Shown piece by piece: positions 1-64,000 of a stretch of 64,000 bases of DNA. Below the pieces are notes generated by a model, which made no database searches, was not told where the DNA came from, and saw only the letters and a list, made by a program, of their open reading frames with translations. The first letter of the stretch is position 1. Every line of letters starts with the position of its first letter. This DNA is from Thermoplasmatota archaeon. GTDB lineage: Archaea > Thermoplasmatota > Penumbrarchaeia > JASLWR01. Position numbers and translations under genes: made by a program. The stretch covers positions 1 to 64,000 of the forward strand of contig JASLWR010000003.1 in the NCBI GenBank assembly GCA_030740765.1, given 5' to 3'.

Positions 1-105
1 GCGGTCAGGCTCCGTTGCATTATGCAACTGCATCCTCGGTAACAAGTTCCCTATGGATGATACCCACAGATTATCTGTGGGTGATTCATCCTAAAATTAA
101 TGTTA
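1..105 (-). repeat. Modular hairpin element, module C copy 1
   Basis: Seen in sequence: read on the minus strand, a CCCACAGAT/ATCTGTGGG stem (about positions 69-88) with almost no loop is followed by a GGGAACTTGTT hairpin half and then a TTGCATTATGCAA palindrome near position 13. The same order recurs at 60412-60575 and 63650-63798. This copy runs off the left edge of the window. No gene is apparent between it and position 259, which is A/T-rich and otherwise featureless. Confidence 0.7.
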
Positions 106-259
106 GCTAGACCACAGATTTTTATTATAGAAGTCCTCTATCTTTGTTCGTACATATATATTTTTCATCTCAACCTTGAAATTATTTTATTTTAACATTT
201 TATAGAATATCGACTCCCTAGAAAATAGAAATAGCTGTCTATTTCACTGGTAATCCTAG

Positions 260-3200
260 TCAAGGAGATGGGGGCTCAGGTGGTGATTGTGGAAGTGTTT
301 GCGCTAACCGGGAACCGAATATATCGTCGAGAATGTTGTCAACGGCGTTTACTGGGGCTGAGGTGGGTGGTTCGGACGGTGATTGAGGTGATATTGCAGA
401 AGTTCCTGACACGGGTGTGGGTTCCGGTGGTATTGTTGATGGTTTCGGAGGTGATATTACAGGGATTCCCGACGTGGATATGGGCTCTTGTGCTATTGTT
501 GAAGGTTTTGGAGGTGATATTACGGGGATTCCAGACGTAGGTAAGGGTTCCGGTGTAATTGTTGATGGTTTTGGGGGTGATATTACGGGGATTCCAGATG
601 CAGGTATGGGTTTTTGTGCAATTGTTGAAGGCTTTGGATGTGATATTACAGGAGTTCCGGTAACGGATAGTGGCTCAGGTGCTATTGGTGACGATGTAAT
701 ACTTGATATTGGCGGGGATTCCGACATGGGTGTGATCGGTATATCAGGTCCCACGAACCCCTGCGAATATGCAGGTTCCAGAGTGGTGGATACGCTTCCA
801 AGGTTTTTGTTCATTACCGGATCCACAAAGGACTGCTGTGGCATGTATGTCGCATCTGCCGCTCCGGTAAAACCTGACAGCCCCTCAATGCTCATTCCTC
901 CGTCCATATCCGCTGCAGGGGGAAGTGCCAATAAATTGAGATCAATAGTGCCCTGATCGGATGAAAAAGAGGGTAAGCTGTATTGTGGGACCGTCTGACC
1001 GGTCGGCCCCTGCTCATATTGTAGTCTAGGTTGAGTGGGCTGGATGGTCGGGGTCGCGGGAGAGATGTATTGAACAGGTTGCTGAACGGGAGATGACTGC
1101 TGCTGCGCTACAGGGGTCTGTGAGGCCATGGGAAGGGCCAGGGGTCCGTTGATTCCGGGTCCCGATCCGGCAGGCGGCCGCTGTGCATAGGCAGGCGTTT
1201 GTCCTCCGAATTGGGCGCTCCCCCCCTTTGGGGATCCCCAGGTCGAGAATTGTGTACCATAAGCCGGTTGTGACTGATACGCGTTGGCCGTCTGGGAATA
1301 TTGGGGATGATAGAAATCCCTGCTTCCCACCGGATACGGTCTCTCCTGAGCTATTCGTTGGGGCATGATATTTTCCGTCTCTTCTTCCTTCTTTCGCTTA
1401 TTTCTTACCACTACCAAGATCCCGATGATCAGTGCAAGAATGATGACGCCAATCACAATAAAAACCCACCAGTATTTTGAGAGTAGACCTTCCTCAGTGT
1501 TTTTAACGCCTTTGTGATCTTTCAGTTCACTTTTGTAGGTATCTTTCATCTCCTCAGTGGCATCCGTTGGATCTTTGGGGTCCCGGCCGTTCATTTTCTC
1601 CCACCAGTCCGGCAGAGTATCCCCGTCGCTGTCCGTGGTATCATCCCATCGCTCCTCCGCCTCTTTTCCGGTGGGCTTCGGCAGAACCTCAATATCCAGC
1701 TTTACGCTTTCATTGAAACCGTAACCATCATCCACGTAGAGATAGATCAGGTACTTACCCGCGGTATCCAGTATTGCCTGGGTCTCCATATCGTGTCCTT
1801 TGAATACGGTCTTCTTGCTGGTCTTCCCCTTGATCACCCAGTAGTAGACAAGCTCGTCCCCTTCGTTATCAGAGGTCCCCTCGGCGCTCAACCGGATAGA
1901 AGAGCCTTCCACGAAGGTCTCATCGTCATAGGGTGCGTCTATCACCGGTTCCGGGGGAGAGTTGACCCAAACTTGCGTTGCTTCGGACATGGCATAACCG
2001 TTTCCCACTGCATCTATTGCCCGCCACTTTATATAATTATCACGGCTCGGTTCGAATTCAATGTCCACCAATATGTTTAGATTCTCTTTCACCATGTTAT
2101 TGTTGATAAGTGTCCAGTTGGCAAAATATTTATCGTCGCCCTCCCCATATTTGGATATGGAATACTCCACGGTCTTTCCGTCTACACCGCTGCCACCAGT
2201 ATCGTCGATGGTAATACCAACGGACACAGTGGTTTCGGTAGATATCTCATCTTCTGGGATCGGATCGGAGAAGGTCACCGGTGTGAGGTCCACCTTGACC
2301 GCCCGCTTTTCGCTATAAACCGGTCCGTTACCAGACATATCTGATATTCGCCACATAACGGCATTCCGGTCCCCTTCGTTGAAAACGAGTTCTGTCCATG
2401 CCTTTACCTTTACGGGATATCCCTCATCCCCTTCCTCCAATATTTCGAATTCCATTCCGTCGCTTGTCCATCCAGTGAATGAACTTTCGCCACTCTTCCT
2501 GTAAGAAATAGCGATGCTGTCCGTATCAAGCCCGTAACCTTCCCTGTCGTAAAATGTAATTTCCGTCTTTACACTGGTGGCCCCAAACCATTCACTTCCA
2601 GATGGAATTAACTCGGAAGCTACCGGTAGTACGCTGTCGATGTTAAATTTAAAATGGGTGGTGTTACCCCATTGGTCGTACACATCGCAGGGCGTGATAT
2701 GGAAATACCAGCTCCCTTCGCCAAGCCCAGCGAATTCCCCGGGATATGTTCCTGTAAGCTCGCCGTTGGGGGAATAAAGTACTTTCGTAGGTTCGGTAAG
2801 AGGTGTACTGTCCACAGTATATGAATATCCCTTGATACCGGTCACCTCATACGGCGGTTCCCAGGAGAAGACGGGGAGCGTGCTGTTGTAGTGAACCAGG
2901 GGGTCCTGATGGGTGGAGGATGTGACAATAACATCAAAGGGTCCCTTGAGATCGAAATATACCGTATAGTTGAAATCTTCCGATACTATTCCCGCATTGT
3001 CCCGGAACCTCACCCGGATCATCTTCACTCCGTCGGTGGGAGACAAGACTATCCTTTTCTCTGTTTTATATTCCTCCCAGGGTCCGACGTTTCCCCTATC
3101 ACCAATGAGCTGCATGTCCGCCACTCCGCTGCCGTGATCCGTTGCATTTATTAGCAAATCCACCAATTTATCGTTTACGGATAGCACCCCCTCCTCAATT

Positions 3201-4762
3201 GTGATGTTCCCATTTGGTTTCGTCACGTCGATCATGAGCTTCTTCAGCACTGAGAAGTTGCTTGCCGCGTGATAACCGTCCTTGGTCCGCACCCTCCAGT
3301 AATAAATGCCATCCTCCAGTACTTCATTGACGGTATGTTCCCAATCGGAGGAATTTATCCACGAGGAGTTATACTGAATGTTATTGGGGCTTTCGTCGTC
3401 GTAGATCTCCACCAGATAATCGGATTGGATATCGTTCTTATCGGGGTCGGTGAAATTCCATTCCAGGAGAGGGGTCCGGGTTCCCTGCCAGATTGAAGAG
3501 GTGGGTGCATATGGCACAGCTTCGCTGAACAGGTCGAACTCGATGGTGATCTCCTCGATCATGGGGCCGTCATCCACATCAACCGTTGTAAGTGTGGCGT
3601 TCCACATCAATTTCGAGCCAATGTTTTCGAATATATGGTTCTCGCCCGGGGTTATCTTTTCCCAATTCACGCCGTCGGCGGTCACGGTATATTCGATACC
3701 GGTACCCTGGGGTTTGCTTTCAACCGCGTCGAGCCTCACCGCACCAATAGTATGTTCCCCCTTGTACAGCGGTTTTGACTGGACATACCTTGTCTTTGAG
3801 CTTGGGTCCACTCGGTCCCCGAAATAGGAGTTTCCCTCCGAAATTCGGTATCTGGATATGGTGTTGCCGTTGTCCGACACGCAGTACTCTTCCCCGTTAT
3901 AGGCCATATTGTATATGTGGCGGTTAGTCCGAAAATCCCCAAGATAGTTACCGTTCTGTGGATTGAACATGCCGACTCTTCTATGATCGCGGTTGTATCC
4001 GCCCACATACAATATCCCGTTGGCATATGCCATAGTCCCATAATCATAACAGTTGGATGGCAAGTTAAAATTCCTCACATTATGACCGTCGCTCTTACGC
4101 AGTACCCTCACCTGATTGTGAGACCAGCGCATGGCGTAAACGAACTCAGCATCACAGGTCACCGATCCGGCGGTGGACCCTATATTGAAAGACCAGACCT
4201 GCCTTGTCTGCCAATTGTTGGGATCCACGGCCCATTTTATGATCGTATTGTATCCCCAATGAGCCCCATAGAAAGTACCGTCAATATCGCTCCAGACCTG
4301 CATCATCTGCTGGTTGCCGGTATTGAACTGCCCGAGGCTTGAATATCCGCTGTTGTAACGATAGATCGTACTCCCCGACCATTGCGGATACCAGTACTCA
4401 TCCACCATTGGGGAAAAACCTCCCCCGTGAGATCGTGTATTAATGTTCGCCGATCCCACGTATGTTGGAGTGATGGACTTAGATGATTCGAATGTGATCT
4501 TCCCCGCTTTGGTGTTTATTGTGCAGGTGGTGTTGCTAATGTCGATATTGTTCAAATTTTGAAAACTCTCCACGATTTTATTGCCATAACGGGTGGATGT
4601 CATGAGTTTGTTTGGCCCTACCATGGATTGAACTCGTCCGGATCGCTCCGTGTGGAGCTCCGTTGTTGGATGAATGCTAATAGAGAAAAGTTGGACTATA
4701 ATGAAAAAAACCACCAGGAGACAGATCCAGCCTTTATTTACTTCCTGCTTATCTCCGGACAT
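260..4762 (-). CDS. Giant membrane-anchored surface protein with propeller, Ig/PKD domains and proline-rich cytoplasmic tail
   Basis: A 1500-residue protein with no recognised enzymatic function. It has an N-terminal hydrophobic signal (about residues 11-30) and a W/Y/G-rich region (about 100-320) with recurring blades that looks like a beta-propeller. Several Ig/FN3-like modules follow (about 390-930), then a PKD-like domain (about 935-1025). A calcium-binding thrombospondin-3-like stretch DSDGDTLPDWW lies near 1050 and one transmembrane helix at about 1098-1122. The remaining ~375 residues are a cytoplasmic tail rich in Pro, Gln and Ser, with a 21-residue tandem repeat around 1355-1455 containing PVISPPKPSTI. 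The start has an AAGGAG ribosome site about 5 bases upstream. It is divergent from the C25 peptidase gene, which shares the outside-TM-tail design. A role in adhesion or surface sensing is inference only. Confidence 0.85.
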   Translation of the reverse strand: MSGDKQEVNKGWICLLVVFFIIVQLFSISIHPTTELHTERSGRVQSMVGPNKLMTSTRYGNKIVESFQNLNNIDISNTTCTINTKAGKITFESSKSITPTYVGSANINTRSHGGGFSPMVDEYWYPQWSGSTIYRYNSGYSSLGQFNTGNQQMMQVWSDIDGTFYGAHWGYNTIIKWAVDPNNWQTRQVWSFNIGSTAGSVTCDAEFVYAMRWSHNQVRVLRKSDGHNVRNFNLPSNCYDYGTMAYANGILYVGGYNRDHRRVGMFNPQNGNYLGDFRTNRHIYNMAYNGEEYCVSDNGNTISRYRISEGNSYFGDRVDPSSKTRYVQSKPLYKGEHTIGAVRLDAVESKPQGTGIEYTVTADGVNWEKITPGENHIFENIGSKLMWNATLTTVDVDDGPMIEEITIEFDLFSEAVPYAPTSSIWQGTRTPLLEWNFTDPDKNDIQSDYLVEIYDDESPNNIQYNSSWINSSDWEHTVNEVLEDGIYYWRVRTKDGYHAASNFSVLKKLMIDVTKPNGNITIEEGVLSVNDKLVDLLINATDHGSGVADMQLIGDRGNVGPWEEYKTEKRIVLSPTDGVKMIRVRFRDNAGIVSEDFNYTVYFDLKGPFDVIVTSSTHQDPLVHYNSTLPVFSWEPPYEVTGIKGYSYTVDSTPLTEPTKVLYSPNGELTGTYPGEFAGLGEGSWYFHITPCDVYDQWGNTTHFKFNIDSVLPVASELIPSGSEWFGATSVKTEITFYDREGYGLDTDSIAISYRKSGESSFTGWTSDGMEFEILEEGDEGYPVKVKAWTELVFNEGDRNAVMWRISDMSGNGPVYSEKRAVKVDLTPVTFSDPIPEDEISTETTVSVGITIDDTGGSGVDGKTVEYSISKYGEGDDKYFANWTLINNNMVKENLNILVDIEFEPSRDNYIKWRAIDAVGNGYAMSEATQVWVNSPPEPVIDAPYDDETFVEGSSIRLSAEGTSDNEGDELVYYWVIKGKTSKKTVFKGHDMETQAILDTAGKYLIYLYVDDGYGFNESVKLDIEVLPKPTGKEAEERWDDTTDSDGDTLPDWWEKMNGRDPKDPTDATEEMKDTYKSELKDHKGVKNTEEGLLSKYWWVFIVIGVIILALIIGILVVVRNKRKKEEETENIMPQRIAQERPYPVGSRDFYHPQYSQTANAYQSQPAYGTQFSTWGSPKGGSAQFGGQTPAYAQRPPAGSGPGINGPLALPMASQTPVAQQQSSPVQQPVQYISPATPTIQPTQPRLQYEQGPTGQTVPQYSLPSFSSDQGTIDLNLLALPPAADMDGGMSIEGLSGFTGAADATYMPQQSFVDPVMNKNLGSVSTTLEPAYSQGFVGPDIPITPMSESPPISSITSSPIAPEPLSVTGTPVISHPKPSTIAQKPIPASGIPVISPPKPSTITPEPLPTSGIPVISPPKPSTIAQEPISTSGIPVISPPKPSTIPPEPTPVSGTSAISPQSPSEPPTSAPVNAVDNILDDIFGSRLAQTLPQSPPEPPSP
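400..705 (-). repeat. 63-bp coding tandem repeat
   Basis: GTGATATTAC-type segments recur at 451, 514, 577 and 640, exactly 63 bases apart, with substitutions between units. On the minus strand they encode 21-residue units with the core PVISPPKPSTI in the cytoplasmic tail of the preceding giant protein. The period is a multiple of three, so copy-number change would keep the frame. Confidence 0.85.
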
Positions 4763-5170
4763 ATTACTTCTCCTTGCGCCTCCTTGAAAAATGATTCCTA
4801 TTCATTCCACCGTCATGTGCTCTTTTCTCTTCTTATATCAACGGCATGATCCATTCAAGTTTACCATGATGCTAAATAATATTGTATATGGAAAATAAAT
4901 AGTTATCGTCTTAATGTGCATCAATCCTGAAATCAATATGACCGGTTTTTTGGTAGAGGTTTCGCTTTCAACTTTTTCAGAGAAATCGTTCCCGTTCGGA
5001 ACTGAGAAAATCCTATTTTTCTATATCAAATGTTCTCGCGGATTTATTTTCAAAATATAGAACTGTAAATCCGCAATTAACCCGAAAATTTTAATTAATC
5101 CGGAAATCATTATAACAAATGGCATTATTGCAATAAAAACGCTTTTTTCTCATTAACAAGGTGAATTGAT
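4763..5170. other. Intergenic region between two divergent surface-protein genes
   Basis: About 400 A/T-rich bases with no supported ORF and no clear repeat. It must contain promoters for both divergent giant genes. The plus-side gene has an AAGGTGA ribosome site ending 7 bases before its ATG at 5171. TATA-like stretches are present (for example around 4880-4900) but none stands out enough to call. Confidence 0.4.
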
Positions 5171-8100
5171 ATGAGACGATCCAATATGTTCTTGCTCTGC
5201 GCAGTATTCGTCATATTCTTGCTCAATCCCTTTTCCAGTATCTCCACCAATGCGGCAACCCGGCAGGAGGCCAGTTTGGATATAATGGAGGCGAAGATTT
5301 CAGAACCTTCAGAAATTGTCAGGGAGGTTATTGAAATAGGTTTTCCTCAACCGCTCTTTGGCAAAGAGGAATATGCCGGGGAAGAATGGGATACCATTAA
5401 GATGGAAGACACTCTGGCTATTCCCTTACCTGGTCACCCGAGGGTTCCGATAAAAGTTGTTACCATCGAGAACCTTCACCTCTTGAAATCTATAGAAGTT
5501 GAATACTCCGGGATCACATATATTTCCCTCAATCTTGTACCCGCACCCAAGGCCCGCTTACCCTATGAAATTGAGAACTCCGAGTACATTGACAAATCAG
5601 CTTACGGGTCTGATACCTTTCTCCCCGGAGAGGATTACAAAATGTCCTTGCTGGGCGGAGTATGGAAGGACGGCTACCGGTACTGGTCCTATTCTCTCGC
5701 TCTTTTTCCCGTGCGTTTCAACCCATCCCTGAACGAAGCCCAAATATACGACAGTGCCCGTGTGGTGATGAAGTTCGATGGTGATTCTGAAATCGGGGTG
5801 CAGTCATTTGTTTCCGGGGACCGGGAATCAGACCCTGTAACCCCCGGCATAACCCCTTCTACAGATGGCTCAACGCGGTCATCCCGCTCGGGAGAAACAC
5901 CGGATCCGGACTATATCATCATTACTACTTCTACCTTTACCAATCCGCTGGCAAAACTTGCAGCCTGGAAAACGAAAAAGGGAGTTCCATGTGAAGTATA
6001 CTCGACGCAAAATATCTATACATCGTATGAAGGTGTTGACAATCCCGAGAAGATCCGGAACTTCATCAAAGACATGCACAACCAATACGGTATCACTTAT
6101 GTCCTTCTTGCCGGGGATTACAACCATGTACCAGTGAGGCTTTGCAAAGACCCCTCGCCATATCCTGGTTGGGATGATGGCTGGATACCTTCGGATCAGT
6201 ACTACGCTTGTCTCGATCGCACCTGGAACGCAGACGGCGATGCTTACTGGGGCGAGAATGGCGATATACAGGACATATTGTCCGATGTTTATCTCTCAAG
6301 GATCGCCATCAGTTCTTATTCAAGTATGAATGATTGGGCGCAAAGCGTGATAGATTATGAAAAATCGCCCCCTGGAGGTAATTGGATGGAAAAAGTGGTC
6401 CTCATCGGTGCGGACAGCCACCGGACTGGTGACGCGGCAATCCAGTGTGATTACTTGTACGATAAATACCTGAATTCTGCCTTCAAGGATACCGATAAAT
6501 TCTATGAGAATGGGGGAACAATACAGAAATCCGATGTTAAAACATCCCTCAACAGCGGTGCCGGTTATGTGAATTTCGTAGATCATGGGGGCCCGACAGT
6601 GTGGTGCCAGAACGGCGGCAACCAGGTACTATTCAGCAATAATGATGTCAGTACCCTTTCAAACGGCCTTAAGAAACCTCTGATAAGCGGAATGGCTTGT
6701 ATGACCTCCTGGTTCGACGATCCTTCCGGATGCGGATATCAGAATTTCGGTGATTGCATAGGAGAGACTTTCACCGAGAACGCACAGAACAGGGCGATAG
6801 CTTATATCGGTTCATCGAGAAGTGCAACTGCTGTTATCGGCTACGACCAATATGCCTACGGCGCGGGAGGTTTGCAGGAGGATCTCTGCTACCAGCTCGC
6901 AGCGGATAATCTTCATATCGGGGCGACGCATACCAAGGCCAAAGACCATTATGCCTATTCTTTTGGAAACTGGTTCAGCGACACCGAGGAAAGCGATGGC
7001 GAGATACAATCCTGCTGGTTGGAACTCAACATGCTAGGAGAGCCGGAAGTTCCCCTGTGGACGAAAGTTCCGAAGGCTTTCCAGGTGAACGTAACCATTA
7101 CCCAACAGAGGATCAACGTTACTGTAAAAGAAACCGGTACGGGCTCAGGGGTACAGGGAGCGCAAGTTTGCATCCAAGGAAGCGGTCAGTATATGAGGGG
7201 AGTTACCAGCTCCGGGGGCATCATCGGATTCAATAATCCTGTGGTGGAAGGTTCAGCCGACGTGACCGTAACAAAACCCAATTACTACACATACGAGACC
7301 ATGACTCCTTTTATCGATGTGATACCTCCTATCACCGAGTATGCCATCTCTCCGAAAGAATCGAATGGGCTGAACGGGTGGTACAACGAAACACCCACCA
7401 TCAGCCTTTTAAGCGAGGAATGGTCCTCAATTCGTTATTCACTGGATGAGGTGGGAGATGATTTCGTAACTTATACAAAACCAATACGGATCCCCAACGG
7501 AGAGATCACATTCCGTTATTACTCCGAGGATAACTGGGGAAATCCTGAAGTTACAAGAACGAACGTGATTCGGGTGGACAGCATCACTCCTGTGACGATT
7601 GTAGAAGTGGATCCCGAGGATCCTTCAGGCACCAGTGGATGGTATAATTCCATCACCAACGTTTCCTTGATCGCGGGAGAGGACGAAATCGACACGTATT
7701 ATCGCATTCTGCTGGATGGAGAACCCATAGGAGGATTCAGCATTTACACTATTCCTCTTTCGCTCAAGTTGGAGGGGAATATATCGATACAATATTACAG
7801 CAAGGATTCAGCCGGCAACATGGAAGAGTTGTTGGTGGAAGAGCTCCGAATCGACCGGATTCCGCCGGAGGTGTTCATGGACGTTGATCGGGTTCCCGGT
7901 AAAGGGAACTGGTATTCCGAGATTCCTTCCATATCGCTTTCATCCACTGACGAACTTGATATAATCTATTACTATTTCGATGACAACAAACCCCGGCAGT
8001 ACACACGTACTTTCGTGCCAGACGAAGGGACGCATGTTTTACATTGCTACAGCATGGATGCTGCGGGAAATACGGCGGAAGAACGAACAATGGAATTCAA

Positions 8101-9664
8101 GGTGGACACCACCCCTCCTGATGTCACCTGCGTTATATCGCCCCAGCACCCCAATGGATTGAGCAGGTATTACGTAACGATGCCCGAGATCACATTCTTC
8201 TCAGAAGAGAACGTCAGTATAAATTACAGCTGGGATACCGAGGTATTTTACGAATACGACGGGGATATAATAATACCGCCATCGGAAGGTGTGGTCGAGA
8301 TTACCTACTACGGTGTGGATCACGCTGGGAATGTGGGAGATATGGAATCGAATATCCTCATGATAGACATAACGCCCCCTACCACCACTGCATTACTTGA
8401 ACCTGAGGAACCTAACGGGGACGGAGATTGGTACTCCTCCCTTGAAATAGAATTGAACTCACCAATGAAGGATACTGTAGCCATATATTATTATTTCGAG
8501 GATCCCGACGAGAGCGAAATTTATTCTGTTACAATCTCCGGGGATGAGATCCCGGAAGGCATTCACACGCTTGTGTATTACTCCACGGATCGATCCGGCA
8601 ACAAGGAAAGGGAAAACGAGCTTTTGATAAAATACGATTCCAATAGACCAAAACCATATCTGGAGGTCTCAACAGAAAAGGCTGTGGTCGGGGATACGGT
8701 TACAATAAATGCAGGCCGGTCCAAGGATGATTGCGGCGGAATACTGTTGTACCTTGTGGATTTTGGTGATGGGGAAAAAACCCGATGGACAAAGAGAACC
8801 GAATTCACGCATCCGTATTCGGAAGCAGGTCAATACATCGTAAAGCTCCGGGTCAAGGACGAAGCTGGGCATGAGGCATCCGTTGAGGAAACCATTGTTA
8901 TCGATGAATTATCGTTCATGGATACAGTAAATAATTATCGCGGCGAAAATCCCGCAGCTTTCTATGGTATCGTAGGTGCAGTCATGTTTGTCATTCTGGG
9001 ATTGATCGTGGTTTTGGTTCTGGTGCAAAGACGTAAACGAAGAAAAGATCTTGTAACCGACCTGTCACCAGATGATTACGCAGAAGTAAATACGGGGCCA
9101 GATCCATGGGCTCCGTCCACTGTCTCATATCCATCTGAAAGCGATCATTTTCGAGTAAAAACACGAGTGAAGCTACGTCGCACCAGACGGGTGGTGGGTC
9201 GTCGAGAAAATACTTCCCATGGATGGGAACACCGGGGGCGATCTGCCGGTCCCGTGTCAGCGGAACTGGATGGGTGGGAGAACGAGAGGGCTTGGGACTT
9301 CGGTACGAGCGAAAACACCGCGGATTATTATTCGGAAACAGGTGAAAAATCGGAGATTATTGGTGATGGCAGAAGTGGTGAAACCCTTCTATCTCTTCCT
9401 GAGCCCACCCATGGCACATACGAAACGGACACTCTTACGAGTGATCACCATTCTAGGAATGTGGAGGATAAACCTCTGGGTGATATTTTCGATTTCCGCG
9501 CGCCTGCTCGATTCCCTGGATCGGGTGTGTCCGAAGTGGATGAGCGAATTGACCAAAATGGGAACGAGGAATCTTCCGAAGAGAACGCCGATCATCAAGC
9601 CGGGAAGGGTGCCGTATCCGCAAATGATCCCAATGACATGAAGTTGGATAACTGGAATATTTAA
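5171..9664 (+). CDS. C25 family (gingipain-like) cysteine peptidase, cell-surface
   Basis: A 1497-residue secreted, membrane-anchored cysteine peptidase. It has a signal peptide (1-28), a pro-region (about 30-230) and a C25 catalytic domain (about 245-640). The likely catalytic His is H472 in VDHGGP and the nucleophile is C510 in GMACMTSW; both sit where the family has its His and Cys. The domain is followed by a carboxypeptidase-regulatory-like sandwich and five Ig-like repeats of about 85 residues (725-1155), each opening with an NGWYNE-type motif. A PKD domain (about 1165-1245, core VDFGDGEKT), a transmembrane helix (about 1263-1288) and a ~210-residue charged cytoplasmic tail complete it. 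C25 enzymes cleave extracellular proteins after Arg or Lys; specificity cannot be read here. A cytoplasmic tail is not what secreted bacterial gingipains have, so a role at the cell surface is inferred. Domain assignment is firm. Confidence 0.9.
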   Translation: MRRSNMFLLCAVFVIFLLNPFSSISTNAATRQEASLDIMEAKISEPSEIVREVIEIGFPQPLFGKEEYAGEEWDTIKMEDTLAIPLPGHPRVPIKVVTIENLHLLKSIEVEYSGITYISLNLVPAPKARLPYEIENSEYIDKSAYGSDTFLPGEDYKMSLLGGVWKDGYRYWSYSLALFPVRFNPSLNEAQIYDSARVVMKFDGDSEIGVQSFVSGDRESDPVTPGITPSTDGSTRSSRSGETPDPDYIIITTSTFTNPLAKLAAWKTKKGVPCEVYSTQNIYTSYEGVDNPEKIRNFIKDMHNQYGITYVLLAGDYNHVPVRLCKDPSPYPGWDDGWIPSDQYYACLDRTWNADGDAYWGENGDIQDILSDVYLSRIAISSYSSMNDWAQSVIDYEKSPPGGNWMEKVVLIGADSHRTGDAAIQCDYLYDKYLNSAFKDTDKFYENGGTIQKSDVKTSLNSGAGYVNFVDHGGPTVWCQNGGNQVLFSNNDVSTLSNGLKKPLISGMACMTSWFDDPSGCGYQNFGDCIGETFTENAQNRAIAYIGSSRSATAVIGYDQYAYGAGGLQEDLCYQLAADNLHIGATHTKAKDHYAYSFGNWFSDTEESDGEIQSCWLELNMLGEPEVPLWTKVPKAFQVNVTITQQRINVTVKETGTGSGVQGAQVCIQGSGQYMRGVTSSGGIIGFNNPVVEGSADVTVTKPNYYTYETMTPFIDVIPPITEYAISPKESNGLNGWYNETPTISLLSEEWSSIRYSLDEVGDDFVTYTKPIRIPNGEITFRYYSEDNWGNPEVTRTNVIRVDSITPVTIVEVDPEDPSGTSGWYNSITNVSLIAGEDEIDTYYRILLDGEPIGGFSIYTIPLSLKLEGNISIQYYSKDSAGNMEELLVEELRIDRIPPEVFMDVDRVPGKGNWYSEIPSISLSSTDELDIIYYYFDDNKPRQYTRTFVPDEGTHVLHCYSMDAAGNTAEERTMEFKVDTTPPDVTCVISPQHPNGLSRYYVTMPEITFFSEENVSINYSWDTEVFYEYDGDIIIPPSEGVVEITYYGVDHAGNVGDMESNILMIDITPPTTTALLEPEEPNGDGDWYSSLEIELNSPMKDTVAIYYYFEDPDESEIYSVTISGDEIPEGIHTLVYYSTDRSGNKERENELLIKYDSNRPKPYLEVSTEKAVVGDTVTINAGRSKDDCGGILLYLVDFGDGEKTRWTKRTEFTHPYSEAGQYIVKLRVKDEAGHEASVEETIVIDELSFMDTVNNYRGENPAAFYGIVGAVMFVILGLIVVLVLVQRRKRRKDLVTDLSPDDYAEVNTGPDPWAPSTVSYPSESDHFRVKTRVKLRRTRRVVGRRENTSHGWEHRGRSAGPVSAELDGWENERAWDFGTSENTADYYSETGEKSEIIGDGRSGETLLSLPEPTHGTYETDTLTSDHHSRNVEDKPLGDIFDFRAPARFPGSGVSEVDERIDQNGNEESSEENADHQAGKGAVSANDPNDMKLDNWNI

Positions 9665-9712
9665 TTTTTTTCAATTTATTTTGGTATTCAATATCAACTC
9701 GGATAAGATAAA

Positions 9713-11131
9713 ATGATTTCAGGGAAAACATCCCGAGAAGTGGTGATAGTTGGATTGGGAGTGGGGGGGCTCTATGCTTCCAAGGCGGCTGCCAGCACCG
9801 ATAGGAAAGCGCATGTCACGATCATTGAAAAAAGAGATTATGATATGTTCAGCCCCTGCGGGATGCCCTTTGCGTTGAAGGGAATGGTTAATGATCTTGA
9901 TGAATTGAAACATACCGTTCCCACTACTAGACAGGTATCGAAGTACCTCTCGCATGAATTGATTTCCATTTCTCCGAAAGAAAAGAACATCAGTGTCCGA
10001 AATAACGTGAACGGCGAGTTATTTACACTTCCCTATGATTCACTGGTGCTTGCCCTTGGCGCCGAACCGGTGAACCTGCCAATACCGGGTGCGGACGATT
10101 TTCACGGACGGGGTTTTCATTTTCTAAGCGATCTCGATGATGCCAAAAAGCTCCACGCCGCCGCTTTGGCTTCGAAGAAAAAGACCGCGGTGGTTGTGGG
10201 CGGGGGCGCAATAGGTCTAGAGATTGCGGTGGCTCTGAGAACCATGAGCCTTGAAGTCCATGTTACCAAGCGCACACCTCCACCTCTTCCGAGAGACCTT
10301 GATCCGAAGATGGGTTCTTTCATAATCGAAAAACTCGACGAGCGGGGGATAAAAAATTACTTCGGAAAAGGCATTGACCGGATAAACGGCAATGATTGGA
10401 TCGAGTCGGTTGAGATCGACGGGAAGATCATACCCTGCGATATTGTAGTAATGGCCGTTGGAATGAGACCAAGGGTCCGGCATGCCGAGGACTGCGGCAT
10501 CCGCGTAACTCCCAACGGGATAGTGACCGACGAAAGAATGGAAACTAGCATCCCGGGGATATACGCCATAGGTGACTGCGTCGAATCCTTTTCTAGAATT
10601 GATGGGAGCCGGGCAAGCATGAGATTGGCAACGTCGGCTTATCGGATGGGTACCATCGCTGGAACCAACGCCGCGGGCGGTACCGCCAGGTATAGGGGAG
10701 TGGGTAATACCTTCGTTTCCATGGTAGGAAATTTAGAAATTTCCGCAACGGGTTACAACCTCGAAGCGGCAGAAAAGGCGGGTTTTGGAAATGCAAAGGG
10801 AATTATGACCAAGGGTCTTATAAAACCCCATTGGATGCCTGGCGCAACGAGACTGGTCCTGAGAATAGTAGTGGATGGCGACGACGGCAGGATTCTTGGA
10901 GCACAGGCCATCGGCGAGGGGGGGGCCGCCTGGAGAGTGAACGTTCTCGCCCTCGCCATTTCGGCAGGGTTGACGGTCCATGACATTGCCGACGCGGAAT
11001 TCTCTTACTGTCCGCCGGTATCCGATGTGTATGATCCTTTGAGCCAGATAGCCGAGATAGCGATAAAGAGGTTAAAGCTAAGGGCTAGCCCGAAAATAAG
11101 TTACCATCCTTGCACCTCATCTGCCAGGTAA
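9713..11131 (+). CDS. CoA-disulfide reductase / NADH oxidase-like flavoprotein
   Basis: A 472-residue pyridine nucleotide-disulfide oxidoreductase. The N-terminus carries an FAD-binding GLGVGG motif. C49 in SPCGMPF occupies the place of the single redox-active cysteine of CoA-disulfide reductases and NADH oxidases. A second Rossmann motif VVGGGAIGLE (about 160-170) binds NAD(P)H, and IPGIYAIGDC (about 283) is the second FAD motif. The C-terminal YCPPVSDVYDP segment matches the dimer-interface region of this family. Such enzymes reduce CoA-disulfide, persulfides or oxygen with NAD(P)H. No rhodanese domain is fused. The gene starts 48 bases after the C25 gene and the ribosome site is weak. It is followed by a hairpin array. 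Family certain, substrate unknown. Confidence 0.88.
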   Translation: MISGKTSREVVIVGLGVGGLYASKAAASTDRKAHVTIIEKRDYDMFSPCGMPFALKGMVNDLDELKHTVPTTRQVSKYLSHELISISPKEKNISVRNNVNGELFTLPYDSLVLALGAEPVNLPIPGADDFHGRGFHFLSDLDDAKKLHAAALASKKKTAVVVGGGAIGLEIAVALRTMSLEVHVTKRTPPPLPRDLDPKMGSFIIEKLDERGIKNYFGKGIDRINGNDWIESVEIDGKIIPCDIVVMAVGMRPRVRHAEDCGIRVTPNGIVTDERMETSIPGIYAIGDCVESFSRIDGSRASMRLATSAYRMGTIAGTNAAGGTARYRGVGNTFVSMVGNLEISATGYNLEAAEKAGFGNAKGIMTKGLIKPHWMPGATRLVLRIVVDGDDGRILGAQAIGEGGAAWRVNVLALAISAGLTVHDIADAEFSYCPPVSDVYDPLSQIAEIAIKRLKLRASPKISYHPCTSSAR

Positions 11132-11445
11132 TGCCCTGGCAGATGCAGTCAAATCTCTGATTTGACGGAGTGTAAGGGGCATCTCCACCCCGTCTTTAAC
11201 CGCTACTCAATCGAAGAATTCAGCAGAATCGGTCCCTTCGGGCTCACGTTTCACTACGCAGACCCAACGGCTCTGCTGAGCCCTCGATTTCCTACAGAAA
11301 TCTACGGGCTGCGATTCTGCGAACATTTTCAATTGTGCACACCTCGACTTTTTGTCGAAGTATGCACATTTGCCAATATCTTCGTTATAGCGCTGCTATG
11401 ACTACGGTTCTTCTCAATCGGATCGGTCAAATCCGAGGCAAATCT
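11112..11445 (+). repeat. Modular hairpin array, module A copy with nested hairpins
   Basis: This 330-base array begins at the stop of the flavoprotein gene with a CTGCCAGG/CCTGGCAG hairpin and a GTCAAATC-TCT-GATTTGAC hairpin. Module A follows: CAGAATCGG at 11224 pairs with CGATTCTG near 11311. Between these halves lie extra hairpins, including GATTTC-CTACA-GAAATC tagged TACGGG and a CACGTTTCACTACGCA motif shared with 50638 and 58050. A second long stem follows (about 11325-11376), with inner CGAC-TTTTT-GTCG and flanking TGTGCACA/TATGCACA. An ORF at 11162-11401 is an accident of the array. Confidence 0.75.
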
Positions 11446-11585
11446 GGGGGCAATTTTTGGCAACTTATTTCTTGGCAATCCCTTAGTGTACACAGTAGAT
11501 GATGAACAATTGGGACAAAATTAATATAAGCACTCGATGTTTCTATCGAACAGTATCAAGATTTCTTTTATAATTTTGGAACAGA

Positions 11586-13112
11586 GTGGTGCCCTTGCTA
11601 TCCGTTTCAACCCAGACTTCCTCCCCTGGCCGTGGGTTTCAGTTGTCATTACGATTGGCAATATCCCTTTCATTAATTTTATTCTTTGTTATAGGCGCAG
11701 TATTTTCCACCTTTAACAAGGAAATCATAAGAATGGAGGGGGAGACCAGACTGGGTGAAACAGGGGAGCTTGTGGTTTCGTCGAGAGCTCCTGTGAGGCC
11801 GAATATCCGGCTAGCAAAATATTCCATATTCCGTGCTGAAACCGCATTTATCTCGGTCCATCCGGGCGTGGACATCACGAATTCATGGTGCGATATTTTT
11901 TATTCTGAAGACAATTCCACATGGTTGAGTTTGCCAGTCCGGTCCGTAGACGATCATTTCGAGGCCGATTTTCATACATCACACTCAAGTTCCGCTGGGA
12001 CCTACTATTTCATGGGAGAGGTGGGTAATAAAACGGGTGGTGCATCGGAAAAAACCGGCGTTTTAGAGATAACTGTGAAAAACAACCCGCCCACCGCTTT
12101 CATATACATTAATCCTGAAAAAATAGTGGTGGGATATGAAAATGTGTTCGACGCAAGTGGCAGTTTCGATCTCGACGGCAATATAACCGATTTTTTTTGG
12201 GATTTCGGGGATAACTCCAACGAATCAGGAGCGAAGGTGGTACATACCTATTCCACTGCTGGCAATTATAACGCTAGCCTGACGGTCATCGATAATGAAG
12301 GTGGGAAGACCACGGTCACCACTCCCATCGATGTGGATGGGAATTTGCTGGGGATCAATCGTGGTGTCGTATATACCTTTGGAGAAGAGAGAACGGTCAT
12401 TACAGGAGATCAAGTGAACGGGAATATGAAAGTAGAGGGGAATGTGGATATATTAGTATACGAGACGACTGTACGAGGTCTCGGCACATCTAAGATGTTT
12501 CTACGTAAAATTGGAAGTAACTCCTTTATCGATAGAATTGAAACGGAAACATGGGAGGAGAACGATCCGGATACAGGGAACGTAACCACTTACTGGAGAT
12601 GCAGTTTCGACTCCACTGAGTTGGATGATGGAGAGTACATTTTTGGGATCGAGACAACGGAAATGTTTTTAGAAACAGTACTCGAAGTGGACAACGAACC
12701 GCCGTTCTGGTCATTCTTTATCATCGGCCTTTGTCTTTTCGTGCTCACTGCGCTAGTGGGATTACTCATTGAATGGTTGCGGCGTAGAAAACTGCGAAAA
12801 ATACTCACCGATATCGGCTATGAATCGAAAGATGTCTTCCGATATGTCCCAATGGTTTCTCTAACAATGTTCTTTACGAGTATCTACCTATTTATTTCTC
12901 AATTTATTTTCATCATAAATATTTTAAATCACTGGCTTTACTGTGTCCTGCTTATCTTCGGTATTGCTATTTCAGCACTCTTCGCACATCTTTCATTCAC
13001 GAGAAAATCCATCGTCATCACAATAATCGCCGCCCTGCTGTGCTGTGGCACGGGGGGCACTAACAAATTTCCCAGTGATTTGGCTGTTTTCAAATCTCCT
13101 TGTCGATGGTGA
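11586..13112 (+). CDS. PKD-domain multi-pass membrane protein, N-terminal part (frameshifted)
   Basis: A 508-residue reading frame with a GTG start that is only tentative. It shows an N-terminal membrane segment (about 22-43), an extracellular region, and a PKD domain (about 169-250) with core WDFGDNSNESG and VVHTYSTAGNY. A transmembrane helix lies at about 375-397, with more hydrophobic segments up to about 485. The frame ends abruptly in a low-quality tail (KSPCRW). The reading frame beginning at 13045 continues with further membrane helices, so the two are most likely one gene broken at a run of six G (13052-13057). Function unknown; probably a surface membrane protein. Confidence 0.7.
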   Translation: MVPLLSVSTQTSSPGRGFQLSLRLAISLSLILFFVIGAVFSTFNKEIIRMEGETRLGETGELVVSSRAPVRPNIRLAKYSIFRAETAFISVHPGVDITNSWCDIFYSEDNSTWLSLPVRSVDDHFEADFHTSHSSSAGTYYFMGEVGNKTGGASEKTGVLEITVKNNPPTAFIYINPEKIVVGYENVFDASGSFDLDGNITDFFWDFGDNSNESGAKVVHTYSTAGNYNASLTVIDNEGGKTTVTTPIDVDGNLLGINRGVVYTFGEERTVITGDQVNGNMKVEGNVDILVYETTVRGLGTSKMFLRKIGSNSFIDRIETETWEENDPDTGNVTTYWRCSFDSTELDDGEYIFGIETTEMFLETVLEVDNEPPFWSFFIIGLCLFVLTALVGLLIEWLRRRKLRKILTDIGYESKDVFRYVPMVSLTMFFTSIYLFISQFIFIINILNHWLYCVLLIFGIAISALFAHLSFTRKSIVITIIAALLCCGTGGTNKFPSDLAVFKSPCRW

Positions 13113-13731
13113 GTGCATATTCATCACTGGATTTTTTGATAGTGCCGGCACGGGGTCTCTATATCTGGTAGCGTTCCTCGACCATTTTCTTTTCGCTATG
13201 ATCGGAACTGCAATTTTTATTCTCTCAGCCTGCGCGGAGATATTTTCATATCTATTATACAACCGAAATTTATTAATGTTTTTCCAGAACCGTGAGGAGA
13301 ATACTACTTCCGTGGCTACGAACTTGACGCTGAATGCCTTCGACATCTACCGGGATCGAAAGGCCCCGAAGGGCCCACGGATCATAAAACCGAACCTTGG
13401 GAAGCCGGAATTAGACCAAAATAAATTCAAGGCGAAGATACGTGGTAAGATATCCTATACTCGTTTTACGACAAACGAAGTTACGATAGGCATTTTCGAT
13501 GTGAACGACTGGGAACGAGACGAAAAACTCGCGAGTATAATGCTTGACCGCTTTTTAAAATTGATGAGCCGGAAGAAAAATAAAAAACCATTTGCAAATT
13601 CCATAAAAATAAAATTAATGACCAGCGACATTATGGCGGGGGAAAAGAAAAAACTGCTCGAGAAAAAATGTTTTACGAGGGTTGCAGACGACAATTCATC
13701 GGTGGATATATACCGTTTAGATATCGCTTGA
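13045..13731 (+). CDS. C-terminal part of the frameshifted PKD membrane protein
   Basis: A 228-residue frame that opens only with GTG and has no ribosome site. It overlaps the preceding frame by 68 bases. Two hydrophobic segments (about residues 35-70) are followed by a basic, probably cytoplasmic domain of about 150 residues ending in IYRLDIA. The hydrophobic part follows directly from the membrane region of the upstream frame, so I read both as one protein separated by a one-base shift at the G run 13052-13057. No domain family recognised. It is followed 15 bases later by a small cytoplasmic coiled-coil gene. Confidence 0.55.
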   Translation: MARGALTNFPVIWLFSNLLVDGECIFITGFFDSAGTGSLYLVAFLDHFLFAMIGTAIFILSACAEIFSYLLYNRNLLMFFQNREENTTSVATNLTLNAFDIYRDRKAPKGPRIIKPNLGKPELDQNKFKAKIRGKISYTRFTTNEVTIGIFDVNDWERDEKLASIMLDRFLKLMSRKKNKKPFANSIKIKLMTSDIMAGEKKKLLEKKCFTRVADDNSSVDIYRLDIA

Positions 13732-13746
13732 AAGTGCGGTGATGAC

Positions 13747-14382
13747 ATGGCCAAAATGAAAAGAGATAATACGTGGGAAAAGAAGATCAAAAAAATCATC
13801 CGGGAAAAGGAGAAAGAACTAAAGGCGGTAATCGGGGAGCGGGAGAGTAAACGGGTTGAAGAAACGAATATTGTAAACAGGATCGAAGCAGTGGTGGAGG
13901 CCAGGTCGCACAGTATAATCGATCTTATTAAATCAAACGAAAAGCTCGGGATCGAATCAACGCCGCACTTTATCTCCAGGCCGCACGGACCGCACGAGTC
14001 AACAGCTAAAAAGGATGGACTGAGCCCTGTACGAAAGAAAAAAGACAAATACCCCCACGTGTATGAGTTCGAGCTGGTGATGCCGAAGCTGTCCAACGTT
14101 TTGGCTGTGAACCTTCTTTTCAGAATTGAGATCAGAAGAAGGTTGGTGGAGAACAAAAATCCCGAAATGTCCTTATTTTTACGTGGCTATCATAAATATC
14201 TGGACACCCAGTTGGACCAGAAAGGGTTTTTGGAAATGCCATACGGGACAGCAGACCGGGCAAAAGTGGACGAATTCGTAAAGAATATTTATGGAAAGTT
14301 CATTGAAAGCTGGTACGTTCGAAAGATCGGCGAGGAACGGGACAAGGAGAGAGAGTACGAGGTGAAGATTAGGGTGAACTGA
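13747..14382 (+). CDS. Hypothetical lysine-rich protein with predicted coiled coil
   Basis: A 211-residue soluble protein I do not recognise. Residues 1-60 are strongly charged (KKIKKIIREKEKELK) and likely helical or coiled-coil. A more mixed region of about 100 residues follows from YPHVYEFELV. It has no signal peptide or membrane segment. The start is ATG 15 bases after the previous frame, with a GTGATG context, so it is probably cotranscribed with the split PKD membrane protein and could be its cytoplasmic partner (inference). Confidence 0.6.
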   Translation: MAKMKRDNTWEKKIKKIIREKEKELKAVIGERESKRVEETNIVNRIEAVVEARSHSIIDLIKSNEKLGIESTPHFISRPHGPHESTAKKDGLSPVRKKKDKYPHVYEFELVMPKLSNVLAVNLLFRIEIRRRLVENKNPEMSLFLRGYHKYLDTQLDQKGFLEMPYGTADRAKVDEFVKNIYGKFIESWYVRKIGEERDKEREYEVKIRVN

Positions 14383-14439
14383 TTATTCGGTCATATGTGA
14401 ATGTCTCTTATCTTCCGAAAGGGAGGTCTCAGGCCGTGT

Positions 14440-14640
14440 GAAATATTTCAAGAGATGGCGCAAGCGGAAACTTAGTAAAGCGAAGCCCTAAAAATTCCTA
14501 TCCCATCGTTCGCTTCGCTCACTTCGGAGCAAGCTCCGGGGCATTACGGAATTTTTTCCCTTCGGGACCGGACTACCGTAAAGTATTGAATCTCGGAACA
14601 AGTTCCGGGGGTATTAGACCCATGAAGGAATAAAAATATC
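14440..14640 (+). repeat. Hairpin array
   Basis: The gap between the coiled-coil gene and the HEPN gene is filled by short palindromes: GTTCGCTTCGCTCAC, GGAGCAAGCTCC, a TTTTTTCCCTTCGGGA hairpin and GGAACAAGTTCC at 14595-14606. Several are followed by GGG or CGGGG. The GGAACAAGTTCC palindrome recurs at 60480, 63683 and, imperfectly, at position 40. No ORF is supported here. Confidence 0.6.
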
Positions 14641-14663
14641 GGACATAAATTCTCATTCTACTT

Positions 14664-15005
14664 TTAGAGTCCCTCATCCAATAATTTTTTTGTATATTCT
14701 TTTAATAAAGGCAAATCTTTTTTCACGGTATCCCAAACAGCATCGATATCCACACCAAGATAATCGTGTATCAATTTATCTCTCATACCGGCAACATCCT
14801 TCCAGGGGATGACAGAATGCCTTAATCGAAAATCCGGAGTAAGCCTTTTTGTTGCTTCACCTATTATCTCCAACTGTCTAATAACTCCGTCTTGTACAAG
14901 CATATTTTGCATAAAAGCACCGTAATCCATGCTTCCGGTGTATTTTTCGATCTGAGATATTGCATCAAGAATATGCAATAAATAAACCTTGTTATCCTTC
15001 GGCAC
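14664..15005 (-). CDS. hepT: HEPN-domain RNase-type toxin (HepT-like)
   Basis: A 113-residue all-helical HEPN/DUF86 protein. The RX4-H motif appears as RDKLIHDY (about residues 80-87), the RNase active-site signature of HepT toxins. It starts with GTG at 15005 inside the last codons of the upstream antitoxin gene (14-base overlap), the usual translational coupling of MNT-HEPN pairs. In characterised systems the MNT partner neutralises HepT by AMPylating a tyrosine close to this motif, and the tyrosine in HDY is present. Toxin action on tRNA or mRNA is known for the family, not shown here. Confidence 0.85.
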   Translation of the reverse strand: MPKDNKVYLLHILDAISQIEKYTGSMDYGAFMQNMLVQDGVIRQLEIIGEATKRLTPDFRLRHSVIPWKDVAGMRDKLIHDYLGVDIDAVWDTVKKDLPLLKEYTKKLLDEGL

Positions 15006-15288
15006 TGTAAACCACCTGCATTTCGCTTCTGATCCTATCCAGCATGTACGGGCTTATGGACTTCTCCGTCAACAGGTCTGCCTTGATACCTATAAACTCA
15101 GATAGCTCTCTTTCAATCCTCACAATATCAAGCAGACTTTTCCGTTCTGAAAATTCGACGAGAATATCAACATCGCTACCTTCAGACAGATCACCTCTTA
15201 CAAACGAACCAAAAAGGGCGATTCGCTTTACACCAAATCCTCTGAGCATTTCCACGATCTTTTCCCTTATCTCATCAAGGTGACTCAT
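14992..15288 (-). CDS. mntA: MNT-type nucleotidyltransferase antitoxin
   Basis: A minimal nucleotidyltransferase paired with HepT. The motif GSFVRGDLSEGSDVDILVEF gives the GSx10DxD signature, with both metal-binding aspartates present. I chose ATG at 15288 (MSHLDEIREKI) because homologous MNT proteins begin there; the open frame extends 15 codons further upstream with no better signal. It is the first gene of the two-gene operon and is on the opposite strand to its neighbours. In known systems it AMPylates the HEPN toxin. Confidence 0.85.
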   Translation of the reverse strand: MSHLDEIREKIVEMLRGFGVKRIALFGSFVRGDLSEGSDVDILVEFSERKSLLDIVRIERELSEFIGIKADLLTEKSISPYMLDRIRSEMQVVYSAEG

Positions 15289-15364
15289 GTTATATGGATT
15301 ATCATTTGAAGTATATAATAATTGGGCAACCATGATAATTCAGAATGAATAACCCATATTTACC

Positions 15365-15470
15365 TACTACGTTCCGCAACACCCTTTGGACATCGCTGTG
15401 CACTCGGCAAGTGTGTCTAAGGTTTTTTCCCATCTTAGGGGCGACACACTGCGTATGCCCCCTGTCATGA
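15365..15470 (+). repeat. Structured intergenic hairpin
   Basis: Between the antitoxin gene and the next plus-strand gene there is a long imperfect hairpin. GTGTGTCTAAG (about 15410) pairs with CTTAGG...GACACAC (about 15442-15460) around a GTTTTTTCCC loop. Flanking GGCA/TGCC bases extend it. It resembles the other hairpin arrays in style but shares no obvious module with them. Confidence 0.45.
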
Positions 15471-15579
15471 AATATGATGTAGTATGCCCATTTCTAAAGG
15501 GGCGATGAGTTGATCCGGGTTGCATCATTGAAAAAAGTCTAAACACCTTTAAAATACAATTAAAGATGTTATATATCTA

Positions 15580-16476
15580 ATGAAAGTGGAAAAAACGCCA
15601 CAAAGAAGCGTCACCTCGCTTAGAATATTCCTTTTTATCCTCATTCTTGCTTCTGTAATCGGTATGAAATCCTTTTTACCACTTTCCAAAACTATCCGGA
15701 TGGATAACCCTACCACTGCTGTAAATAATCCCTTAGATTGCACGCGTTCCACTACCAATGTTTCCTATATGGAGATCCAACTGGATTGGGAAGAGATGGG
15801 ATGGTCCGATCCGGATGGAGAATATCACGCGGGTGAGTATTTATATCTCATAATAACGACCTATCATAATAATGGAAGCATATGTCAGGATGAGAACATA
15901 TCCGTCTCGATTACTTCATCAGCGTATGGGTGGATGACAAACTGGACGGGATGGCGACCGCAGGACCCCTATGTTCTAGAATTAAAAGATGGTATCGCTC
16001 GGATACCTGAGTTCGTTAAATATTATAAGGCTGGTGATGTGGAGATCAATGCCAGTTTGGACCAGGATCCCGATATTAAAGCCATTTTAGACCTGAAGGT
16101 CAATCCCGCTGAGCTGGTCAGCGTCGTTTCCGACCCCGAAATATGCGAAGTCAGAGTAGGAAGTGTCGTGAACATAAATATTTCCGGATTTGACAAATTC
16201 GGCAATCCGGTGGAAATACTGAATGAGAAATGGTGGGTTGACGGGAACATAAATGCCAATGGCTCACAAGAGATGTCCGAACCGGGCATATTCAACTCCA
16301 TCGAATATTTCCCCGGCATAACACGAAACGGGTCCATTCATGTTACTGCTTCGGGAACGATGGGTGCGTCCGTACAGCTGGATATTCCGGTATCAGTGGA
16401 GAACATATATGATATCTGCTGGTGCCGTGGGAAATCGAGCCGTCAATTATCATATATCGGGACGATATGGATATGA
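15580..16476 (+). CDS. Surface Ig-like membrane protein, N-terminal part (frameshifted)
   Basis: A 298-residue frame with an N-terminal membrane segment (about residues 12-32) followed by Asn-rich beta-sandwich-like domains. A run around 180-270 resembles a bacterial Ig-like domain. The last ~20 residues (CRGKSSRQLS...) lose this character. The frame starting at 16422 carries on with the same style of sequence, so this is the front half of a gene disrupted near 16420. Function unknown. Confidence 0.65.
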   Translation: MKVEKTPQRSVTSLRIFLFILILASVIGMKSFLPLSKTIRMDNPTTAVNNPLDCTRSTTNVSYMEIQLDWEEMGWSDPDGEYHAGEYLYLIITTYHNNGSICQDENISVSITSSAYGWMTNWTGWRPQDPYVLELKDGIARIPEFVKYYKAGDVEINASLDQDPDIKAILDLKVNPAELVSVVSDPEICEVRVGSVVNINISGFDKFGNPVEILNEKWWVDGNINANGSQEMSEPGIFNSIEYFPGITRNGSIHVTASGTMGASVQLDIPVSVENIYDICWCRGKSSRQLSYIGTIWI

Positions 16477-17474
16477 AGGCGAACATTCATTACAATGTAC
16501 CGCCGGATTATGATAAAATACCCCTTCGTATTATTTTTTCATTCGTGGACGATAACGGTGAACATCTCGTAACATTGAATAAAAGCAATGTTACTTTGAC
16601 CGGGCTTGAAAACGGGTCTGAAGGCATTAAAACCATCTGGCCGGTCATAGAGTTCGAGTCCTTTAAAGAACATTTCAAGTGGTATGGTGGGCGTAATGAA
16701 AACAAGAATAACATCAAGGTTGAGATAGAGAATGTTCCTGGGTTCACGATTCTCTCCGAATTTCAACGAAATGAGACGAACGACGAGGTCACCTCACGTG
16801 TTTATCCGGTGAATGCGTATGGAAGCGATAAAGATGTGCATTATAAACCCGAAAAACCCGTTGGTGAGCTCTGGTATGTAATAGTTATCATCGTAATCCT
16901 ACTAATAATTCAAATATATCGATGGAAGGAGAGAAAAAGCGAAAGGTTTTCCGGCCTACTTGCAATAATAATAATGTTAATCCTCGTCACGGCGTCAAAT
17001 TACGGCCTATGGATATGGTTCACAGCTGATGAAGGAATTCCAAGAGAGAGCACTATATATAAAGATATCGAGGGTGATTTCACTGAAAGAACCCCGAATA
17101 ATGATTTTATATTTTTTATCAGCGGAGTAATCTATGATTATCCGGCAAGTGAGGGTTATTACTATCCGGCAGGTGAGGTGAAATTTGAGATCCACGATAC
17201 CGGGATGAACGATCTGAGCAACGGCCATTATTCCACAGTTGATGTATACGGCAAGCCTATCAACGACAAATATTTCGTTTCATTCAGGGACCGAGACCTT
17301 GATGGAGACCTGACAATAGGGGATATTTTCATCATAAAGAGCATAGATCACGTGAATGATGATGGTACCTTCTCTCCCGGCCTGGTGAAAGAAGGGGATA
17401 TCTTTCGCATTCACTGCGGGTACATTACCGTAATGGAGGTTACAATACAAAACGTAACTATCAATGATTCATGA
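16422..17474 (+). CDS. Surface membrane protein, C-terminal part (frameshifted)
   Basis: A 350-residue frame with no convincing start of its own; it opens at GTG overlapping the previous frame by 55 bases. It shows about 130 residues of extracellular beta-rich sequence and two transmembrane helices (about 147-170 and 180-205). An extracellular C-terminal domain has an acidic, calcium-site-like loop, FRDRDLDGDLTIGD. That domain resembles the pilin/archaellin-like domains common in archaeal surface proteins, but I cannot name it. Together with 15580-16476 it would make a protein of about 630 residues. Confidence 0.6.
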   Translation: MPWEIEPSIIIYRDDMDMKANIHYNVPPDYDKIPLRIIFSFVDDNGEHLVTLNKSNVTLTGLENGSEGIKTIWPVIEFESFKEHFKWYGGRNENKNNIKVEIENVPGFTILSEFQRNETNDEVTSRVYPVNAYGSDKDVHYKPEKPVGELWYVIVIIVILLIIQIYRWKERKSERFSGLLAIIIMLILVTASNYGLWIWFTADEGIPRESTIYKDIEGDFTERTPNNDFIFFISGVIYDYPASEGYYYPAGEVKFEIHDTGMNDLSNGHYSTVDVYGKPINDKYFVSFRDRDLDGDLTIGDIFIIKSIDHVNDDGTFSPGLVKEGDIFRIHCGYITVMEVTIQNVTINDS

Positions 17475-17534
17475 AGAAAGATGATATGTCATAACGACAA
17501 AAAGGGAAAAAATCGGCAGGGAGGCCAACTATAG

Positions 17535-17972
17535 ATGGATAAATCCAAACTGAAGGTGATCGGAGCAAAATTGGATGTTTATGACGACGATATCGACAAG
17601 ATGAGAAAGAGGTATCTCCTTGCAAAAATAATCGGACCTATAATGGGAGCTCTCATATCGGTTCTGTTCACATTGAGAGGGTATTACAACGGAATGGATG
17701 GATTGGTAAAAACAGTATATGCTACGTCCGGGGAAGTTCACTCGTACCCTTTTGCATGCACGGCCTTGGCTGGTATGGCCGGATTGCATATTACAACTGC
17801 AAAGGATTTTAAAAGAAAGAGATATTATTTCCTTGGGATCATTTTGATACTTACAATTGTATTATCGGCAATTGGCTACAATATCGACTATGATTATTCA
17901 AACCCAATAAAATATGATTATCAGGTCGGAGGAATCATGTACGGCGTATACTCAAGGAAAGGGAAAAGGTGA
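17535..17972 (+). CDS. Small membrane protein, paralogue of the gene at 19505
   Basis: A 145-residue protein with about three transmembrane segments (about 28-48, 75-92 and 96-120). The first 32 residues (MDKSKLKVIGAKLDV..D) are clearly related to those of the 105-residue protein at 19505, which also ends in GVYxxK. A GGGAGG-like ribosome site lies in the 15 bases upstream. The two paralogues flank the EF1A-like GTPase on the same strand. No known family; function unknown. Confidence 0.65.
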   Translation: MDKSKLKVIGAKLDVYDDDIDKMRKRYLLAKIIGPIMGALISVLFTLRGYYNGMDGLVKTVYATSGEVHSYPFACTALAGMAGLHITTAKDFKRKRYYFLGIILILTIVLSAIGYNIDYDYSNPIKYDYQVGGIMYGVYSRKGKR

Positions 17973-18091
17973 ATGTCCACAAATATCTGGAATAGCGATA
18001 TTTGATAGGACGCAGTTGTGGTCCGGGGGCCACGGCCTGTTTTCATTTTTCGGACAAATATTTAAATTAAAACAGAAACATAGGACAAACG

Positions 18092-19489
18092 ATGAAAAAA
18101 CGCGTAACGGTTGTAGTTCTCGGTCACGTGGATCACGGTAAGTCAACACTCGTGGGACGCTTTCTGTTCGAAAAAGGCGCAGTTCCCTCCAAAGAGATCG
18201 AGCGCTACGCCGTAATGGGGGCCAAGACGGGAAAGACCAGCTTCAAGTATGCCTGGGTCATGGACAGAAGCGACGAGGCACGAAGGCGAGGGCTCACACT
18301 TGACCTCAACTTCGCCGACGTGGAGACGCGAAAAAGAGAAATACATATCATCGATGCACCGGGTCACAAGAGCTTCTTGAAAAGCATGATAACGGGCACC
18401 ACTGGTGCCGACGCCGCACTCCTGGTGGTGGATTCGCAGGAAGGCATAATGCCCCAGACCAGGGAACATGCTCAGCTCGCAAAGCTGATGGGTATCAATC
18501 ACTGCGTTGTGGTCCTCAACAAGATTGACAAGGTCGGTTACGACCCAGAGGCGATAGGGGGGGCCGCATCCGAACTTATAGATATGCTAATAGACCTGGG
18601 GATCCCAAAGGTGGACGTCATCCCGGTTTCGGCATGGGAAGGACAGAACCTCACTTTGCGCGGGGACGCCATGTCCTGGTACACCGGCCGAACGCTCGAG
18701 GAGGTGTTGGACAACCTGGAACAGAAGGGAACACCTTCGGGGGGTCCGTTCCGGATACCGGTGATGCAGGTGATGAAAATAGGGGGTGTTGGGATCGTGG
18801 CACTGGGGCGGGTGGAGAGTGGGGAGATATCTAAAGGCGATGAAGTGGTCGTGGCCCCTGGAAACAAGATAGGAGTGGCAAAGTCCATAGAGGCCTACGG
18901 GAAGAAAATATCGAAGGCGGTGGCGGGTGAGACCGTAGGAATTGCACTTCGAAACATCGGTCGTTCGGATATTTGCAGGGGGGATGTACTGGGGCCCGTG
19001 GACGACCCTCCGCGCCCTGTTGAGGAGTTCACTGTCAAGATGGTCCTTTTCGGCGATGCGGGTGTGGTGAAGGTGGGTTGGTCTCCCTACATTCACTGCC
19101 ATACCGCAGCAGTACCCGTGAAGATCGTGGGGATCGATATGAAGTACCGGCCCGACAGCGGCGAGGCCGAGGGAGAGGCTGACGCAGGATTCCTGGTAAA
19201 GGGAGACGCAGCGCTCGTTCGTTTCAGGCCGTTAAAGCCCCTGATCATAGAATCGGGTGAGAAGTTGCCGGGCATGGCACGTTTCGCCCTCAGGGCCGGC
19301 AAAACAACCCTGGGAGCCGGATCCTGTGTCTCCATCCGAGCAGCGGAGGGGCAGGGGGTAGCAACGAGCGGACCGAAAACAAAGGGTTTTTCCTACAAAT
19401 ACCAAAAGGTGGGAAAGGCCGCCCGCGACCAGAAGCGGCGAAAGAATAAAGAGAACCTCGACATCTGGGGCAGACCGATCAGGAAGTAG
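18092..19489 (+). CDS. EF1A-like translational GTPase paralogue
   Basis: A 465-residue GTPase of the EF-Tu/EF1A superfamily. The G motifs are complete: GHVDHGKST (P-loop), DAPGHK (G3), NKID (G4) and SAW (G5). The switch-I area reads RSDEARRRGLTLDLNF, comparable to the EF1A segment KEERERGVTID but divergent. Beta-barrel domains II and III follow, then a basic C-terminal tail of about 45 residues (KVGKAARDQKRRKNKEN). The sequence is too divergent to be the housekeeping aEF1A. SelB-like, GTPBP1-like or Hbs1-like roles are possible and cannot be separated here. It ends with TAG, 15 bases before and in frame with the next small gene. Confidence 0.85.
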   Translation: MKKRVTVVVLGHVDHGKSTLVGRFLFEKGAVPSKEIERYAVMGAKTGKTSFKYAWVMDRSDEARRRGLTLDLNFADVETRKREIHIIDAPGHKSFLKSMITGTTGADAALLVVDSQEGIMPQTREHAQLAKLMGINHCVVVLNKIDKVGYDPEAIGGAASELIDMLIDLGIPKVDVIPVSAWEGQNLTLRGDAMSWYTGRTLEEVLDNLEQKGTPSGGPFRIPVMQVMKIGGVGIVALGRVESGEISKGDEVVVAPGNKIGVAKSIEAYGKKISKAVAGETVGIALRNIGRSDICRGDVLGPVDDPPRPVEEFTVKMVLFGDAGVVKVGWSPYIHCHTAAVPVKIVGIDMKYRPDSGEAEGEADAGFLVKGDAALVRFRPLKPLIIESGEKLPGMARFALRAGKTTLGAGSCVSIRAAEGQGVATSGPKTKGFSYKYQKVGKAARDQKRRKNKENLDIWGRPIRK

Positions 19490-19504
19490 AAGAGGTTATA
19501 CATA

Positions 19505-19822
19505 ATGGATAAAGAAAAGTTAGTTGAGATCGGCGAGAAACTCGATGTCTCGGAAGAGGACATCACTACAGTAAATAGACAATACCGATTGGCGAAAATC
19601 ATTTCACTAATTACTGGAACGATAACGGTTTTCCTATCCTATGCAATAGGAAGTTACCGAGGGAACGCAATGGGGGTGAAGGCTGCTAAAGAGATATCTA
19701 ATAATTATAAGGAAAGCTACCCTTATGCGCAGCCCGGTCTATTCTTATTCGGTGCAGCCATTATAGGCTCAGAATATTACAGTGGGGCAATCGAATATGG
19801 CGTTTACTATAAAGAAAAATAA
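19505..19822 (+). CDS. Small membrane protein, paralogue of the gene at 17535
   Basis: A 105-residue protein with one or two hydrophobic segments (about 32-52 and 80-95). Its N-terminus MDKEKLVEIGEKLDV matches the 17535 gene product. It begins 15 bases after the EF1A-like gene and its end overlaps the radical SAM start, so it is probably cotranscribed with both. Unknown function. Confidence 0.65.
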   Translation: MDKEKLVEIGEKLDVSEEDITTVNRQYRLAKIISLITGTITVFLSYAIGSYRGNAMGVKAAKEISNNYKESYPYAQPGLFLFGAAIIGSEYYSGAIEYGVYYKEK

Positions 19823-20342
19823 GTCAGCATCACCTCCCGATCAGAAACTCGGCTGTGCAGTGTGGGAAACTACCCTGGCGTGCAACATGAAATGCACCCA
19901 CTGCGGCTCCAGCGCAGGCAAGGCCCGTCCCGACGAACTTGACACCGGCGAGTGTATCAAACTTGTCGAGGACCTTGCCCAGCTGGGCTGCGGGACTGTG
20001 GCTCTTATGGGCGGTGAGCCATTGGTACGCGAAGACTGGGTAACTATTGCCGGCTGCGTCAAGGATCTCAATATGGACCTTTCCATCGTGTCAAATGGAC
20101 TTCTCATGGAGAAATACATGGATCGGATAAGTTCCCTGGAGCCCAAGGTGGTGGGAATAAGCCTCGATGGACTTGAGAAGACACACGATTCGATCAGGCG
20201 AAAAGGATCCTTCAAAACTGCCATGAATGCGATAAAACTTCTCAGAGATGCTGACATCCAGGTAACGGTAATAAGCACCGTTAGCACGAAAAACTTCAAT
20301 GATCTCATAAAAATGAAGGACCTGATAATCAAAAAGGCGTGA
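19797..20342 (+). pseudogene. Radical SAM/SPASM protein, N-terminal fragment
   Basis: Start chosen at ATG 19797. The CNMKCTHC motif (about residues 28-35) is the CxxxCxxC site for the radical-SAM 4Fe-4S cluster, and MGGEPL is the SAM-binding GGE motif. After about 180 residues the frame stops at KKA*. The sequence continues in another frame from the AAAAAGG run at 20331-20337 (KGVNWQIQVAMP), so the gene is interrupted by one base. The parent would be a ~364-residue SPASM-type maturase or heme-biosynthesis-like enzyme; the substrate cannot be deduced. Confidence 0.8.
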
Positions 20343-20686
20343 ACTGGCAGATACAGGTGGCCATGCCAATGGGGAATTTCGACCGAGAACATCTCATAAG
20401 CGACGAGGATTACTACGCAGTGGCCATGTTCATAGCCTCCCAGCGGATAAAACACCCTTTCGAGGAACTACCTGTTATCGGCGCCCACTGTTTTGGGTAT
20501 CATTCGAAACTGCTACCGGACTCGAATACTTGGAAAGGATGTACCGCGGGTATTAGTAGTTTAGGAATTACAAGCAACGGCGGCGTGGCGGGATGCCTGT
20601 CAATGGGCAATAACAGGTTTATCGAGGGTAACGTAAGAGAACGGTCTATTATAGATATCTGGAAAGATCCAAATTCTTTTCGGTAG
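20339..20686 (+). pseudogene. Radical SAM/SPASM protein, middle fragment
   Basis: This fragment continues the radical SAM core in the shifted frame. KGCTAGISSLGITSNGGVAGC is the typical start of a SPASM region, with the cysteine that begins an auxiliary cluster. It ends at an in-frame TAG (20684-20686) after WKDPNSFR, but the same frame continues open for 67 more codons with the remaining SPASM cysteines. The TAG sits where relatives often have a tyrosine, one substitution away. Confidence 0.75.
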
Positions 20687-20890
20687 AACCGGAAATTCAA
20701 AACGACCGAACAGGGAGACAATTGTTCAGGCTGCCGCTACGTTGAAAGCTGCAAGGGAGGCTGCAACTCCATGTCATATTGCCTGACCGGTGAAATGCAC
20801 AACGACCCTTACTGTTTTAAAAGGATCGAAGAAGAGATTATTGGAGTAAAAAAGGGGATTTTCGAACGGATGAAAAACATTTTTAAATAA
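20687..20890 (+). pseudogene. Radical SAM/SPASM protein, C-terminal fragment after in-frame TAG
   Basis: Sixty-seven codons in the same frame as the previous fragment, with no start of their own. They contain CSGCRYVESCKGGC and later YC, the CxxC...CxGGC...C pattern of a SPASM auxiliary 4Fe-4S site. The conserved pattern shows the reading frame was under selection until recently, or that the TAG is a sequencing error or is read through. Confidence 0.7.
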
Positions 20891-20910
20891 TTAATTTTTC
20901 AAATACCGGA

Positions 20911-21327
20911 TCACGAAACCCTTGTAATATCCAGGCCCAACTTGTCAAATTCCCCGTCGAAACTCATTATATTTTCAATGCCAATGTCCTCCATGAGCGC
21001 TATGGACGTACAATCGGTAAAGCTCAGAGTGAGATCATCATATTGCCTGAATATTTCCCACGCTCGTTTGAATATCCCTCCATCGACACATACTAATTCT
21101 ATAAACCTGCTGGAAAGAATAGATTCACCTAAATCCACGGATATGTCTTTTCTTTTTGATCTGACCATAAGCAGGGTCGCAAGCTCATCAAAAATATAAT
21201 CGGACACATAGATATTTCCGTATTTACCATGCATCGCCTCTTCCATGAGCCGCTGAGACCGGGCATGATGTTTGTCTCTTGAGAGTTTCACCGCCGCAAG
21301 AGGGCCCGTGTCAATGAGCACGGACAT
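20911..21327 (-). CDS. vapC: PIN-domain toxin (VapC)
   Basis: A ~138-residue PIN-domain RNase. Acidic residues that bind the catalytic metal are present: D6 in VLIDTGPL, E in FDELATLL, D in SFTDCTSIAL and D in SFDGEFD. Start at ATG 21327, which overlaps the antitoxin stop as TGATG. In known systems VapC cleaves tRNA or rRNA and is held inactive by VapB. Confidence 0.88.
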   Translation of the reverse strand: MSVLIDTGPLAAVKLSRDKHHARSQRLMEEAMHGKYGNIYVSDYIFDELATLLMVRSKRKDISVDLGESILSSRFIELVCVDGGIFKRAWEIFRQYDDLTLSFTDCTSIALMEDIGIENIMSFDGEFDKLGLDITRVS

Positions 21328-21581
21328 CAAGCATCACCGTATAGTTCCCGGTCAATGGTATTCGAAGACGTTTCCCGGCCCAGATCAATACTTTTATGTA
21401 ATTCCTGCCAGAAGGGATCCTTTTCCACCGATTTCAAGTCTATTTTTTTCCGTTTTGCATATAGCCACAGCTGAATGGCATCATTGATTGCCTGGCCCAT
21501 TTTTATTTTTTCCCGTACAGCTTCGGTCTTGAATTGCCGCAGGAGCCTGTCATCGACGTTTCTGAACGTTGCATTCGTCAT
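21327..21581 (-). CDS. vapB: Antitoxin (VapB-like)
   Basis: An 84-residue protein directly upstream of the VapC gene and overlapping it by one base. Residues 1-35 (ATFRNVDDRLLRQFKTEAV..KIKMGQAINDAI) have the pattern of a ribbon-helix-helix DNA-binding domain. The C-terminal half would bind and inhibit the toxin. It probably autoregulates the operon, as VapB proteins do. Confidence 0.82.
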   Translation of the reverse strand: MTNATFRNVDDRLLRQFKTEAVREKIKMGQAINDAIQLWLYAKRKKIDLKSVEKDPFWQELHKSIDLGRETSSNTIDRELYGDA

Positions 21582-21688
21582 CTTATCATTTAGTAATTAT
21601 GTTTACAAGTCATACAAATAGCTTTTCCTTATTTTAGATTGATAAACAAATTTTCCTAATGAAATAATATAGAATAATTAAAAAAGGT

Positions 21689-21769
21689 GCGGAAGACCGG
21701 ATTCGAACCGGCGAACCACTGAGGAACAGATCTTGAGTCTGTCGCCGTTGACCTCTTGGCTACTTCCGC
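21689..21769 (-). tRNA. tRNA-Leu (CAA)
   Basis: The minus strand folds into a type II tRNA. The acceptor pairs GCGGAAG with CTTCCGC, the anticodon stem ACAGA/TCTGT encloses loop CTCAAGA with anticodon CAA, there is a long variable arm, and the T-arm is GCCGG-TTCGAAT-CCGGT. The discriminator is A and CCA is not encoded. A run of six T follows shortly after the 3' end and may terminate transcription. A hairpin element abuts its 5' side. Confidence 0.95.
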
Positions 21770-21774
21770 TGTGA

Positions 21775-21920
21775 GTTTACGAAGTGCGGACACACCTGTT
21801 GGCGCCTGTAGGAACCGGAAGGTTCCGAAGGTGCAGCAATGCCGTAGGTATTGCGTAACGAAGTGAGCGTGTCACATTTTCAAGCCGGGCCAGTAGTACC
21901 CGGTTTTTCAAGTAAATAGA
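21775..21920 (+). repeat. Hairpin element next to tRNA-Leu (module D copy 1)
   Basis: It starts CACACCTGTTGGCGC and contains a GGAACC/GGTTCC hairpin and a GCAAT..ATTGC hairpin. It ends with a ~48-base segment (21869-21916) that is nearly identical to 58115-58162. That segment forms AAGCCGGG/CCCGGTTTT, whereas the other copy has CCCGGCTTT, so pairing is kept. It fills the gap between the tRNA-Leu 5' end and the DUF4443 gene end. Confidence 0.7.
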
Positions 21921-21973
21921 ACTTTTATTATTTTAATTTAGTTTGGTAATGATGTGTGGTATGTCGTATATTG

Positions 21974-22561
21974 CTAAAGCAGCTCCATGGCTGCTGCCAA
22001 GGCCCCAATCGTCGCATTCGTTCCACTGTCGGCAGTACCAATGATGACCACGTCGTTATCACGGAGAGTTGATCTCATTACGTTCTTCAACTGGTGCAAT
22101 ACGGCCTGATCCTGCATTGGTTCTTGATCAGGTGGAAATGTAAGTCCTCCATTACGAAATACCAGTGTTGTAGCACCAAGAGCCCCTGCCCTGACAGCGG
22201 CGTCCCTCTGGGAGAAACCGTCGGTAACAAAATTACCCTTTCCAGGAACTATCACAGCCACATCTTTCGTACCCACTGAGGATTCACCGCCCTCTATTGA
22301 AATCATCTCTATTCCAATGTCGTTCAGCATTTCTCCGCCCGCGGGTGTTATAACATTCCCGCTTCTTTCGGTTCTTACCAGACCGGCCTTCGTCAGGCGC
22401 CTCAGCATGCTTCTGATGCTTCCCTCACCCATGGACAGCTCACGGGAGAGTTGTTTGCGGCCGATGTACCCCTTTTCCCGGATAAGCAGGAGCGCCATCA
22501 ATAAGTGGTATTGCTGGAAATACGGCATTGGTCCTGGTGCGCCACCGGTGGCTATCTCCAT
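21974..22561 (-). CDS. DUF4443 winged-helix regulator
   Basis: A 195-residue archaeal protein. Residues 14-70 form a winged helix (YIGRKQLSRELSMGEGSIRSMLRRLTKAGLV), and a second domain of about 110 residues (DVAVIVPGKG...VVIIGTADSGTNATIGALAAA) is typical of DUF4443. It is probably a transcriptional regulator whose C-terminal domain senses a ligand. GAAGGA lies just upstream of the ATG. It is the last gene of an apparent rpiA-nucleotidyltransferase-DUF4443 operon (19-base gap), which hints at control of sugar-phosphate metabolism (inference). Confidence 0.8.
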   Translation of the reverse strand: MEIATGGAPGPMPYFQQYHLLMALLLIREKGYIGRKQLSRELSMGEGSIRSMLRRLTKAGLVRTERSGNVITPAGGEMLNDIGIEMISIEGGESSVGTKDVAVIVPGKGNFVTDGFSQRDAAVRAGALGATTLVFRNGGLTFPPDQEPMQDQAVLHQLKNVMRSTLRDNDVVIIGTADSGTNATIGALAAAMELL

Positions 22562-22580
22562 TTTCCTTCACCTTCAAGGA

Positions 22581-23633
22581 TTATTTCACATGCTGGTCCG
22601 AGTCCAACTTCTGTCCGCGTATTGTTATGCCGTCACTCACGGTAATGTTCTCACCGAGAACCGAATCCTCCACGTGAACCCCTTTCCCGATCCTGCAGGA
22701 ATCACAAATAAATGAATTTTTTATTATTGTATTATCATCCACAAGGGTCTGTCTAGACAGTACCGAGTTCACAATCTTCACACCATTGCCGAAAAGGCAG
22801 TCATCGTAGACATATGCATCCTCGATTTGTACGCTGGTTCCCGTCTGGACATTCTCACCAATGTAGCACTTTCCATGCAATTCAGCCCCTTCCAGCTCAT
22901 CGGGAGACACGTGGATGTCGGTCTCAAGACGGCGTGAAAAAACGCTGAGATGGGACTGTATCAGGTCTGCGGGCCTCCCTATGTCGATCCAGAGACCGGA
23001 AAGTTCCGTTCCAAATAGAGGAAGTTCTCTTTTGAGGAGTTCGGGAAACAGCGACCGCGAAAAGTCCATTTTTTCATTCAACGGAAATAGTTCGAATACC
23101 TCGGGCTCGATCACATATATACCCGCATTGATCAGATTGGAAAACACCTCTTCGGGAGCCGGTTTTTCGCAAAAACGCTCGATCCGGCCGTTCTTGTGCA
23201 ATCCCACTATTCCGTATTCCGTGGGATTATCGACAGTGGTAAGTGCAATGGTGGCAATTGCCTTGTTCTTCTTGTGATATTCGTATATCTCGAGAAAATT
23301 CACGTCGGCGAGAACATCACCGCTGGCAACCACGAAGGTTTCATTGAGAAATCCCTCGTTCTTTTTAACACCCCCGAAGGTTCCCAGGGGCGTCCTTTCG
23401 ATTGAATATGCGATTCTCGCATCCCAGGCGGTTCCACTTCCCAGGTGCCTTATAATATCTCCCGGCCGGTAGTACATAGTTACAAGAATGTCACTGAAAC
23501 CGTCTCTAACCAGAGCCTCGATAACGTGCTCGATGCACGGCTTGCCGTCGATCAGTACGAATGGCTTTGCCTTCTTTTCCGTAACCGGTCTGAGCCGGGT
23601 TCCTTCGCCCCCTGCGAGAATAACTGCTTTCAT
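22581..23633 (-). CDS. Sugar-phosphate nucleotidyltransferase
   Basis: A 350-residue NDP-sugar pyrophosphorylase. The N-terminus MKAVILAGGEGTRLRP is the nucleotide-binding signature and PLGTFGGV, VVASGDVLAD and EKP follow in family order. The C-terminal ~100 residues have hexapeptide-repeat character (left-handed beta-helix). Start set at ATG 23633, with AGGTG 7 bases upstream, rather than the GTG three codons earlier. It activates a sugar-1-phosphate (mannose or glucose) for glycan synthesis, which would suit the many N-x-S/T-rich surface proteins nearby; the exact sugar is unknown. Confidence 0.88.
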   Translation of the reverse strand: MKAVILAGGEGTRLRPVTEKKAKPFVLIDGKPCIEHVIEALVRDGFSDILVTMYYRPGDIIRHLGSGTAWDARIAYSIERTPLGTFGGVKKNEGFLNETFVVASGDVLADVNFLEIYEYHKKNKAIATIALTTVDNPTEYGIVGLHKNGRIERFCEKPAPEEVFSNLINAGIYVIEPEVFELFPLNEKMDFSRSLFPELLKRELPLFGTELSGLWIDIGRPADLIQSHLSVFSRRLETDIHVSPDELEGAELHGKCYIGENVQTGTSVQIEDAYVYDDCLFGNGVKIVNSVLSRQTLVDDNTIIKNSFICDSCRIGKGVHVEDSVLGENITVSDGITIRGQKLDSDQHVK

Positions 23634-23657
23634 TGTACACACCTATCTTAATCTATA

Positions 23658-24341
23658 TTATTTGTCGATAATTTTTATCCCGTCATTTCCTGCCACGATC
23701 ACCCTGGTGGTCATACCGAGGAAAAGTCCGTTCTCAACCACACCGGGAAGATTGTTCAGCTCTCGCTCTAGCCAGGCCGAATCATCAATGCTCTCGAAAT
23801 GCAGGTCATAAACGTAATTACCCGAATCAGTGACGAAGGGAGTTCCATTATCAATCTTTCGGAGAACCGGACGGCTCCCAAGTTCCTTGAAAATATCCAC
23901 GAGAGTAAGGTGCCCAAAACAACTCACTTCCACCGGGAGTGGCGAGCGGGTACCGAGTTTTTTCACCATTTTACCCTCATCCACCACTATGATCTCCTCA
24001 ACGGAATTCTTCGCTACGATCTTCTCCCTTAGAAGCGCTCCACCCAGCCCCTTGATGAGGTTGAGCGCGGGATCAACTTCATCCGCACCGTCTATGGTGA
24101 GATCGATAACGGAATGCTCGTCAAGGTTAGTAAGGGGTATTCCCAGCTTTTGTGCTATGGATTCGGTGGCCTTGGAAGTGGGAATACCAATGATTTTCAG
24201 ACCTTCGTTCTCCATTCGTCGTGCCAGCTCTAAAAGAGTATAGTAGACGGTGGAGCCGGTGCCGAGACCCACAACCATGCCGTCCTCAACGAAATGGGCT
24301 GCGCGCTCCCCGGTGATCCGTTTCAACTCTTCCTGATTCAT
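23658..24341 (-). CDS. rpiA: Ribose-5-phosphate isomerase A
   Basis: A 227-residue enzyme interconverting ribose-5-phosphate and ribulose-5-phosphate in the pentose phosphate pathway. The signatures GLGTGSTVYY, TIDGADEVDP (catalytic Asp) and KGLGGALLREKIVA (catalytic Glu and Lys) are intact and length is normal. Start at ATG 24341 or the GTG three codons earlier. First gene of the operon with the nucleotidyltransferase. Confidence 0.95.
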   Translation of the reverse strand: MNQEELKRITGERAAHFVEDGMVVGLGTGSTVYYTLLELARRMENEGLKIIGIPTSKATESIAQKLGIPLTNLDEHSVIDLTIDGADEVDPALNLIKGLGGALLREKIVAKNSVEEIIVVDEGKMVKKLGTRSPLPVEVSCFGHLTLVDIFKELGSRPVLRKIDNGTPFVTDSGNYVYDLHFESIDDSAWLERELNNLPGVVENGLFLGMTTRVIVAGNDGIKIIDK

Positions 24342-24424
24342 GTCACTCACACGTAGTTAAAATATAAAACGCAAGGGGTATTGTATCTTCAGAGATAATA
24401 ATTTCGGTTTGAGTTCGATGATTT

Positions 24425-24545
24425 TCACGAAACATTGTCAATGGTGAAAAGCTTGATGTGATAAAACACATGAAGATTTGCAGCTTGACAATGTTCGCAG
24501 AATTGAGGAGCCGAAGGGCCGATTCTGCTGAATCAAAAACAAGCA
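24425..24545 (-). repeat. Modular hairpin array, module A copy 2
   Basis: On the minus strand this carries GATTCAGCAGAATCGG then CCCTTCGG, CTCAATTCTGCGAACA, and a long stem opening ATTGTCAAGC and closing CATTGACAAT. The same order occurs at 11221-11376, 39790-39960 (minus) and 61421-61508. Little is nested in the first loop of this copy. It lies between rpiA and the PEBP gene. Confidence 0.7.
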
Positions 24546-24557
24546 AAACAATATATA
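24546..24557 (+). promoter_or_regulatory. TATA-like box for the PEBP gene
   Basis: An AATATATATT stretch lies about 36-45 bases upstream of the ATG at 24592, and GAGGGA just upstream of that ATG is a plausible ribosome site. The spacing fits an archaeal promoter with a short leader. Confidence 0.4.
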
Positions 24558-24591
24558 TTGAAATAAAATCATTATATTACGAGGGATTACA

Positions 24592-25026
24592 ATGAAGATA
24601 TACAGTAAGGATTTCCAGCACGGAGGCATGATTCCCCGGATATTCACTTGCCAGGGAAAGAACATTAATCCTCAAGTGGCGTGGTCCGGGGTGCCGCCGG
24701 AGGCAAAGAGCCTGGCACTGATAGTGGACGATCCGGACGCGCCCATGGGGACCTGGGTGCATTGGCTCATCTGCGATATAGATCCCTCTTACGCCGGTAT
24801 TGATCGCGATTCCGTACCACGGGGAGCAATGCAGGTGAACAATGATTTTCGAAAACCCGATTACGGCGGTCCCTGTCCACCTTCCGGTATTCATAGATAC
24901 TTTTTCAAGTTGTATGCACTGAAAGTTAAAAAGTTAGGGGCAAATAATAAACGAACATTTTACAAACTGGTCAAAAGTCATGCCATGGCACGAGCTGTCC
25001 TTATGGGAAAATATACCAAGGGATGA
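24592..25026 (+). CDS. YbhB/YbcL family (PEBP-like) protein
   Basis: A 144-residue phosphatidylethanolamine-binding-protein family member. The hallmark motifs DDPDAP (about residue 46) and GGPCPPSGIHRYFFKLYAL (about 99-117) are present. Length is typical of prokaryotic YbhB/YbcL proteins, cytoplasmic with a small anion-binding pocket. Precise role is unknown in archaea. Confidence 0.93.
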   Translation: MKIYSKDFQHGGMIPRIFTCQGKNINPQVAWSGVPPEAKSLALIVDDPDAPMGTWVHWLICDIDPSYAGIDRDSVPRGAMQVNNDFRKPDYGGPCPPSGIHRYFFKLYALKVKKLGANNKRTFYKLVKSHAMARAVLMGKYTKG

Positions 25027-25071
25027 GGTATATGAATTCTCACCAACATAAGTGAATATGGAATTACACCA

Positions 25072-25086
25072 TAATAAACATATAAA
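25072..25086 (+). promoter_or_regulatory. TATA-like box supporting the GNAT start
   Basis: AAACATATAAA lies 25-38 bases upstream of ATG 25111 but directly abuts the earlier ATG at 25087. Archaeal TATA boxes sit about 25 bases before transcription start, so this favours a leaderless or short-leader start at 25111. Confidence 0.4.
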
Positions 25087-25110
25087 ATGCCCAAACTCAC
25101 CGGAGACCAT

Positions 25111-25548
25111 ATGTGCGATGAGGAAAAGAGTGATAATATTGAATACCGATTCGTAAGATCATGGCCGCCAGAAGATATCGTTTCTTTATACAAAGCCGGC
25201 GGATGGTGGAAAGACCATTACGATCCAAAGGGAATTCTGCCTCTTATTGAAAAGAGTTTTGCATTTACCGTTGCGGTGGATGAAAAATCGGGACGAACCC
25301 TGGGAATGGGCAGGATCATATCTGATGGTGTGAGCGATGCATATTTACAGGATATCGTTGTGCTACCGGAACATAGGAGAAAAGGGATCGGGAAAAAAAT
25401 ACTAAAAAAAATGGTCGAACACTGCAGGAAACAAGGTCTCGTCTGGATCGGTCTTATTGCCGAGGAAAGCACGGAGGATTTTTACAGCCCCATGGGATTC
25501 AAAAGGTTCGAAGGGCAACCCATGGTGTATGAACCAGGTGATAACTGA
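25111..25548 (+). CDS. GNAT family N-acetyltransferase
   Basis: A ~145-residue acetyltransferase of the GNAT fold. LQDIVVLPEHRRKGIGKKILKKM holds the acetyl-CoA-binding R/QxxGxG/A motif as RRKGIG, and FYSPMGFKRFEG is the closing motif. The start at 25111 (MCDEEKS) is preferred, with GGAG 6 bases upstream and a TATA-like box at the right distance; ATG 25087 is possible. The stop overlaps the next start (TGATG). Substrate unknown. Confidence 0.9.
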   Translation: MCDEEKSDNIEYRFVRSWPPEDIVSLYKAGGWWKDHYDPKGILPLIEKSFAFTVAVDEKSGRTLGMGRIISDGVSDAYLQDIVVLPEHRRKGIGKKILKKMVEHCRKQGLVWIGLIAEESTEDFYSPMGFKRFEGQPMVYEPGDN

Positions 25549-26429
25549 TGTTATCTGCCGAAGATTTCAGGCAGATCACCTTCGAAGATAGGCCCTTTTT
25601 CATGGAATTCCAATCCCGATATCCTCCGGAGCACTCTGATTATATATTCTCGACCATGGTATGCTGGCAGCATTACATGCGTTATTCCTATGCCCGAAAT
25701 CACGATTCCGTGATCATCATGACCGAGCATGAAGGCGAAATCCGTTTCAGGCCGCCAATGGGACCTAAGGACCGCACGACATTGGAGGAGGTCATAAGGC
25801 TGTCCAGGGAAATAAACGGCGAAAATTCTTTTTCTGTGGTAGACCCCGAGATGAAGGATTGGCTGCAGGCGGAATTTCCGAATATGGAATTTCAGCCTCA
25901 GCGCGATTATTTCGATTACGTTTATCTTGCCAAGGACCTTGCTGAGCTTTCTGGAAAGAGATATCTGAAGATAAGAAATCAACTGAACTACTTTTTGAAG
26001 CATAATACATATTCGGCTGAGGAGATAAGCAAGGAAAACATCGCCGAAGCAAGGGAATTCCTCGTTAAATGGTGCTTGCAGAAAGGATGCGTGGAAGAAC
26101 CTCTCCTCAACAGCGAAAGAATCGCCGTCCAGACAGCTCTCGCAAATTTTACCGAACTGGGATTATCGGGTCTGATCATTCGTATAAATGGCATCGTTGA
26201 AGCGTTTTCAGTGTTCGAGAAAATGAGTAATGACACGGCAGTGGTCCATTTTGAGAAGGCAAACTTCACCTACAAGGGTATATACCAGGCCATCAACAGG
26301 GAAACTGCGAAGTTTTTAGTTAACGATTTCAAATTCATAAATCGGGAAACGGACATGGGAATCAAGGGACTGAGAAAGGCTAAAGAAAAATACCATCCCC
26401 ATCACTTCGTTGAAGTATACCACGTATAA
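25548..26429 (+). CDS. DUF2156 (phosphatidylglycerol lysyltransferase C-terminal-like) protein
   Basis: A 293-residue protein of the DUF2156 family, built from two GNAT-like halves and related to the aminoacyl-transfer domain of MprF-type enzymes. Recognisable parts are DYFDYVYLAKDLAELSGKR, LKIRNQLNYFLK and the terminal FINRETDMGIKGLRKAKE. It lacks the membrane domain of MprF, so it is cytoplasmic. It overlaps the GNAT gene by one base and is translationally coupled to it. Confidence 0.85.
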   Translation: MLSAEDFRQITFEDRPFFMEFQSRYPPEHSDYIFSTMVCWQHYMRYSYARNHDSVIIMTEHEGEIRFRPPMGPKDRTTLEEVIRLSREINGENSFSVVDPEMKDWLQAEFPNMEFQPQRDYFDYVYLAKDLAELSGKRYLKIRNQLNYFLKHNTYSAEEISKENIAEAREFLVKWCLQKGCVEEPLLNSERIAVQTALANFTELGLSGLIIRINGIVEAFSVFEKMSNDTAVVHFEKANFTYKGIYQAINRETAKFLVNDFKFINRETDMGIKGLRKAKEKYHPHHFVEVYHV

Positions 26430-26434
26430 GCCAA

Positions 26435-27583
26435 TCAAGAAAGTTTGGGATAGGGGTATTCATTGGTGCGGTTTTGAAAACTTATTATTTTTGGATTTAA
26501 TATTCGTCCGTTCTCGATCTCAATGGCTTTTCGAATAGTTGGATCTTTTTCCCAGGCTTCCTTACCGCCCATAACGGTTTCAATAAAGGGTAAAAGAGCC
26601 GAACTTATCTCGTAAGAGGCGGAACGCCACAAGTAGGACGGCGAGTGATCCACCGCATAGTAGATTATCTTATCGATCATGAAGTTTGGTTCTTCAAAGG
26701 ATGTGGGTCGCGCAAACTCAAACCCCATCCCAAGGTCGCAGCTCACGTCGATGATAAGAGCTCCCGGTTTTAATTTACACAGATCGGTGTTTCGAACGAA
26801 CATCAAAGGTTTATCAGTATCCTGGAGAATGCAGTTTACAATAATATCATAGCTTGCCAATTCCTCGGTTATGAGAATTGTATTATTGTCTTTTGTGACC
26901 AATACCTCGGAACTTTCAGGCCTTTTTCTCATATATCGACCGTGCTTGACAGAGGGTATCGGAGCAATTACGGAATATTCGGGTCTCTGTGTAAATAATG
27001 TAATATCAGTATATCCAAGCCCCATCAAGGCATGAATGGCGCCTCGCCCCGTTGAACCGAAACTGATAACAGCTGCCCGCTTTGCGGGACCATAATGTCC
27101 TGTCATCCCGGCAAGCCCAATTGCGTGAAGTACACTGCAGTAACCAGCCATTTCATTATTCTTGTGAAAGATGTGTAGATCCTTGAACTCATCTTTTTTC
27201 CAAATATACATTGCTTCCCATGCTATAAACGTCATCTTTTTATCGATTCCCACCTGTGTGATAGGTTCGCCTTGAACGCAATGCGGCCATCCCCAGAGAA
27301 TTTGCCCTTCCTGGAAATGAGAGAAATCTCCCTTTGTGGGCTTGGGGAGCAGAACAATGTCGCTTTTTTCGAAAAGTAATTCTCGAGTCATAACACCGGC
27401 TACCAATTTTTTTAGCTCTTCATCTGGCACCCCAAATCGCTCGCCGTATCCTTCTTCGATATAAATGCGCTTACGTAATGAACCATCCAACTCTAATAGA
27501 TGGGAGGGAAAGATTGGAACCCTGTGTTCATTCTCTTTTTTAGATGAGCCAATAACACCCATTTTCAATTCATCATCATTCAT
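26435..27583 (-). CDS. Alanine dehydrogenase/PNT family, N5-(carboxyethyl)ornithine synthase-like
   Basis: A 382-residue NAD(P)-dependent dehydrogenase. The N-terminus GVIGSSKKENEHRVPIFP is the substrate-binding domain signature of alanine dehydrogenase/PNT proteins. AAVISFGSTGRGAIHAL (about 167) is the Rossmann motif. YxWxWPHCVQ-like and AWEAMYIWKK segments match the carboxyethylornithine synthase branch better than true alanine dehydrogenase. It would reductively condense pyruvate with an amino acid; the amino acid is not certain. AAGGTGA lies upstream of the ATG. Convergent with the DUF2156 gene. Confidence 0.75.
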   Translation of the reverse strand: MNDDELKMGVIGSSKKENEHRVPIFPSHLLELDGSLRKRIYIEEGYGERFGVPDEELKKLVAGVMTRELLFEKSDIVLLPKPTKGDFSHFQEGQILWGWPHCVQGEPITQVGIDKKMTFIAWEAMYIWKKDEFKDLHIFHKNNEMAGYCSVLHAIGLAGMTGHYGPAKRAAVISFGSTGRGAIHALMGLGYTDITLFTQRPEYSVIAPIPSVKHGRYMRKRPESSEVLVTKDNNTILITEELASYDIIVNCILQDTDKPLMFVRNTDLCKLKPGALIIDVSCDLGMGFEFARPTSFEEPNFMIDKIIYYAVDHSPSYLWRSASYEISSALLPFIETVMGGKEAWEKDPTIRKAIEIENGRILNPKIISFQNRTNEYPYPKLS

Positions 27584-27857
27584 TTAATTCACCTTTTCAT
27601 TTAATTCCCTTCGTAGAGCACCAACTGTATTGCATATAAGTAATTTACCGTTTTTATCTGGATTGAAGTTATCCTTATAAATTTTTTCAATCTATGAAAT
27701 AGCGATTATGAAAATTCCTTTTGTATACATCCCCTTTCATTCAAGAAAAGATATCATTTGGCCAGGGAGTTTTTCCCTAGGGACGACGGAACTTCACAGT
27801 GGGAATGTGTCTTTAAAAAAAAACTCTTAGATGTTCCACAAATTTGGAAAAAAAAGC

Positions 27858-29237
27858 TCACCCACCATACTTCCCATAACCATCATCCACGTTCTTCTTT
27901 TGTAAATTCTTAGGGCTGTATCGTGGATTTATAAACAACGGAACATACCCTTCAGGAACTCCACCAAAAGGACGCGGTTCTTCAACTGCCGGTATCGGTT
28001 GGGCCTCTTCCTTTTTGCGCCTTTTCTTGATAATATAGAATACTTGTATAAGCAGCAGACTAATCAATATGATAAAAAACCACGTCCAGATCGACCAGCA
28101 AATACCGCCTGAACTGCTCGACTCATTTTCAGCGCCATCACCATCGCTATCGTCATCAACTGTCGGCGCACCCTCGCCCATGATCGCTACGGGAATTACC
28201 AACTCTTTGCTAATATTATTATAAGCGGCGTTTACTATTAATTGTAAATCATCAGTATTGATGGCAGCTTCCACAGCGATTCCCGGAAGATTGACGGTGA
28301 TGGTAATGCTCGTTATGACTCCAATCGTTGCAACTATCGAATCCTGAATATACGCGTAATCTTTCAGCGGTCCGTCAATATTGAATGATAACGTAATGGG
28401 AGCGTTGCCGGTGTTCCGAACGGTAACATTGAAAGTTGTATTAACATCCCTTTCTATATCAAGGCGGGATATTTCCGTGCTTATTTCGAACTCGATCAGG
28501 GGCTGAAACGAGTCGTTGACGGAAAAAGACCATGTTCCGCTTAGGCATTCACCTTCATACGGCCCGGCCACCGGGATCACGGTCCAGTAGTATATCGAAG
28601 TCACGTCAAGATTCGTTACAAGGTAATTTTCCTTATTTGTTACGGCGATCTCGATAAGGTTATCCATAGTCGTGTTGAGTAATACACGGTACGAGACGTT
28701 GTTTTCCGTTGGATTCGTGGTCTCCCATTCGAGATTGATGGAATTCGTATCGATCACTCCCGTATTCTGGGGTAACAGCAGTTTTGTTCTCGGTATTGGG
28801 ATATATTCATCGATTTCAAAACTCCAGACACCATTCATAGATGCGGCCGAAGAGTCATTATCTTTCGCTTCGACGTACCAGAAATAAGTTGAACCATCAT
28901 CCAAGTCGGAAATGGAATGATTCCGGGTACTGAGACCTGAGACGTACAACGAAGGATTTTCGGTCTTACCGAAGAACAGGTCGTAAGTAATGTCCTTGAG
29001 ACCACTGTCGATGTCAAAAGCATTCCATGAAAGGCTAACGTTTGTATACTCCAGGATTCCCCCATCCGCCGGAGATACTTGCCAGGAAGATGGAGGATCG
29101 TTTACATTAATGACATGGATAACGAAAGTGGGGCTCATGATGGAAATGCCGAAAATATTCTTACAGCTTGCTATCACCGATGTGCTCCCGGTCCAGTTGT
29201 CGGCGAGATATTCAACTGCAAGGTACGAATCGGACAC
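27858..29237 (-). CDS. Surface protein, C-terminal part (same gene as 29393-31201)
   Basis: A 459-residue frame with no natural start. Translating upstream of 29237 in the same frame gives another ~70 residues (ETIYIEEDTLFDNIV...) that join the product of the 29393-31201 frame after a one-base shift near 29450. It contains two or three FN3/Ig-like domains with ITYDLFFG and YYWTVIP strands and a CARDB-like domain (about 235-345). An acidic DDDSDGDGAE linker precedes a transmembrane helix (about 380-405) and a cytoplasmic tail ending in GYGKYGG. Confidence 0.75.
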   Translation of the reverse strand: MSDSYLAVEYLADNWTGSTSVIASCKNIFGISIMSPTFVIHVINVNDPPSSWQVSPADGGILEYTNVSLSWNAFDIDSGLKDITYDLFFGKTENPSLYVSGLSTRNHSISDLDDGSTYFWYVEAKDNDSSAASMNGVWSFEIDEYIPIPRTKLLLPQNTGVIDTNSINLEWETTNPTENNVSYRVLLNTTMDNLIEIAVTNKENYLVTNLDVTSIYYWTVIPVAGPYEGECLSGTWSFSVNDSFQPLIEFEISTEISRLDIERDVNTTFNVTVRNTGNAPITLSFNIDGPLKDYAYIQDSIVATIGVITSITITVNLPGIAVEAAINTDDLQLIVNAAYNNISKELVIPVAIMGEGAPTVDDDSDGDGAENESSSSGGICWSIWTWFFIILISLLLIQVFYIIKKRRKKEEAQPIPAVEEPRPFGGVPEGYVPLFINPRYSPKNLQKKNVDDGYGKYGG

Positions 29238-29392
29238 GGAAAGATTTATGTTACCACTCTCGGAATTGCTTTGGACCGCATAAGCGGGTGGAGAAAATGC
29301 TGAATACTCGTCCTCAAAATATTCCGATAGATCGACGATATTGTCAAACAGAGTATCTTCCTCTATGTAGATGGTTTCGATATTTTTGATTA

Positions 29393-31201
29393 CTATGGGT
29401 GAGTCAGGCTCCCGAATGTACGCAGCCCACTCCTGCAGTGCAGGTGTTTCGGTTTGAGATCCCCCAATCGCGCTTCCAAGTATAGTGATGGATGTACCAC
29501 CGGATTCAGCGAACTTAGATCAAAAGAACCATATGAATTGTCGGAAACGTCCCCCATAAGCTTCTCGCCAGTACCAGTATCGAAGACGGAAATATTCAGA
29601 TGGGTTCCGACAGGTACACTTCTCTTGAACGAGACGGAATCCCAAACGAAACTGTCAGGGGGGGTTATTTCAACTGAACGGAGTCTGCCTTCCGGTTTAT
29701 ACAATCCAGCATTATTTGCCGCCTGCCCAGGAGTAAGGAGAGTGTTTGTGATACACAGCTCATCGATCTTCCCCCTGAAATAATCGCTTTTCACAGGTCC
29801 GTCGCAACCAATATTGAGTGCGGCAGAGTCCGAGGACAAGGTGCCAGTGGCTGAGAGGGCCATATCCAATCCCACCAGTTTGCCATCCACGTAGAGGAAA
29901 ATCCCGTTCCCGGAATCCTTTACTGCCGCAAAATTATGCCAGTTATTATCCTGGTATGTTCCGGCAGACGTGACGATATCGTCGGGACCCCATAAACCGT
30001 CATCGTCGATCCCGAAAGATAGGTGGCCGTTGACAGTTAGCCAGACTTTGAATCCCTGGTCGGAGTCATAGCGGGATACGATATACTGTTCCAAGACGAA
30101 ATCAACCACCAGAAGAGGGGCATTAGAGGGTTCCCCGTCATAGGCTTCCGCGACCCTGACACCGCTGCCTTCCACGATCACAACAATAGAGTTTCCGAAG
30201 GACCACCCGTTACGGTCCACGATCTCCTGAATGATGGGCGACAGGTTGCTAGTTTGATATTTGCCGTCAACTTGATTCCAGGGAGGGACGTTGTTCCATT
30301 GCGCGGAATTCGACGTCTTTGGGCGGCTTGAAATATCGAACCTATCACTCAAGAAGAGCGTAGCATCATCCGTATCCTCGCAGTAGAAACTAAGATCGGT
30401 CGCCTGTGATTCCGTCTCGTCGCATTCGAATTCGATATATGCATTCTTTATGGTAGCCCCGAGAGGTATCTCCACATTCTGAAAACGCATCCCCACATAC
30501 TGATCCCCTTTGTCATCGTTGTTGACTATCTCCAGGTCGGAGGAGTCAAGGTCCATTCTTCCAGGTGGGCCCATGGAATACTCCTCTGCATCGTCATCGC
30601 CTTCGATAACTCTGACGGATATACTCCCGCCGGGATACGGTCCCGGACTCCTGAACCACCCGGTAATACCGAAGCTAGATGAGCCAAAATTCAAGCTGTT
30701 ATCAAATGGGACTCCGACATAATCGTTCACACCATCCAGTTCTAGCGAATTGCCCATAAGTCCACCTGTTATCACACCTCCGTATATCGTCCCGTCATTT
30801 CCGTGTTCACTGGAATCTATAGCTGTATTCCATGTACCATTGTTAAAATGCCAAAGACCCGAAGTGTGATTCCTCGGAACCATCGTATTGTCTTCCAGTT
30901 GAGCCTGTCCACTTTCTATGCTGATATTTTCTTTGATGGAAATACCCGATTCAAACGAGAGATCATCGAAGAAGTACTCTTCCGCTGAGGCACGGGAAGG
31001 ACTCGATTTTTCGTCAGTCAGTGATAATGGGTATCCGACGTTGGAAGGACTATCCGTACCTTCATATGATGAAATTGGGATTGAGATTAACATGTTTATG
31101 ATAATAATGAATACAACCGGGAAAGAAATTTTACGAAGCATGAGCCGAGTTCTCCTAAGCATATATAATGCTTTTATATTATTCATAATATTATATTCCA
31201 T
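29393..31201 (-). CDS. LamG-domain surface protein, N-terminal part (frameshifted)
   Basis: A 602-residue frame. A signal/membrane segment (about 22-42) is followed by a LamG/concanavalin-like jelly roll: the first half is about residues 108-195 (LELDGVNDYV, ITGWFRSPG). The second half comes only after about 185 residues (WHNFAAVKDSGNGIFLYVDGK, FRGKIDELCI). The intervening block (VEIPLGATIKNAYIEFECDE) looks like a DNRLRE-type beta-sandwich inserted in the jelly roll. The frame goes wrong after LGDLKPK; adding one A at the AAA near 29450 restores reading into 27858-29237. The full protein would be about 1110 residues, membrane-anchored and surface-exposed, probably carbohydrate-binding (inference). 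Confidence 0.75.
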   Translation of the reverse strand: MEYNIMNNIKALYMLRRTRLMLRKISFPVVFIIIINMLISIPISSYEGTDSPSNVGYPLSLTDEKSSPSRASAEEYFFDDLSFESGISIKENISIESGQAQLEDNTMVPRNHTSGLWHFNNGTWNTAIDSSEHGNDGTIYGGVITGGLMGNSLELDGVNDYVGVPFDNSLNFGSSSFGITGWFRSPGPYPGGSISVRVIEGDDDAEEYSMGPPGRMDLDSSDLEIVNNDDKGDQYVGMRFQNVEIPLGATIKNAYIEFECDETESQATDLSFYCEDTDDATLFLSDRFDISSRPKTSNSAQWNNVPPWNQVDGKYQTSNLSPIIQEIVDRNGWSFGNSIVVIVEGSGVRVAEAYDGEPSNAPLLVVDFVLEQYIVSRYDSDQGFKVWLTVNGHLSFGIDDDGLWGPDDIVTSAGTYQDNNWHNFAAVKDSGNGIFLYVDGKLVGLDMALSATGTLSSDSAALNIGCDGPVKSDYFRGKIDELCITNTLLTPGQAANNAGLYKPEGRLRSVEITPPDSFVWDSVSFKRSVPVGTHLNISVFDTGTGEKLMGDVSDNSYGSFDLSSLNPVVHPSLYLEARLGDLKPKHLHCRSGLRTFGSLTHP

Positions 31202-31312
31202 TTTCGCCTGAAAATAATTTTAGAGATAGCCCACAGTCTGCATTTATTCACCTGGGGGATACCACCCTATCTTGAACATCCAATCGGGATTGGCATAAAT
31301 CCCAATTTTTGG

Positions 31313-32017
31313 CTAATTCTGTTCAACGTTTTTGCTGGCTAGCTCTTTGGCCATTCGAATATTGGTGTCTGCCTTATGTATATTTATTAGTGCATTACCT
31401 AAAAGCAGAGTCGAAAGACCAAAACCGAATGAAAGCATCCCGATCACACACATAATCTTCGCGTGACGGTTCCTCCCGTTTCTCAATGCAAGAATAGCCA
31501 GTACCTGTGAGATGGTCGTTACCGAAAAAAACAGCGTGAATCCGGTACAATAATTCTTCATTCGGGACGACGAGAGGCCTCCTGATTCTACGACGCCCGT
31601 CCCGTTCTCAATAACGAACTCGAGATGATATGTCCGATCCTGTTCATTGAAGATATTATACGTGGTGAGAAGATGCACTTGCCGCAGAGATCCATTATAT
31701 CTTAGCTCCAGCGTGGTATCCCCGGTCTCAACATTATGGACGGAAAAGAAGCCCGTTTTATTCGTAGTTATGTTCTCGGTGATACCGGCAATGATAATTT
31801 TAGCATGTGGGACCGGATTGCCCTGTCCGTCCATCACCTCACCGGATATGTTCACTTCAGTACCCAGGCCGCCCAGTCTACTCCCCAGAACCAGCAGAAA
31901 AACTATGAATATCACTGACCAGAAAAGGGACATTAGCATCAATAACCGGGCCCTTCTCAGTAGTGATGCAACTGATCCTTCCAAACGTTTAGGACCATTG
32001 GGTGCCATAATAATCAT
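31313..32017 (-). CDS. Membrane protein with carboxypeptidase-regulatory-like domain
   Basis: A 234-residue protein with a transmembrane segment (about 27-47). An extracellular transthyretin-like domain (about 54-140) has the pattern GEVMDGQGNPVPHAKIIIAG then TTNKTGFFSV. Two further helices follow (about 155-175 and 188-208). It starts ATGA over the stop of the HAD phosphatase gene, so the two are cotranscribed. Function unknown. Confidence 0.75.
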   Translation of the reverse strand: MIIMAPNGPKRLEGSVASLLRRARLLMLMSLFWSVIFIVFLLVLGSRLGGLGTEVNISGEVMDGQGNPVPHAKIIIAGITENITTNKTGFFSVHNVETGDTTLELRYNGSLRQVHLLTTYNIFNEQDRTYHLEFVIENGTGVVESGGLSSSRMKNYCTGFTLFFSVTTISQVLAILALRNGRNRHAKIMCVIGMLSFGFGLSTLLLGNALINIHKADTNIRMAKELASKNVEQN

Positions 32018-32670
32018 TCCTTCGGAGGTTTTAGTGCGGGAAGCTCATCCAATGAATTGATAAAGAATGTGGGAGTGGTCTTGTCATAATTGTGAAAATG
32101 GCTACGGATAAGATGCGCGGTGTGCACTCCAGCGGCCTGACCCGCCATGACGTCCAATTCGCTGTCACCGACCATCAAAGCCTTGTCTGGTGAAACACCC
32201 ATTTTTCCCAGGACCATGTTTATACCGTTCGGATGCGGTTTCGAATGCTCCTCGTTGTACTGGGTCGTATATAATAAATCGAAATGATGTATGAGGCCTG
32301 TTCTGCGCAGCTCGAGTCTCGCCACCGATTCGGGAGTGTTACTTACCATTCCGATCTTTCCTTTGAGCCGGTCCAGGGCGGCCACGTCAGGATAGGCCTT
32401 CAGGAATCCTTCTGCCAGCAGTCGTTCCCGCACCTTGTAATCCTCCTCCTCAAGTCTCTGCCAATAGTCGCGGGGCTCTTGTATACCCAGTCCGAGGAGA
32501 TAGTGATTTGATTCACTATTGGTCAGCTTGAGAGCAGTGTATAGATCGTCGTCAGGGGGTAAAAATACTCCGAATTCCTCGTAAACGCGTCTCTGAAACT
32601 TGCGAAACCAGCTAATGTCCTTGATATCTATGAGGGTTCCGTCCAGATCGAAAATATAAGCGTCGAACAT
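32014..32670 (-). CDS. HAD superfamily phosphatase
   Basis: A 218-residue haloacid-dehalogenase-type hydrolase. Motif I is FDLDGTLID (nucleophile Asp and general acid Asp), motif II the serine/threonine in MVSNTPES, motif III the lysine in HSKPHP and motif IV the GDSELDVMAG acid pair. A helical cap lies between motifs I and II. It resembles phosphoglycolate phosphatases; substrate not determinable. First gene of a two-gene operon. Confidence 0.9.
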   Translation of the reverse strand: MFDAYIFDLDGTLIDIKDISWFRKFQRRVYEEFGVFLPPDDDLYTALKLTNSESNHYLLGLGIQEPRDYWQRLEEEDYKVRERLLAEGFLKAYPDVAALDRLKGKIGMVSNTPESVARLELRRTGLIHHFDLLYTTQYNEEHSKPHPNGINMVLGKMGVSPDKALMVGDSELDVMAGQAAGVHTAHLIRSHFHNYDKTTPTFFINSLDELPALKPPKE

Positions 32671-32843
32671 CACGTTCGTTAAGGAAACGATGATATTTTA
32701 ATATTGTTTCCAATGGTCAAAGGATAGTTTCGGAGGTCCCCGGTAGTGATTGTTATTTCAGACGAGGGGGGGATCCCCGTTTTTTTTGAATATCAATCAA
32801 AAATATCAAATAACCCAAATTTTATTCATACCTGCGTGATACC

Positions 32844-34556
32844 ATGAGAAAGATCTGGAGGAGCTTGATCATAATATCTATCTTTCTTGCAGCCACCCTT
32901 TTCATCGGCTGCACGGATGAACCTGATAATAAGGACGACAATAATGTTCCCGATGACGAAGATGATAATGACGGTAATATTAGCGATGATGACGGCAGCG
33001 GTGACGATGATGATACGCCCAAAGACCCGCAGATATCCGGCTTTAATTTCAATCTTGAGACCGGTACGTTCTGGAATTATTATTGGAAGACGGAGGACTA
33101 TTCCTGGGTTCAGGGAAATGATCCCAGCACGGATACCTTTATCGGTGATTTCAAGGTCGAACTGGGAGCTACTGTAGACATCGAAGGAGTTAATGCTTTT
33201 GTTGTTAGCACATCGGGGGACAGCACTGACGAGGATTTCAATTTTGCTCCGGCATGGACTCACCTTGCCGTGAACGGAAATCAGCTTCTTAGTTCATCTG
33301 ACGGACTCACACTTCAGGTCATTTTCGACGGCATGACCGGGAAATGGACCGGAGGCGGGTTCTTCACCTCGTTCCCTGATGATACGGAGATCACGGCAAA
33401 ATCGGGGCAGATCAGCAACGAATACATAGAGACCTCGGCATACTCGGTTGGGAGGTCGGATAGCAGCAGCGGAACAGTATATATACCGGAGACCGGGGAG
33501 ACAATCGACACTGGAGACGACGACATCACTTACAATGAGAACGAGTACTACAAGGGAAGTCTGGGGCCTATCGGCTATTATTACTATTATTCGTATTCTA
33601 GCGACGGCGGCGGATTTTACACGTCATTCTCAACTAAGAGGATAGTTGGACTGGTGGATACAACCCTTACTGCGGATGACGGTTTTGCGCCCAAACTGCC
33701 CCCGTGGGTCCGCAAGAGCGACATGCCGGTATCCAGGAATAAAGGATCCGCTTCAGCGGTGAATGATATAATATATCTCGTTGGTGGAGGCGAGACACGG
33801 GTGGATGCCTACGATCCCGCCACCGACACCTGGTCTGAAAAGAGCCCCATGCCTCTACTCAGATACGAGACCTCCAGTGCGGCTGTGAATGACAAGATTT
33901 ACGTTTTCGGAAGCGACGGGAAGCGGGTGGACGTCTACGACCCTTCAATGGACAGCTGGACCGCCGCAGGGGACATGCCAAGGGAGTATGATTACGTGAG
34001 ATGCGTTGCCGTGGGGGATCAGATCGTGCTGATGGGCGATACCAGCTCAAAGTGGTATGACCCCAATATCGAGGTCCAGATCTACACTCCTGCGGAGGAC
34101 AAGTGGGAGCTCATGGGGACTTTGCCCAGCGATCTGGAAAGGACCGCCTTCGCCCTTGCCGCCGTGGATTCATACGTCTTCGTTATCGGCGGATACAACG
34201 GGGACATTGATCCCAAGCAGACGCTTCGATATCACGCAGGAACGGACGTCATAGAAGAAGAAGGTTGGCTCAATGAGGCCCGCAGCTTTCCCACGGCGGC
34301 CTCGGCAGAAGGCGAAATATTCGCTATCGGGGGTCATACGGATGCCGGTTACAAGGATGTCGTGGAATCATACGACCTGTCATCTCCTGAAACCTACTGG
34401 ACCCAACGCTCGCCAATGTCCACTCCCCGGTCGCATATAACCTGTACCGTTGTTGATGATATAATATATGTATTTGGCGGGCAGAACAACGATCAGCTTA
34501 CCCTGGTGGAGAAATACGATCCGGCGGCTGATGTGGAGATTAATGTTATGGAATAA
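32844..34556 (+). CDS. Kelch-repeat lipoprotein
   Basis: A 570-residue secreted lipoprotein. The signal ends in a lipobox FIGC, with the lipidated Cys near residue 23, followed by a low-complexity acidic Asp/Asn linker (about 25-60). A beta-rich domain (about 65-280) precedes a kelch propeller (about 288-560) whose repeats carry YLVGG..., VDAYDPATDTW and related motifs. It would be tethered to the outer membrane face by its lipid and bind ligand or matrix through the propeller (inference). Confidence 0.88.
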   Translation: MRKIWRSLIIISIFLAATLFIGCTDEPDNKDDNNVPDDEDDNDGNISDDDGSGDDDDTPKDPQISGFNFNLETGTFWNYYWKTEDYSWVQGNDPSTDTFIGDFKVELGATVDIEGVNAFVVSTSGDSTDEDFNFAPAWTHLAVNGNQLLSSSDGLTLQVIFDGMTGKWTGGGFFTSFPDDTEITAKSGQISNEYIETSAYSVGRSDSSSGTVYIPETGETIDTGDDDITYNENEYYKGSLGPIGYYYYYSYSSDGGGFYTSFSTKRIVGLVDTTLTADDGFAPKLPPWVRKSDMPVSRNKGSASAVNDIIYLVGGGETRVDAYDPATDTWSEKSPMPLLRYETSSAAVNDKIYVFGSDGKRVDVYDPSMDSWTAAGDMPREYDYVRCVAVGDQIVLMGDTSSKWYDPNIEVQIYTPAEDKWELMGTLPSDLERTAFALAAVDSYVFVIGGYNGDIDPKQTLRYHAGTDVIEEEGWLNEARSFPTAASAEGEIFAIGGHTDAGYKDVVESYDLSSPETYWTQRSPMSTPRSHITCTVVDDIIYVFGGQNNDQLTLVEKYDPAADVEINVME

Positions 34557-34664
34557 GGGCTCCGGTCTGCATACATAGAATCAGATTGTTTGATTGCAAC
34601 CAAATATTCGATTTTATGACAAAGTGTTAATAGATTCGACATCCTTCTTCTATGAGGTAGATAT

Positions 34665-35105
34665 ATGGAGCTTATTTCAGATGGTACTGAGTTTGAGATC
34701 AAGACCATACCCGGAATAATGTATGAAACAAAGGAAAGAGCGGGGAAATTCTGGAGAGTTCTTATTTACAAGGACAGAGGAAGAATTGTATTAACGAACA
34801 GAGCTCTTATTTTCTATGGGAAAAAAGTACATGTAAGAGTGCAAAACATTCAAAATATTTCGAGGCAAAAAATTGGATATAAACCAATGGGTGGAAAGGG
34901 TTATATTCGAATCGATTATATCAATGAAACAGGGGGACCTGATGCAGTATATTTTTTAAAACAGGCACTCTGGGTATGGGAACTGGCAAAAACAGATGTC
35001 CTTTATGGGGAACTACTGGAATGGTACAAAAGCATTGCAAGCGGTGGAGGAAGTGATATGAGCAATATGCCAGGGGACAATATTCCGTTCACCTTGATAA
35101 AATAA
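34665..35105 (+). CDS. PH-like domain protein
   Basis: A 146-residue soluble protein with strand pattern VLIYKDRGRIVLTNRALIFYGKKVHVRVQNIQNIS, which fits a bacterial PH/GRAM-like domain. No signal or membrane segment. GAGGTAG lies just upstream of the ATG. Its stop is only 3 bases from the insertion sequence boundary; the protein appears complete. Confidence 0.65.
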   Translation: MELISDGTEFEIKTIPGIMYETKERAGKFWRVLIYKDRGRIVLTNRALIFYGKKVHVRVQNIQNISRQKIGYKPMGGKGYIRIDYINETGGPDAVYFLKQALWVWELAKTDVLYGELLEWYKSIASGGGSDMSNMPGDNIPFTLIK

Positions 35106-35186
35106 TTAGTATTTGTTTAGCTCAAAACTTTTGAAGTATTATTTTTCATCACTATTCTTGAAAAACCATGTATTTCACTGAAAGTT

Positions 35187-35208
35187 TAATATATATGCAT
35201 ATATATTA
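35187..35208. promoter_or_regulatory. Perfect 22-bp AT palindrome / TATA box of the insertion sequence
   Basis: The palindrome TAATATATATG-CATATATATTA ends 8 bases before the likely ATG of the DUF2080 gene (35217). Its TATA-like halves probably serve as the transposon promoter for a leaderless transcript, and its symmetry could make it an operator. Confidence 0.5.
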
Positions 35209-35216
35209 TGGTATTT

Positions 35217-35375
35217 ATGAGACGCATCGAAGTGAACTCTGGAAAGTTTGTTCTGACCGAGAGCGTGATCGGTTTTTTCAGAAAAACTCCAAACAAGTTC
35301 GGGACAGGCGCAAAGATCGATTGCCCGAAGGAATTCATTGGCAAAACTGTGTATGTGGTTGTTTGCGATGACTGA
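35217..35375 (+). CDS. DUF2080 family transposase-associated protein
   Basis: A 52-residue protein, MRRIEVNSGKFVLTES...FGTGAKIDCPKEFIGKTVYVVVCDD. Its pattern of a short beta segment and an (h)xGKxVxVhh ending is typical of the DUF2080 'transposon-encoded' family common beside archaeal transposases. Start taken at the second ATG because family members begin MRRIEV; the earlier ATG is at 35208. It overlaps the transposase start by 8 bases (ATGACTGA), so translation is coupled. Role unknown; a SpoVT/AbrB-like DNA-binding fold is a guess. Confidence 0.7.
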   Translation: MRRIEVNSGKFVLTESVIGFFRKTPNKFGTGAKIDCPKEFIGKTVYVVVCDD

Positions 35376-36738
35376 GCGTGAGAATTACATACGGCATTTG
35401 GAAGAAACCATTTCAAAGGTTATCGCTGAGAGAAATGAGGCGATCAAACTATCTCAGGAACTCGAGAAAACGATCATTGACTTGGAGAAAAGGCTTAGAT
35501 TTTACGAAAATTCAAATTCTCCTCCGTCCGCCAGAAAAATCCCTGGTAAGAAGGATGAAAATGATGATAAGAAATCCAAAAAGAAGAAGAAGAAACGAGG
35601 TGCACCAAAAGGTCATAGAGGTGCAACACGTCCAAAACCAGAACCCGACGAAATAATTGATGTCATCGCTGAAGAATGCGAGAGATGTGGCAGTCCAAAT
35701 ATACTTGATTTAGAAGATGTCCTCAAAAAAATAATCGAGGACATTCCCCCTCCCAAATTGATCAAAGTGACTCAATTCGATCTTCACAATGTAGTCTGCT
35801 CCGATTGTGGATATAAATTTCTTTCTAAGCATCCAGACTGCCCCACAGAAGGTAGATTCGGCCCATATCTGCTTGTCTATATGACCATGCTGAAGTATCA
35901 GCTGAGAGGAACACTGCGGAAGATTGAAGAATACCTTGATAATCATGATGATTTCCAGATCAGTCCAAAGGGGATACTTGATTCGATCAACCGAGTTGGG
36001 CTATGTTGCAGGAAGGAATATGATCAACTGGTCCAAAAGACCAGATCTGCCAAATGGTTACACATAGACGAGACCGGAATTCACGTAAATGGGGATAAAT
36101 GGTGGCTATGGGCATTTAGGACCGATGAAGATGATGTTCTAATTGTGATCGAAGACTCCAGAGGCGCAAAGGTTCCTGAAAGGATACTGGATGGAAACTG
36201 GGACATACCAGTAATAATAGATGGATGGAGTTCATACAGCAAATTCACGATAGTTCAAAGATGTTGGGCACATCTTCTTAGAAAAGTGGATGCTTTCAAA
36301 GATGTATCTGGAAAAGGCATGGAACTTTCAAAAGAGATACATCGTCGATTCAAGAAACTGCGAAAATTCATCGATTCGAACGCATCGATGGAAGAACGCA
36401 AAAGGAAAAAGAAGATCTGGGACAACGAGATGGAATATCTCGTGAAGAGATATGAAAGCGACAAGAAATTGCATGAACCATTGACATACATAAGAAATGG
36501 CTTGGGGAAATGGTACACTTGTCTCTTGTATCCTGGCATGGAACCGACGAATAATTTGGGGGAGCAGGCCATAAGAGAATCGGTGATCGTTCGCAAGATA
36601 ATTGGAACCTTTCGTTCGGAAACAGGTTCAGAATATTACCAATACATTGCTTCTTTGCTTGCAACGTGGAGACTTCATGGTAAGAATATGTTTGTCGAGC
36701 TTGAAAGAATTATCAGAGAAAATCTCTGCCTGGCGTGA
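35368..36738 (+). CDS. IS66-like transposase
   Basis: A 456-residue transposase. It has an N-terminal coiled coil (about 5-50), a Lys-rich linker and a zinc-binding region with CERCG and CSDCGYKF (about 105-155). The DDE catalytic core contains WLHIDETGIHVNG, VIIDGWSSYSKF and the glutamate in NNLGEQAIRESV. The C-terminus FRSETGSEYYQYIASLLATWR is the usual IS66 ending. Start at ATG 35368 overlaps the DUF2080 stop. Intact and probably active. Confidence 0.93.
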   Translation: MTERENYIRHLEETISKVIAERNEAIKLSQELEKTIIDLEKRLRFYENSNSPPSARKIPGKKDENDDKKSKKKKKKRGAPKGHRGATRPKPEPDEIIDVIAEECERCGSPNILDLEDVLKKIIEDIPPPKLIKVTQFDLHNVVCSDCGYKFLSKHPDCPTEGRFGPYLLVYMTMLKYQLRGTLRKIEEYLDNHDDFQISPKGILDSINRVGLCCRKEYDQLVQKTRSAKWLHIDETGIHVNGDKWWLWAFRTDEDDVLIVIEDSRGAKVPERILDGNWDIPVIIDGWSSYSKFTIVQRCWAHLLRKVDAFKDVSGKGMELSKEIHRRFKKLRKFIDSNASMEERKRKKKIWDNEMEYLVKRYESDKKLHEPLTYIRNGLGKWYTCLLYPGMEPTNNLGEQAIRESVIVRKIIGTFRSETGSEYYQYIASLLATWRLHGKNMFVELERIIRENLCLA

Positions 36739-36884
36739 GCGCTCGAGATTTTTCAGACGTGTTTCCCGTTGGAGCTAAACAAATACAGAAATTCTAAACT
36801 ATAATACTTCCCCATACTCTACTTAAAAGGAGTATGTATTATGTTCTCCAATATGGAAAAAGAGACGGTAGATATCACGTAATA

Positions 36885-37997
36885 TTAAAAGAATCCGAAC
36901 CTCTTATTCTCAGCGCAGATGGCCATTGCCTCTCTCGCGCTCCCGTTGTTCGGATTTATCCTCAGTACCTCTTCGAAGCATTTTATTGCTTTCTTTTCCT
37001 TGCCCCATATGTGAAGCGCCGCACCCTTGTTGAACCAAGCATCCTCATGGTCATTGTTTAACCGGATCGCCCGCTCATAGCACCGAATGGCCTTCTTCTC
37101 CTGCTCGGATTTGTCATACACGTTGCCTTTCTTGTACCACAGCTCGTCTGTCTCCCCGCATATTGCCTCGGCCTTTTCAAAGGTCGCTATGGCAGCATCG
37201 AACTTGCCCACGTCGGACAGTATCATCCCCAGGTTTTTCAGAATGGCAACGTTCTCGGGTTCAATCTGGAGGGCGCGGCCGAAGCTCTGGACCGCCTGGG
37301 TATAGTTCCTCAGCGCTGCGAACACGTTCCCCCGGTTGTACCAGCCATTGACGTCGGTGGGATTTATTGAAACGTATTTATCATAACAGAGACCGGCATC
37401 CCTTAAACGTCCTTCCTTTTCGAACTTTCTCGCCATCTCGAACCATGCCCTCTCACGGTCCGGAAAGACCGCAATGTAATTCTCGTAACACTCCAACGCC
37501 TCGGAGGATTTTCCGGTGGCCGACATGGCAATGCCCTTGGTGAGCCATTCTTCCGGGGTAACGGGCTCGTGAGACTTGTCGTAGCAGCCCAGGCCGGCCA
37601 GGGCATCTTTGTAATCGCTCTTAGAAAAATAACCGATGCATTCCCCTTCGTAATCGATGACCACTATTGCATTGGGGTACCTCTCGGAGATCATTGGGAG
37701 GACGTCCCCAAGGGTCTCCTCGCCCACCACCTCCATGAAGTCCGTATCCATTATCTGGTCCGCCCGTACCTCGGGAGGATAATACCCTTCCGCCACGATC
37801 CAGAGTATCTCGCGATTTGTGATATAGCCGATCACCTTACCTGATTCGTCCGCCACCAGGACCACACCCTCATTTCCCAGGTTCTGAAGCCTTTGTGCCA
37901 CCGTATTGCTCGGTTCATCGACGGATACTATATCGAATTCGTCTGTTATTTCCATTTCATTTATTTTTGTACTCTTATCGAACCACGAAACAGTCAT
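36885..37997 (-). CDS. CBS-pair and TPR-repeat protein
   Basis: A 370-residue cytoplasmic protein. Two CBS domains come first (about 20-75 and 80-138; GVVLVADESGKVIGYITNREI), followed by about six TPRs (about 150-360; AWFNKGAALHIWGKEKKAIKCFEEVLRINP). CBS pairs bind adenosine nucleotides and TPRs bind proteins, so a nucleotide-responsive scaffold is plausible. GAGGTGAT lies upstream of the ATG. It stands alone between the insertion sequence and the OB-fold lipoprotein. Confidence 0.88.
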   Translation of the reverse strand: MTVSWFDKSTKINEMEITDEFDIVSVDEPSNTVAQRLQNLGNEGVVLVADESGKVIGYITNREILWIVAEGYYPPEVRADQIMDTDFMEVVGEETLGDVLPMISERYPNAIVVIDYEGECIGYFSKSDYKDALAGLGCYDKSHEPVTPEEWLTKGIAMSATGKSSEALECYENYIAVFPDRERAWFEMARKFEKEGRLRDAGLCYDKYVSINPTDVNGWYNRGNVFAALRNYTQAVQSFGRALQIEPENVAILKNLGMILSDVGKFDAAIATFEKAEAICGETDELWYKKGNVYDKSEQEKKAIRCYERAIRLNNDHEDAWFNKGAALHIWGKEKKAIKCFEEVLRINPNNGSAREAMAICAENKRFGFF

Positions 37998-38193
37998 GCC
38001 ATATCACCTCGTAAATGTCAATTCGATCAAATTTCCACCAACTTTTTAGATGACTAAATGAATTGTAAGGGACTGGCCGCATATGGGCTCTCATTCATTC
38101 CAGTCAATATTGCGTATAATGAATATTAACAGTCACCTCACCTTTATTTCAAAATACATTTCCATGAAGGTCCAGATCAGGTGATATACTCAT

Positions 38194-39561
38194 TCAGACC
38201 TTTTCTACCTTGTCAGAGGAATTCTTCCTTATCTTTATTTCCCAATAGCCCTTGCCCCCGTACCACTCGAAAAGACCATATACGTTTACGGTGTCGTTAA
38301 CCGCCAGACTATCCATCTCCTGGCCGTAAACGGTCAGGTTGATATTGAACGGGCCCACAGTATCGTTTACTCCGAATATGTAATTGTAGTTGCTGCTTTT
38401 AGTAACTACAAAAACACTCATGAGCTTTACTGATTTTTCACGATACTCGGTATTGGTGGCGTTGTCGAGAAGAGTGGCTACATCGGTCCCGAGATAAGTG
38501 TAAACTGCAGGGGCGCCCGATCCAAGTTTCGTTATTTTATCATCCGTATCCTTTCGGATCTTGATCTCCCAGTATGAGTCTTTTTCATAATAGATGACCT
38601 GGCCCTGCACCTCTACGAAATCGCCCTCATAGACCGAAGCGATACCGCCCTGGGCGTCATAGTCGGTGTATATTATAATGCTGTTCCCGCTGCCGTCGCT
38701 AACGTTGAATTTATAATTTTTTGGGTTCTCTCCCACAGTGGCATTGGTTATCTTCACGAACTTGTTCTCGTAAGCATCGTGATCGCCCACCAATTTGGCC
38801 AGTGTCACCTCCTCGTATGTATCCACAGTTTCACCGACAATTGAAACATTGTCATCGGAACTTTTCCGTACTTTGATCTCCCAGTCGTTGTAGAACTTGA
38901 CGAACTCACCTGAGATGTCGATCTTGTCGTTCAGGTCGATGTGGGGTGCTTCCACGCCGTATTCGATATAGACCAAAAGATTCTCCGTTGTGCTGTCATC
39001 AGAGACGTTGAATTTCCCACTCTTGTATTTTGTTGTAACTGTGGCATCCTTGATCTCGATCAGCAATCCGATATAGTTCTCCCCGTTTTTCAGGAGTTCA
39101 TCGATTGTAAGTTTTGCGTAGTTCACACCCCCGGATCCGGTAACCTTGACCTCGTCATTCTTGCCCGAGCGGACCGTGATTTCCCAGTACTGGTTCTTGT
39201 ACTGTTCGAAGATTCCTTTTATATCGAGAAAATCACCGGGTTTTAGACCCAGATCTTCATTGTAACCGTACAGAGTAATGGTCTCGGTGGTGCTATCATC
39301 ACTGATAGTGCAAGAATAATCGGACTTTATGCTCATAACCTTGGCGTTCTTCACCTCGACATCTTTTCCGTTATAAGAATAGGGCGTTTCAACCAATTCC
39401 TTTATCGTATACTTGGTATAAACTCCCGTATACGTATTGTCATCATCGCCATCGTCATCTTCGATCACGTCATCGGAATTATCGACATTCACCTCGGAAC
39501 AGCCTGCCATCATGACGGCAAGTACCAATAAAACAGCCAATATCAAATATCTAGCTTTCAT
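38194..39561 (-). CDS. Lipoprotein with four tandem OB-fold-like repeats
   Basis: A 455-residue lipoprotein. The lipobox is VMMAGC with C21, followed by an acidic linker (DDDGDDDN). Four repeats of about 95-105 residues follow (about 48-140, 145-235, 240-335 and 345-455). Each has L(V/L)...Y..K.V.(I/V)....V, a central SDxS/G.(T/N) strand, DxVxVxG.F..Y and a closing YWEIK(I/V)RK, as in nucleic-acid-binding-type OB domains of secreted archaeal and bacterial proteins. GGAAGGTG precedes the start. Ligand unknown. Confidence 0.82.
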   Translation of the reverse strand: MKARYLILAVLLVLAVMMAGCSEVNVDNSDDVIEDDDGDDDNTYTGVYTKYTIKELVETPYSYNGKDVEVKNAKVMSIKSDYSCTISDDSTTETITLYGYNEDLGLKPGDFLDIKGIFEQYKNQYWEITVRSGKNDEVKVTGSGGVNYAKLTIDELLKNGENYIGLLIEIKDATVTTKYKSGKFNVSDDSTTENLLVYIEYGVEAPHIDLNDKIDISGEFVKFYNDWEIKVRKSSDDNVSIVGETVDTYEEVTLAKLVGDHDAYENKFVKITNATVGENPKNYKFNVSDGSGNSIIIYTDYDAQGGIASVYEGDFVEVQGQVIYYEKDSYWEIKIRKDTDDKITKLGSGAPAVYTYLGTDVATLLDNATNTEYREKSVKLMSVFVVTKSSNYNYIFGVNDTVGPFNINLTVYGQEMDSLAVNDTVNVYGLFEWYGGKGYWEIKIRKNSSDKVEKV

Positions 39562-39664
39562 ATTTTTACACCTTCCTTTCTCACTCCGGTTTTACCGTAA
39601 AAAAATAATAGAATACTAAACGGAGCATTTCTATAAAAAATTATTCTATATATTGTCATAAGTG

Positions 39665-39965
39665 CAAAGGTCGACTAAATGAATCGTGAATTTAATTCAC
39701 TTCACTATCGGCCAAGCAACTTCTTGGACAAGACGGGAATGTTGCCAAAGGGAATATTCCCAGTATCGTAAACTCAACGGGTTTCCTGCGGATATCGACG
39801 TTTGCATTTGTGAAAATGTTCGCAGAATCGCAGCACCTGTGAGGGGTGTGCACCCCGAACTAAATAGCGATGCTCGCATCGCTTGTGGGCTTGAGCCCAC
39901 TCGTTTGGGGTGAAGCCCTTTTCAAAGGGCTCGAAGGGACTGATTCTACTGAATTTTCCAAAAAG
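39665..39965 (-). repeat. Modular hairpin array, module A copy 3 with many nested hairpins
   Basis: On the minus strand this has AATTCAGTAGAATCAG, CCCTTCGAGCCC, then nested hairpins GCCCTTTGAAAAGGGC, GTGGGCTCAAGCCCAC and GCGATGCGAGCATCGC. GCTGCGATTCTGCGAACA closes module A. Further out are a CGATATC segment and a GGGAATATTCCC palindrome near 39758. The inner hairpins replace the short loop of the 61421 copy. The 414-base gap between the OB lipoprotein and the ECF operon contains nothing else recognisable. Confidence 0.75.
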
Positions 39966-39975
39966 ACATTTACCG

Positions 39976-40746
39976 TTACGTTTTGTCAACAACGAGTGGA
40001 GGAACTACCTCCCATTCGTACCTCTTCTTGAATCTCTGCAGCACCCACAACAGGGATGGACCCAGCAACAGGGCGAAAATTACGTTTCCTCCTACATGAA
40101 GAAGGTTGAATGGCAGGGCAGGAAGATACGTCTTTCCAATGACAGCTAGGGTTAGGGAGTCCCCCGCCGCAAGAAAGATGCCCAAAGTGTATAGATCGAG
40201 GATCAACCCGTATATCACACCCCAGAACACAGCCAATACCACTAATGTGACCATTCCGGCCTTGGGGTAGAACCGGCCTGCGAGACCCGCCACCATTCCA
40301 CCGGTACCCCAGGCGAATATCTGCCATATTGCCCACGGTCCCATGGGTAAAAAAAAATTCGATGCCAGACCGGTGATGGCCCCCACCATGAACCCCATTC
40401 TCCATCCGAATACCAGGCCAACCGCGAGAATTATCACCGTGCAGGGCTGCACGCTTGGAATCACAACGAAAGGGATGCGGGACGCGGCGCTGAAACTACC
40501 CATAACGCCTACCAGGGCCAATTCCCAGGAGCTTATACTTCGATTCTCAAACTGGAGTGTTATGGAAAACAGAAAAAGCACCATGAACCCAATGAGAGTC
40601 AATCCAAGCTTCTCAACGAGACCTTTCCTAATCCATGAAGGTGTTCCCGGAAAAAATGAAAAGAAGAGATAAGCAGCCATGGCGATTATCAGTGAAAATA
40701 ATAAAATGTCACCGAAATATCCGCTCTTTGGCTCCCCTGATCTCAA
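39976..40746 (-). CDS. ECF transporter substrate-binding (S) component
   Basis: A 256-residue integral membrane protein with about six helices and no ATPase motifs. The segment GSFSAASRIPFVVIPSVQPCTVIIL and the later FFLPMGPWAIWQIFAWGTGGMVAGLAG are typical of the CbrT-like ECF S family. S components bind the vitamin and dock on EcfT/EcfA. Start appears to be TTG at 40746, overlapping the TGA of the ATPase gene. It is the last gene of the five-gene block. Confidence 0.85.
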   Translation of the reverse strand: MRSGEPKSGYFGDILLFSLIIAMAAYLFFSFFPGTPSWIRKGLVEKLGLTLIGFMVLFLFSITLQFENRSISSWELALVGVMGSFSAASRIPFVVIPSVQPCTVIILAVGLVFGWRMGFMVGAITGLASNFFLPMGPWAIWQIFAWGTGGMVAGLAGRFYPKAGMVTLVVLAVFWGVIYGLILDLYTLGIFLAAGDSLTLAVIGKTYLPALPFNLLHVGGNVIFALLLGPSLLWVLQRFKKRYEWEVVPPLVVDKT

Positions 40747-42500
40747 ACTATCGAACCCCCGTTTCGCACAGCATTCTCCTGGCCCCTTTTTCGACTTCTT
40801 ATTCCCGTCCGGGGGGCTATGGCGGAAGGAACACCCTTTTGGGAATGCCTACTGTGACCCGTGGGTTTTTCCTTCGAAGACCATTTCAACTCCCTCGGAC
40901 GAATGATATCCTCCCTGAGTCCCAGCTCCAGAAAACCTCTCGTGGCCAGGTTGACCTGTGGCGAGAACAACAGCGAGCCAGGAAGCACCTTCTTTGGCGG
41001 CCCGTCTGCAAGTATGTTTCCGTTACCGAGAATGATGACGCGGTTGGCGTATGCTGTTATGAATTCGACGTCATGGGTTGCCACTATAGAGGCGAGTTTC
41101 CCCTTCCCCTCCTCATTCAGCATACGAGCTAATATATCCTTCTGTGTATAATCCATTCCTCGAGTTGGTTCATCGAGAGCTAGGACTTTGGGCCGAAGCG
41201 CAAGAATGGAAGCCAGAGCCACCCGCTCCCGTTCTCCGGCCGAAATATCCCGCGGATAGGTATCAAGATGCTCTTCGAGGGATAGAGATTCGATTATCCA
41301 CGCCATATATGATAGGTCTACATCGCTTTTCGCGACCCCGAGAAATATCTCCTTTTCAACTGTTTTCTGGTGGAGGTAGTCGGATGGGTTCTGGGAAAGG
41401 TAGCCGCAGATCTTAGCGAGTTTTGACGTCGGGTGCCGCCTCGTATCCATACCATTTACAGTTACTCGTCCCTGATCCGGCTTCAGAATGCCGTTCATCA
41501 GCTTTAACAAGGTGCTTTTCCCCGCACCGTTCCTGCCCACGAGCGCTATCTTTTCACCTTCCCTTATTCTAAGATCCAGGCCTGAAAGTACTTTACTATT
41601 TCCGTAACTGAAGTCCACGTTAGAGAGATGGATCAAATTGCGTCCGGTCTGAAAGGGGATCGATCTCGAAACATAGCTAAGCTCATTATTCAACAGCGCG
41701 TTGTGCACTATCTTTCTTGCCTCCTTAACAGTGGTTGGAACTTCATTTCCTCGGGTCCCAGACAAATAGGTTATGGGTGGAAGGAAGATACCACCACTCT
41801 TTCTGGCCTTTACAATATAATCATCCATACGGTCATCAAGAACTATTTCCCCATCCTTTAAAAAAACTGCCCGGTCAGCGAAGCGGAAGCATCTTTCAAG
41901 GCGGTGCTCCACGAGAATTATAGTAACTCCTCTCTCCTCATTGAACTTCCTAAGGATCGACAGAATCTCCTCAGCACTCTTGGGATCAAGCTGCGAAGTG
42001 GGCTCGTCCAGCAACAGTATATTGGTGTCCATTGCGATGATGGAAGCCATGGCAAGCTTCTGTTTCTCACCGCCGGACATCTCCGGTATAAACTTCTTAC
42101 GAAAATTTCCTATGTTAGTTATCTCGAGAGATTCCTCGATCCTTCGCTCAATTCCCCCATTTTCAACACCTATATTTTCTAAGCCAAAACGAACCTCGTT
42201 CTCCGGGGAGGTCATCACCAGCTGCGCTTCCGGGTCCTGGAACACCATTCCCAGTAAATCCGCGAACTCCTTGGGACCGTGATTACGGGTATTTCTACCA
42301 TAAATAATCACATCGCCTGATATCTCCCCACCATATAAATGGGGGATCGCACCGGTCAAGGCACGCAGGAGCGTGGATTTTCCCCCGCCGGACGGCCCCA
42401 TTAATAATATAAACTCACCCTCATGAACGGTCATATCGATTCTCTTCAACGCGTCCTTGGCCTGCCCGGGATAACGATAGCTGAGCCCCGTTATCTTCAT
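40743..42500 (-). CDS. ECF transporter ATPase, fused A-A' (two ABC domains)
   Basis: A ~585-residue protein with two complete ABC ATPase domains in one chain. Walker A sites are LMGPSGGGKSTLL and LVGRNGAGKSTLL, ABC signatures MSGGEKQKLA and ISAGERERVA, and Walker B with catalytic Glu LLLDEPTSQLD and LALDEPTRGMD. Bacterial ECF modules usually use two genes, ecfA and ecfA'; here they are fused. Start set at ATG 42500 (MKITGLSYRY), 7 bases after the EcfT stop. It energises uptake with EcfT and the S component. Confidence 0.93.
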   Translation of the reverse strand: MKITGLSYRYPGQAKDALKRIDMTVHEGEFILLMGPSGGGKSTLLRALTGAIPHLYGGEISGDVIIYGRNTRNHGPKEFADLLGMVFQDPEAQLVMTSPENEVRFGLENIGVENGGIERRIEESLEITNIGNFRKKFIPEMSGGEKQKLAMASIIAMDTNILLLDEPTSQLDPKSAEEILSILRKFNEERGVTIILVEHRLERCFRFADRAVFLKDGEIVLDDRMDDYIVKARKSGGIFLPPITYLSGTRGNEVPTTVKEARKIVHNALLNNELSYVSRSIPFQTGRNLIHLSNVDFSYGNSKVLSGLDLRIREGEKIALVGRNGAGKSTLLKLMNGILKPDQGRVTVNGMDTRRHPTSKLAKICGYLSQNPSDYLHQKTVEKEIFLGVAKSDVDLSYMAWIIESLSLEEHLDTYPRDISAGERERVALASILALRPKVLALDEPTRGMDYTQKDILARMLNEEGKGKLASIVATHDVEFITAYANRVIILGNGNILADGPPKKVLPGSLLFSPQVNLATRGFLELGLREDIIRPRELKWSSKEKPTGHSRHSQKGVPSAIAPRTGIRSRKRGQENAVRNGGSIV

Positions 42501-42507
42501 TATTTCT

Positions 42508-43524
42508 CTAATTCCCCCCACCTCCAAGCACTGAGGATACCATCGGTGCTCCCATCATCAGTATCAACAATATGCCTAGAACGGCCTCGTTCGAGCCCAC
42601 CCCCATATCCACAGTATAAGAACTCTTCATCCCCCAACCGCCCAACTGTGTGAGTAATAGCAACAAAAAGATACATGGAAGAATAATGGTGACCATTGAA
42701 AGGGAAGAAAATTCAATGGAACGGAAGAAATGACCCGACTTCCTCTTTTTGAGCACTGTGGTCGGACCAAGCTGCCTGCCGAACCCACGGCATTCCATGG
42801 ATTCCGCGAGCGTGTTCGTTCGTTCTAGAGAATTGGCAAGAAGCGGGATCATCAACGGGATCCGGCGTATCCAACGAAGGAAAGAGTTTCTCTGATCGAG
42901 GGGAATACCTCTCGACACGTATGCTTCGTAGATGTCGTTGGCATCCTTGATCAACGTGGGAAATAATCTCACTGCGATGGATAGGGCCAGTGCCGACCGG
43001 ACCGCTCTTCTGCCGAGCCTCCGTAACAGGTTGTCCGGGTGAACGGTCAGCGAAAAGAGAATGAAAATGGAAAGGCTCAACAACAGTTTCAATACGAAGG
43101 AGATGCCAAACACGACCTCCTCAATGGTTATTATACTGAAAATGCCTTCATCTATGACGATGGGATTCACATTGCCGGTAACTCGTTTTAGGAATTGATT
43201 CAGAAATGGAAGCCATGATTCCTCATGGAAGTATGAGTTTTGCATCAATGCTTCATATAGAGTCGTTTCACCTTGCTGGGAGACCAAGACACTAATAGCG
43301 AAATATACCACGCCCAACACCAGAAATACCTTTAGATACCACAACCAGTTCATGATCTCCCCCGCCCTCCAGAACACCATTGCAATGGACAGCAGACCTG
43401 CGGCCAGTATTACAGGATGATTGATTATCATTACAGACACCAGGGCCCCGCCTGCATAGATGCACTTCGAACCTAAGGGTATGGAATGGATCGAATTGTT
43501 CTTTGGGCTGTATATTGGAATCAT
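42508..43524 (-). CDS. ecfT: ECF transporter transmembrane coupling protein EcfT
   Basis: A 338-residue membrane protein with about six helices. The cytoplasmic region ANSLERTNTLAESMECRGFG carries the A-x-(A/S)MExRGF motif by which EcfT contacts the ATPases, and LALSIAVRLFPTLIKDANDI is another family landmark. A GGGTGGG-rich ribosome site precedes the ATG. It is longer than average because of an extracellular loop of ~60 residues (about 85-145) that could meet the surface partners encoded upstream (inference). Confidence 0.9.
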   Translation of the reverse strand: MIPIYSPKNNSIHSIPLGSKCIYAGGALVSVMIINHPVILAAGLLSIAMVFWRAGEIMNWLWYLKVFLVLGVVYFAISVLVSQQGETTLYEALMQNSYFHEESWLPFLNQFLKRVTGNVNPIVIDEGIFSIITIEEVVFGISFVLKLLLSLSIFILFSLTVHPDNLLRRLGRRAVRSALALSIAVRLFPTLIKDANDIYEAYVSRGIPLDQRNSFLRWIRRIPLMIPLLANSLERTNTLAESMECRGFGRQLGPTTVLKKRKSGHFFRSIEFSSLSMVTIILPCIFLLLLLTQLGGWGMKSSYTVDMGVGSNEAVLGILLILMMGAPMVSSVLGGGGN

Positions 43525-43542
43525 GATTTTTTCCCACCCGCC

Positions 43543-45549
43543 TCATTGGAACTCATTGGTGTATTTCCACAATACTTCGTCCCCGTCCTCAAGGTAATAA
43601 ACGTCACTTGCCATGTTGGCAAATTCGCCGTTTACCCAGTAAAGCCAATTACGGTCGTTCCTGCCATTCTCCACACCCGCTATGGACCTTATGAAGGTCC
43701 CGTAGATATACTCGGATGTCTCTACATCCGTGCCTGCGACATCCATGGCATTGACCAGGCAGTCGAGAACGGTGCCCTTGTCCGAACTGATATTAGTAAA
43801 TGTCCAAACTGAAGAATTACTCGGTCCGGTCTCCATAAGCCATTGGTTTTCCCTGAAGGTCCATAAAGTCTCGTTACCAGGATTTATGGGAGCATCTTCC
43901 CGACCAAAAACTATCTTCAACGTCAGACCAGAACCGAAGCGCGGCGATCCTCTTGAACCCACTCCGGGGATCTGGAGAGAAACTGCCACGGCACAGCTGA
44001 TTACAACCAGAACAGCAAAGAACACGCATATCTTTAGAATCGTCTTCCTTCGTGAGACATCCATTCGTTTCCCTATGGTATCGGCCAAGGACCCCTTCGT
44101 CAAAGCCTTAGGGCCCCCCTCGGATGCTCTCTCCTTTTTACGTCCGATCAAGGACAATCCTGCCAAAGGTACGATGATCATGACCGTTAGAAGAAGCCAA
44201 CGCCCCGGCGCTTCCTTCATGTCCCGACCATCGCTTTCATCTTCCCCGTGTTCAATTTCCATCTTGTCATCCGTTTTGTCGAATTTACCGTCGGAAACAC
44301 AATAAATATATCCGTTGTCCGAAGCGAATATTATACTGCCTCTTCCTATGACTGGAGACGACAATGCCCACTGGTGCGGCGTGATCTTATAGCTAAAATA
44401 TTTATTGCCAGTCTTGTCGAGGAAGTAGAGCGTGGAATGATTGCCACTGAGGTTTATATTCGAAAGGAACACGACACCATTCATGGCAACCGCCGGGGAG
44501 GACTGAATTGGGCCGTTAGCGCGGTATTCCCATTTCATCTCTCCGTCAAGGGAATAACATTTCAGCCATCCCTCGTTGTTTGCCACAAATAATAAATTTC
44601 CATCGCTAGCGGGAGAGGATATGGTTCCTCCGATATGGTTTTCCCAGGCGAGCGTTCCGTTCATATCCACTGCCCTCAACCAGCCGTCCGTTACGATATT
44701 GCCCGAATACGAGGCCCAGGAGAATATTATCTTTTCGCCGACGATGAGCGGCGTTGTGCGGATACGTCCATCCACATGATGTGCCCACAAGAGACTGCCG
44801 TCAGATGCATTTATACAGGAGAGATTGCCCCCGTCATTCCCGATGAACAGATTGCCATCTTTGTAGGCAGGCGAGGTGAAATAGACCGTATTTCCGGTAT
44901 CACGGGACCAGATCTTCTTTCCCTGCATATCGACACAATAGAGATTCCCATCGCCTCCTCCGAATACCAGCCGGTCCCGGACGAAGAGCGGAGACGAAGT
45001 TATGCCGAAGGGAGAGTTTTCCGTCTCAAAGGTGAAACGGGAGGCCCCCGACGTTGCATTGAAAGCATAGAGAGTTCCATCTGAAGAACCCACTGCCACA
45101 AGACCGCCATACACTGCGGGGGATGAAAGCTGAACCTTGGAATCCGATACCTTCACGGACCATATTATTTCGCCCGTTCTTTCCTTGAGACATATCAGGG
45201 AGGAGGGAGATATCTGCTTCTGCGTAAAAAAATCGTATTCACCATTGGTATGAACGTATATCCTTCCGTTCACAACCGCCGGAGACGGATCGATCCAACC
45301 TCCCGAGAGGTCCTTTATCCAGCTAATATTCAGTGTCTCAGTGACGGCTAAATCCGAATATCCCAAGTTGGTCTCATCCGACCGAAAACTGCTCCATTCT
45401 GCTGAAGCTGCCCCTGGAATCCCCACGGTAATTGACAAAACCATGAAAAGGAGAAAGATAGGAAAAATAAGGGATGTCACCCCTCTTCTCACGACGCTTC
45501 CTGTAATGGGACCATTCGTTCGTATGCCTCCATGATCAATTTTTTTCAT
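43543..45549 (-). CDS. PQQ-type beta-propeller membrane protein with C-terminal DUF4430 domain
   Basis: A ~668-residue surface protein. The N-terminal signal ends near AASA. A PQQ/WD-like propeller of about eight blades follows (about 50-430) with repeats of the form GxxxFGGGDGNLYCVDMQGKKIW. Two membrane segments (about 450-470 and 505-525) flank a basic cytoplasmic loop. The final ~120 residues (LTLKIVFGRED...WLYWVNGEFANM...GDEVLWKYTN) form a DUF4430 domain, whose family is described as transcobalamin-like C-terminal. Start set at ATG 45549, with AGAGGGG upstream, overlapping the stop of the next gene. It lies directly before EcfT and is a candidate extracellular substrate receptor. Confidence 0.85.
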   Translation of the reverse strand: MKKIDHGGIRTNGPITGSVVRRGVTSLIFPIFLLFMVLSITVGIPGAASAEWSSFRSDETNLGYSDLAVTETLNISWIKDLSGGWIDPSPAVVNGRIYVHTNGEYDFFTQKQISPSSLICLKERTGEIIWSVKVSDSKVQLSSPAVYGGLVAVGSSDGTLYAFNATSGASRFTFETENSPFGITSSPLFVRDRLVFGGGDGNLYCVDMQGKKIWSRDTGNTVYFTSPAYKDGNLFIGNDGGNLSCINASDGSLLWAHHVDGRIRTTPLIVGEKIIFSWASYSGNIVTDGWLRAVDMNGTLAWENHIGGTISSPASDGNLLFVANNEGWLKCYSLDGEMKWEYRANGPIQSSPAVAMNGVVFLSNINLSGNHSTLYFLDKTGNKYFSYKITPHQWALSSPVIGRGSIIFASDNGYIYCVSDGKFDKTDDKMEIEHGEDESDGRDMKEAPGRWLLLTVMIIVPLAGLSLIGRKKERASEGGPKALTKGSLADTIGKRMDVSRRKTILKICVFFAVLVVISCAVAVSLQIPGVGSRGSPRFGSGLTLKIVFGREDAPINPGNETLWTFRENQWLMETGPSNSSVWTFTNISSDKGTVLDCLVNAMDVAGTDVETSEYIYGTFIRSIAGVENGRNDRNWLYWVNGEFANMASDVYYLEDGDEVLWKYTNEFQ

Positions 45550-47368
45550 TCCCCTCTTTCTCCGATTCCACATTAGTCCCGGTATCAGTCGTCTTAACCT
45601 TTTTCCATATCAACAGAACACCAAACAGAATCACCACCGTGATCACAACTATGATCAGGATAATAATATATTGAGTTCCCCCCTCCTCGACATTTTCTTC
45701 GCCCAGTCCCTTTACTGTGGCCATTGGAGCGAATATGGTCAGATGAGTGACATTGGCCCATACAATATTCTTTCCCGGTTCGACGGTAGTGTCCTCAACC
45801 CGTTCCCACTTACTTGAAGACACGTTCCAGAAGTAAAGTGCCAGTGTTTCCTCGTCTGCCCCTTTGGGGAGTTGCACATCATTATACGGTATTTCGATAT
45901 CCATACATTCCAATTCATTCAAATTGATACTCATAAAGAATCCCAGATGCTCGAAAGACGGCCCGATATCACCGGTTTTTTTACTTGCCTCTTCAAAAGT
46001 CATAGCACTGGCCACAAGTGTACCATTACCAAGAACGGTGATCTTCGCCATGCCAAATCCGTCTGTTTTGTCAAGATAAAACGTTTCCGAGGTTCCCGGT
46101 TTGATCTCCAGAACTACCTGCTTTCCTGAGAATTCACCTGCGTTCTTTCGGTCCAACCACAGATTCCTGTTTCCGGGTGACGATGAGTTGGCTGCCGTGG
46201 ACATGGACGATACTCCCATTGTGGTAATGAAATGATATGTGAAATTGTTCCGGACGTACAGCTCCGCAATCCACCACGTTTTTTCTATTGGATTCTGGAT
46301 CAGAGCATAGCTTTGATCTCCGATGTGGAACGATATTTCCGTGGGGTAATTATATTCAGTCTCCACGGTCAGATTTATTTCATATGTGTAGTTCCCCATG
46401 TATTCTATAGCCCGTTCCGTGAGCTTAGGCTGAAATCTTTCCGGTGCAGGAAAAGGGTTTTTGGGGTTCGCAACTGGCAAGGGATATCCCCAAACAGTGT
46501 AGTACAGGGCTAGGGCAACGCCTTCTCTCATGGACAAATCCCCGGCACCCACATCCGCATAATGCCAGCTACCGTTTACGAATTCCAAAACGGCCCAAAA
46601 CCAATTTCCCGTCCCTTCGGTACCGTCAACTCCTGAAATGAATGGGCCGTAAGTGCTGTCCACCACATTAATACCAAGCCCAAGCTCAGACGCTGCCTTC
46701 TCGAAGGCGGTTATCGCTACCACCTGGCGGGCTGCATCGGTTGCATTGGTGGGAACCACTACCTGTTCCGGAGCTGCCCACACCCCCTCCAGTGTCACGT
46801 CTTCCCAACGGTATGTCCCGTTACCGAAATCGATCAAAATGTCCGAATGGATCAGATCAGGATCTTTTTTCGTGGGTGTAGCCACAGGCGGTGAGTCACC
46901 CCAATTGTCGTAAAGCCAGGCAATGGACCCCCCGTCATTAATTTCAAGTTGCCCCGCCCCAACGGAGGAAGGTGACCAGATATCCAGGGTGTCATTCCAG
47001 TAGTACAATATCCAGGATTCGGACCAATCGTCTGTATTGTTAACCTCGTTGATACCGTTTACGAAAACACCAAAATCGGAAGTCGAATAATTAAATTCAA
47101 ATCCCAGTTTTTCACAGGCCTTCTCAGTGGCATTGAAAGCTGAATTATTATCGGTAGTAAGATTGAATACGCTCCAGTAATACTCAGCGTTCCCAAAATC
47201 GATCAGAACGCTTACACTAAGGTTCCCTCTCGTTGCCTGGGCATCGATATTTGGGATATTTCCGACCCCTGCTGAATCAAATTTATTTCTATCGGAATGG
47301 GATATGGCTCCCATCGTCATAAGGAATAATCCGATTATGAGCAGAATTGATAGCACTCTATTATTCAT
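45536..47368 (-). CDS. Surface protein with two DUF4430-like domains and C-terminal membrane anchor
   Basis: A ~610-residue protein. Start at ATG 47368 with GAGGGTG upstream; the signal helix is RVLSILLIIGLFLMTMGAIS. Two DUF4430-like domains follow (about 35-145 and 165-290), each with VLIDFGNxxYxW, FN..(A/T)xEKAxxxLG and (S)W.L.YWN..W motifs. A beta-rich region (about 300-560) resembles archaeal PGF-pre-PGF-type surface domains, and a transmembrane helix (about 575-598) anchors a short basic tail. It is the first gene of the ECF operon, divergent from bud32. Proposed to capture a corrinoid or similar ligand for the ECF transporter. Confidence 0.85.
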   Translation of the reverse strand: MNNRVLSILLIIGLFLMTMGAISHSDRNKFDSAGVGNIPNIDAQATRGNLSVSVLIDFGNAEYYWSVFNLTTDNNSAFNATEKACEKLGFEFNYSTSDFGVFVNGINEVNNTDDWSESWILYYWNDTLDIWSPSSVGAGQLEINDGGSIAWLYDNWGDSPPVATPTKKDPDLIHSDILIDFGNGTYRWEDVTLEGVWAAPEQVVVPTNATDAARQVVAITAFEKAASELGLGINVVDSTYGPFISGVDGTEGTGNWFWAVLEFVNGSWHYADVGAGDLSMREGVALALYYTVWGYPLPVANPKNPFPAPERFQPKLTERAIEYMGNYTYEINLTVETEYNYPTEISFHIGDQSYALIQNPIEKTWWIAELYVRNNFTYHFITTMGVSSMSTAANSSSPGNRNLWLDRKNAGEFSGKQVVLEIKPGTSETFYLDKTDGFGMAKITVLGNGTLVASAMTFEEASKKTGDIGPSFEHLGFFMSINLNELECMDIEIPYNDVQLPKGADEETLALYFWNVSSSKWERVEDTTVEPGKNIVWANVTHLTIFAPMATVKGLGEENVEEGGTQYIIILIIVVITVVILFGVLLIWKKVKTTDTGTNVESEKEGNEKN

Positions 47369-47575
47369 GTTTGGCACCCTCATATATTCAATGGATGGAT
47401 AATCCATCCAACCAGCGTCTGCCATCTAAAACGGGATAAATAAAGATTTTGTTTGCAAATAGCCAAAAGATAAATAAGCGCTTTTCCATATTGTCATGTG
47501 TGCAAAATGCCCGATTTTGCGCAATAGAAGAAAATGGACTTCGATGAAATCTAAATAAAAAAAGGTGCGAAAAAA

Positions 47576-48265
47576 TTGTTTCGAAAGGGAGCCGAAGCCG
47601 AGATAGACGTGATAAATTTTATGGGTACGGAGGCCGTCCGCAAGACAAGAGTGGTAAAGAACTACCGTCTACCAGAGCTTGATGGCGAACTCCGGAAATC
47701 CCGCACCAAAAAGGAAGTGCGTCTCATAAACGAGGTAAAAGGACTGGGAATCCTCACGCCGTTCATCGAATATTTGGATCTGATCAAGGGCGTTATCGTG
47801 ATGGAATACGTCAAGGGCTGCCGTTTGAAGGATTTCATAGACGAAATTGCGTCAGGTGAGGGTGCCGGACAGGAAAAACTACTTGGAGCGGTTATAACAA
47901 GGATAGGTATGGATGTTGGCAAGATGCACGCGAACGGCATAACCCACGGCGACCTCACCACCTCCAACATGCTCTTCTATGAAAAGGACGCTGATGAAAT
48001 GAAAAATATCGCCGCCAAGGGAAAGACAATTGACCCTGATGATATACCAGTCTATTTTATCGACCTTTCATTGGGGGAAAGAAGGGCCGGACTCGAGAAC
48101 ATGGGCGAGGACCTGGACGTTTTTTTCAAGGCTTTTGATAGCACCCACCCGGCACTTATGGAATACGTGGAACATTTCTGGGCGGGTTATGCGTCCCGGA
48201 ATCCAGGGGTCAAAGAAGTGAAGGAAAGGCTGGCGGATATTAAAAAGAGGGCAAGGTACAGATGA
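47576..48265 (+). CDS. bud32: KEOPS complex kinase Bud32
   Basis: A 229-residue small atypical kinase/ATPase of the KEOPS complex that makes t6A in tRNA. Features: KGAEAEI at the N-terminus, invariant Lys in RKTRVVKNYR, VMEYVKGCRLKD hinge, catalytic HGDLTTSNML and metal-binding FIDLSLG. The start is TTG with AAGGTG about 10 bases upstream. In several Euryarchaeota Bud32 is fused to Kae1; here it stands alone and no Kae1 gene is in the window. The next gene follows after a short gap. Confidence 0.95.
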   Translation: MFRKGAEAEIDVINFMGTEAVRKTRVVKNYRLPELDGELRKSRTKKEVRLINEVKGLGILTPFIEYLDLIKGVIVMEYVKGCRLKDFIDEIASGEGAGQEKLLGAVITRIGMDVGKMHANGITHGDLTTSNMLFYEKDADEMKNIAAKGKTIDPDDIPVYFIDLSLGERRAGLENMGEDLDVFFKAFDSTHPALMEYVEHFWAGYASRNPGVKEVKERLADIKKRARYR

Positions 48266-48293
48266 GATATTGATTATTACAGGAATGATTGAA

Positions 48294-48872
48294 ATGAAGA
48301 TAACATTCGTAACGTCGAACACGGGCAAATTAAAGGAAGTAAAGGATAAATTGGAACCTCTGGGCATAGAAGTTGTGGGAGACAAGGTCTATTACCCGGA
48401 AATACAGACGGACTCTTTGCGTGAGGTGGCCCGATACGGGGCCCAGTGGTTGAAGAACCGTTTGGAGGCACCCTTCATTCTGGACGATTCCGGGTTGTTC
48501 CTGTCGGCACTAGAGGGTTTTCCGGGAGTGTATTCGGCTTATGCTTACGGTACAATCGGTAATAGAGGAATTCTGAATCTGATGAATAAAAAGGGGGACA
48601 AGCGCGCCGAGTTCAGAACCGCCGCGGCTCTCGTGGATCCCAACGAAAAGATACACATCTTCGAAGGAGTATGCAAGGGTTCGGTGATAGGCGAGGAACG
48701 GGGTAAGAACGGCTTTGGGTATGATCCCGTTTTCATACCGGAAGGGTATGAGATCACATTCGGAGAGATGAGCACGGAGGAGAAAAATAAAATATCTCAC
48801 CGCAGCCTGGCCTTCCATGAGGTTTACGAGTATATCAAGGAACATTTTTCTGTCGAATTTGATATTTCTTAA
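48294..48872 (+). CDS. XTP/dITP pyrophosphatase (Ham1/RdgB family)
   Basis: A 192-residue nucleotide-pool sanitising enzyme hydrolysing XTP and dITP to monophosphates. Motifs SNTGKLKEV (N-terminus), FILDDSGLFL, GVYSAYAYG, GFGYDPVF and SHRSLAF are in the expected order. Start at ATG 48294; the open frame reaches 8 codons upstream. The pairing bud32-ITPase recurs in archaea. Its 3' end is overlapped on the other strand by the run-on end of the damaged Fic gene. Confidence 0.93.
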   Translation: MKITFVTSNTGKLKEVKDKLEPLGIEVVGDKVYYPEIQTDSLREVARYGAQWLKNRLEAPFILDDSGLFLSALEGFPGVYSAYAYGTIGNRGILNLMNKKGDKRAEFRTAAALVDPNEKIHIFEGVCKGSVIGEERGKNGFGYDPVFIPEGYEITFGEMSTEEKNKISHRSLAFHEVYEYIKEHFSVEFDIS

Positions 48873-49658
48873 ATATTGCCGATAAATTGCCGATAAAATG
48901 TATGAACGTCCCTTCCGGGAGGGGTCCGCCACCTTTAGCCATCCATCTTCGGTCCACCTCTTCAGGAGTACACGAGCCATGCGCTTGGAGATTCCCAATA
49001 TCCCTGCCACGTCCGCACTGATAATGCGTTCTTTTTTGAGGAAAAGACCGAGAACTCTTCTTGCTCTTGGGTCGAGGCGGCGAAGGGCCGCCGGTTCCTG
49101 CGACAAGTCCTTATCGGAATTGCTCACAGCCTCCTCCCTGGCTACATTGAAAACGGATGACAGCAACTCAATGAAATATTCGACCCAAGGCGTGAGGTCC
49201 GTATTGGAGCGTCCTTCATAGTAGTTATGATGGGGATGAACCGACAGCGCGTTATAATAGTCTGAAATATTTCGATCGTGATACTCCTCAAGCGAAAAAA
49301 AGCCGTTCAGACCGTACCCGCCTCGGTGCAAAATGAAAGTAGCAAGGAGCCTTGCCGTTCTGCCGTTCCCATCATAGTATGGATGGATGGTGACGAATTG
49401 ATAATGGACGAGGGCGGCAGTAAGAGGAACGGGTATTTCATCGTACTCCGTGATTTTATACCATTCGACCAATGCCAACATTAGCGATGGTACATCCTTT
49501 GCCTCGGGCGGCATGTAAACGATCGCACCGGACGAGGAATCCCGTATGACATTCTGACCGGTGCGATAAGGGGTTGGCCTGGCCCTTGGACCTTTTTCTA
49601 TAAGTGCGTGGAGCTTCTTTATGCGTTCTTCTGTCAGGGGCAACTTTTCGCAGCCCAC
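48510..49658 (-). pseudogene. Fic protein 1, catalytic and C-terminal part
   Basis: This contains the Fic motif HPYYDGNGRTAR (about residue 92), the AMPylation active site, and a C-terminal winged helix (ISADVAGILGISKRMARVLLKRW). The N-terminal half is in another frame (49634-49969), so the gene is split near 49645 at GCGAAAAG. The last ~120 codons run antisense through the ITPase gene. An exact 11-bp tandem duplication at 48875-48896 explains this: with one copy removed the frame ends at a TGA shortly after GRSYILSAI. The natural C-terminus was therefore about 48840. Confidence 0.75.
48875..48896. repeat. 11-bp tandem duplication in Fic gene 1
   Basis: ATTGCCGATAA occurs twice in direct succession (48875-48885 and 48886-48896). 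Eleven bases are not a multiple of three, so the duplication shifts the Fic frame and removes its stop. It lies between the Fic and ITPase 3' ends. Confidence 0.85.
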
Positions 49659-49969
49659 TCCTCCACGCGGAGCAAAGCGTTCCAGTAGCAGTTCACCTCT
49701 CGTACGTCGCGTTCGCGACCGGGAAATTGTGTCTTTGTGCCCTCGATAACGGCCTCGGCCTCGGCCAACGTTAATCTATTCCCTTCGATGCGTGTGGAAA
49801 AATGAGTAGAACGGATCATGGCCCTCCGGCGCAGTTCCTCCCGAACCGTCAGGGGTAGATGGGTATGCTCCACCACCGCTTTGGCCGCCTCGATTTTCAT
49901 CAATCCTCTTGTTATGGCAGGCGTGATGGTGAATTTAGGGGCCCAGGCCTTTTTCTTTTTCATTAGCAT
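49634..49969 (-). pseudogene. Fic protein 1, N-terminal part
   Basis: A 111-residue frame with the Fic N-terminal region. MIRSTHFSTRIEGNRLTLAEA holds the autoinhibitory (S/T)xxxE(G/N) motif that blocks AMPylation in class II Fic proteins. It ends in VEEWAAKSCP*, while the other frame continues GCEKLPLTEERIKKL, so a one-base change near 49645 splits the gene. Start is ATG 49969 or 49963, overlapping the end of a small upstream gene. Together the parts make a normal ~370-residue Fic protein. Confidence 0.75.
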
Positions 49970-50253
49970 CTTTCTCCAATATCGATATAAAATTCAGACA
50001 TATTAATTCTGCCTGGAATTAGTTTTAGAAGTAAAAATAGGGGATCCTGTTCTGGTAGAGCGAATTCCCTGGCTTTCAGTTTTGAATTTGCCCATGGCTC
50101 CTCCGCTGCATCCCAGAGGCGGTTTTCGATGTCGCTGTTATAAGTGGTCATTGTATCATTCGTGAAAAAGTAGAGCGCTAGATTCATATCATTGGAGTAT
50201 ATGATAAAATTTTCGTCGAAATAATTAGAATTTCGTCTGTTAAACTGTATCAT
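49963..50253 (-). CDS. Hypothetical protein upstream of Fic gene 1
   Basis: A protein of about 96 residues (start taken at ATG 50253, MIQFNRRNSNYFDE; TTG at 50280 is possible). It ends in FYIDIGERC overlapping the Fic start by 7 bases, so the two are probably cotranscribed. No domain recognised. It could be a Fic antitoxin-like partner or a decayed gene fragment; the sequence does not decide. Confidence 0.45.
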   Translation of the reverse strand: MIQFNRRNSNYFDENFIIYSNDMNLALYFFTNDTMTTYNSDIENRLWDAAEEPWANSKLKAREFALPEQDPLFLLLKLIPGRINMSEFYIDIGERC

Positions 50254-50499
50254 CGCTTCTTTGATCTTGTAGATTTCCAACGAATATCTAAATTATTCGT
50301 AGTTTCGTTAAACCAAGAAAAAGAATATTTAAAGGCATGTGCTATCCATAAAAATATTAGAGCCGATAATATGAAAGGATTACCAGACCTTTCACGGGAT
50401 AGCAGGTGCCCTTTGGGAGGAAATAACGAAATATTACTGCGCATGACATCTTGATTATCAAGAGCCTTGCATAACTGACCCCTGTCGATGTCGGCATAT

Positions 50500-50985
50500 A
50501 AAATGTGTTAAAAAAATCAGCAGCCACCCCTCGGATGGGCTCCCATTTCACTCCGGTTCCCACTTCATTCCGTTGACCCTTCGGCTCAACTGAACCCTCG
50601 AAAATCGTACGATTTTCTACGGGAGACACCCTTCGGGCGCACGTTTCACTACGCAACACCTTCTAGGCGTTGCTGCGTCCTCGGCTGGTGAGCCTGCGGA
50701 CACTCCTGAGCCATCTTCGAGCATACCTGCGAGAAGGTACAGTAACGTTCCCAAAGGGAATGTTACGAGTATCGACAGGTGTGTCTACGGGCTCCCATTA
50801 CATTCCGGCGCATCAAATAGATACGCCTGAGCCTTCGATTTCCTTCGGAAACCTACAGGCCACAGAAACAAGGGCACATCCAAATCCAATGGATTTGGAT
50901 GTGCCCTCGACAATATGTCTACGGGAGTCACAGAAAAGAATTAAATAATTCTGTGTATTCTGTGCTTCAGTGGCTAAAAAAGGGG
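50500..50985 (+). repeat. Long hairpin array, module B copy
   Basis: An array of nearly 500 bases in the 850-base gap before the 51128 gene. It includes GAAAATCG-TA-CGATTTTC tagged CTACGGG and the segment CACGTTTCACTACGCA (50642) leading to CGGCTGGTGAGCCTGCGGA, closely matched at 58050-58120. It also has TAACGTTCCC/GGGAATGTTA. At 50871-50907 a perfect 17-bp stem with a 3-base loop is followed by TCGACAATATGTCTACGGG. A final CACAGAA/TTCTGTG pair ends it near 50960. No gene is supported between 50281 and 51127. Confidence 0.75.
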
Positions 50986-51127
50986 ATCGGGGGCCAATAA
51001 TGCTAAAAGGTAATCAAGATGAACAACCCTCAAAAGAACATATATGAAAAATACTTTTGCCTCCCTCATAGCCAAATTAGGGTTTTTTCTACAGTCCCTA
51101 TGATGAAAAAAACGGACGAGTGATCGA

Positions 51128-54100
51128 ATGATTAATGTCGGAAAAAGGAAGATTTCACTGATCTTGCTGACCCTGTTCCTTCTTCCATCCGTGTCGTCCC
51201 TTTTCACAACCGGTCAATGTGATGTGCAAGATATTACCCTGATGAACCAGAACGTACCGCGTTCGCCTGAGACTGCTGAGACTGGCACGGACATGGTTTT
51301 CATACCCAATACGACTCCCGAATCATATCCAGAGGAAGACGAGCCCATGGATATATCATATTCCACCACCAGAACCGACGGAGCCGATGAAATACCCTAT
51401 ACCTTCTTCAGCACCATGAATTTCACATCCATACGCGGCAAAGAAGAATACCTGTGGGCCACGGACGGCAGTGCGGTAATGAAACTGAAAACCGACACCG
51501 GGGATATGATCATCTACAAAAAGGATGACGGTATAACCGAGCGTATCCACGGGATGAGAGATAACGGCCATGCATTGTATCTTCTCGGAGAGGAAAACCT
51601 GTTCTGTTATGATCCGATAGATGACGGGTTCCGCAGGTCGCCCCTTCCGGTAAACATCAACCACGATGAAATAGCGGACTTTCACCCCCTGATATGGGAA
51701 AACGAGGAGGGCGGAATGGATGAGGGAATTGTGCTCGCCGTGGAAAACCGGATTCTTTCATTCATGTTGACCGACAAAAATAGATTTGAAAAAATTTATG
51801 ACGAGAGGTTTTCTTCAGAATTCGGGAAATTCCGATGGATGGATGGCTATTTCGATCAGATCGTCATAGGTTTCTCGGACGGTATGGCAATTGCCACACA
51901 CGAGGAACTGATCGAATCGAGTGTAGAAATATCCAGTGAATCGGGAGGAATATATGATCGATATTTCGAGAGCAATGGCGTAATATATGAAATCGCCCTG
52001 GCCAGTGAAGGCGATATTTTCGGATATACTTTAACGTACGGATACGATGACGCAGGCGTGGAGATCACTGGAAACGGAACATTATGGAATGCGGGTCTCA
52101 AAGGAGATATAACATCAATGGCGGTTTCGGGAGATATTGTAGGAATCGCTCTCGATAAAAGCATAGAGATCAAAAACGACAATAAAGAATATTCATTAAG
52201 CGTGGACAGGTCGAAGGATATCGTCATCATCAATGATGGGATATTCACACTCGTCAACGGTAGATTATTTACGGTCAGCGGTGAAGTGATGGAGGAGCTG
52301 AATGTACACATGAACGCTCCCGTACCGGATATCGTAAATATTGACAGCGGTGAGACGATACTGGTTGCTAGCAGCAACGTTTCATTGTCCGTCCTGCCGG
52401 GAGCCGTGGCTCCGTCGAGATGGATAAACGCCGATGCGATACTTGGAAATCATCTGGAAAGGCCCGTCCACTGCCTTGACCGTGATGAGAATATCTGGGT
52501 AGCGCAAACTTCCTCGGTTTTTAGGGGTACACTTGCAAACGAGGAAGTCAGCTGGAGCTTTTATCTTGTTAACAGCGTAAATTCGCCCCTTTCATTAAGC
52601 TCTCTCGAGGAAATATTAGTGGTACTGAATACCAGTACGGTGGTTCTGTTCAACCAGACGACCCGTACCGATGAGAAATTTGCCATATCGGACAGCGATA
52701 CGGGATCATTTTTGAAATGCATCGCGGATGAATATGAAAACTGTTTCTGGGTGCTCTGTGAGAACGGCGTCTTAAAGATATACGAGAACGCCAACGGGAC
52801 TATGAACCGAAGTTTTTTCGGGAGGGTATTCCTGCCCGGGGATCACTTGCTCGATATTGGGGCCAGCAATAATATAATGTGGATACTCACGGATACTGCC
52901 GTGAGTAGATACTACAAGCCCACTGGTGAATGGTGGAACCATACTCACAACGGCGATATGCTTGGATCCGTTCTAAATAAAATTTATTCAAGGGGACACG
53001 AGGTCTATTTGGGTGGAAGGGAACTGTACTATATGGATGCCTGGAGCCCCATGGGATTCATGCCTGTATCTTTCGGGGATGATAAACTCGGAAGGATCAT
53101 CTCCATGGATGGCAGGGATTTCCAGAAGGATAATTCCGGGGAGTTGTATCTGCTGGACTCCGGTGGAATAAGAATATACGATACTTCAAGAAGCAACTGG
53201 CAATCTCTTACAACCTCCAACGGACTTGCTTCAAACGATATCAGGCAGGTCACCAAGGATTCCCGAACGGGCGATGTCTGGGTTGCGGCCTATGGCGGGG
53301 TCACAAAATACATCCCATCCACCTCCACCTTCGAGATATTGACATCGGATGACGGTCTGCCAAATAATTTTCTGTATACTGCTCATACTGATAGTAATGG
53401 CGTCTGGCTTGGTACCGATGGAGGTGGAGTCTGCCGGATCACCCCGGATGGGGAATACAATATATTGACGGTGGATGACGGTTTGGCTGCTGACGACGTA
53501 TTGAAAATAAAGAACGCTACGGATGACCGTTACTGGTTCTGTACCGATGGGGGATTGACACTTTATGACCATACCAATGGGGATACTACGAATTACAGGT
53601 CTCCCGAGCATCTTGCAGGGGATTGGGTGTGGGACGTAGATTCCATGGATGATGGGGTTTTCGTTGCATGTGACGGAGGTATCTCCGTTCTCAACACAGA
53701 TACCGGAAAATGGCAGCGGTTCTTTCACCCTCTCGATCTCCCCGATAAAACCGTGTTTTCCCTGGATCTTTTCCGATACAATTATAAAAAATATATGTGG
53801 GCCGGCACCCAGAACGGCGCCGTTTGCTATGATATAAACCGTAATATATGGAAAAATATTGACGAGAGCTCCGGATTGCCGGACCCAAGGGTTCGGGACG
53901 TTTTTTTCGATGGTGAAAAGGTCTGGCTGGCAACTGGACAGGGAGTGGCTGTTTTCACTCCCGATGGTGAATTTATTCATACATATACTCGCCAGGACGG
54001 GCTCGTTCACAACATGGTGGAATCGTTTTCAAGTTACGACAATGTCATGTACATTGCCACAAGCGGGGGTTTCTCCATGTTTCGCGAGGACACCATAACT

Positions 54101-54730
54101 AGTACTTTGCTACCTCGATATATCCGCTCCCCCGGTATCTATCCCGACATTTCCATTCAAAATTACGATGCAAACATAAGCTTGTACGAAGACGACGTAA
54201 ATCTGCTTACGGCAAATATCACCGTACGTAGCGACGTTCCCGGACCATTCTATCTATATGTTTCAACGGACCGCCCGGAGGAACGTTTCCTGGCCCTACG
54301 ATCGCTCTACGCCACTGGGGATATCTCCCCCGACGAAGGGGACGAATGGCTATTGATACCCGTGGAGCCGGATCCTGGAGAGGAAACCGTAACTGTTGAG
54401 ATAGTTTTAAAGACTGGAAAAGCCGGAACAACTCAGGATGGATCGGCGGATAATGATGATTCTGTGAATTTGCCACAAAATATACCATTATACATTATAG
54501 TGGATCCCGACGGGAGATGGATCGAGGAGCTGGAGACCAACAACATGCTGATAACCACTGTGGACCTACCTGCAGAGGATGTATCGGTCGGACAAGTCCC
54601 CGTACAGGAAAACAGTAAGAACTTCGGCAAGTGGATTGGTCTGGTTGTAATCGCAGCCTTCGTCCTCGGGTCCCTTGGATACAGGTTATACTCCAAAAGA
54701 AAACGAAACGATGGCGATAAAAAAGAATAG
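51128..54730 (+). CDS. Large surface protein with regulator-type beta-propeller and C-terminal anchor
   Basis: A 1200-residue secreted membrane protein. Signal peptide at about 8-30. Propeller-like blades run from about 90 to 980. The best repeats (about 680-970) are of the two-component-regulator-propeller type, for example DDGLPNNFLYTAHTDSNGVWLGTDGGG and NGLASNDIRQVTKDSRTGDVWVAAYGG. A CARDB-like domain (about 1000-1150) and one transmembrane helix (about 1165-1187) follow, then a short basic tail. In histidine kinases this propeller senses carbohydrates; no kinase is attached here, so a stand-alone surface receptor is inferred. T-rich sequence after the stop may terminate transcription. Confidence 0.85.
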   Translation: MINVGKRKISLILLTLFLLPSVSSLFTTGQCDVQDITLMNQNVPRSPETAETGTDMVFIPNTTPESYPEEDEPMDISYSTTRTDGADEIPYTFFSTMNFTSIRGKEEYLWATDGSAVMKLKTDTGDMIIYKKDDGITERIHGMRDNGHALYLLGEENLFCYDPIDDGFRRSPLPVNINHDEIADFHPLIWENEEGGMDEGIVLAVENRILSFMLTDKNRFEKIYDERFSSEFGKFRWMDGYFDQIVIGFSDGMAIATHEELIESSVEISSESGGIYDRYFESNGVIYEIALASEGDIFGYTLTYGYDDAGVEITGNGTLWNAGLKGDITSMAVSGDIVGIALDKSIEIKNDNKEYSLSVDRSKDIVIINDGIFTLVNGRLFTVSGEVMEELNVHMNAPVPDIVNIDSGETILVASSNVSLSVLPGAVAPSRWINADAILGNHLERPVHCLDRDENIWVAQTSSVFRGTLANEEVSWSFYLVNSVNSPLSLSSLEEILVVLNTSTVVLFNQTTRTDEKFAISDSDTGSFLKCIADEYENCFWVLCENGVLKIYENANGTMNRSFFGRVFLPGDHLLDIGASNNIMWILTDTAVSRYYKPTGEWWNHTHNGDMLGSVLNKIYSRGHEVYLGGRELYYMDAWSPMGFMPVSFGDDKLGRIISMDGRDFQKDNSGELYLLDSGGIRIYDTSRSNWQSLTTSNGLASNDIRQVTKDSRTGDVWVAAYGGVTKYIPSTSTFEILTSDDGLPNNFLYTAHTDSNGVWLGTDGGGVCRITPDGEYNILTVDDGLAADDVLKIKNATDDRYWFCTDGGLTLYDHTNGDTTNYRSPEHLAGDWVWDVDSMDDGVFVACDGGISVLNTDTGKWQRFFHPLDLPDKTVFSLDLFRYNYKKYMWAGTQNGAVCYDINRNIWKNIDESSGLPDPRVRDVFFDGEKVWLATGQGVAVFTPDGEFIHTYTRQDGLVHNMVESFSSYDNVMYIATSGGFSMFREDTITSTLLPRYIRSPGIYPDISIQNYDANISLYEDDVNLLTANITVRSDVPGPFYLYVSTDRPEERFLALRSLYATGDISPDEGDEWLLIPVEPDPGEETVTVEIVLKTGKAGTTQDGSADNDDSVNLPQNIPLYIIVDPDGRWIEELETNNMLITTVDLPAEDVSVGQVPVQENSKNFGKWIGLVVIAAFVLGSLGYRLYSKRKRNDGDKKE

Positions 54731-54811
54731 ACGATTTTTGTTTTTATGTATATATAAAAATTAAATACAATAAGTGATATACTGGACGGAATGCTTGGCG
54801 GGAAGTTGTCC

Positions 54812-56173
54812 ATGAAAACGAGATTATCTTTTCATTTCATTAGGAGAAAATCTTCCCTCGCCAATAGGTGGAGATCCATGAGGCTAGCGGCATTATTACT
54901 TGTAATTGCGTTATCGTTTACAATTTATTGGGGGCCGCTGTTCCAGGACCCGTCATGGAACGTCGATATTCAAAATCTCGAAGCCGGCATTACCCATAGG
55001 CCGACCAGGGGAGAGAAACCTGAGATGAGCGGTGCCGTCTGGCCCCGGGACGGGACCAACAACACCAAGTTCAATTTCACCTTGACCATTGTGGGAGCCC
55101 CATATGTGAATACGGTCAAATTGAAGATCACGGGCCACCCTGATATCGATGTACTGGAAAAGATCACCCCTGGAAGCAACACAACGTTCTGGTACAACAG
55201 CAGCTTTTCCGATCTCGCGAACGATACATACGCTTACTCCTTCGAGATCGAGGTCTCCGGAGATACCTATTTACATACAGGGGCCGACCAGGTTTTCACC
55301 ATCAAGTTTTCACCCATAGTCTCCTTTTCGGTGACCCCGGTCTCCGGCATGGAGGGAACCGAGTTCACATTCAATATGAAATACCTGGATCCAGGGGGAA
55401 CCCCACCCACGTATGTCTGGGCAGTTATCGACAATACCAGTAATTATGGTATGATCAACGCTACATATCCGGAGAATTTCTCAAAAGGGGTCAATTACAG
55501 TATAAGCTTCCAGGGGATGAAGTTTGGCCCGGGGACATATACATATTATCCTGTGGTAAGACTGAATGGGAGAATGTATTCAGATCGATATCGTATCAAG
55601 ACATTTGTTGTATTGCAGGAAATCGAGGATACACCTGAAGAAAAATGGTACGAGGACAAGTGCTGTTTTTTCCCGCTCATCTTCATGGTGATGCTTTTGC
55701 TGTTCTCAATAATAAACAACCTGATCATGCGATCCAAGATGAAGAAAAGAAGGATGGCGGGTACCGCTCCATTGGGCGGAACCCAGGGGCTAGCCGGCAG
55801 CAGGTGTTCAAACTGTAATTCCCTGGTGGCCGATGATGATACGTTTTGCCCGCATTGCGGAGAATATTTCGAGGACGAGGTGTTTTGCCCGGAATGCGGG
55901 AATATTGTCCCGGGTGAGGATGCTACCTGTGAAAAATGCGGGATCACCATCAGAGGAAAAGCAATTACCGAAGATTTTCAGAATCGGGAGAAATGGAAAG
56001 ACGATATCAGAAAGACCAGAAGAGAGACTGACCGGGTTCCCCGGGTCGTGAAAGGAACATTAATGGCCGATTCTGTCAAAGAAGATGTTGATGGGTTCAT
56101 GTGTTCCATGTGCGGTGCTGCGGTGAAGGGAAGCGCCGGTAAATGTAATGAATGCGGTACTGAACTCGAGTGA
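54812..56173 (+). CDS. Membrane protein with cytoplasmic zinc-ribbon array
   Basis: A ~453-residue protein. An N-terminal membrane segment (about 22-42) leads to an extracellular beta-rich part (about 50-270), then a second helix (about 285-305) and a cytoplasmic tail. The tail carries three to four CxxC..CxxC zinc ribbons: CSNCNSL...CPHCGE, CPECGNI...CEKCG and CSMCGAA...CNECG. Start chosen at ATG 54812; an ATG 7 codons upstream is possible. It follows the propeller protein on the same strand. A surface-to-cytoplasm adaptor is a reasonable guess; function unknown. Confidence 0.8.
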   Translation: MKTRLSFHFIRRKSSLANRWRSMRLAALLLVIALSFTIYWGPLFQDPSWNVDIQNLEAGITHRPTRGEKPEMSGAVWPRDGTNNTKFNFTLTIVGAPYVNTVKLKITGHPDIDVLEKITPGSNTTFWYNSSFSDLANDTYAYSFEIEVSGDTYLHTGADQVFTIKFSPIVSFSVTPVSGMEGTEFTFNMKYLDPGGTPPTYVWAVIDNTSNYGMINATYPENFSKGVNYSISFQGMKFGPGTYTYYPVVRLNGRMYSDRYRIKTFVVLQEIEDTPEEKWYEDKCCFFPLIFMVMLLLFSIINNLIMRSKMKKRRMAGTAPLGGTQGLAGSRCSNCNSLVADDDTFCPHCGEYFEDEVFCPECGNIVPGEDATCEKCGITIRGKAITEDFQNREKWKDDIRKTRRETDRVPRVVKGTLMADSVKEDVDGFMCSMCGAAVKGSAGKCNECGTELE

Positions 56174-56188
56174 AACCGGTGTATTATC

Positions 56189-56575
56189 ATGGATATGAAA
56201 CCCTTTGCTATCTTGCTCGCCTTCCTGGGATCGGTGGGGTGGGGATTATCTGCGACGTTGTTCAAGAGGACAACGCGACATGTGGGCCCTGTTCATTTTT
56301 ACAATCTTGATCGAAAAAGGATAATTTCGCTTCTTAAGAGACCTCCGTTCATTTCCGCTGTGATACTCAAGGCGATATGTGGTGGACTGTACCTGGCTGC
56401 TCTCTCCCTTGCCGAACTGTTGGTGGTGGGTCCTATGATCGCTCTTGTGTATCCAAGCCAGGCTCTTTCGGCCCGTTTCATCATTGGCGAAACCATATCC
56501 AAGATGGATGCGGTTTGCATTATAGGTGTGTTCATCGGTGTTGGCCTGATAGCATCTGCGGGGGTGGGCCTTTGA
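56189..56575 (+). CDS. Half-size DMT (EamA-like) transporter subunit 1
   Basis: A 128-residue protein with four membrane helices. GSVGWGLSATLFKRTTRHVGP at the start and AELLVVGPMIALVYPSQALSARFIIGETIS followed by a final helix fit one EamA repeat of the drug/metabolite transporter superfamily. Usual EamA proteins carry two repeats in one chain; here the second is the next gene, overlapping by 4 bases. The pair probably works as a heterodimer. Substrate unknown. Confidence 0.7.
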   Translation: MDMKPFAILLAFLGSVGWGLSATLFKRTTRHVGPVHFYNLDRKRIISLLKRPPFISAVILKAICGGLYLAALSLAELLVVGPMIALVYPSQALSARFIIGETISKMDAVCIIGVFIGVGLIASAGVGL

Positions 56576-57174
56576 ACAAGTCTGAAACCTGCGATACAGA
56601 TGAAGGTGATCCCGGTAAAAGGCGAGCTGGCCATCGTATGAAAAAAAGCGTCCTACGCCAAAAGGTCAAGCATGGAAAAGATCATCTTAAAAAAAGAATA
56701 GTAAAAACGAGAAAGGTAATGAAGAAACACACCAAACATTCACCATGGCTTGCACGTCTTGCGGCACTTCTGATCGGTATTATCGACGGCGGCGTCATAA
56801 TCCTTTTCAAGTTTGGGGCCAATTCTGCAGTGGATCGGATCGGAGGAGAAACTTTTGATGTCCTTGATATAGTTCACTGGTATTACATTATCATTAATCC
56901 CTATGTTCTGGTGGCCATTTTACTGGCCGTCATTTCCATAATTGGTATGACCGCAGCCTTTTCCCACGAACGCTCCCACAGGTTGTTCTCGGTGATCGGA
57001 GGAACTTCCTACATCTGCATTGTATTGGCTTCCATATTGTTACTGGGTGAGACCGTGAAGGTCATGGTTTTCATTGGCGTGGGAATTATCCTCATATCGC
57101 TCTCCATATCGAACGTATATCAGATAGTACTGTGGTTCAGGAACAAGGTACAATATCTGCGTGGAATCCGATGA
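56572..57174 (+). CDS. Half-size DMT (EamA-like) transporter subunit 2
   Basis: A ~200-residue protein. A very basic N-terminal region of about 55 residues (KKSVLRQKVKHGKDHLKKRIVKTRKVMKKH) precedes four membrane helices ending in ILLLGETVKVMVFIGVGIILISLSI, the EamA-repeat pattern. It may start at TTG 56572 (coupled to the previous stop) or ATG 56638. The basic extension is unusual for transporters and could bind membrane lipids or nucleic acid (inference). Confidence 0.65.
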   Translation: MNKSETCDTDEGDPGKRRAGHRMKKSVLRQKVKHGKDHLKKRIVKTRKVMKKHTKHSPWLARLAALLIGIIDGGVIILFKFGANSAVDRIGGETFDVLDIVHWYYIIINPYVLVAILLAVISIIGMTAAFSHERSHRLFSVIGGTSYICIVLASILLLGETVKVMVFIGVGIILISLSISNVYQIVLWFRNKVQYLRGIR

Positions 57175-57199
57175 ATCACATATGAGCAAAGGTGGTCGA

Positions 57200-58024
57200 A
57201 TGACTGATATCAAGGAAGGAAACAACAAAGGAAACAAAGGAGTCGTGTTGAGAGCCGATCGGCTCAACGAGGACAAGCTGGAGCGATCGAAACGCATCGG
57301 CGTTCTGGATATCGAAGCAATATCTAGAGCAAAGGTTCTAGTGGTGGGTCTAGGGGCTATAGGGAATGAAACAGTAAAAAATCTTGTATTGTCCGGTTTT
57401 ACACATTTCACCCTTGTTGATATGGACTATATCGTTCGGTCCAACCTGAATCGATGTGTTTTTTTCCGTGATATTGATGCGAACCAAAAGTCACTGAAGA
57501 CCGAAGTTGTGGGAAAAGCTGCAAAAGAACTTGATCCTGATATAGATGTAACCATCCACACGGCAAAGATACAGGATCTGGGCGATGATTTCATACCCCG
57601 TTTCGACCTGATCTTCGGCTGTTTGGATAACATCGACGCACGCCTCCATATAAACGCCCACTCCTACTACAACAAGATACCGTATATAGACGCCGCCACC
57701 AATGGCTTCATAGGCAAGGTCCAGGTGATACTTCCCCCCGAAACGCCCTGTCTCGAATGCACCATGAACAAGACCCACTATGCCATCCTCCAGAAGAGGT
57801 TTTCCTGTACGGGAGCCGACATAACCTATTTCGAGGACAAGATGGCGGCGGAGATAACCACCACCGCTGTGGTTTCGGCCATACAGGTGAGAGAAGGCTT
57901 GAAGATAATATCCGGTAAACGGGAGAAGTGCCTGAAGAATATTTTTTATTACCACGGTATAAACAACATGTCCGATGAGCTGGAGCTGGAACTCAATCCC
58001 GACTGCCTGCACCATATGCACTAA
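57200..58024 (+). CDS. E1-like (ThiF/MoeB/UBA3-like) adenylating protein
   Basis: A ~274-residue E1-superfamily enzyme. VVGLGAIGNETVKNL is the ATP-binding loop, followed by DMDYIVRSNLNRCVFF and GCLDNIDARLHIN, which contact ATP and Mg. CLECTMN...RFSCTG supplies metal-binding or catalytic cysteines in the manner of UBA3-type E1s. Start chosen at ATG 57200 with GGTGG 5 bases upstream. It would activate the C-terminus of a ubiquitin-like/SAMP or sulfur-carrier protein; no such small protein is seen nearby. Confidence 0.88.
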   Translation: MTDIKEGNNKGNKGVVLRADRLNEDKLERSKRIGVLDIEAISRAKVLVVGLGAIGNETVKNLVLSGFTHFTLVDMDYIVRSNLNRCVFFRDIDANQKSLKTEVVGKAAKELDPDIDVTIHTAKIQDLGDDFIPRFDLIFGCLDNIDARLHINAHSYYNKIPYIDAATNGFIGKVQVILPPETPCLECTMNKTHYAILQKRFSCTGADITYFEDKMAAEITTTAVVSAIQVREGLKIISGKREKCLKNIFYYHGINNMSDELELELNPDCLHHMH

Positions 58025-58029
58025 TTTAC

Positions 58030-58165
58030 CTGTAAAGGCACACCTGTTGGCGCACACTTCATTACGCAACACCTTTCAGGCATTGCTGCGCCCTCGGCTA
58101 GTAAGCCTGCGGACGTGTCACACTTTCAAGCCGGGCCTATAGTACCCGGCTTTTCAAGTAAAGGC
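58030..58165 (+). repeat. Hairpin element, modules B and D
   Basis: It begins CACACCTGTTGGCGC like the 21790 copy, then TTCATTACGCAACACC and CGGCTAGTAAGCCTGCGGA like the 50640 copy. It ends with the 48-base module D (58115-58162), nearly identical to 21869-21916. The AAGCCGGG/CCCGGCTTT hairpin followed by TTTCAAG could act as a terminator for the upstream operon. It occupies almost the whole gap between the E1-like and PHP genes. Confidence 0.75.
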
Positions 58166-58185
58166 AGCTTTCCAAAGATGATCCC

Positions 58186-58854
58186 ATGAAAATTGACATG
58201 CACGTGCATACGAAATATTCGTTGGACGGAAAAGGGGAACCCCGTGATTTTGTGGAAATGGCAAAAAAAAAGGGATTGTCCGGGATAGCGATCACCGATC
58301 ATAACGAGATAAGGGGAGCATTGGAGGCAAAGGAATATTCGAAGGATATGGATGGTTTTCTTGTGATCGTGGGTGAGGAGATATCCACCACATGCGGCCA
58401 CATACTGGCTTACAATATAAAAGAAAAGATCGAAAGGGATCGGGAACCCAAAGAAATCGTGAAGGAGATCAGAGCACAGGGTGGTTTTGCAGTGGTGGCT
58501 CATCCGGATAGTATACCTTCCGGTATCAGTTCCAAAATTGTGAGAACCCTTGATGTGACGGGGATCGAGGCTCTGAACGGTGCCACCGTCTCGCACAAGA
58601 ATCGAGGCTCAAAAAAGTTGGCTAGGGAGCTGAATCTGGGCATGATCGGTGGTTCCGATTCCCATCGACCAAAAGATATTGGTGTAGTCTATACAGTATT
58701 CGAAGGATCATCCCTGAACTTATACGACATACAGCAGCATATCAGGCAGAAGAGGTCAGTGCCAGAGGGACGATCACTTCCGTATTACAGATTGGTGGGG
58801 CTGGTGTTGAAAATATTTGTAAAATGGCTTTTACGTGGCGGAAAAAAGATATAA
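58186..58854 (+). CDS. PHP-domain phosphoesterase
   Basis: A 222-residue metal-dependent phosphoesterase of the PHP family. Metal ligands are seen in DMHVHTKYSLDG, ITDHNE, VGEEIS, VAHPDS and GGSDSHRP, the full PHP set. Relatives hydrolyse nucleoside 3',5'-bisphosphates or oligoribonucleotides, but the substrate here is not known. The C-terminal 20 residues are basic and hydrophobic (LVLKIFVKWLLRGGKK), possibly membrane-associated. Confidence 0.9.
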   Translation: MKIDMHVHTKYSLDGKGEPRDFVEMAKKKGLSGIAITDHNEIRGALEAKEYSKDMDGFLVIVGEEISTTCGHILAYNIKEKIERDREPKEIVKEIRAQGGFAVVAHPDSIPSGISSKIVRTLDVTGIEALNGATVSHKNRGSKKLARELNLGMIGGSDSHRPKDIGVVYTVFEGSSLNLYDIQQHIRQKRSVPEGRSLPYYRLVGLVLKIFVKWLLRGGKKI

Positions 58855-58863
58855 TCTCTTCAT

Positions 58864-59580
58864 TTACGCTCCTTTTTTCGGGCACAATTCGTTTAGGGGA
58901 CATGTATCACAAACGGGCCGCCGATTTCTGCAATATCTTTTTCCCAATTCAACCAGTTGAGCATGGTAATCCCTGTAAAGGTCTAGATCGAGTTCCAGGT
59001 TATCGGTGATCAGTTTCTGAAGTTTCATGTAATCTTTCTTACCGTCATAGAGGGCCATTCGTGTAAATATTCTAAAGGTATAAGCGTCAATGACGAAGGA
59101 TGGGAAGGAAGCAGCATATAGGAGAATGGAATCTGCGGTCTCGGGACCAACGCCGTTGATATTAAGGAGTCGATCCCGTATTTCATCGAGGTTTTGGGAA
59201 TGATGGAAAAAGGCGTCAGGACCGTCGGGATAGTCCAACACTATCCGTGCGAAATTCATCAGTCTCTCTGCTTTTTGCCTGAAGTAACCGGACGGACGGA
59301 TCATCTTTTCCAGCTCCGAGCGGGAAGTACTTGCCAGCCTATCCAGGGATAAACAATCGACTTTTTTTAGATTTTTTATTGCCTTTTCTACGTTTGTCCA
59401 TGCAGTGTTCTGCGTGAGAATAGCACCGATCATTATCTCGTCGCGGGTGTCACCGGGCCACCAGTGGCGGTGGCCAAATCGTACATGCAAAAGCTTGTAT
59501 ATTTGCGGGATAAGAAAAGCAATTTCATCTTTTGAGATGATTTCTTTTTCGATTACAAACACCGATTCGCCGTATTTCAC
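58864..59580 (-). CDS. Endonuclease III-like DNA glycosylase (MagIII type)
   Basis: A 238-residue HhH-GPD base-excision enzyme. The hairpin LLNINGVGPETADSILLYA and the catalytic Asp region FVIDAYTFRIFTRM are clear. The C-terminus holds the 4Fe-4S pattern C-x6-C-x2-C-x5-C (CRNRRPVCDTCPLNELC). The lysine that gives endonuclease III its lyase activity (GxGxKTA) is replaced by glutamate (GVGPETA), so a monofunctional glycosylase such as the 3-methyladenine glycosylase MagIII is the better match. Convergent with the PHP gene. Confidence 0.87.
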   Translation of the reverse strand: MKYGESVFVIEKEIISKDEIAFLIPQIYKLLHVRFGHRHWWPGDTRDEIMIGAILTQNTAWTNVEKAIKNLKKVDCLSLDRLASTSRSELEKMIRPSGYFRQKAERLMNFARIVLDYPDGPDAFFHHSQNLDEIRDRLLNINGVGPETADSILLYAASFPSFVIDAYTFRIFTRMALYDGKKDYMKLQKLITDNLELDLDLYRDYHAQLVELGKRYCRNRRPVCDTCPLNELCPKKGA

Positions 59581-59669
59581 ATCAAACTATTTTTAAATAA
59601 CGATGACGGTGCAGTGTTTGGAATCGCTGATTTCGAGGATTTAAATTCGTTTATTTCGGGTCAATAAAT

Positions 59670-60788
59670 CTAATAATCTTCAATGATCGAGTAAAATGTA
59701 TGATACGTCTTTCGCGCCTGTTCCAGCATGAACTGGTAATAGGTCCGCCTATTTTTGCCTGAAAGCCCTTTTGAGATGGAATTGAAATATGCCCTGGAAT
59801 TCACCGAATGGATTATCATTGGGAAATATCCGTGACTTAAGAGGACCTTGTTCATCAACATCCGGCCGGTCCTGCCATTTCCATCCATAAAGGGATGTAT
59901 CTCTTCATAGTCGAGATGGAGATCCATAGCAAGCTTCAGCGGGTGAATCTTAAATTTATCTTCCTTGTAACGATCAAGAAGATCACGTAGTCTTGGCAAT
60001 ACCATGTGGGGAGGAACCGTTTCCATATTGTTTACGACATTGGCAATCTTTTTGAAACCTCTTGGATAGGCTTCTCCGTTTTGCATCAATAGGTTCGAGG
60101 TGAGAATGTAATATAGCCTTTTGATGGAGGAAATATTGAATTTGAATCCTTTTTGCAGGTAATTCATTGCCTCAATGGAGTTGTAAACTTCCTTTACCTC
60201 GTTTAAGTTCTGATGTTTGTTGCTGCCCGTTTCAATAATTTTTATTACCTCGATGGCAGGAATCTTCGAACCCTCAATATTGTTAGAATTGAATATGAAT
60301 TCTTTTGTGAATTCGATCACAATAGCATCCTTGATCTCTTTTATCTCGAGAAGGTTGTTTATCTTGATGGACATCAATTCGATATCTAATAGTAGTTTCT
60401 CATTATATGAATCACCCACAGATTCATCTGTGGGTTTCATCCTCGGCGCTTGTGGACCTAACGCTCCGCTGCGTCTCTCGGAAACAAGTTTCCATCGTGA
60501 CAAAGCAGGAATCTGCTTCCTCTTCTCCGCCCCCACCAAACGGTGGGGGTTACCGAAGAGGATTCCTGCGGATGTAATATCGAGATTCTCTAAAAGTGAC
60601 TTTCTTATCTCGAATTCCATCCGGGAAATGGAATCCAGATTCCTTTTCATAAATTCTTTTTTGTCCAAGGTCGAGATATTCTTGCCGATATGCTTATGGA
60701 TCCTGAAGCTTTGCCCCATCAAACTAAACTTTTTCACGTATGAAACATACTCGGTGCCTTTGACTTTCTTGATCCCCAGATAGGACAT
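59670..60788 (-). CDS. Fic protein 2 with in-frame hairpin-element insertion
   Basis: A ~372-residue Fic-domain AMP-transferase. FNSNNIEGSKI is an autoinhibitory (S/T)xxxE(G/N) helix and HPFMDGNGRTGRM the intact active site, so this copy should be functional. Start at ATG 60788, with a TATA-like box about 28 bases upstream, suggests a leaderless mRNA; the open frame runs 45 codons further without support. Residues about 70-125 (NPHRLVGAEKRKQIPALSRWKLV...PTDESVGDSYN) are encoded by a palindromic hairpin element and look foreign between two helical segments. The insertion keeps the frame. Confidence 0.85.
   Translation of the reverse strand: MSYLGIKKVKGTEYVSYVKKFSLMGQSFRIHKHIGKNISTLDKKEFMKRNLDSISRMEFEIRKSLLENLDITSAGILFGNPHRLVGAEKRKQIPALSRWKLVSERRSGALGPQAPRMKPTDESVGDSYNEKLLLDIELMSIKINNLLEIKEIKDAIVIEFTKEFIFNSNNIEGSKIPAIEVIKIIETGSNKHQNLNEVKEVYNSIEAMNYLQKGFKFNISSIKRLYYILTSNLLMQNGEAYPRGFKKIANVVNNMETVPPHMVLPRLRDLLDRYKEDKFKIHPLKLAMDLHLDYEEIHPFMDGNGRTGRMLMNKVLLSHGYFPMIIHSVNSRAYFNSISKGLSGKNRRTYYQFMLEQARKTYHTFYSIIEDY
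60412..60575 (+). repeat. Module C hairpin element inside the Fic 2 gene
   Basis: ATGAATCACCCACAGAT-TC-ATCTGTGGGTTTCATCC opens the element (60411-60442). CTCGG, a GGAAACAAGTTTCC palindrome (60480-60493), a CCCCCACC/GGTGGGGG hairpin and a GGAATC/GATTCC outer pair follow, ending CTGCGGATG. The same modules occur at 1-105 and 63650-63798. It lies wholly within coding sequence and adds about 54 codons without a stop on the minus strand. Confidence 0.8.
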
Positions 60789-60812
60789 TATGATCGGATA
60801 GGATATTATTAT

Positions 60813-60824
60813 ATTATATATTTC
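60813..60824 (-). promoter_or_regulatory. TATA-like box of Fic gene 2
   Basis: AAATATATAATA on the minus strand lies 25-35 bases before the ATG at 60788, the spacing of an archaeal leaderless promoter. A GAGGTGA just upstream is too far from the ATG to be its ribosome site. Confidence 0.45.
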
Positions 60825-60912
60825 ACCTCGTCGGCAGGAATAATGGGGAAAAAACGTACCTTTCTGGCAGGAAGTTCCATATATTGTAAAAGATGCTATA
60901 AGATAAAAGAAA

Positions 60913-61130
60913 AAGTGGGGCAAGCAGGATCTCGAACTAAAACTTTTTGTGATTTGGCTGCGCTTGACAAGTCACCACTTGTCCTGTGTGGCGAGCCAGT
61001 AGGGTCACCTATACTGGCAAGGGCAGTCCAAAAAGTTTCAGGAAATCCAAAAACCCTGCCCTACATTTGACCGCACACCTGCGGGCAAGCTAGATGAGCC
61101 GAAGGGTCATAAAAGTGCTCGCCAAATAAA
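60913..61130 (+). repeat. Hairpin array with tRNA-like ends
   Basis: GGGGCAAGCAGGATCTCGAAC at 60917 resembles the 3' end (minus strand) of a tRNA such as the nearby tRNA-Val, and GGGCAGGG near 61060 could pair with it. The middle is a nested array: AAACTTTTTG/CAAAAAGTTT outer stem, GACAAG-TCACCA-CTTGTC and CCAGTA/TACTGG hairpins. No anticodon arm or T-arm pairing survives, so it is a tRNA relic invaded by hairpins or a chance likeness. ORFs here are not supported. Confidence 0.5.
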
Positions 61131-61140
61131 TAAGAAGAGT

Positions 61141-61213
61141 GGGCCAAGCCGGATTCGAACCGGCGATCTTTGCCGTGTGAAGGCAACATCATAACCACCT
61201 AGACCATTGGCCC
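61141..61213 (-). tRNA. tRNA-Val (CAC)
   Basis: A 73-base canonical tRNA on the minus strand. The acceptor pairs GGGCCAA with TTGGCCC, the anticodon stem TTGCC/GGCAA encloses TTCACAC with anticodon CAC, and the T-arm is GCCGG-TTCGAAT-CCGGC. The discriminator is A and CCA is not encoded. No intron. Confidence 0.96.
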
Positions 61214-61279
61214 TTTTGTATGTTTTTCATTGATTATCATTATTTGTTTGTGAAGGCGACATCAGGAGCCAACATACCT

Positions 61280-61349
61280 GTTGGCGACCCCGATGTGAAC
61301 CGACCGCATGGGAGGTTTACTTCAAGGTAACCAGCTAGACCATTGGCCC
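61280..61349 (-). pseudogene. Degenerate tRNA-like sequence
   Basis: On the minus strand GGGCCAATGGTCTAGCTGG is almost the 5' end of the neighbouring tRNA-Val. A CTCCCAT loop (anticodon CCC would be Gly) and GGTTCACATC, a T-loop-like string, follow. Neither the anticodon stem, the T-stem nor the acceptor pairs, and the 3' end runs into CGCCAACAGGT, the start motif of hairpin module D. I read it as a tRNA copy disrupted at its 3' side by a hairpin element. Confidence 0.5.
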
Positions 61350-61417
61350 TTGCTTAGGCTGAATTGGATTTTTCCTAATAAATCTTTTCGTTCAACATAT
61401 TTCCCGGTCTATGGGAT

Positions 61418-61560
61418 GAAGCAGAATCGGTCCCTTTGGGCTGCGATTCTGCGCACATTGTCAAGTTGCAAACCTCGACTTCTTGTCGCACTTTGCAACA
61501 TTGACAATATTCATTATGTTAACGATCTCCGGGGCCAGGAATCACCTGGGGTGCATCTTG
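61418..61560 (+). repeat. Modular hairpin element, module A compact copy
   Basis: GCAGAATCG (61421) pairs perfectly with CGATTCTGC (61444-61452) around a GTCCCTTTGGGCTG loop with no nested hairpin. A second stem ATTGTCAAGTTGCAAA pairs with TTTGCAACATTGACAAT (61458-61508) around CGAC-TTCTT-GTCG. Compared with 11325-11376 the stem bases differ on both sides but still pair. Confidence 0.75.
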
Positions 61561-61563
61561 AAT

Positions 61564-61830
61564 TCAAAACCGGAATTCGGTACCACAATCGTCGCAGATG
61601 GATGCATCCTTAGCAACCGGTTTTTTACAATGGGGACATATGTGCTTTTCTTCTAAAAAGCTATGGCCGCATTTAGGACATTTATCCTGGAGGCCAAGCA
61701 GTAGTGCGCCGCATTTCGGGCATTCGTATTCCTGGGGTTGCGTTTTCGATCCCCTTTTTAAAAGCCATATGATAATACCTACTAGCAACAGAAAAACAAC
61801 AACGATCACAATTATCAGCCATAGCTCCAT
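61564..61830 (-). CDS. Small membrane-anchored zinc-ribbon protein
   Basis: An 88-residue protein. One N-terminal transmembrane helix (about 3-25) is followed by a cytoplasmic tail with CPKCGA...CPKCGH and CPHCKK...CDDCGT, two zinc ribbons. It resembles the cytoplasmic tail of the 54812 gene product. Function unknown; such ribbons often mediate protein or nucleic-acid contacts. Confidence 0.8.
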   Translation of the reverse strand: MELWLIIVIVVVFLLLVGIIIWLLKRGSKTQPQEYECPKCGALLLGLQDKCPKCGHSFLEEKHICPHCKKPVAKDASICDDCGTEFRF

Positions 61831-62264
61831 AGTCTCTACCTCCGTGTAAAACCAATATTTTCGCTATTGAGGGTTTTCATCTTATAAATTATTTCGTAAT
61901 GGAATCAAAAATGGATTCGGTATTTTTTGTCCTTTAAGGTTTGTCCGGCGGTGCTTTCTGACCAATGTCATTTTTTCGGTGTTGTCGAGTCAGATTATGA
62001 TATATGCATTCATAGAACCCTGATATGATCTGCGATTATTTGTCGGATGCAGCAACATATCATGGATAAAGCAAAGCCCGAGGGCATACTTTCGAGCCGG
62101 CCAGATGTACTGTGGACGGGGTTCGGATATAACGTGCACCGTCAGACGTTCCTTTACCACAGAAATTATATATAATATCAATCCGTTCATAAACCGTCAT
62201 AGTCCGCCGGGAGCGGAAAAGTGGAATATATTCTTTACTCCGGTACCTAAAAAAAGGTGATCAG
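61831..62264. other. Intergenic region without a supported gene
   Basis: About 430 bases between divergent genes. A 66-codon minus-strand frame (61990-62190) has no recognisable features. A possible A/T-rich promoter element lies around 62165-62180. I see no repeat module here. Confidence 0.4.
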
Positions 62265-63116
62265 ATGAATCCCATACTCGAGTTCATCCTGAATGTCGTA
62301 ATAGCGACGGTAACACAGATGCTCGTTCTATTCGGACCTTTGTTGGCAGTGGGGTTTCTTATTGCTTTCTTTGAGAAGATGAGTAACAAAATGCTTATGA
62401 GGATATTCAGTTTCAAGGCCGTTATCTTCTCGACTGGCTGGTTGGGGACGCCAATTCACGAAACGGGACATGCTCTTTTCTGTTTGTTATTTGGGCACAA
62501 GATCCACGAGTTCGTACCATTCAAACCGGAACGCGACGAATCGGGCGGCTATACTCTCGGATACGTCAAGCACAGTTGCAAGGGCAGCATATACAACAAT
62601 ATCGGCTATCTTTTCATAGGCACCGGCCCCATTATACTCGGCTCCACCATCATCGCCTTGTTGATCTGGCTTCTCCTTCCCAAGGGATCGGGTTTTTTCG
62701 GGACACTTCACACTCATGCTTCGGGGGCGGATTTGAATTTCATGGGTTACGTAACCATGCTCTGGGAGACCGTAAAATCCACCGTTGAGGTAATATTCTG
62801 GAGCGAAGGATGGGGAACTTATGGACATTGGGAATTCTGGGTATTCTTCGTGGTAGCTTCCTGCATTTCCCTTCATATGTCTCTTTCCCCCCCCGATCTC
62901 AAGAGCGCCTGGAAAGGGGCCGGGATCATTGCATTGATCTTTCTTGTGGTAAACATCGTTCTAGTGGCCATTGGACAGACTGATTATATGAAGTATTTCT
63001 CCGCATACATCATGCTGGGAGCCGGCGTACTTTTCGTCGGTGTGATACTTTCCTTTGTCACCATGATCCTTATACTCATTATAACTACAATACTTGGAAA
63101 ACTCAAAGGAAAATAG
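62265..63116 (+). CDS. M50-like membrane metallopeptidase-related protein
   Basis: A 283-residue polytopic membrane protein with about six helices. The HExxH motif is present as PIHETGHALFCLLFGH (about residues 65-80), as in site-2-protease-like M50 peptidases. The usual second motif (NPDG-like) is not obvious, so catalysis is uncertain. AGGTGATC is a good ribosome site. It is followed by a small gene on the same strand. Confidence 0.7.
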   Translation: MNPILEFILNVVIATVTQMLVLFGPLLAVGFLIAFFEKMSNKMLMRIFSFKAVIFSTGWLGTPIHETGHALFCLLFGHKIHEFVPFKPERDESGGYTLGYVKHSCKGSIYNNIGYLFIGTGPIILGSTIIALLIWLLLPKGSGFFGTLHTHASGADLNFMGYVTMLWETVKSTVEVIFWSEGWGTYGHWEFWVFFVVASCISLHMSLSPPDLKSAWKGAGIIALIFLVVNIVLVAIGQTDYMKYFSAYIMLGAGVLFVGVILSFVTMILILIITTILGKLKGK

Positions 63117-63147
63117 GAAATATCCTTGCTTAAAAAGAGGTAATAAT

Positions 63148-63447
63148 TTGAACAGAAGACCCCCGTATCAGAGAAAGTTTGAGCGTCCCAAATCGAAAAA
63201 ACAGCCGATGCTCAATCTCAGAAAGGAACTGGAATTCAAGTACGATCTAAGAAAAACCCTGGAAGCAGGAAAGGTGGATCCCAAAGCAGTCCCCTCGTTC
63301 ATAGCCACCCTTTTCTCCAAGGGTTCGAGAATAAACCTCTTTGAAGCCAAGGATTACATAAACAATAAATTCGAGGAAGGTCTCTTCGATGAAAGAGTCA
63401 GGGACCTATTGCTGAATCTTTTGAGACGCTACCAGCGATGGAGATGA
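63148..63447 (+). CDS. Small basic hypothetical protein
   Basis: A 99-residue basic protein with a TTG start, chosen because AAAGAGGT lies 7-13 bases upstream; the open frame extends 18 codons further into the M50-like gene. The N-terminus is Arg/Lys/Pro-rich (NRRPPYQRKFERPKSKK). The rest is helical: AVPSFIATLFSKGSRINLFEAKDYINNKFEEG...RDLLLNLLRRYQRWR. No family recognised; its charge suggests nucleic-acid contact. Confidence 0.6.
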   Translation: MNRRPPYQRKFERPKSKKQPMLNLRKELEFKYDLRKTLEAGKVDPKAVPSFIATLFSKGSRINLFEAKDYINNKFEEGLFDERVRDLLLNLLRRYQRWR

Positions 63448-63449
63448 TT

Positions 63450-63798
63450 TTTTTTATCCGCAGTTGACATAGAAACGAGTTTCTATTAACCCCGACATTG
63501 CATCACAGATGCAATTAGGGCTAAGTGAAAAGTTGTTTCACTGTCGCCTAGCAATATCTCGATATTGCGTCGGGTGAAGGTGAATAAAATTCACCGAACC
63601 TTAATGAAATCTCTGATTTCATGTCAGGAAACAGCAGAATGCCCATTCCATTCCGATGCATTGGAAATGCATCTGCATCCACGGGAACAAGTTCCCTACG
63701 GATGAAACCCACAGATGCATCCGTAGAAAACCCAAAGGTTTTCGAGGATGGAGGCGTATCTCCGGCCGGAACGATAGTGGCCATCTGTGGGTGATTCA
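63450..63798 (-). repeat. Long hairpin array with module C copy 3
   Basis: An array of about 350 bases made almost entirely of hairpins: GAAACGAGTTTC, ATTGCATC/GATGCAAT, GTGAAA/TTTCAC, GCAATATC-TC-GATATTGC (63551-63568), GGTGAATAAAATTCACC, ATGAAATC/GATTTCAT, GATGCATTGGAAATGCATC and GGGAACAAGTTCCC (63683-63696). On the minus strand module C opens at 63798 with ATGAATCACCCACAGAT, but here the stem loop holds about 75 extra bases before ATCTGTGGG. The opening TGA is also the stop of the PepD gene. Confidence 0.78.
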
Positions 63799-64000
63799 TA
63801 AACGTTCCAAAGCGGCTATGAGAAGTTTCCAGAAGTCAGCTGTAGACGATATTTTCACCCGTTCTTCAGGAGAGTGCGGGTGCTCGATCTGCGGTCCCAG
63901 GGAAACCATGTCCATTCCTGGGAACTTTTCACCGATTATTCCCGTTTCCAACCCTGCATGTATCGCCTTGATCTCCGGTATTGTACCCAGTACGTCCCTG
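63796..64000 (-). CDS. PepD-type (M20C) aminoacyl-histidine dipeptidase, C-terminal fragment
   Basis: An open frame entering from the right edge. It encodes AIHAGLETGIIGEKFPGMDMVSLGPQIEHPHSPEERVKI...FWKLLIAALERL, the typical C-terminus of PepD/beta-Ala-His dipeptidases (M20). The glutamate in AGLE and the HSPEE segment are metal- and substrate-binding in this family. The gene continues beyond the window. Its TGA stop coincides with the first bases of the hairpin array. Confidence 0.85.
   Translation of the reverse strand, partial: RDVLGTIPEIKAIHAGLETGIIGEKFPGMDMVSLGPQIEHPHSPEERVKISSTADFWKLLIAALERL

What the first reader, a model, noticed from the sequence alone, without database searches (positions are those of the whole stretch)
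39976..47368. ECF transporter operon with transcobalamin-like surface receptors
Five adjacent minus-strand genes with overlaps or short gaps encode two surface proteins with DUF4430 domains (one also a PQQ-type propeller), then EcfT, a fused EcfA-A' and a CbrT-like S component. DUF4430 is described as transcobalamin-like, and CbrT-type S components take up cobalamin. I infer a dedicated archaeal corrinoid (or related tetrapyrrole/metal-cofactor) capture-and-uptake system in which membrane-anchored receptors present the ligand to an ECF transporter, a step ECF systems usually lack.
Basis: partly seen in the sequence, partly recalled or inferred. Interest (0 to 1): 0.75.

Follow-up and report, generated by a model that had tools for sequence, protein, structure and literature searches.

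The report
Archaeal vitamin B12 capture-and-import operon
Five neighbouring genes in an archaeon that needs vitamin B12 but apparently cannot make it encode cell-surface proteins related to our own B12 carrier (transcobalamin) plus a B12-type membrane importer; this is a well-supported example of a system predicted in 2007, and whether the surface proteins really hand B12 to the importer is still untested.

Summary
In detail: five tightly packed minus-strand genes (39976-47368) encode two membrane-anchored surface proteins with transcobalamin-like (SLBB/DUF4430) domains, EcfT, a fused EcfA-A' and an S component. There are three SLBB domains, not two. The corrinoid reading holds up. The S-component family matches only the B12 S component CbrT among solved structures (E=5e-34). 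The SLBB domain folds like the beta domain of human transcobalamin. The host genome has adenosylcobalamin-dependent mutase genes, MeaB and a BtuR-type adenosyltransferase, but no CobS, CbiB, CbiC or BtuC-type permease was found. In two Bacillaceae genomes the homologous SLBB-lipoprotein and S-component pair sits directly behind a cobalamin riboswitch. The order SLBB-EcfT-EcfAA'-S is conserved in at least nine other archaeal families of the phylum. The idea is not new: Burroughs et al. (2007) described such surface proteins, including beta-propeller fusions and paralogous pairs, in CbiO/CbiQ operons and proposed B12 scavenging, but left the archaeal ligand open because many archaea make B12. 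This locus helps close that gap. Not shown: ligand binding, and hand-over from receptor to S component. Verdict: a new, well-supported member of a known kind, with an unusual domain arrangement.

The parts
45536..47368 (-). Gene 1, 610 aa: signal peptide, two tandem SLBB (DUF4430) domains, extracellular C-terminal region, C-terminal TM anchor (aa ~568-586)
   Evidence: model
46898..47221 (-). SLBB domain 1 of gene 1; fold of the transcobalamin beta domain
   Evidence: Pfam DUF4430 3.1e-6; Foldseek top hit 5no0, TMt 0.84, E 9.3e-6
46487..46855 (-). SLBB domain 2 of gene 1, divergent and missed by Pfam
   Evidence: i-Evalue 4e-10; no Pfam hit; sequence resemblance to domain 1
43543..45549 (-). 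Gene 2, 668 aa: signal peptide, beta-propeller, TM (~450-468), charged linker, TM (~506-524), extracellular SLBB domain
44287..45396 (-). PQQ/BamB-type beta-propeller of gene 2
   Evidence: (2.6e-39), model pLDDT mostly 90 or more, Foldseek BamB-like
43552..43929 (-). C-terminal SLBB domain of gene 2
   Evidence: Pfam DUF4430 6.7e-13; profile A2 finds transcobalamin-1 in PDB, E 1.2e-7
42508..43524 (-). EcfT (CbiQ family) transmembrane coupling component
   Evidence: PF02361 4.6e-17
40743..42500 (-). Fused EcfA-EcfA' ATPase; two Walker A (GPSGGGKST, GRNGAGKST) and two Walker B/DEP motifs
   Evidence: sequence; two ABC_tran; TIGR04520 6.9e-105 over cut-off
39976..40746 (-). CbrT-type S component (start TTG 40746, 4-base overlap with the ATPase gene)
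   Evidence: CbrT 6fnp 1.1e-10 with the single sequence, 5.4e-34 with the family profile

Best explanation
A dedicated ECF-type importer for complete corrinoids (cobalamin and other cobamides) in a B12-dependent archaeon that seems unable to make them. Membrane-anchored surface proteins bear three transcobalamin-like SLBB domains, one protein with a beta-propeller, and capture the corrinoid outside the membrane. The CbrT-type S component binds it and carries it across by docking on EcfT, powered by the fused EcfA-A'. Inside, BtuR adenosylates it for methylmalonyl-CoA-mutase-type enzymes. Shown here: gene content and order, family and fold assignments, the host's B12 genotype, and cobalamin-riboswitch control of bacterial homologues. 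Inferred: corrinoid binding by each domain, direct hand-over from SLBB to S component, the propeller as scaffold or cell-wall tether.
For: S component: CbrT is the only strong PDB match by sequence and by profile (the next hit, 4hzu, E=0.057). SLBB: profile hits transcobalamin-1, 3u7z, transcobalamin-2 and intrinsic factor; the model's first 19 PDB matches are transcobalamins, haptocorrin, intrinsic factor and 3u7z. Isolated human transcobalamin beta domain binds cobalamin and cobinamide (PMC5599065). Two Bacillaceae loci: cobalamin riboswitch (122 and 120 bits) directly upstream of a DUF4430 gene and the CbrT-like gene. Host: mutase large subunit 3e-191, small B12-binding subunits, MeaB, BtuR 8.6e-61; no CobS, CbiC, CbiB or FecCD. 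Synteny in 18 loci. In 57 relatives, none of 6 B12 makers has DUF4430 (p=0.010 by genome, 0.014 by family), and DUF4430 and FecCD are complementary (p=0.003 and 0.008).
Against: No binding or transport data. No cobalamin riboswitch was found in the window, and the archaeal operon is not next to a B12 gene. The genome is 94% complete, so absences are not absolute. Four relatives carry both CobS and the S component, so the system also occurs in probable B12 makers. In the larger sample the S/CobS exclusion (p=7e-19 by genome) vanishes when counted by family (p=1.0, approximate family total). Seventeen of 29 DUF4430 genomes show no match to this S component, so SLBB proteins may serve other routes or ligands too.
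Confidence: 0.82

Rival explanations
1. The system imports corrinoids, but the SLBB proteins do not hand over ligand. They store or concentrate B12 at the surface or serve as a sensor, and the S component picks B12 up directly, as L. delbrueckii CbrT does without a receptor.
For: Lactobacillus CbrT takes up cobalamin without a described partner protein (PMC5997447); ECF S components bind with very high affinity on their own (PMC7299338); no direct evidence of SLBB-S contact here.
Against: SLBB genes are kept directly next to S or T genes across archaeal families and in Bacillaceae, even where the ECF module is elsewhere.
Confidence: 0.3
2. The ligand is another tetrapyrrole or a corrinoid precursor (heme, cobinamide) rather than complete cobamides.
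For: CbrT and the transcobalamin beta domain also bind cobinamide (PMC5997447, PMC5599065); an unrelated ECF transporter imports heme (PMC7299338); Burroughs et al. suggested a distinct metabolite for archaea (PMC1796856).
Against: The host shows no CobS or CbiB, so cobinamide could not be completed; bacterial homologues sit behind a cobalamin riboswitch; the S component matches CbrT only.
Confidence: 0.1
3. A cobalt or nickel ECF transporter (Cbi/Nik type), as the CbiQ label of EcfT might suggest.
For: EcfT falls in Pfam CbiQ, a label covering many EcfT proteins; NikKMLQO systems have extra components too (PMC2667541).
Against: The S component is CbrT-like, with no CbiM/NikM match reported. 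Imported cobalt would be useless for B12 without the synthesis genes.
Confidence: 0.04

Closest known systems
SLBB (transcobalamin-like clade) surface proteins in CbiO/CbiQ operons, Burroughs et al. 2007 (PMC1796856)
   Same: Secreted SLBB proteins, some with beta-propeller, often with a second paralogous SLBB protein, next to CbiO- and CbiQ-like genes; B12 scavenging proposed; archaeal examples included.
   Different: There the archaeal ligand was left open because many archaea make B12. Here the host lacks the B12 synthesis genes tested, the S component is identified as CbrT-type, and the propeller and C-terminal SLBB are fused in one protein.
ECF-CbrT of Lactobacillus delbrueckii (PMC5997447, PDB 6fnp)
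   Same: CbrT-type S component working with EcfT and two EcfA ATPases.
   Different: Lactobacillus uses a shared group II module and has no described SLBB receptor; here module, S component and receptors form one operon and A-A' are fused.
Transcobalamin, haptocorrin and intrinsic factor (animals)
   Same: SLBB/beta domain of the same fold (TMt 0.84 to 5no0).
   Different: No alpha/alpha-toroid domain found here; instead tandem SLBB domains or SLBB plus beta-propeller, anchored in the membrane.
NikKMLQO nickel/cobalt ECF transporters (PMC2667541)
   Same: ECF-type importer with additional components (K and L) besides M, Q and O.
   Different: Different S component and accessory domains; metal rather than corrinoid substrate.
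BtuCDF
   Same: Imports B12; partly complementary distribution in relatives.
   Different: Type II ABC importer with soluble BtuF; unrelated transmembrane proteins; no FecCD match in the host.

Membership tests
CbrT-type (cobalamin) ECF S component | Sequence membership with CbrT rather than another vitamin S family | tested here: met
   6fnp is the only strong PDB match: 1.1e-10 single, 5.4e-34 profile; next 4hzu 0.057
CbrT-type (cobalamin) ECF S component | Family-conserved residues shared with CbrT | tested here: met
   R90, P97, QPxT, SN, GxW, Q142, H217, N221 conserved in alignment A1 and present in 6fnp; W146 is Y there
CbrT-type (cobalamin) ECF S component | Binds and transports cobalamin | not testable with these tools
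   needs binding or uptake assay
Group I ECF transporter (dedicated module) | S, T and two ATPase domains encoded together | tested here: met
   window 39976-43524; conserved in 18 relatives
[quoted passage not shown]
   Pfam PF14478 over cut-off in both proteins; profile-to-PDB transcobalamin-1 1.2e-7; Foldseek top 19 hits
SLBB / transcobalamin-like clade (DUF4430) | Extracellular, anchored location | tested here: met
   hydropathy only: N-terminal signal segments and TM anchors; no topology experiment
SLBB / transcobalamin-like clade (DUF4430) | Corrinoid contacts conserved | not tested
   no docking or contact-residue comparison was made
Full transcobalamin / intrinsic factor architecture | Alpha/alpha toroid plus SLBB | tested here: not met
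   no toroid domain by Pfam; propeller or second SLBB instead
PQQ-dependent enzyme | Full-length match to a PQQ dehydrogenase model above curated cut-off | tested here: not met
   TIGR03075 40 bits against cut-off 480; structure closest to designed propellers and BamB

The most novel reading that the evidence does not exclude
ECF vitamin transporters can have dedicated surface receptors: SLBB domains capture the corrinoid and pass it directly onto a CbrT-type S component, possibly by clamping it between SLBB and S component much as transcobalamin clamps it between its two domains. This would be a substrate-delivery step not described for vitamin ECF transporters, shared by archaea and Bacillaceae.
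Probability: 0.5. Interest if true: 0.65.

Novelty: new member of a known kind. Interest (0 to 1): 0.42.

Why it matters
It gives a concrete ligand (corrinoids) and a concrete S component to a widespread archaeal surface system whose archaeal substrate was left open in 2007, and offers a plausible B12 uptake route for many archaea in a phylum where most genomes sampled appear to use B12 but few show the tested synthesis genes. It also makes testable whether vitamin ECF transporters can use extracellular receptors.

Tried and rejected
Considered: riboflavin specificity from the Pfam name ECF-ribofla_trS (rejected: CbrT is the only strong solved match). Cobalt specificity from the CbiQ label (rejected: S component is not CbiM-like). 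PQQ enzyme (rejected: far below cut-offs, BamB-like propeller). The propeller being B12-specific (no evidence). A riboswitch in the window (none at Rfam gathering thresholds). The genome-level exclusion of CobS and the S component (7e-19) is not used as main evidence because it disappears when counted by family. In the tree of S components CbrT and several rows have long branches, so no claim about horizontal transfer is made. My first SLBB seed held three wrongly oriented sequences; Pfam scans and the rebuilt alignment give the same domain calls for the loci re-checked. The model of protein 1 is reliable only for SLBB domain 1 (mean pLDDT 44). Single-sequence PDB searches with the SLBB domains found nothing; only the profile and the fold did.

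Full report
WHAT IS THERE. Five minus-strand genes between 39976 and 47368 form one tight unit with overlaps of 14 and 4 bases and gaps of 18 and 7 bases. Gene 1 (610 aa) has a signal segment, DUF4430 at residues 76-154, and a C-terminal membrane anchor. Gene 2 (668 aa) has a signal segment, a beta-propeller, two membrane segments and a C-terminal DUF4430 domain. Then come EcfT (CbiQ family, 4.6e-17), a fused EcfA-A' with two complete ATPase motif sets, and an S component. The upstream neighbours on the other strand are archaeal Bud32 (TIGR03724, over cut-off) and an XTP/dITP diphosphatase, so the contig is archaeal.

Gene 1 carries a second, divergent SLBB domain (residues about 217-293; i-Evalue 4e-10 with a profile from which it was left out; Pfam misses it). 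The operon therefore has three SLBB domains. Gene 2 looks like a fusion. In relatives its propeller part aligns to one gene (SLBB + propeller + C-terminal anchor; for example L112:8437-10122, E=2e-62) and its C-terminal part to the next gene (anchor + SLBB; L112:7922-8440, E=7e-21).

S COMPONENT. Pfam calls it ECF-ribofla_trS, which is not decisive. Against all PDB chains the single sequence finds CbrT (6fnp, 1.1e-10) and otherwise only marginal hits. A profile of 14 relatives finds CbrT at 5.4e-34 and then 4hzu at 0.057. Residues invariant in the 14-sequence alignment (R90, P97, P101, S129, G136, W138, Q142, H217, N221) are also in CbrT; W146 is Y there.

SLBB DOMAINS. A profile of 14 SLBB domains from these operons and the Bacillaceae loci finds transcobalamin-1 (1.2e-7), the Ruminococcus DUF4430 structure 3u7z, transcobalamin-2 and intrinsic factor in PDB. 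The predicted SLBB domain 1 (the only confident part of that model) has as its first 19 PDB matches transcobalamins, haptocorrin, intrinsic factor and 3u7z; the best, 5no0, is the human transcobalamin beta domain alone (TMt 0.84, rmsd 2.2). That isolated beta domain binds cobalamin and cobinamide (PMC5599065), so absence of the alpha/alpha toroid does not rule out binding. The propeller model is BamB-like.

HOST GENOTYPE. The 94%-complete genome has no match to CobS, CbiC, CbiB or FecCD/BtuC-type permease. It has a methylmalonyl-CoA-mutase-type large subunit (3e-191), two B12-binding small subunits, MeaB and a B12-binding radical SAM protein, and a BtuR-type adenosyltransferase (8.6e-61). This is the genotype of an organism that uses adenosylcobalamin and must import it. 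Without CobS and CbiB it should need complete cobamides rather than cobinamide (inference).

COMPARATIVE EVIDENCE. In 57 relatives, DUF4430 occurs in none of 6 genomes with CobS or CbiC and in 29 of the other 51 (p=0.010; by family p=0.014). DUF4430 and strong FecCD matches are complementary (p=0.003; by family p=0.008). All 10 families with the S component also have DUF4430 (p=0.0035). In 392 genomes of the phylum the S component (E<1e-20) is in about 163 and CobS in 90, with four in common (counted by hand from the tables); the genome-level p of 7e-19 is driven by a few large families and disappears by family, so it is not used as main evidence. Eighteen fetched loci from nine other families keep SLBB-EcfT-EcfAA'-S in this order. 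In two families with many small genomes the SLBB and S genes stay adjacent while the ECF module lies elsewhere.

RIBOSWITCH EVIDENCE. The only two hits of the GTDB scan with this S component were Bacillaceae. Both have a full-length cobalamin riboswitch (122.2 and 119.7 bits) directly upstream of a gene encoding a DUF4430 protein with a lipobox-like signal (LVGC), followed at once by the CbrT-like gene. This ties the SLBB-CbrT pair to B12 independently of the archaeal genomics.

MECHANISM. Best reading: surface SLBB proteins collect corrinoids near the membrane; the S component receives and translocates them with EcfT and EcfA-A'. Steps shown: gene content, families, fold, host need, bacterial B12 regulation. 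Steps inferred: binding by these particular domains, hand-over, role of the propeller. The hand-over is about as likely as not; Lactobacillus CbrT works without a described partner of this kind (PMC5997447).

PRIOR ART. Burroughs et al. 2007 (PMC1796856) described transcobalamin-like SLBB surface proteins, including beta-propeller fusions and second paralogous SLBB proteins, in operons with CbiO- and CbiQ-like genes, noted that the bacteria concerned usually lack B12 synthesis, and proposed B12 scavenging; for archaea they suggested a possibly different metabolite. No paper was found in the library that joins SLBB proteins with CbrT in archaea, but the library is incomplete. The finding is therefore a new, better-evidenced member of a known kind; its value is in resolving the archaeal ligand question and making receptor-assisted ECF transport testable.

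Noticed in passing
L003:2275-3526 and L004:4578-5794: Bacillaceae SLBB lipoprotein plus CbrT-like S gene directly behind a cobalamin riboswitch: a bacterial version of the same pair, convenient for bench tests.
   Followed up: yes
L037, L038, L039, L040, L046 (families f18, f28): SLBB gene directly beside the CbrT-like gene, next to GatE-like and Pth2-like genes (recognised by eye), with no ECF module nearby: the pair occurs without linked EcfT/EcfA.
   Followed up: partly
L113-L116 (genomes G212, G275, G167, G247): Four genomes carry both CobS and the S component; the full SLBB-ECF operon is seen in L113-L115 (L116 is cut). Import in probable B12 makers is unexplained.
   Followed up: partly
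genomes G009, G011, G012, G018, G044, G053: No synthesis marker, strong FecCD, DUF4430 or single-sequence S match, although four of them have B12-binding proteins; incomplete genomes or an unknown uptake route.
   Followed up: no
window 5171-9664 (+): Large surface protein with a gingipain-type C25 peptidase domain, PKD and Ig-like domains in an archaeon.
   Followed up: partly
window 18092-19489 (+): EF-1alpha-like GTPase scoring below the curated cut-offs for EF-1alpha (449 of 502 and 413 of 540 bits): probably a divergent paralogue.
   Followed up: no
window 39830-39930: Near-perfect palindrome GTGGGCTCAAGCCCAC and further short hairpins just after the operon; no second copy in the window. 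Terminator or palindromic element.
   Followed up: partly
window 35338-36738 (+): IS66-family transposase about 3 kb downstream of the operon.
   Followed up: no
window 38194-39561 (-): Lipoprotein-like protein with weak OB-fold / DUF5666 matches and apparently repeated units, downstream of the operon.
   Followed up: no
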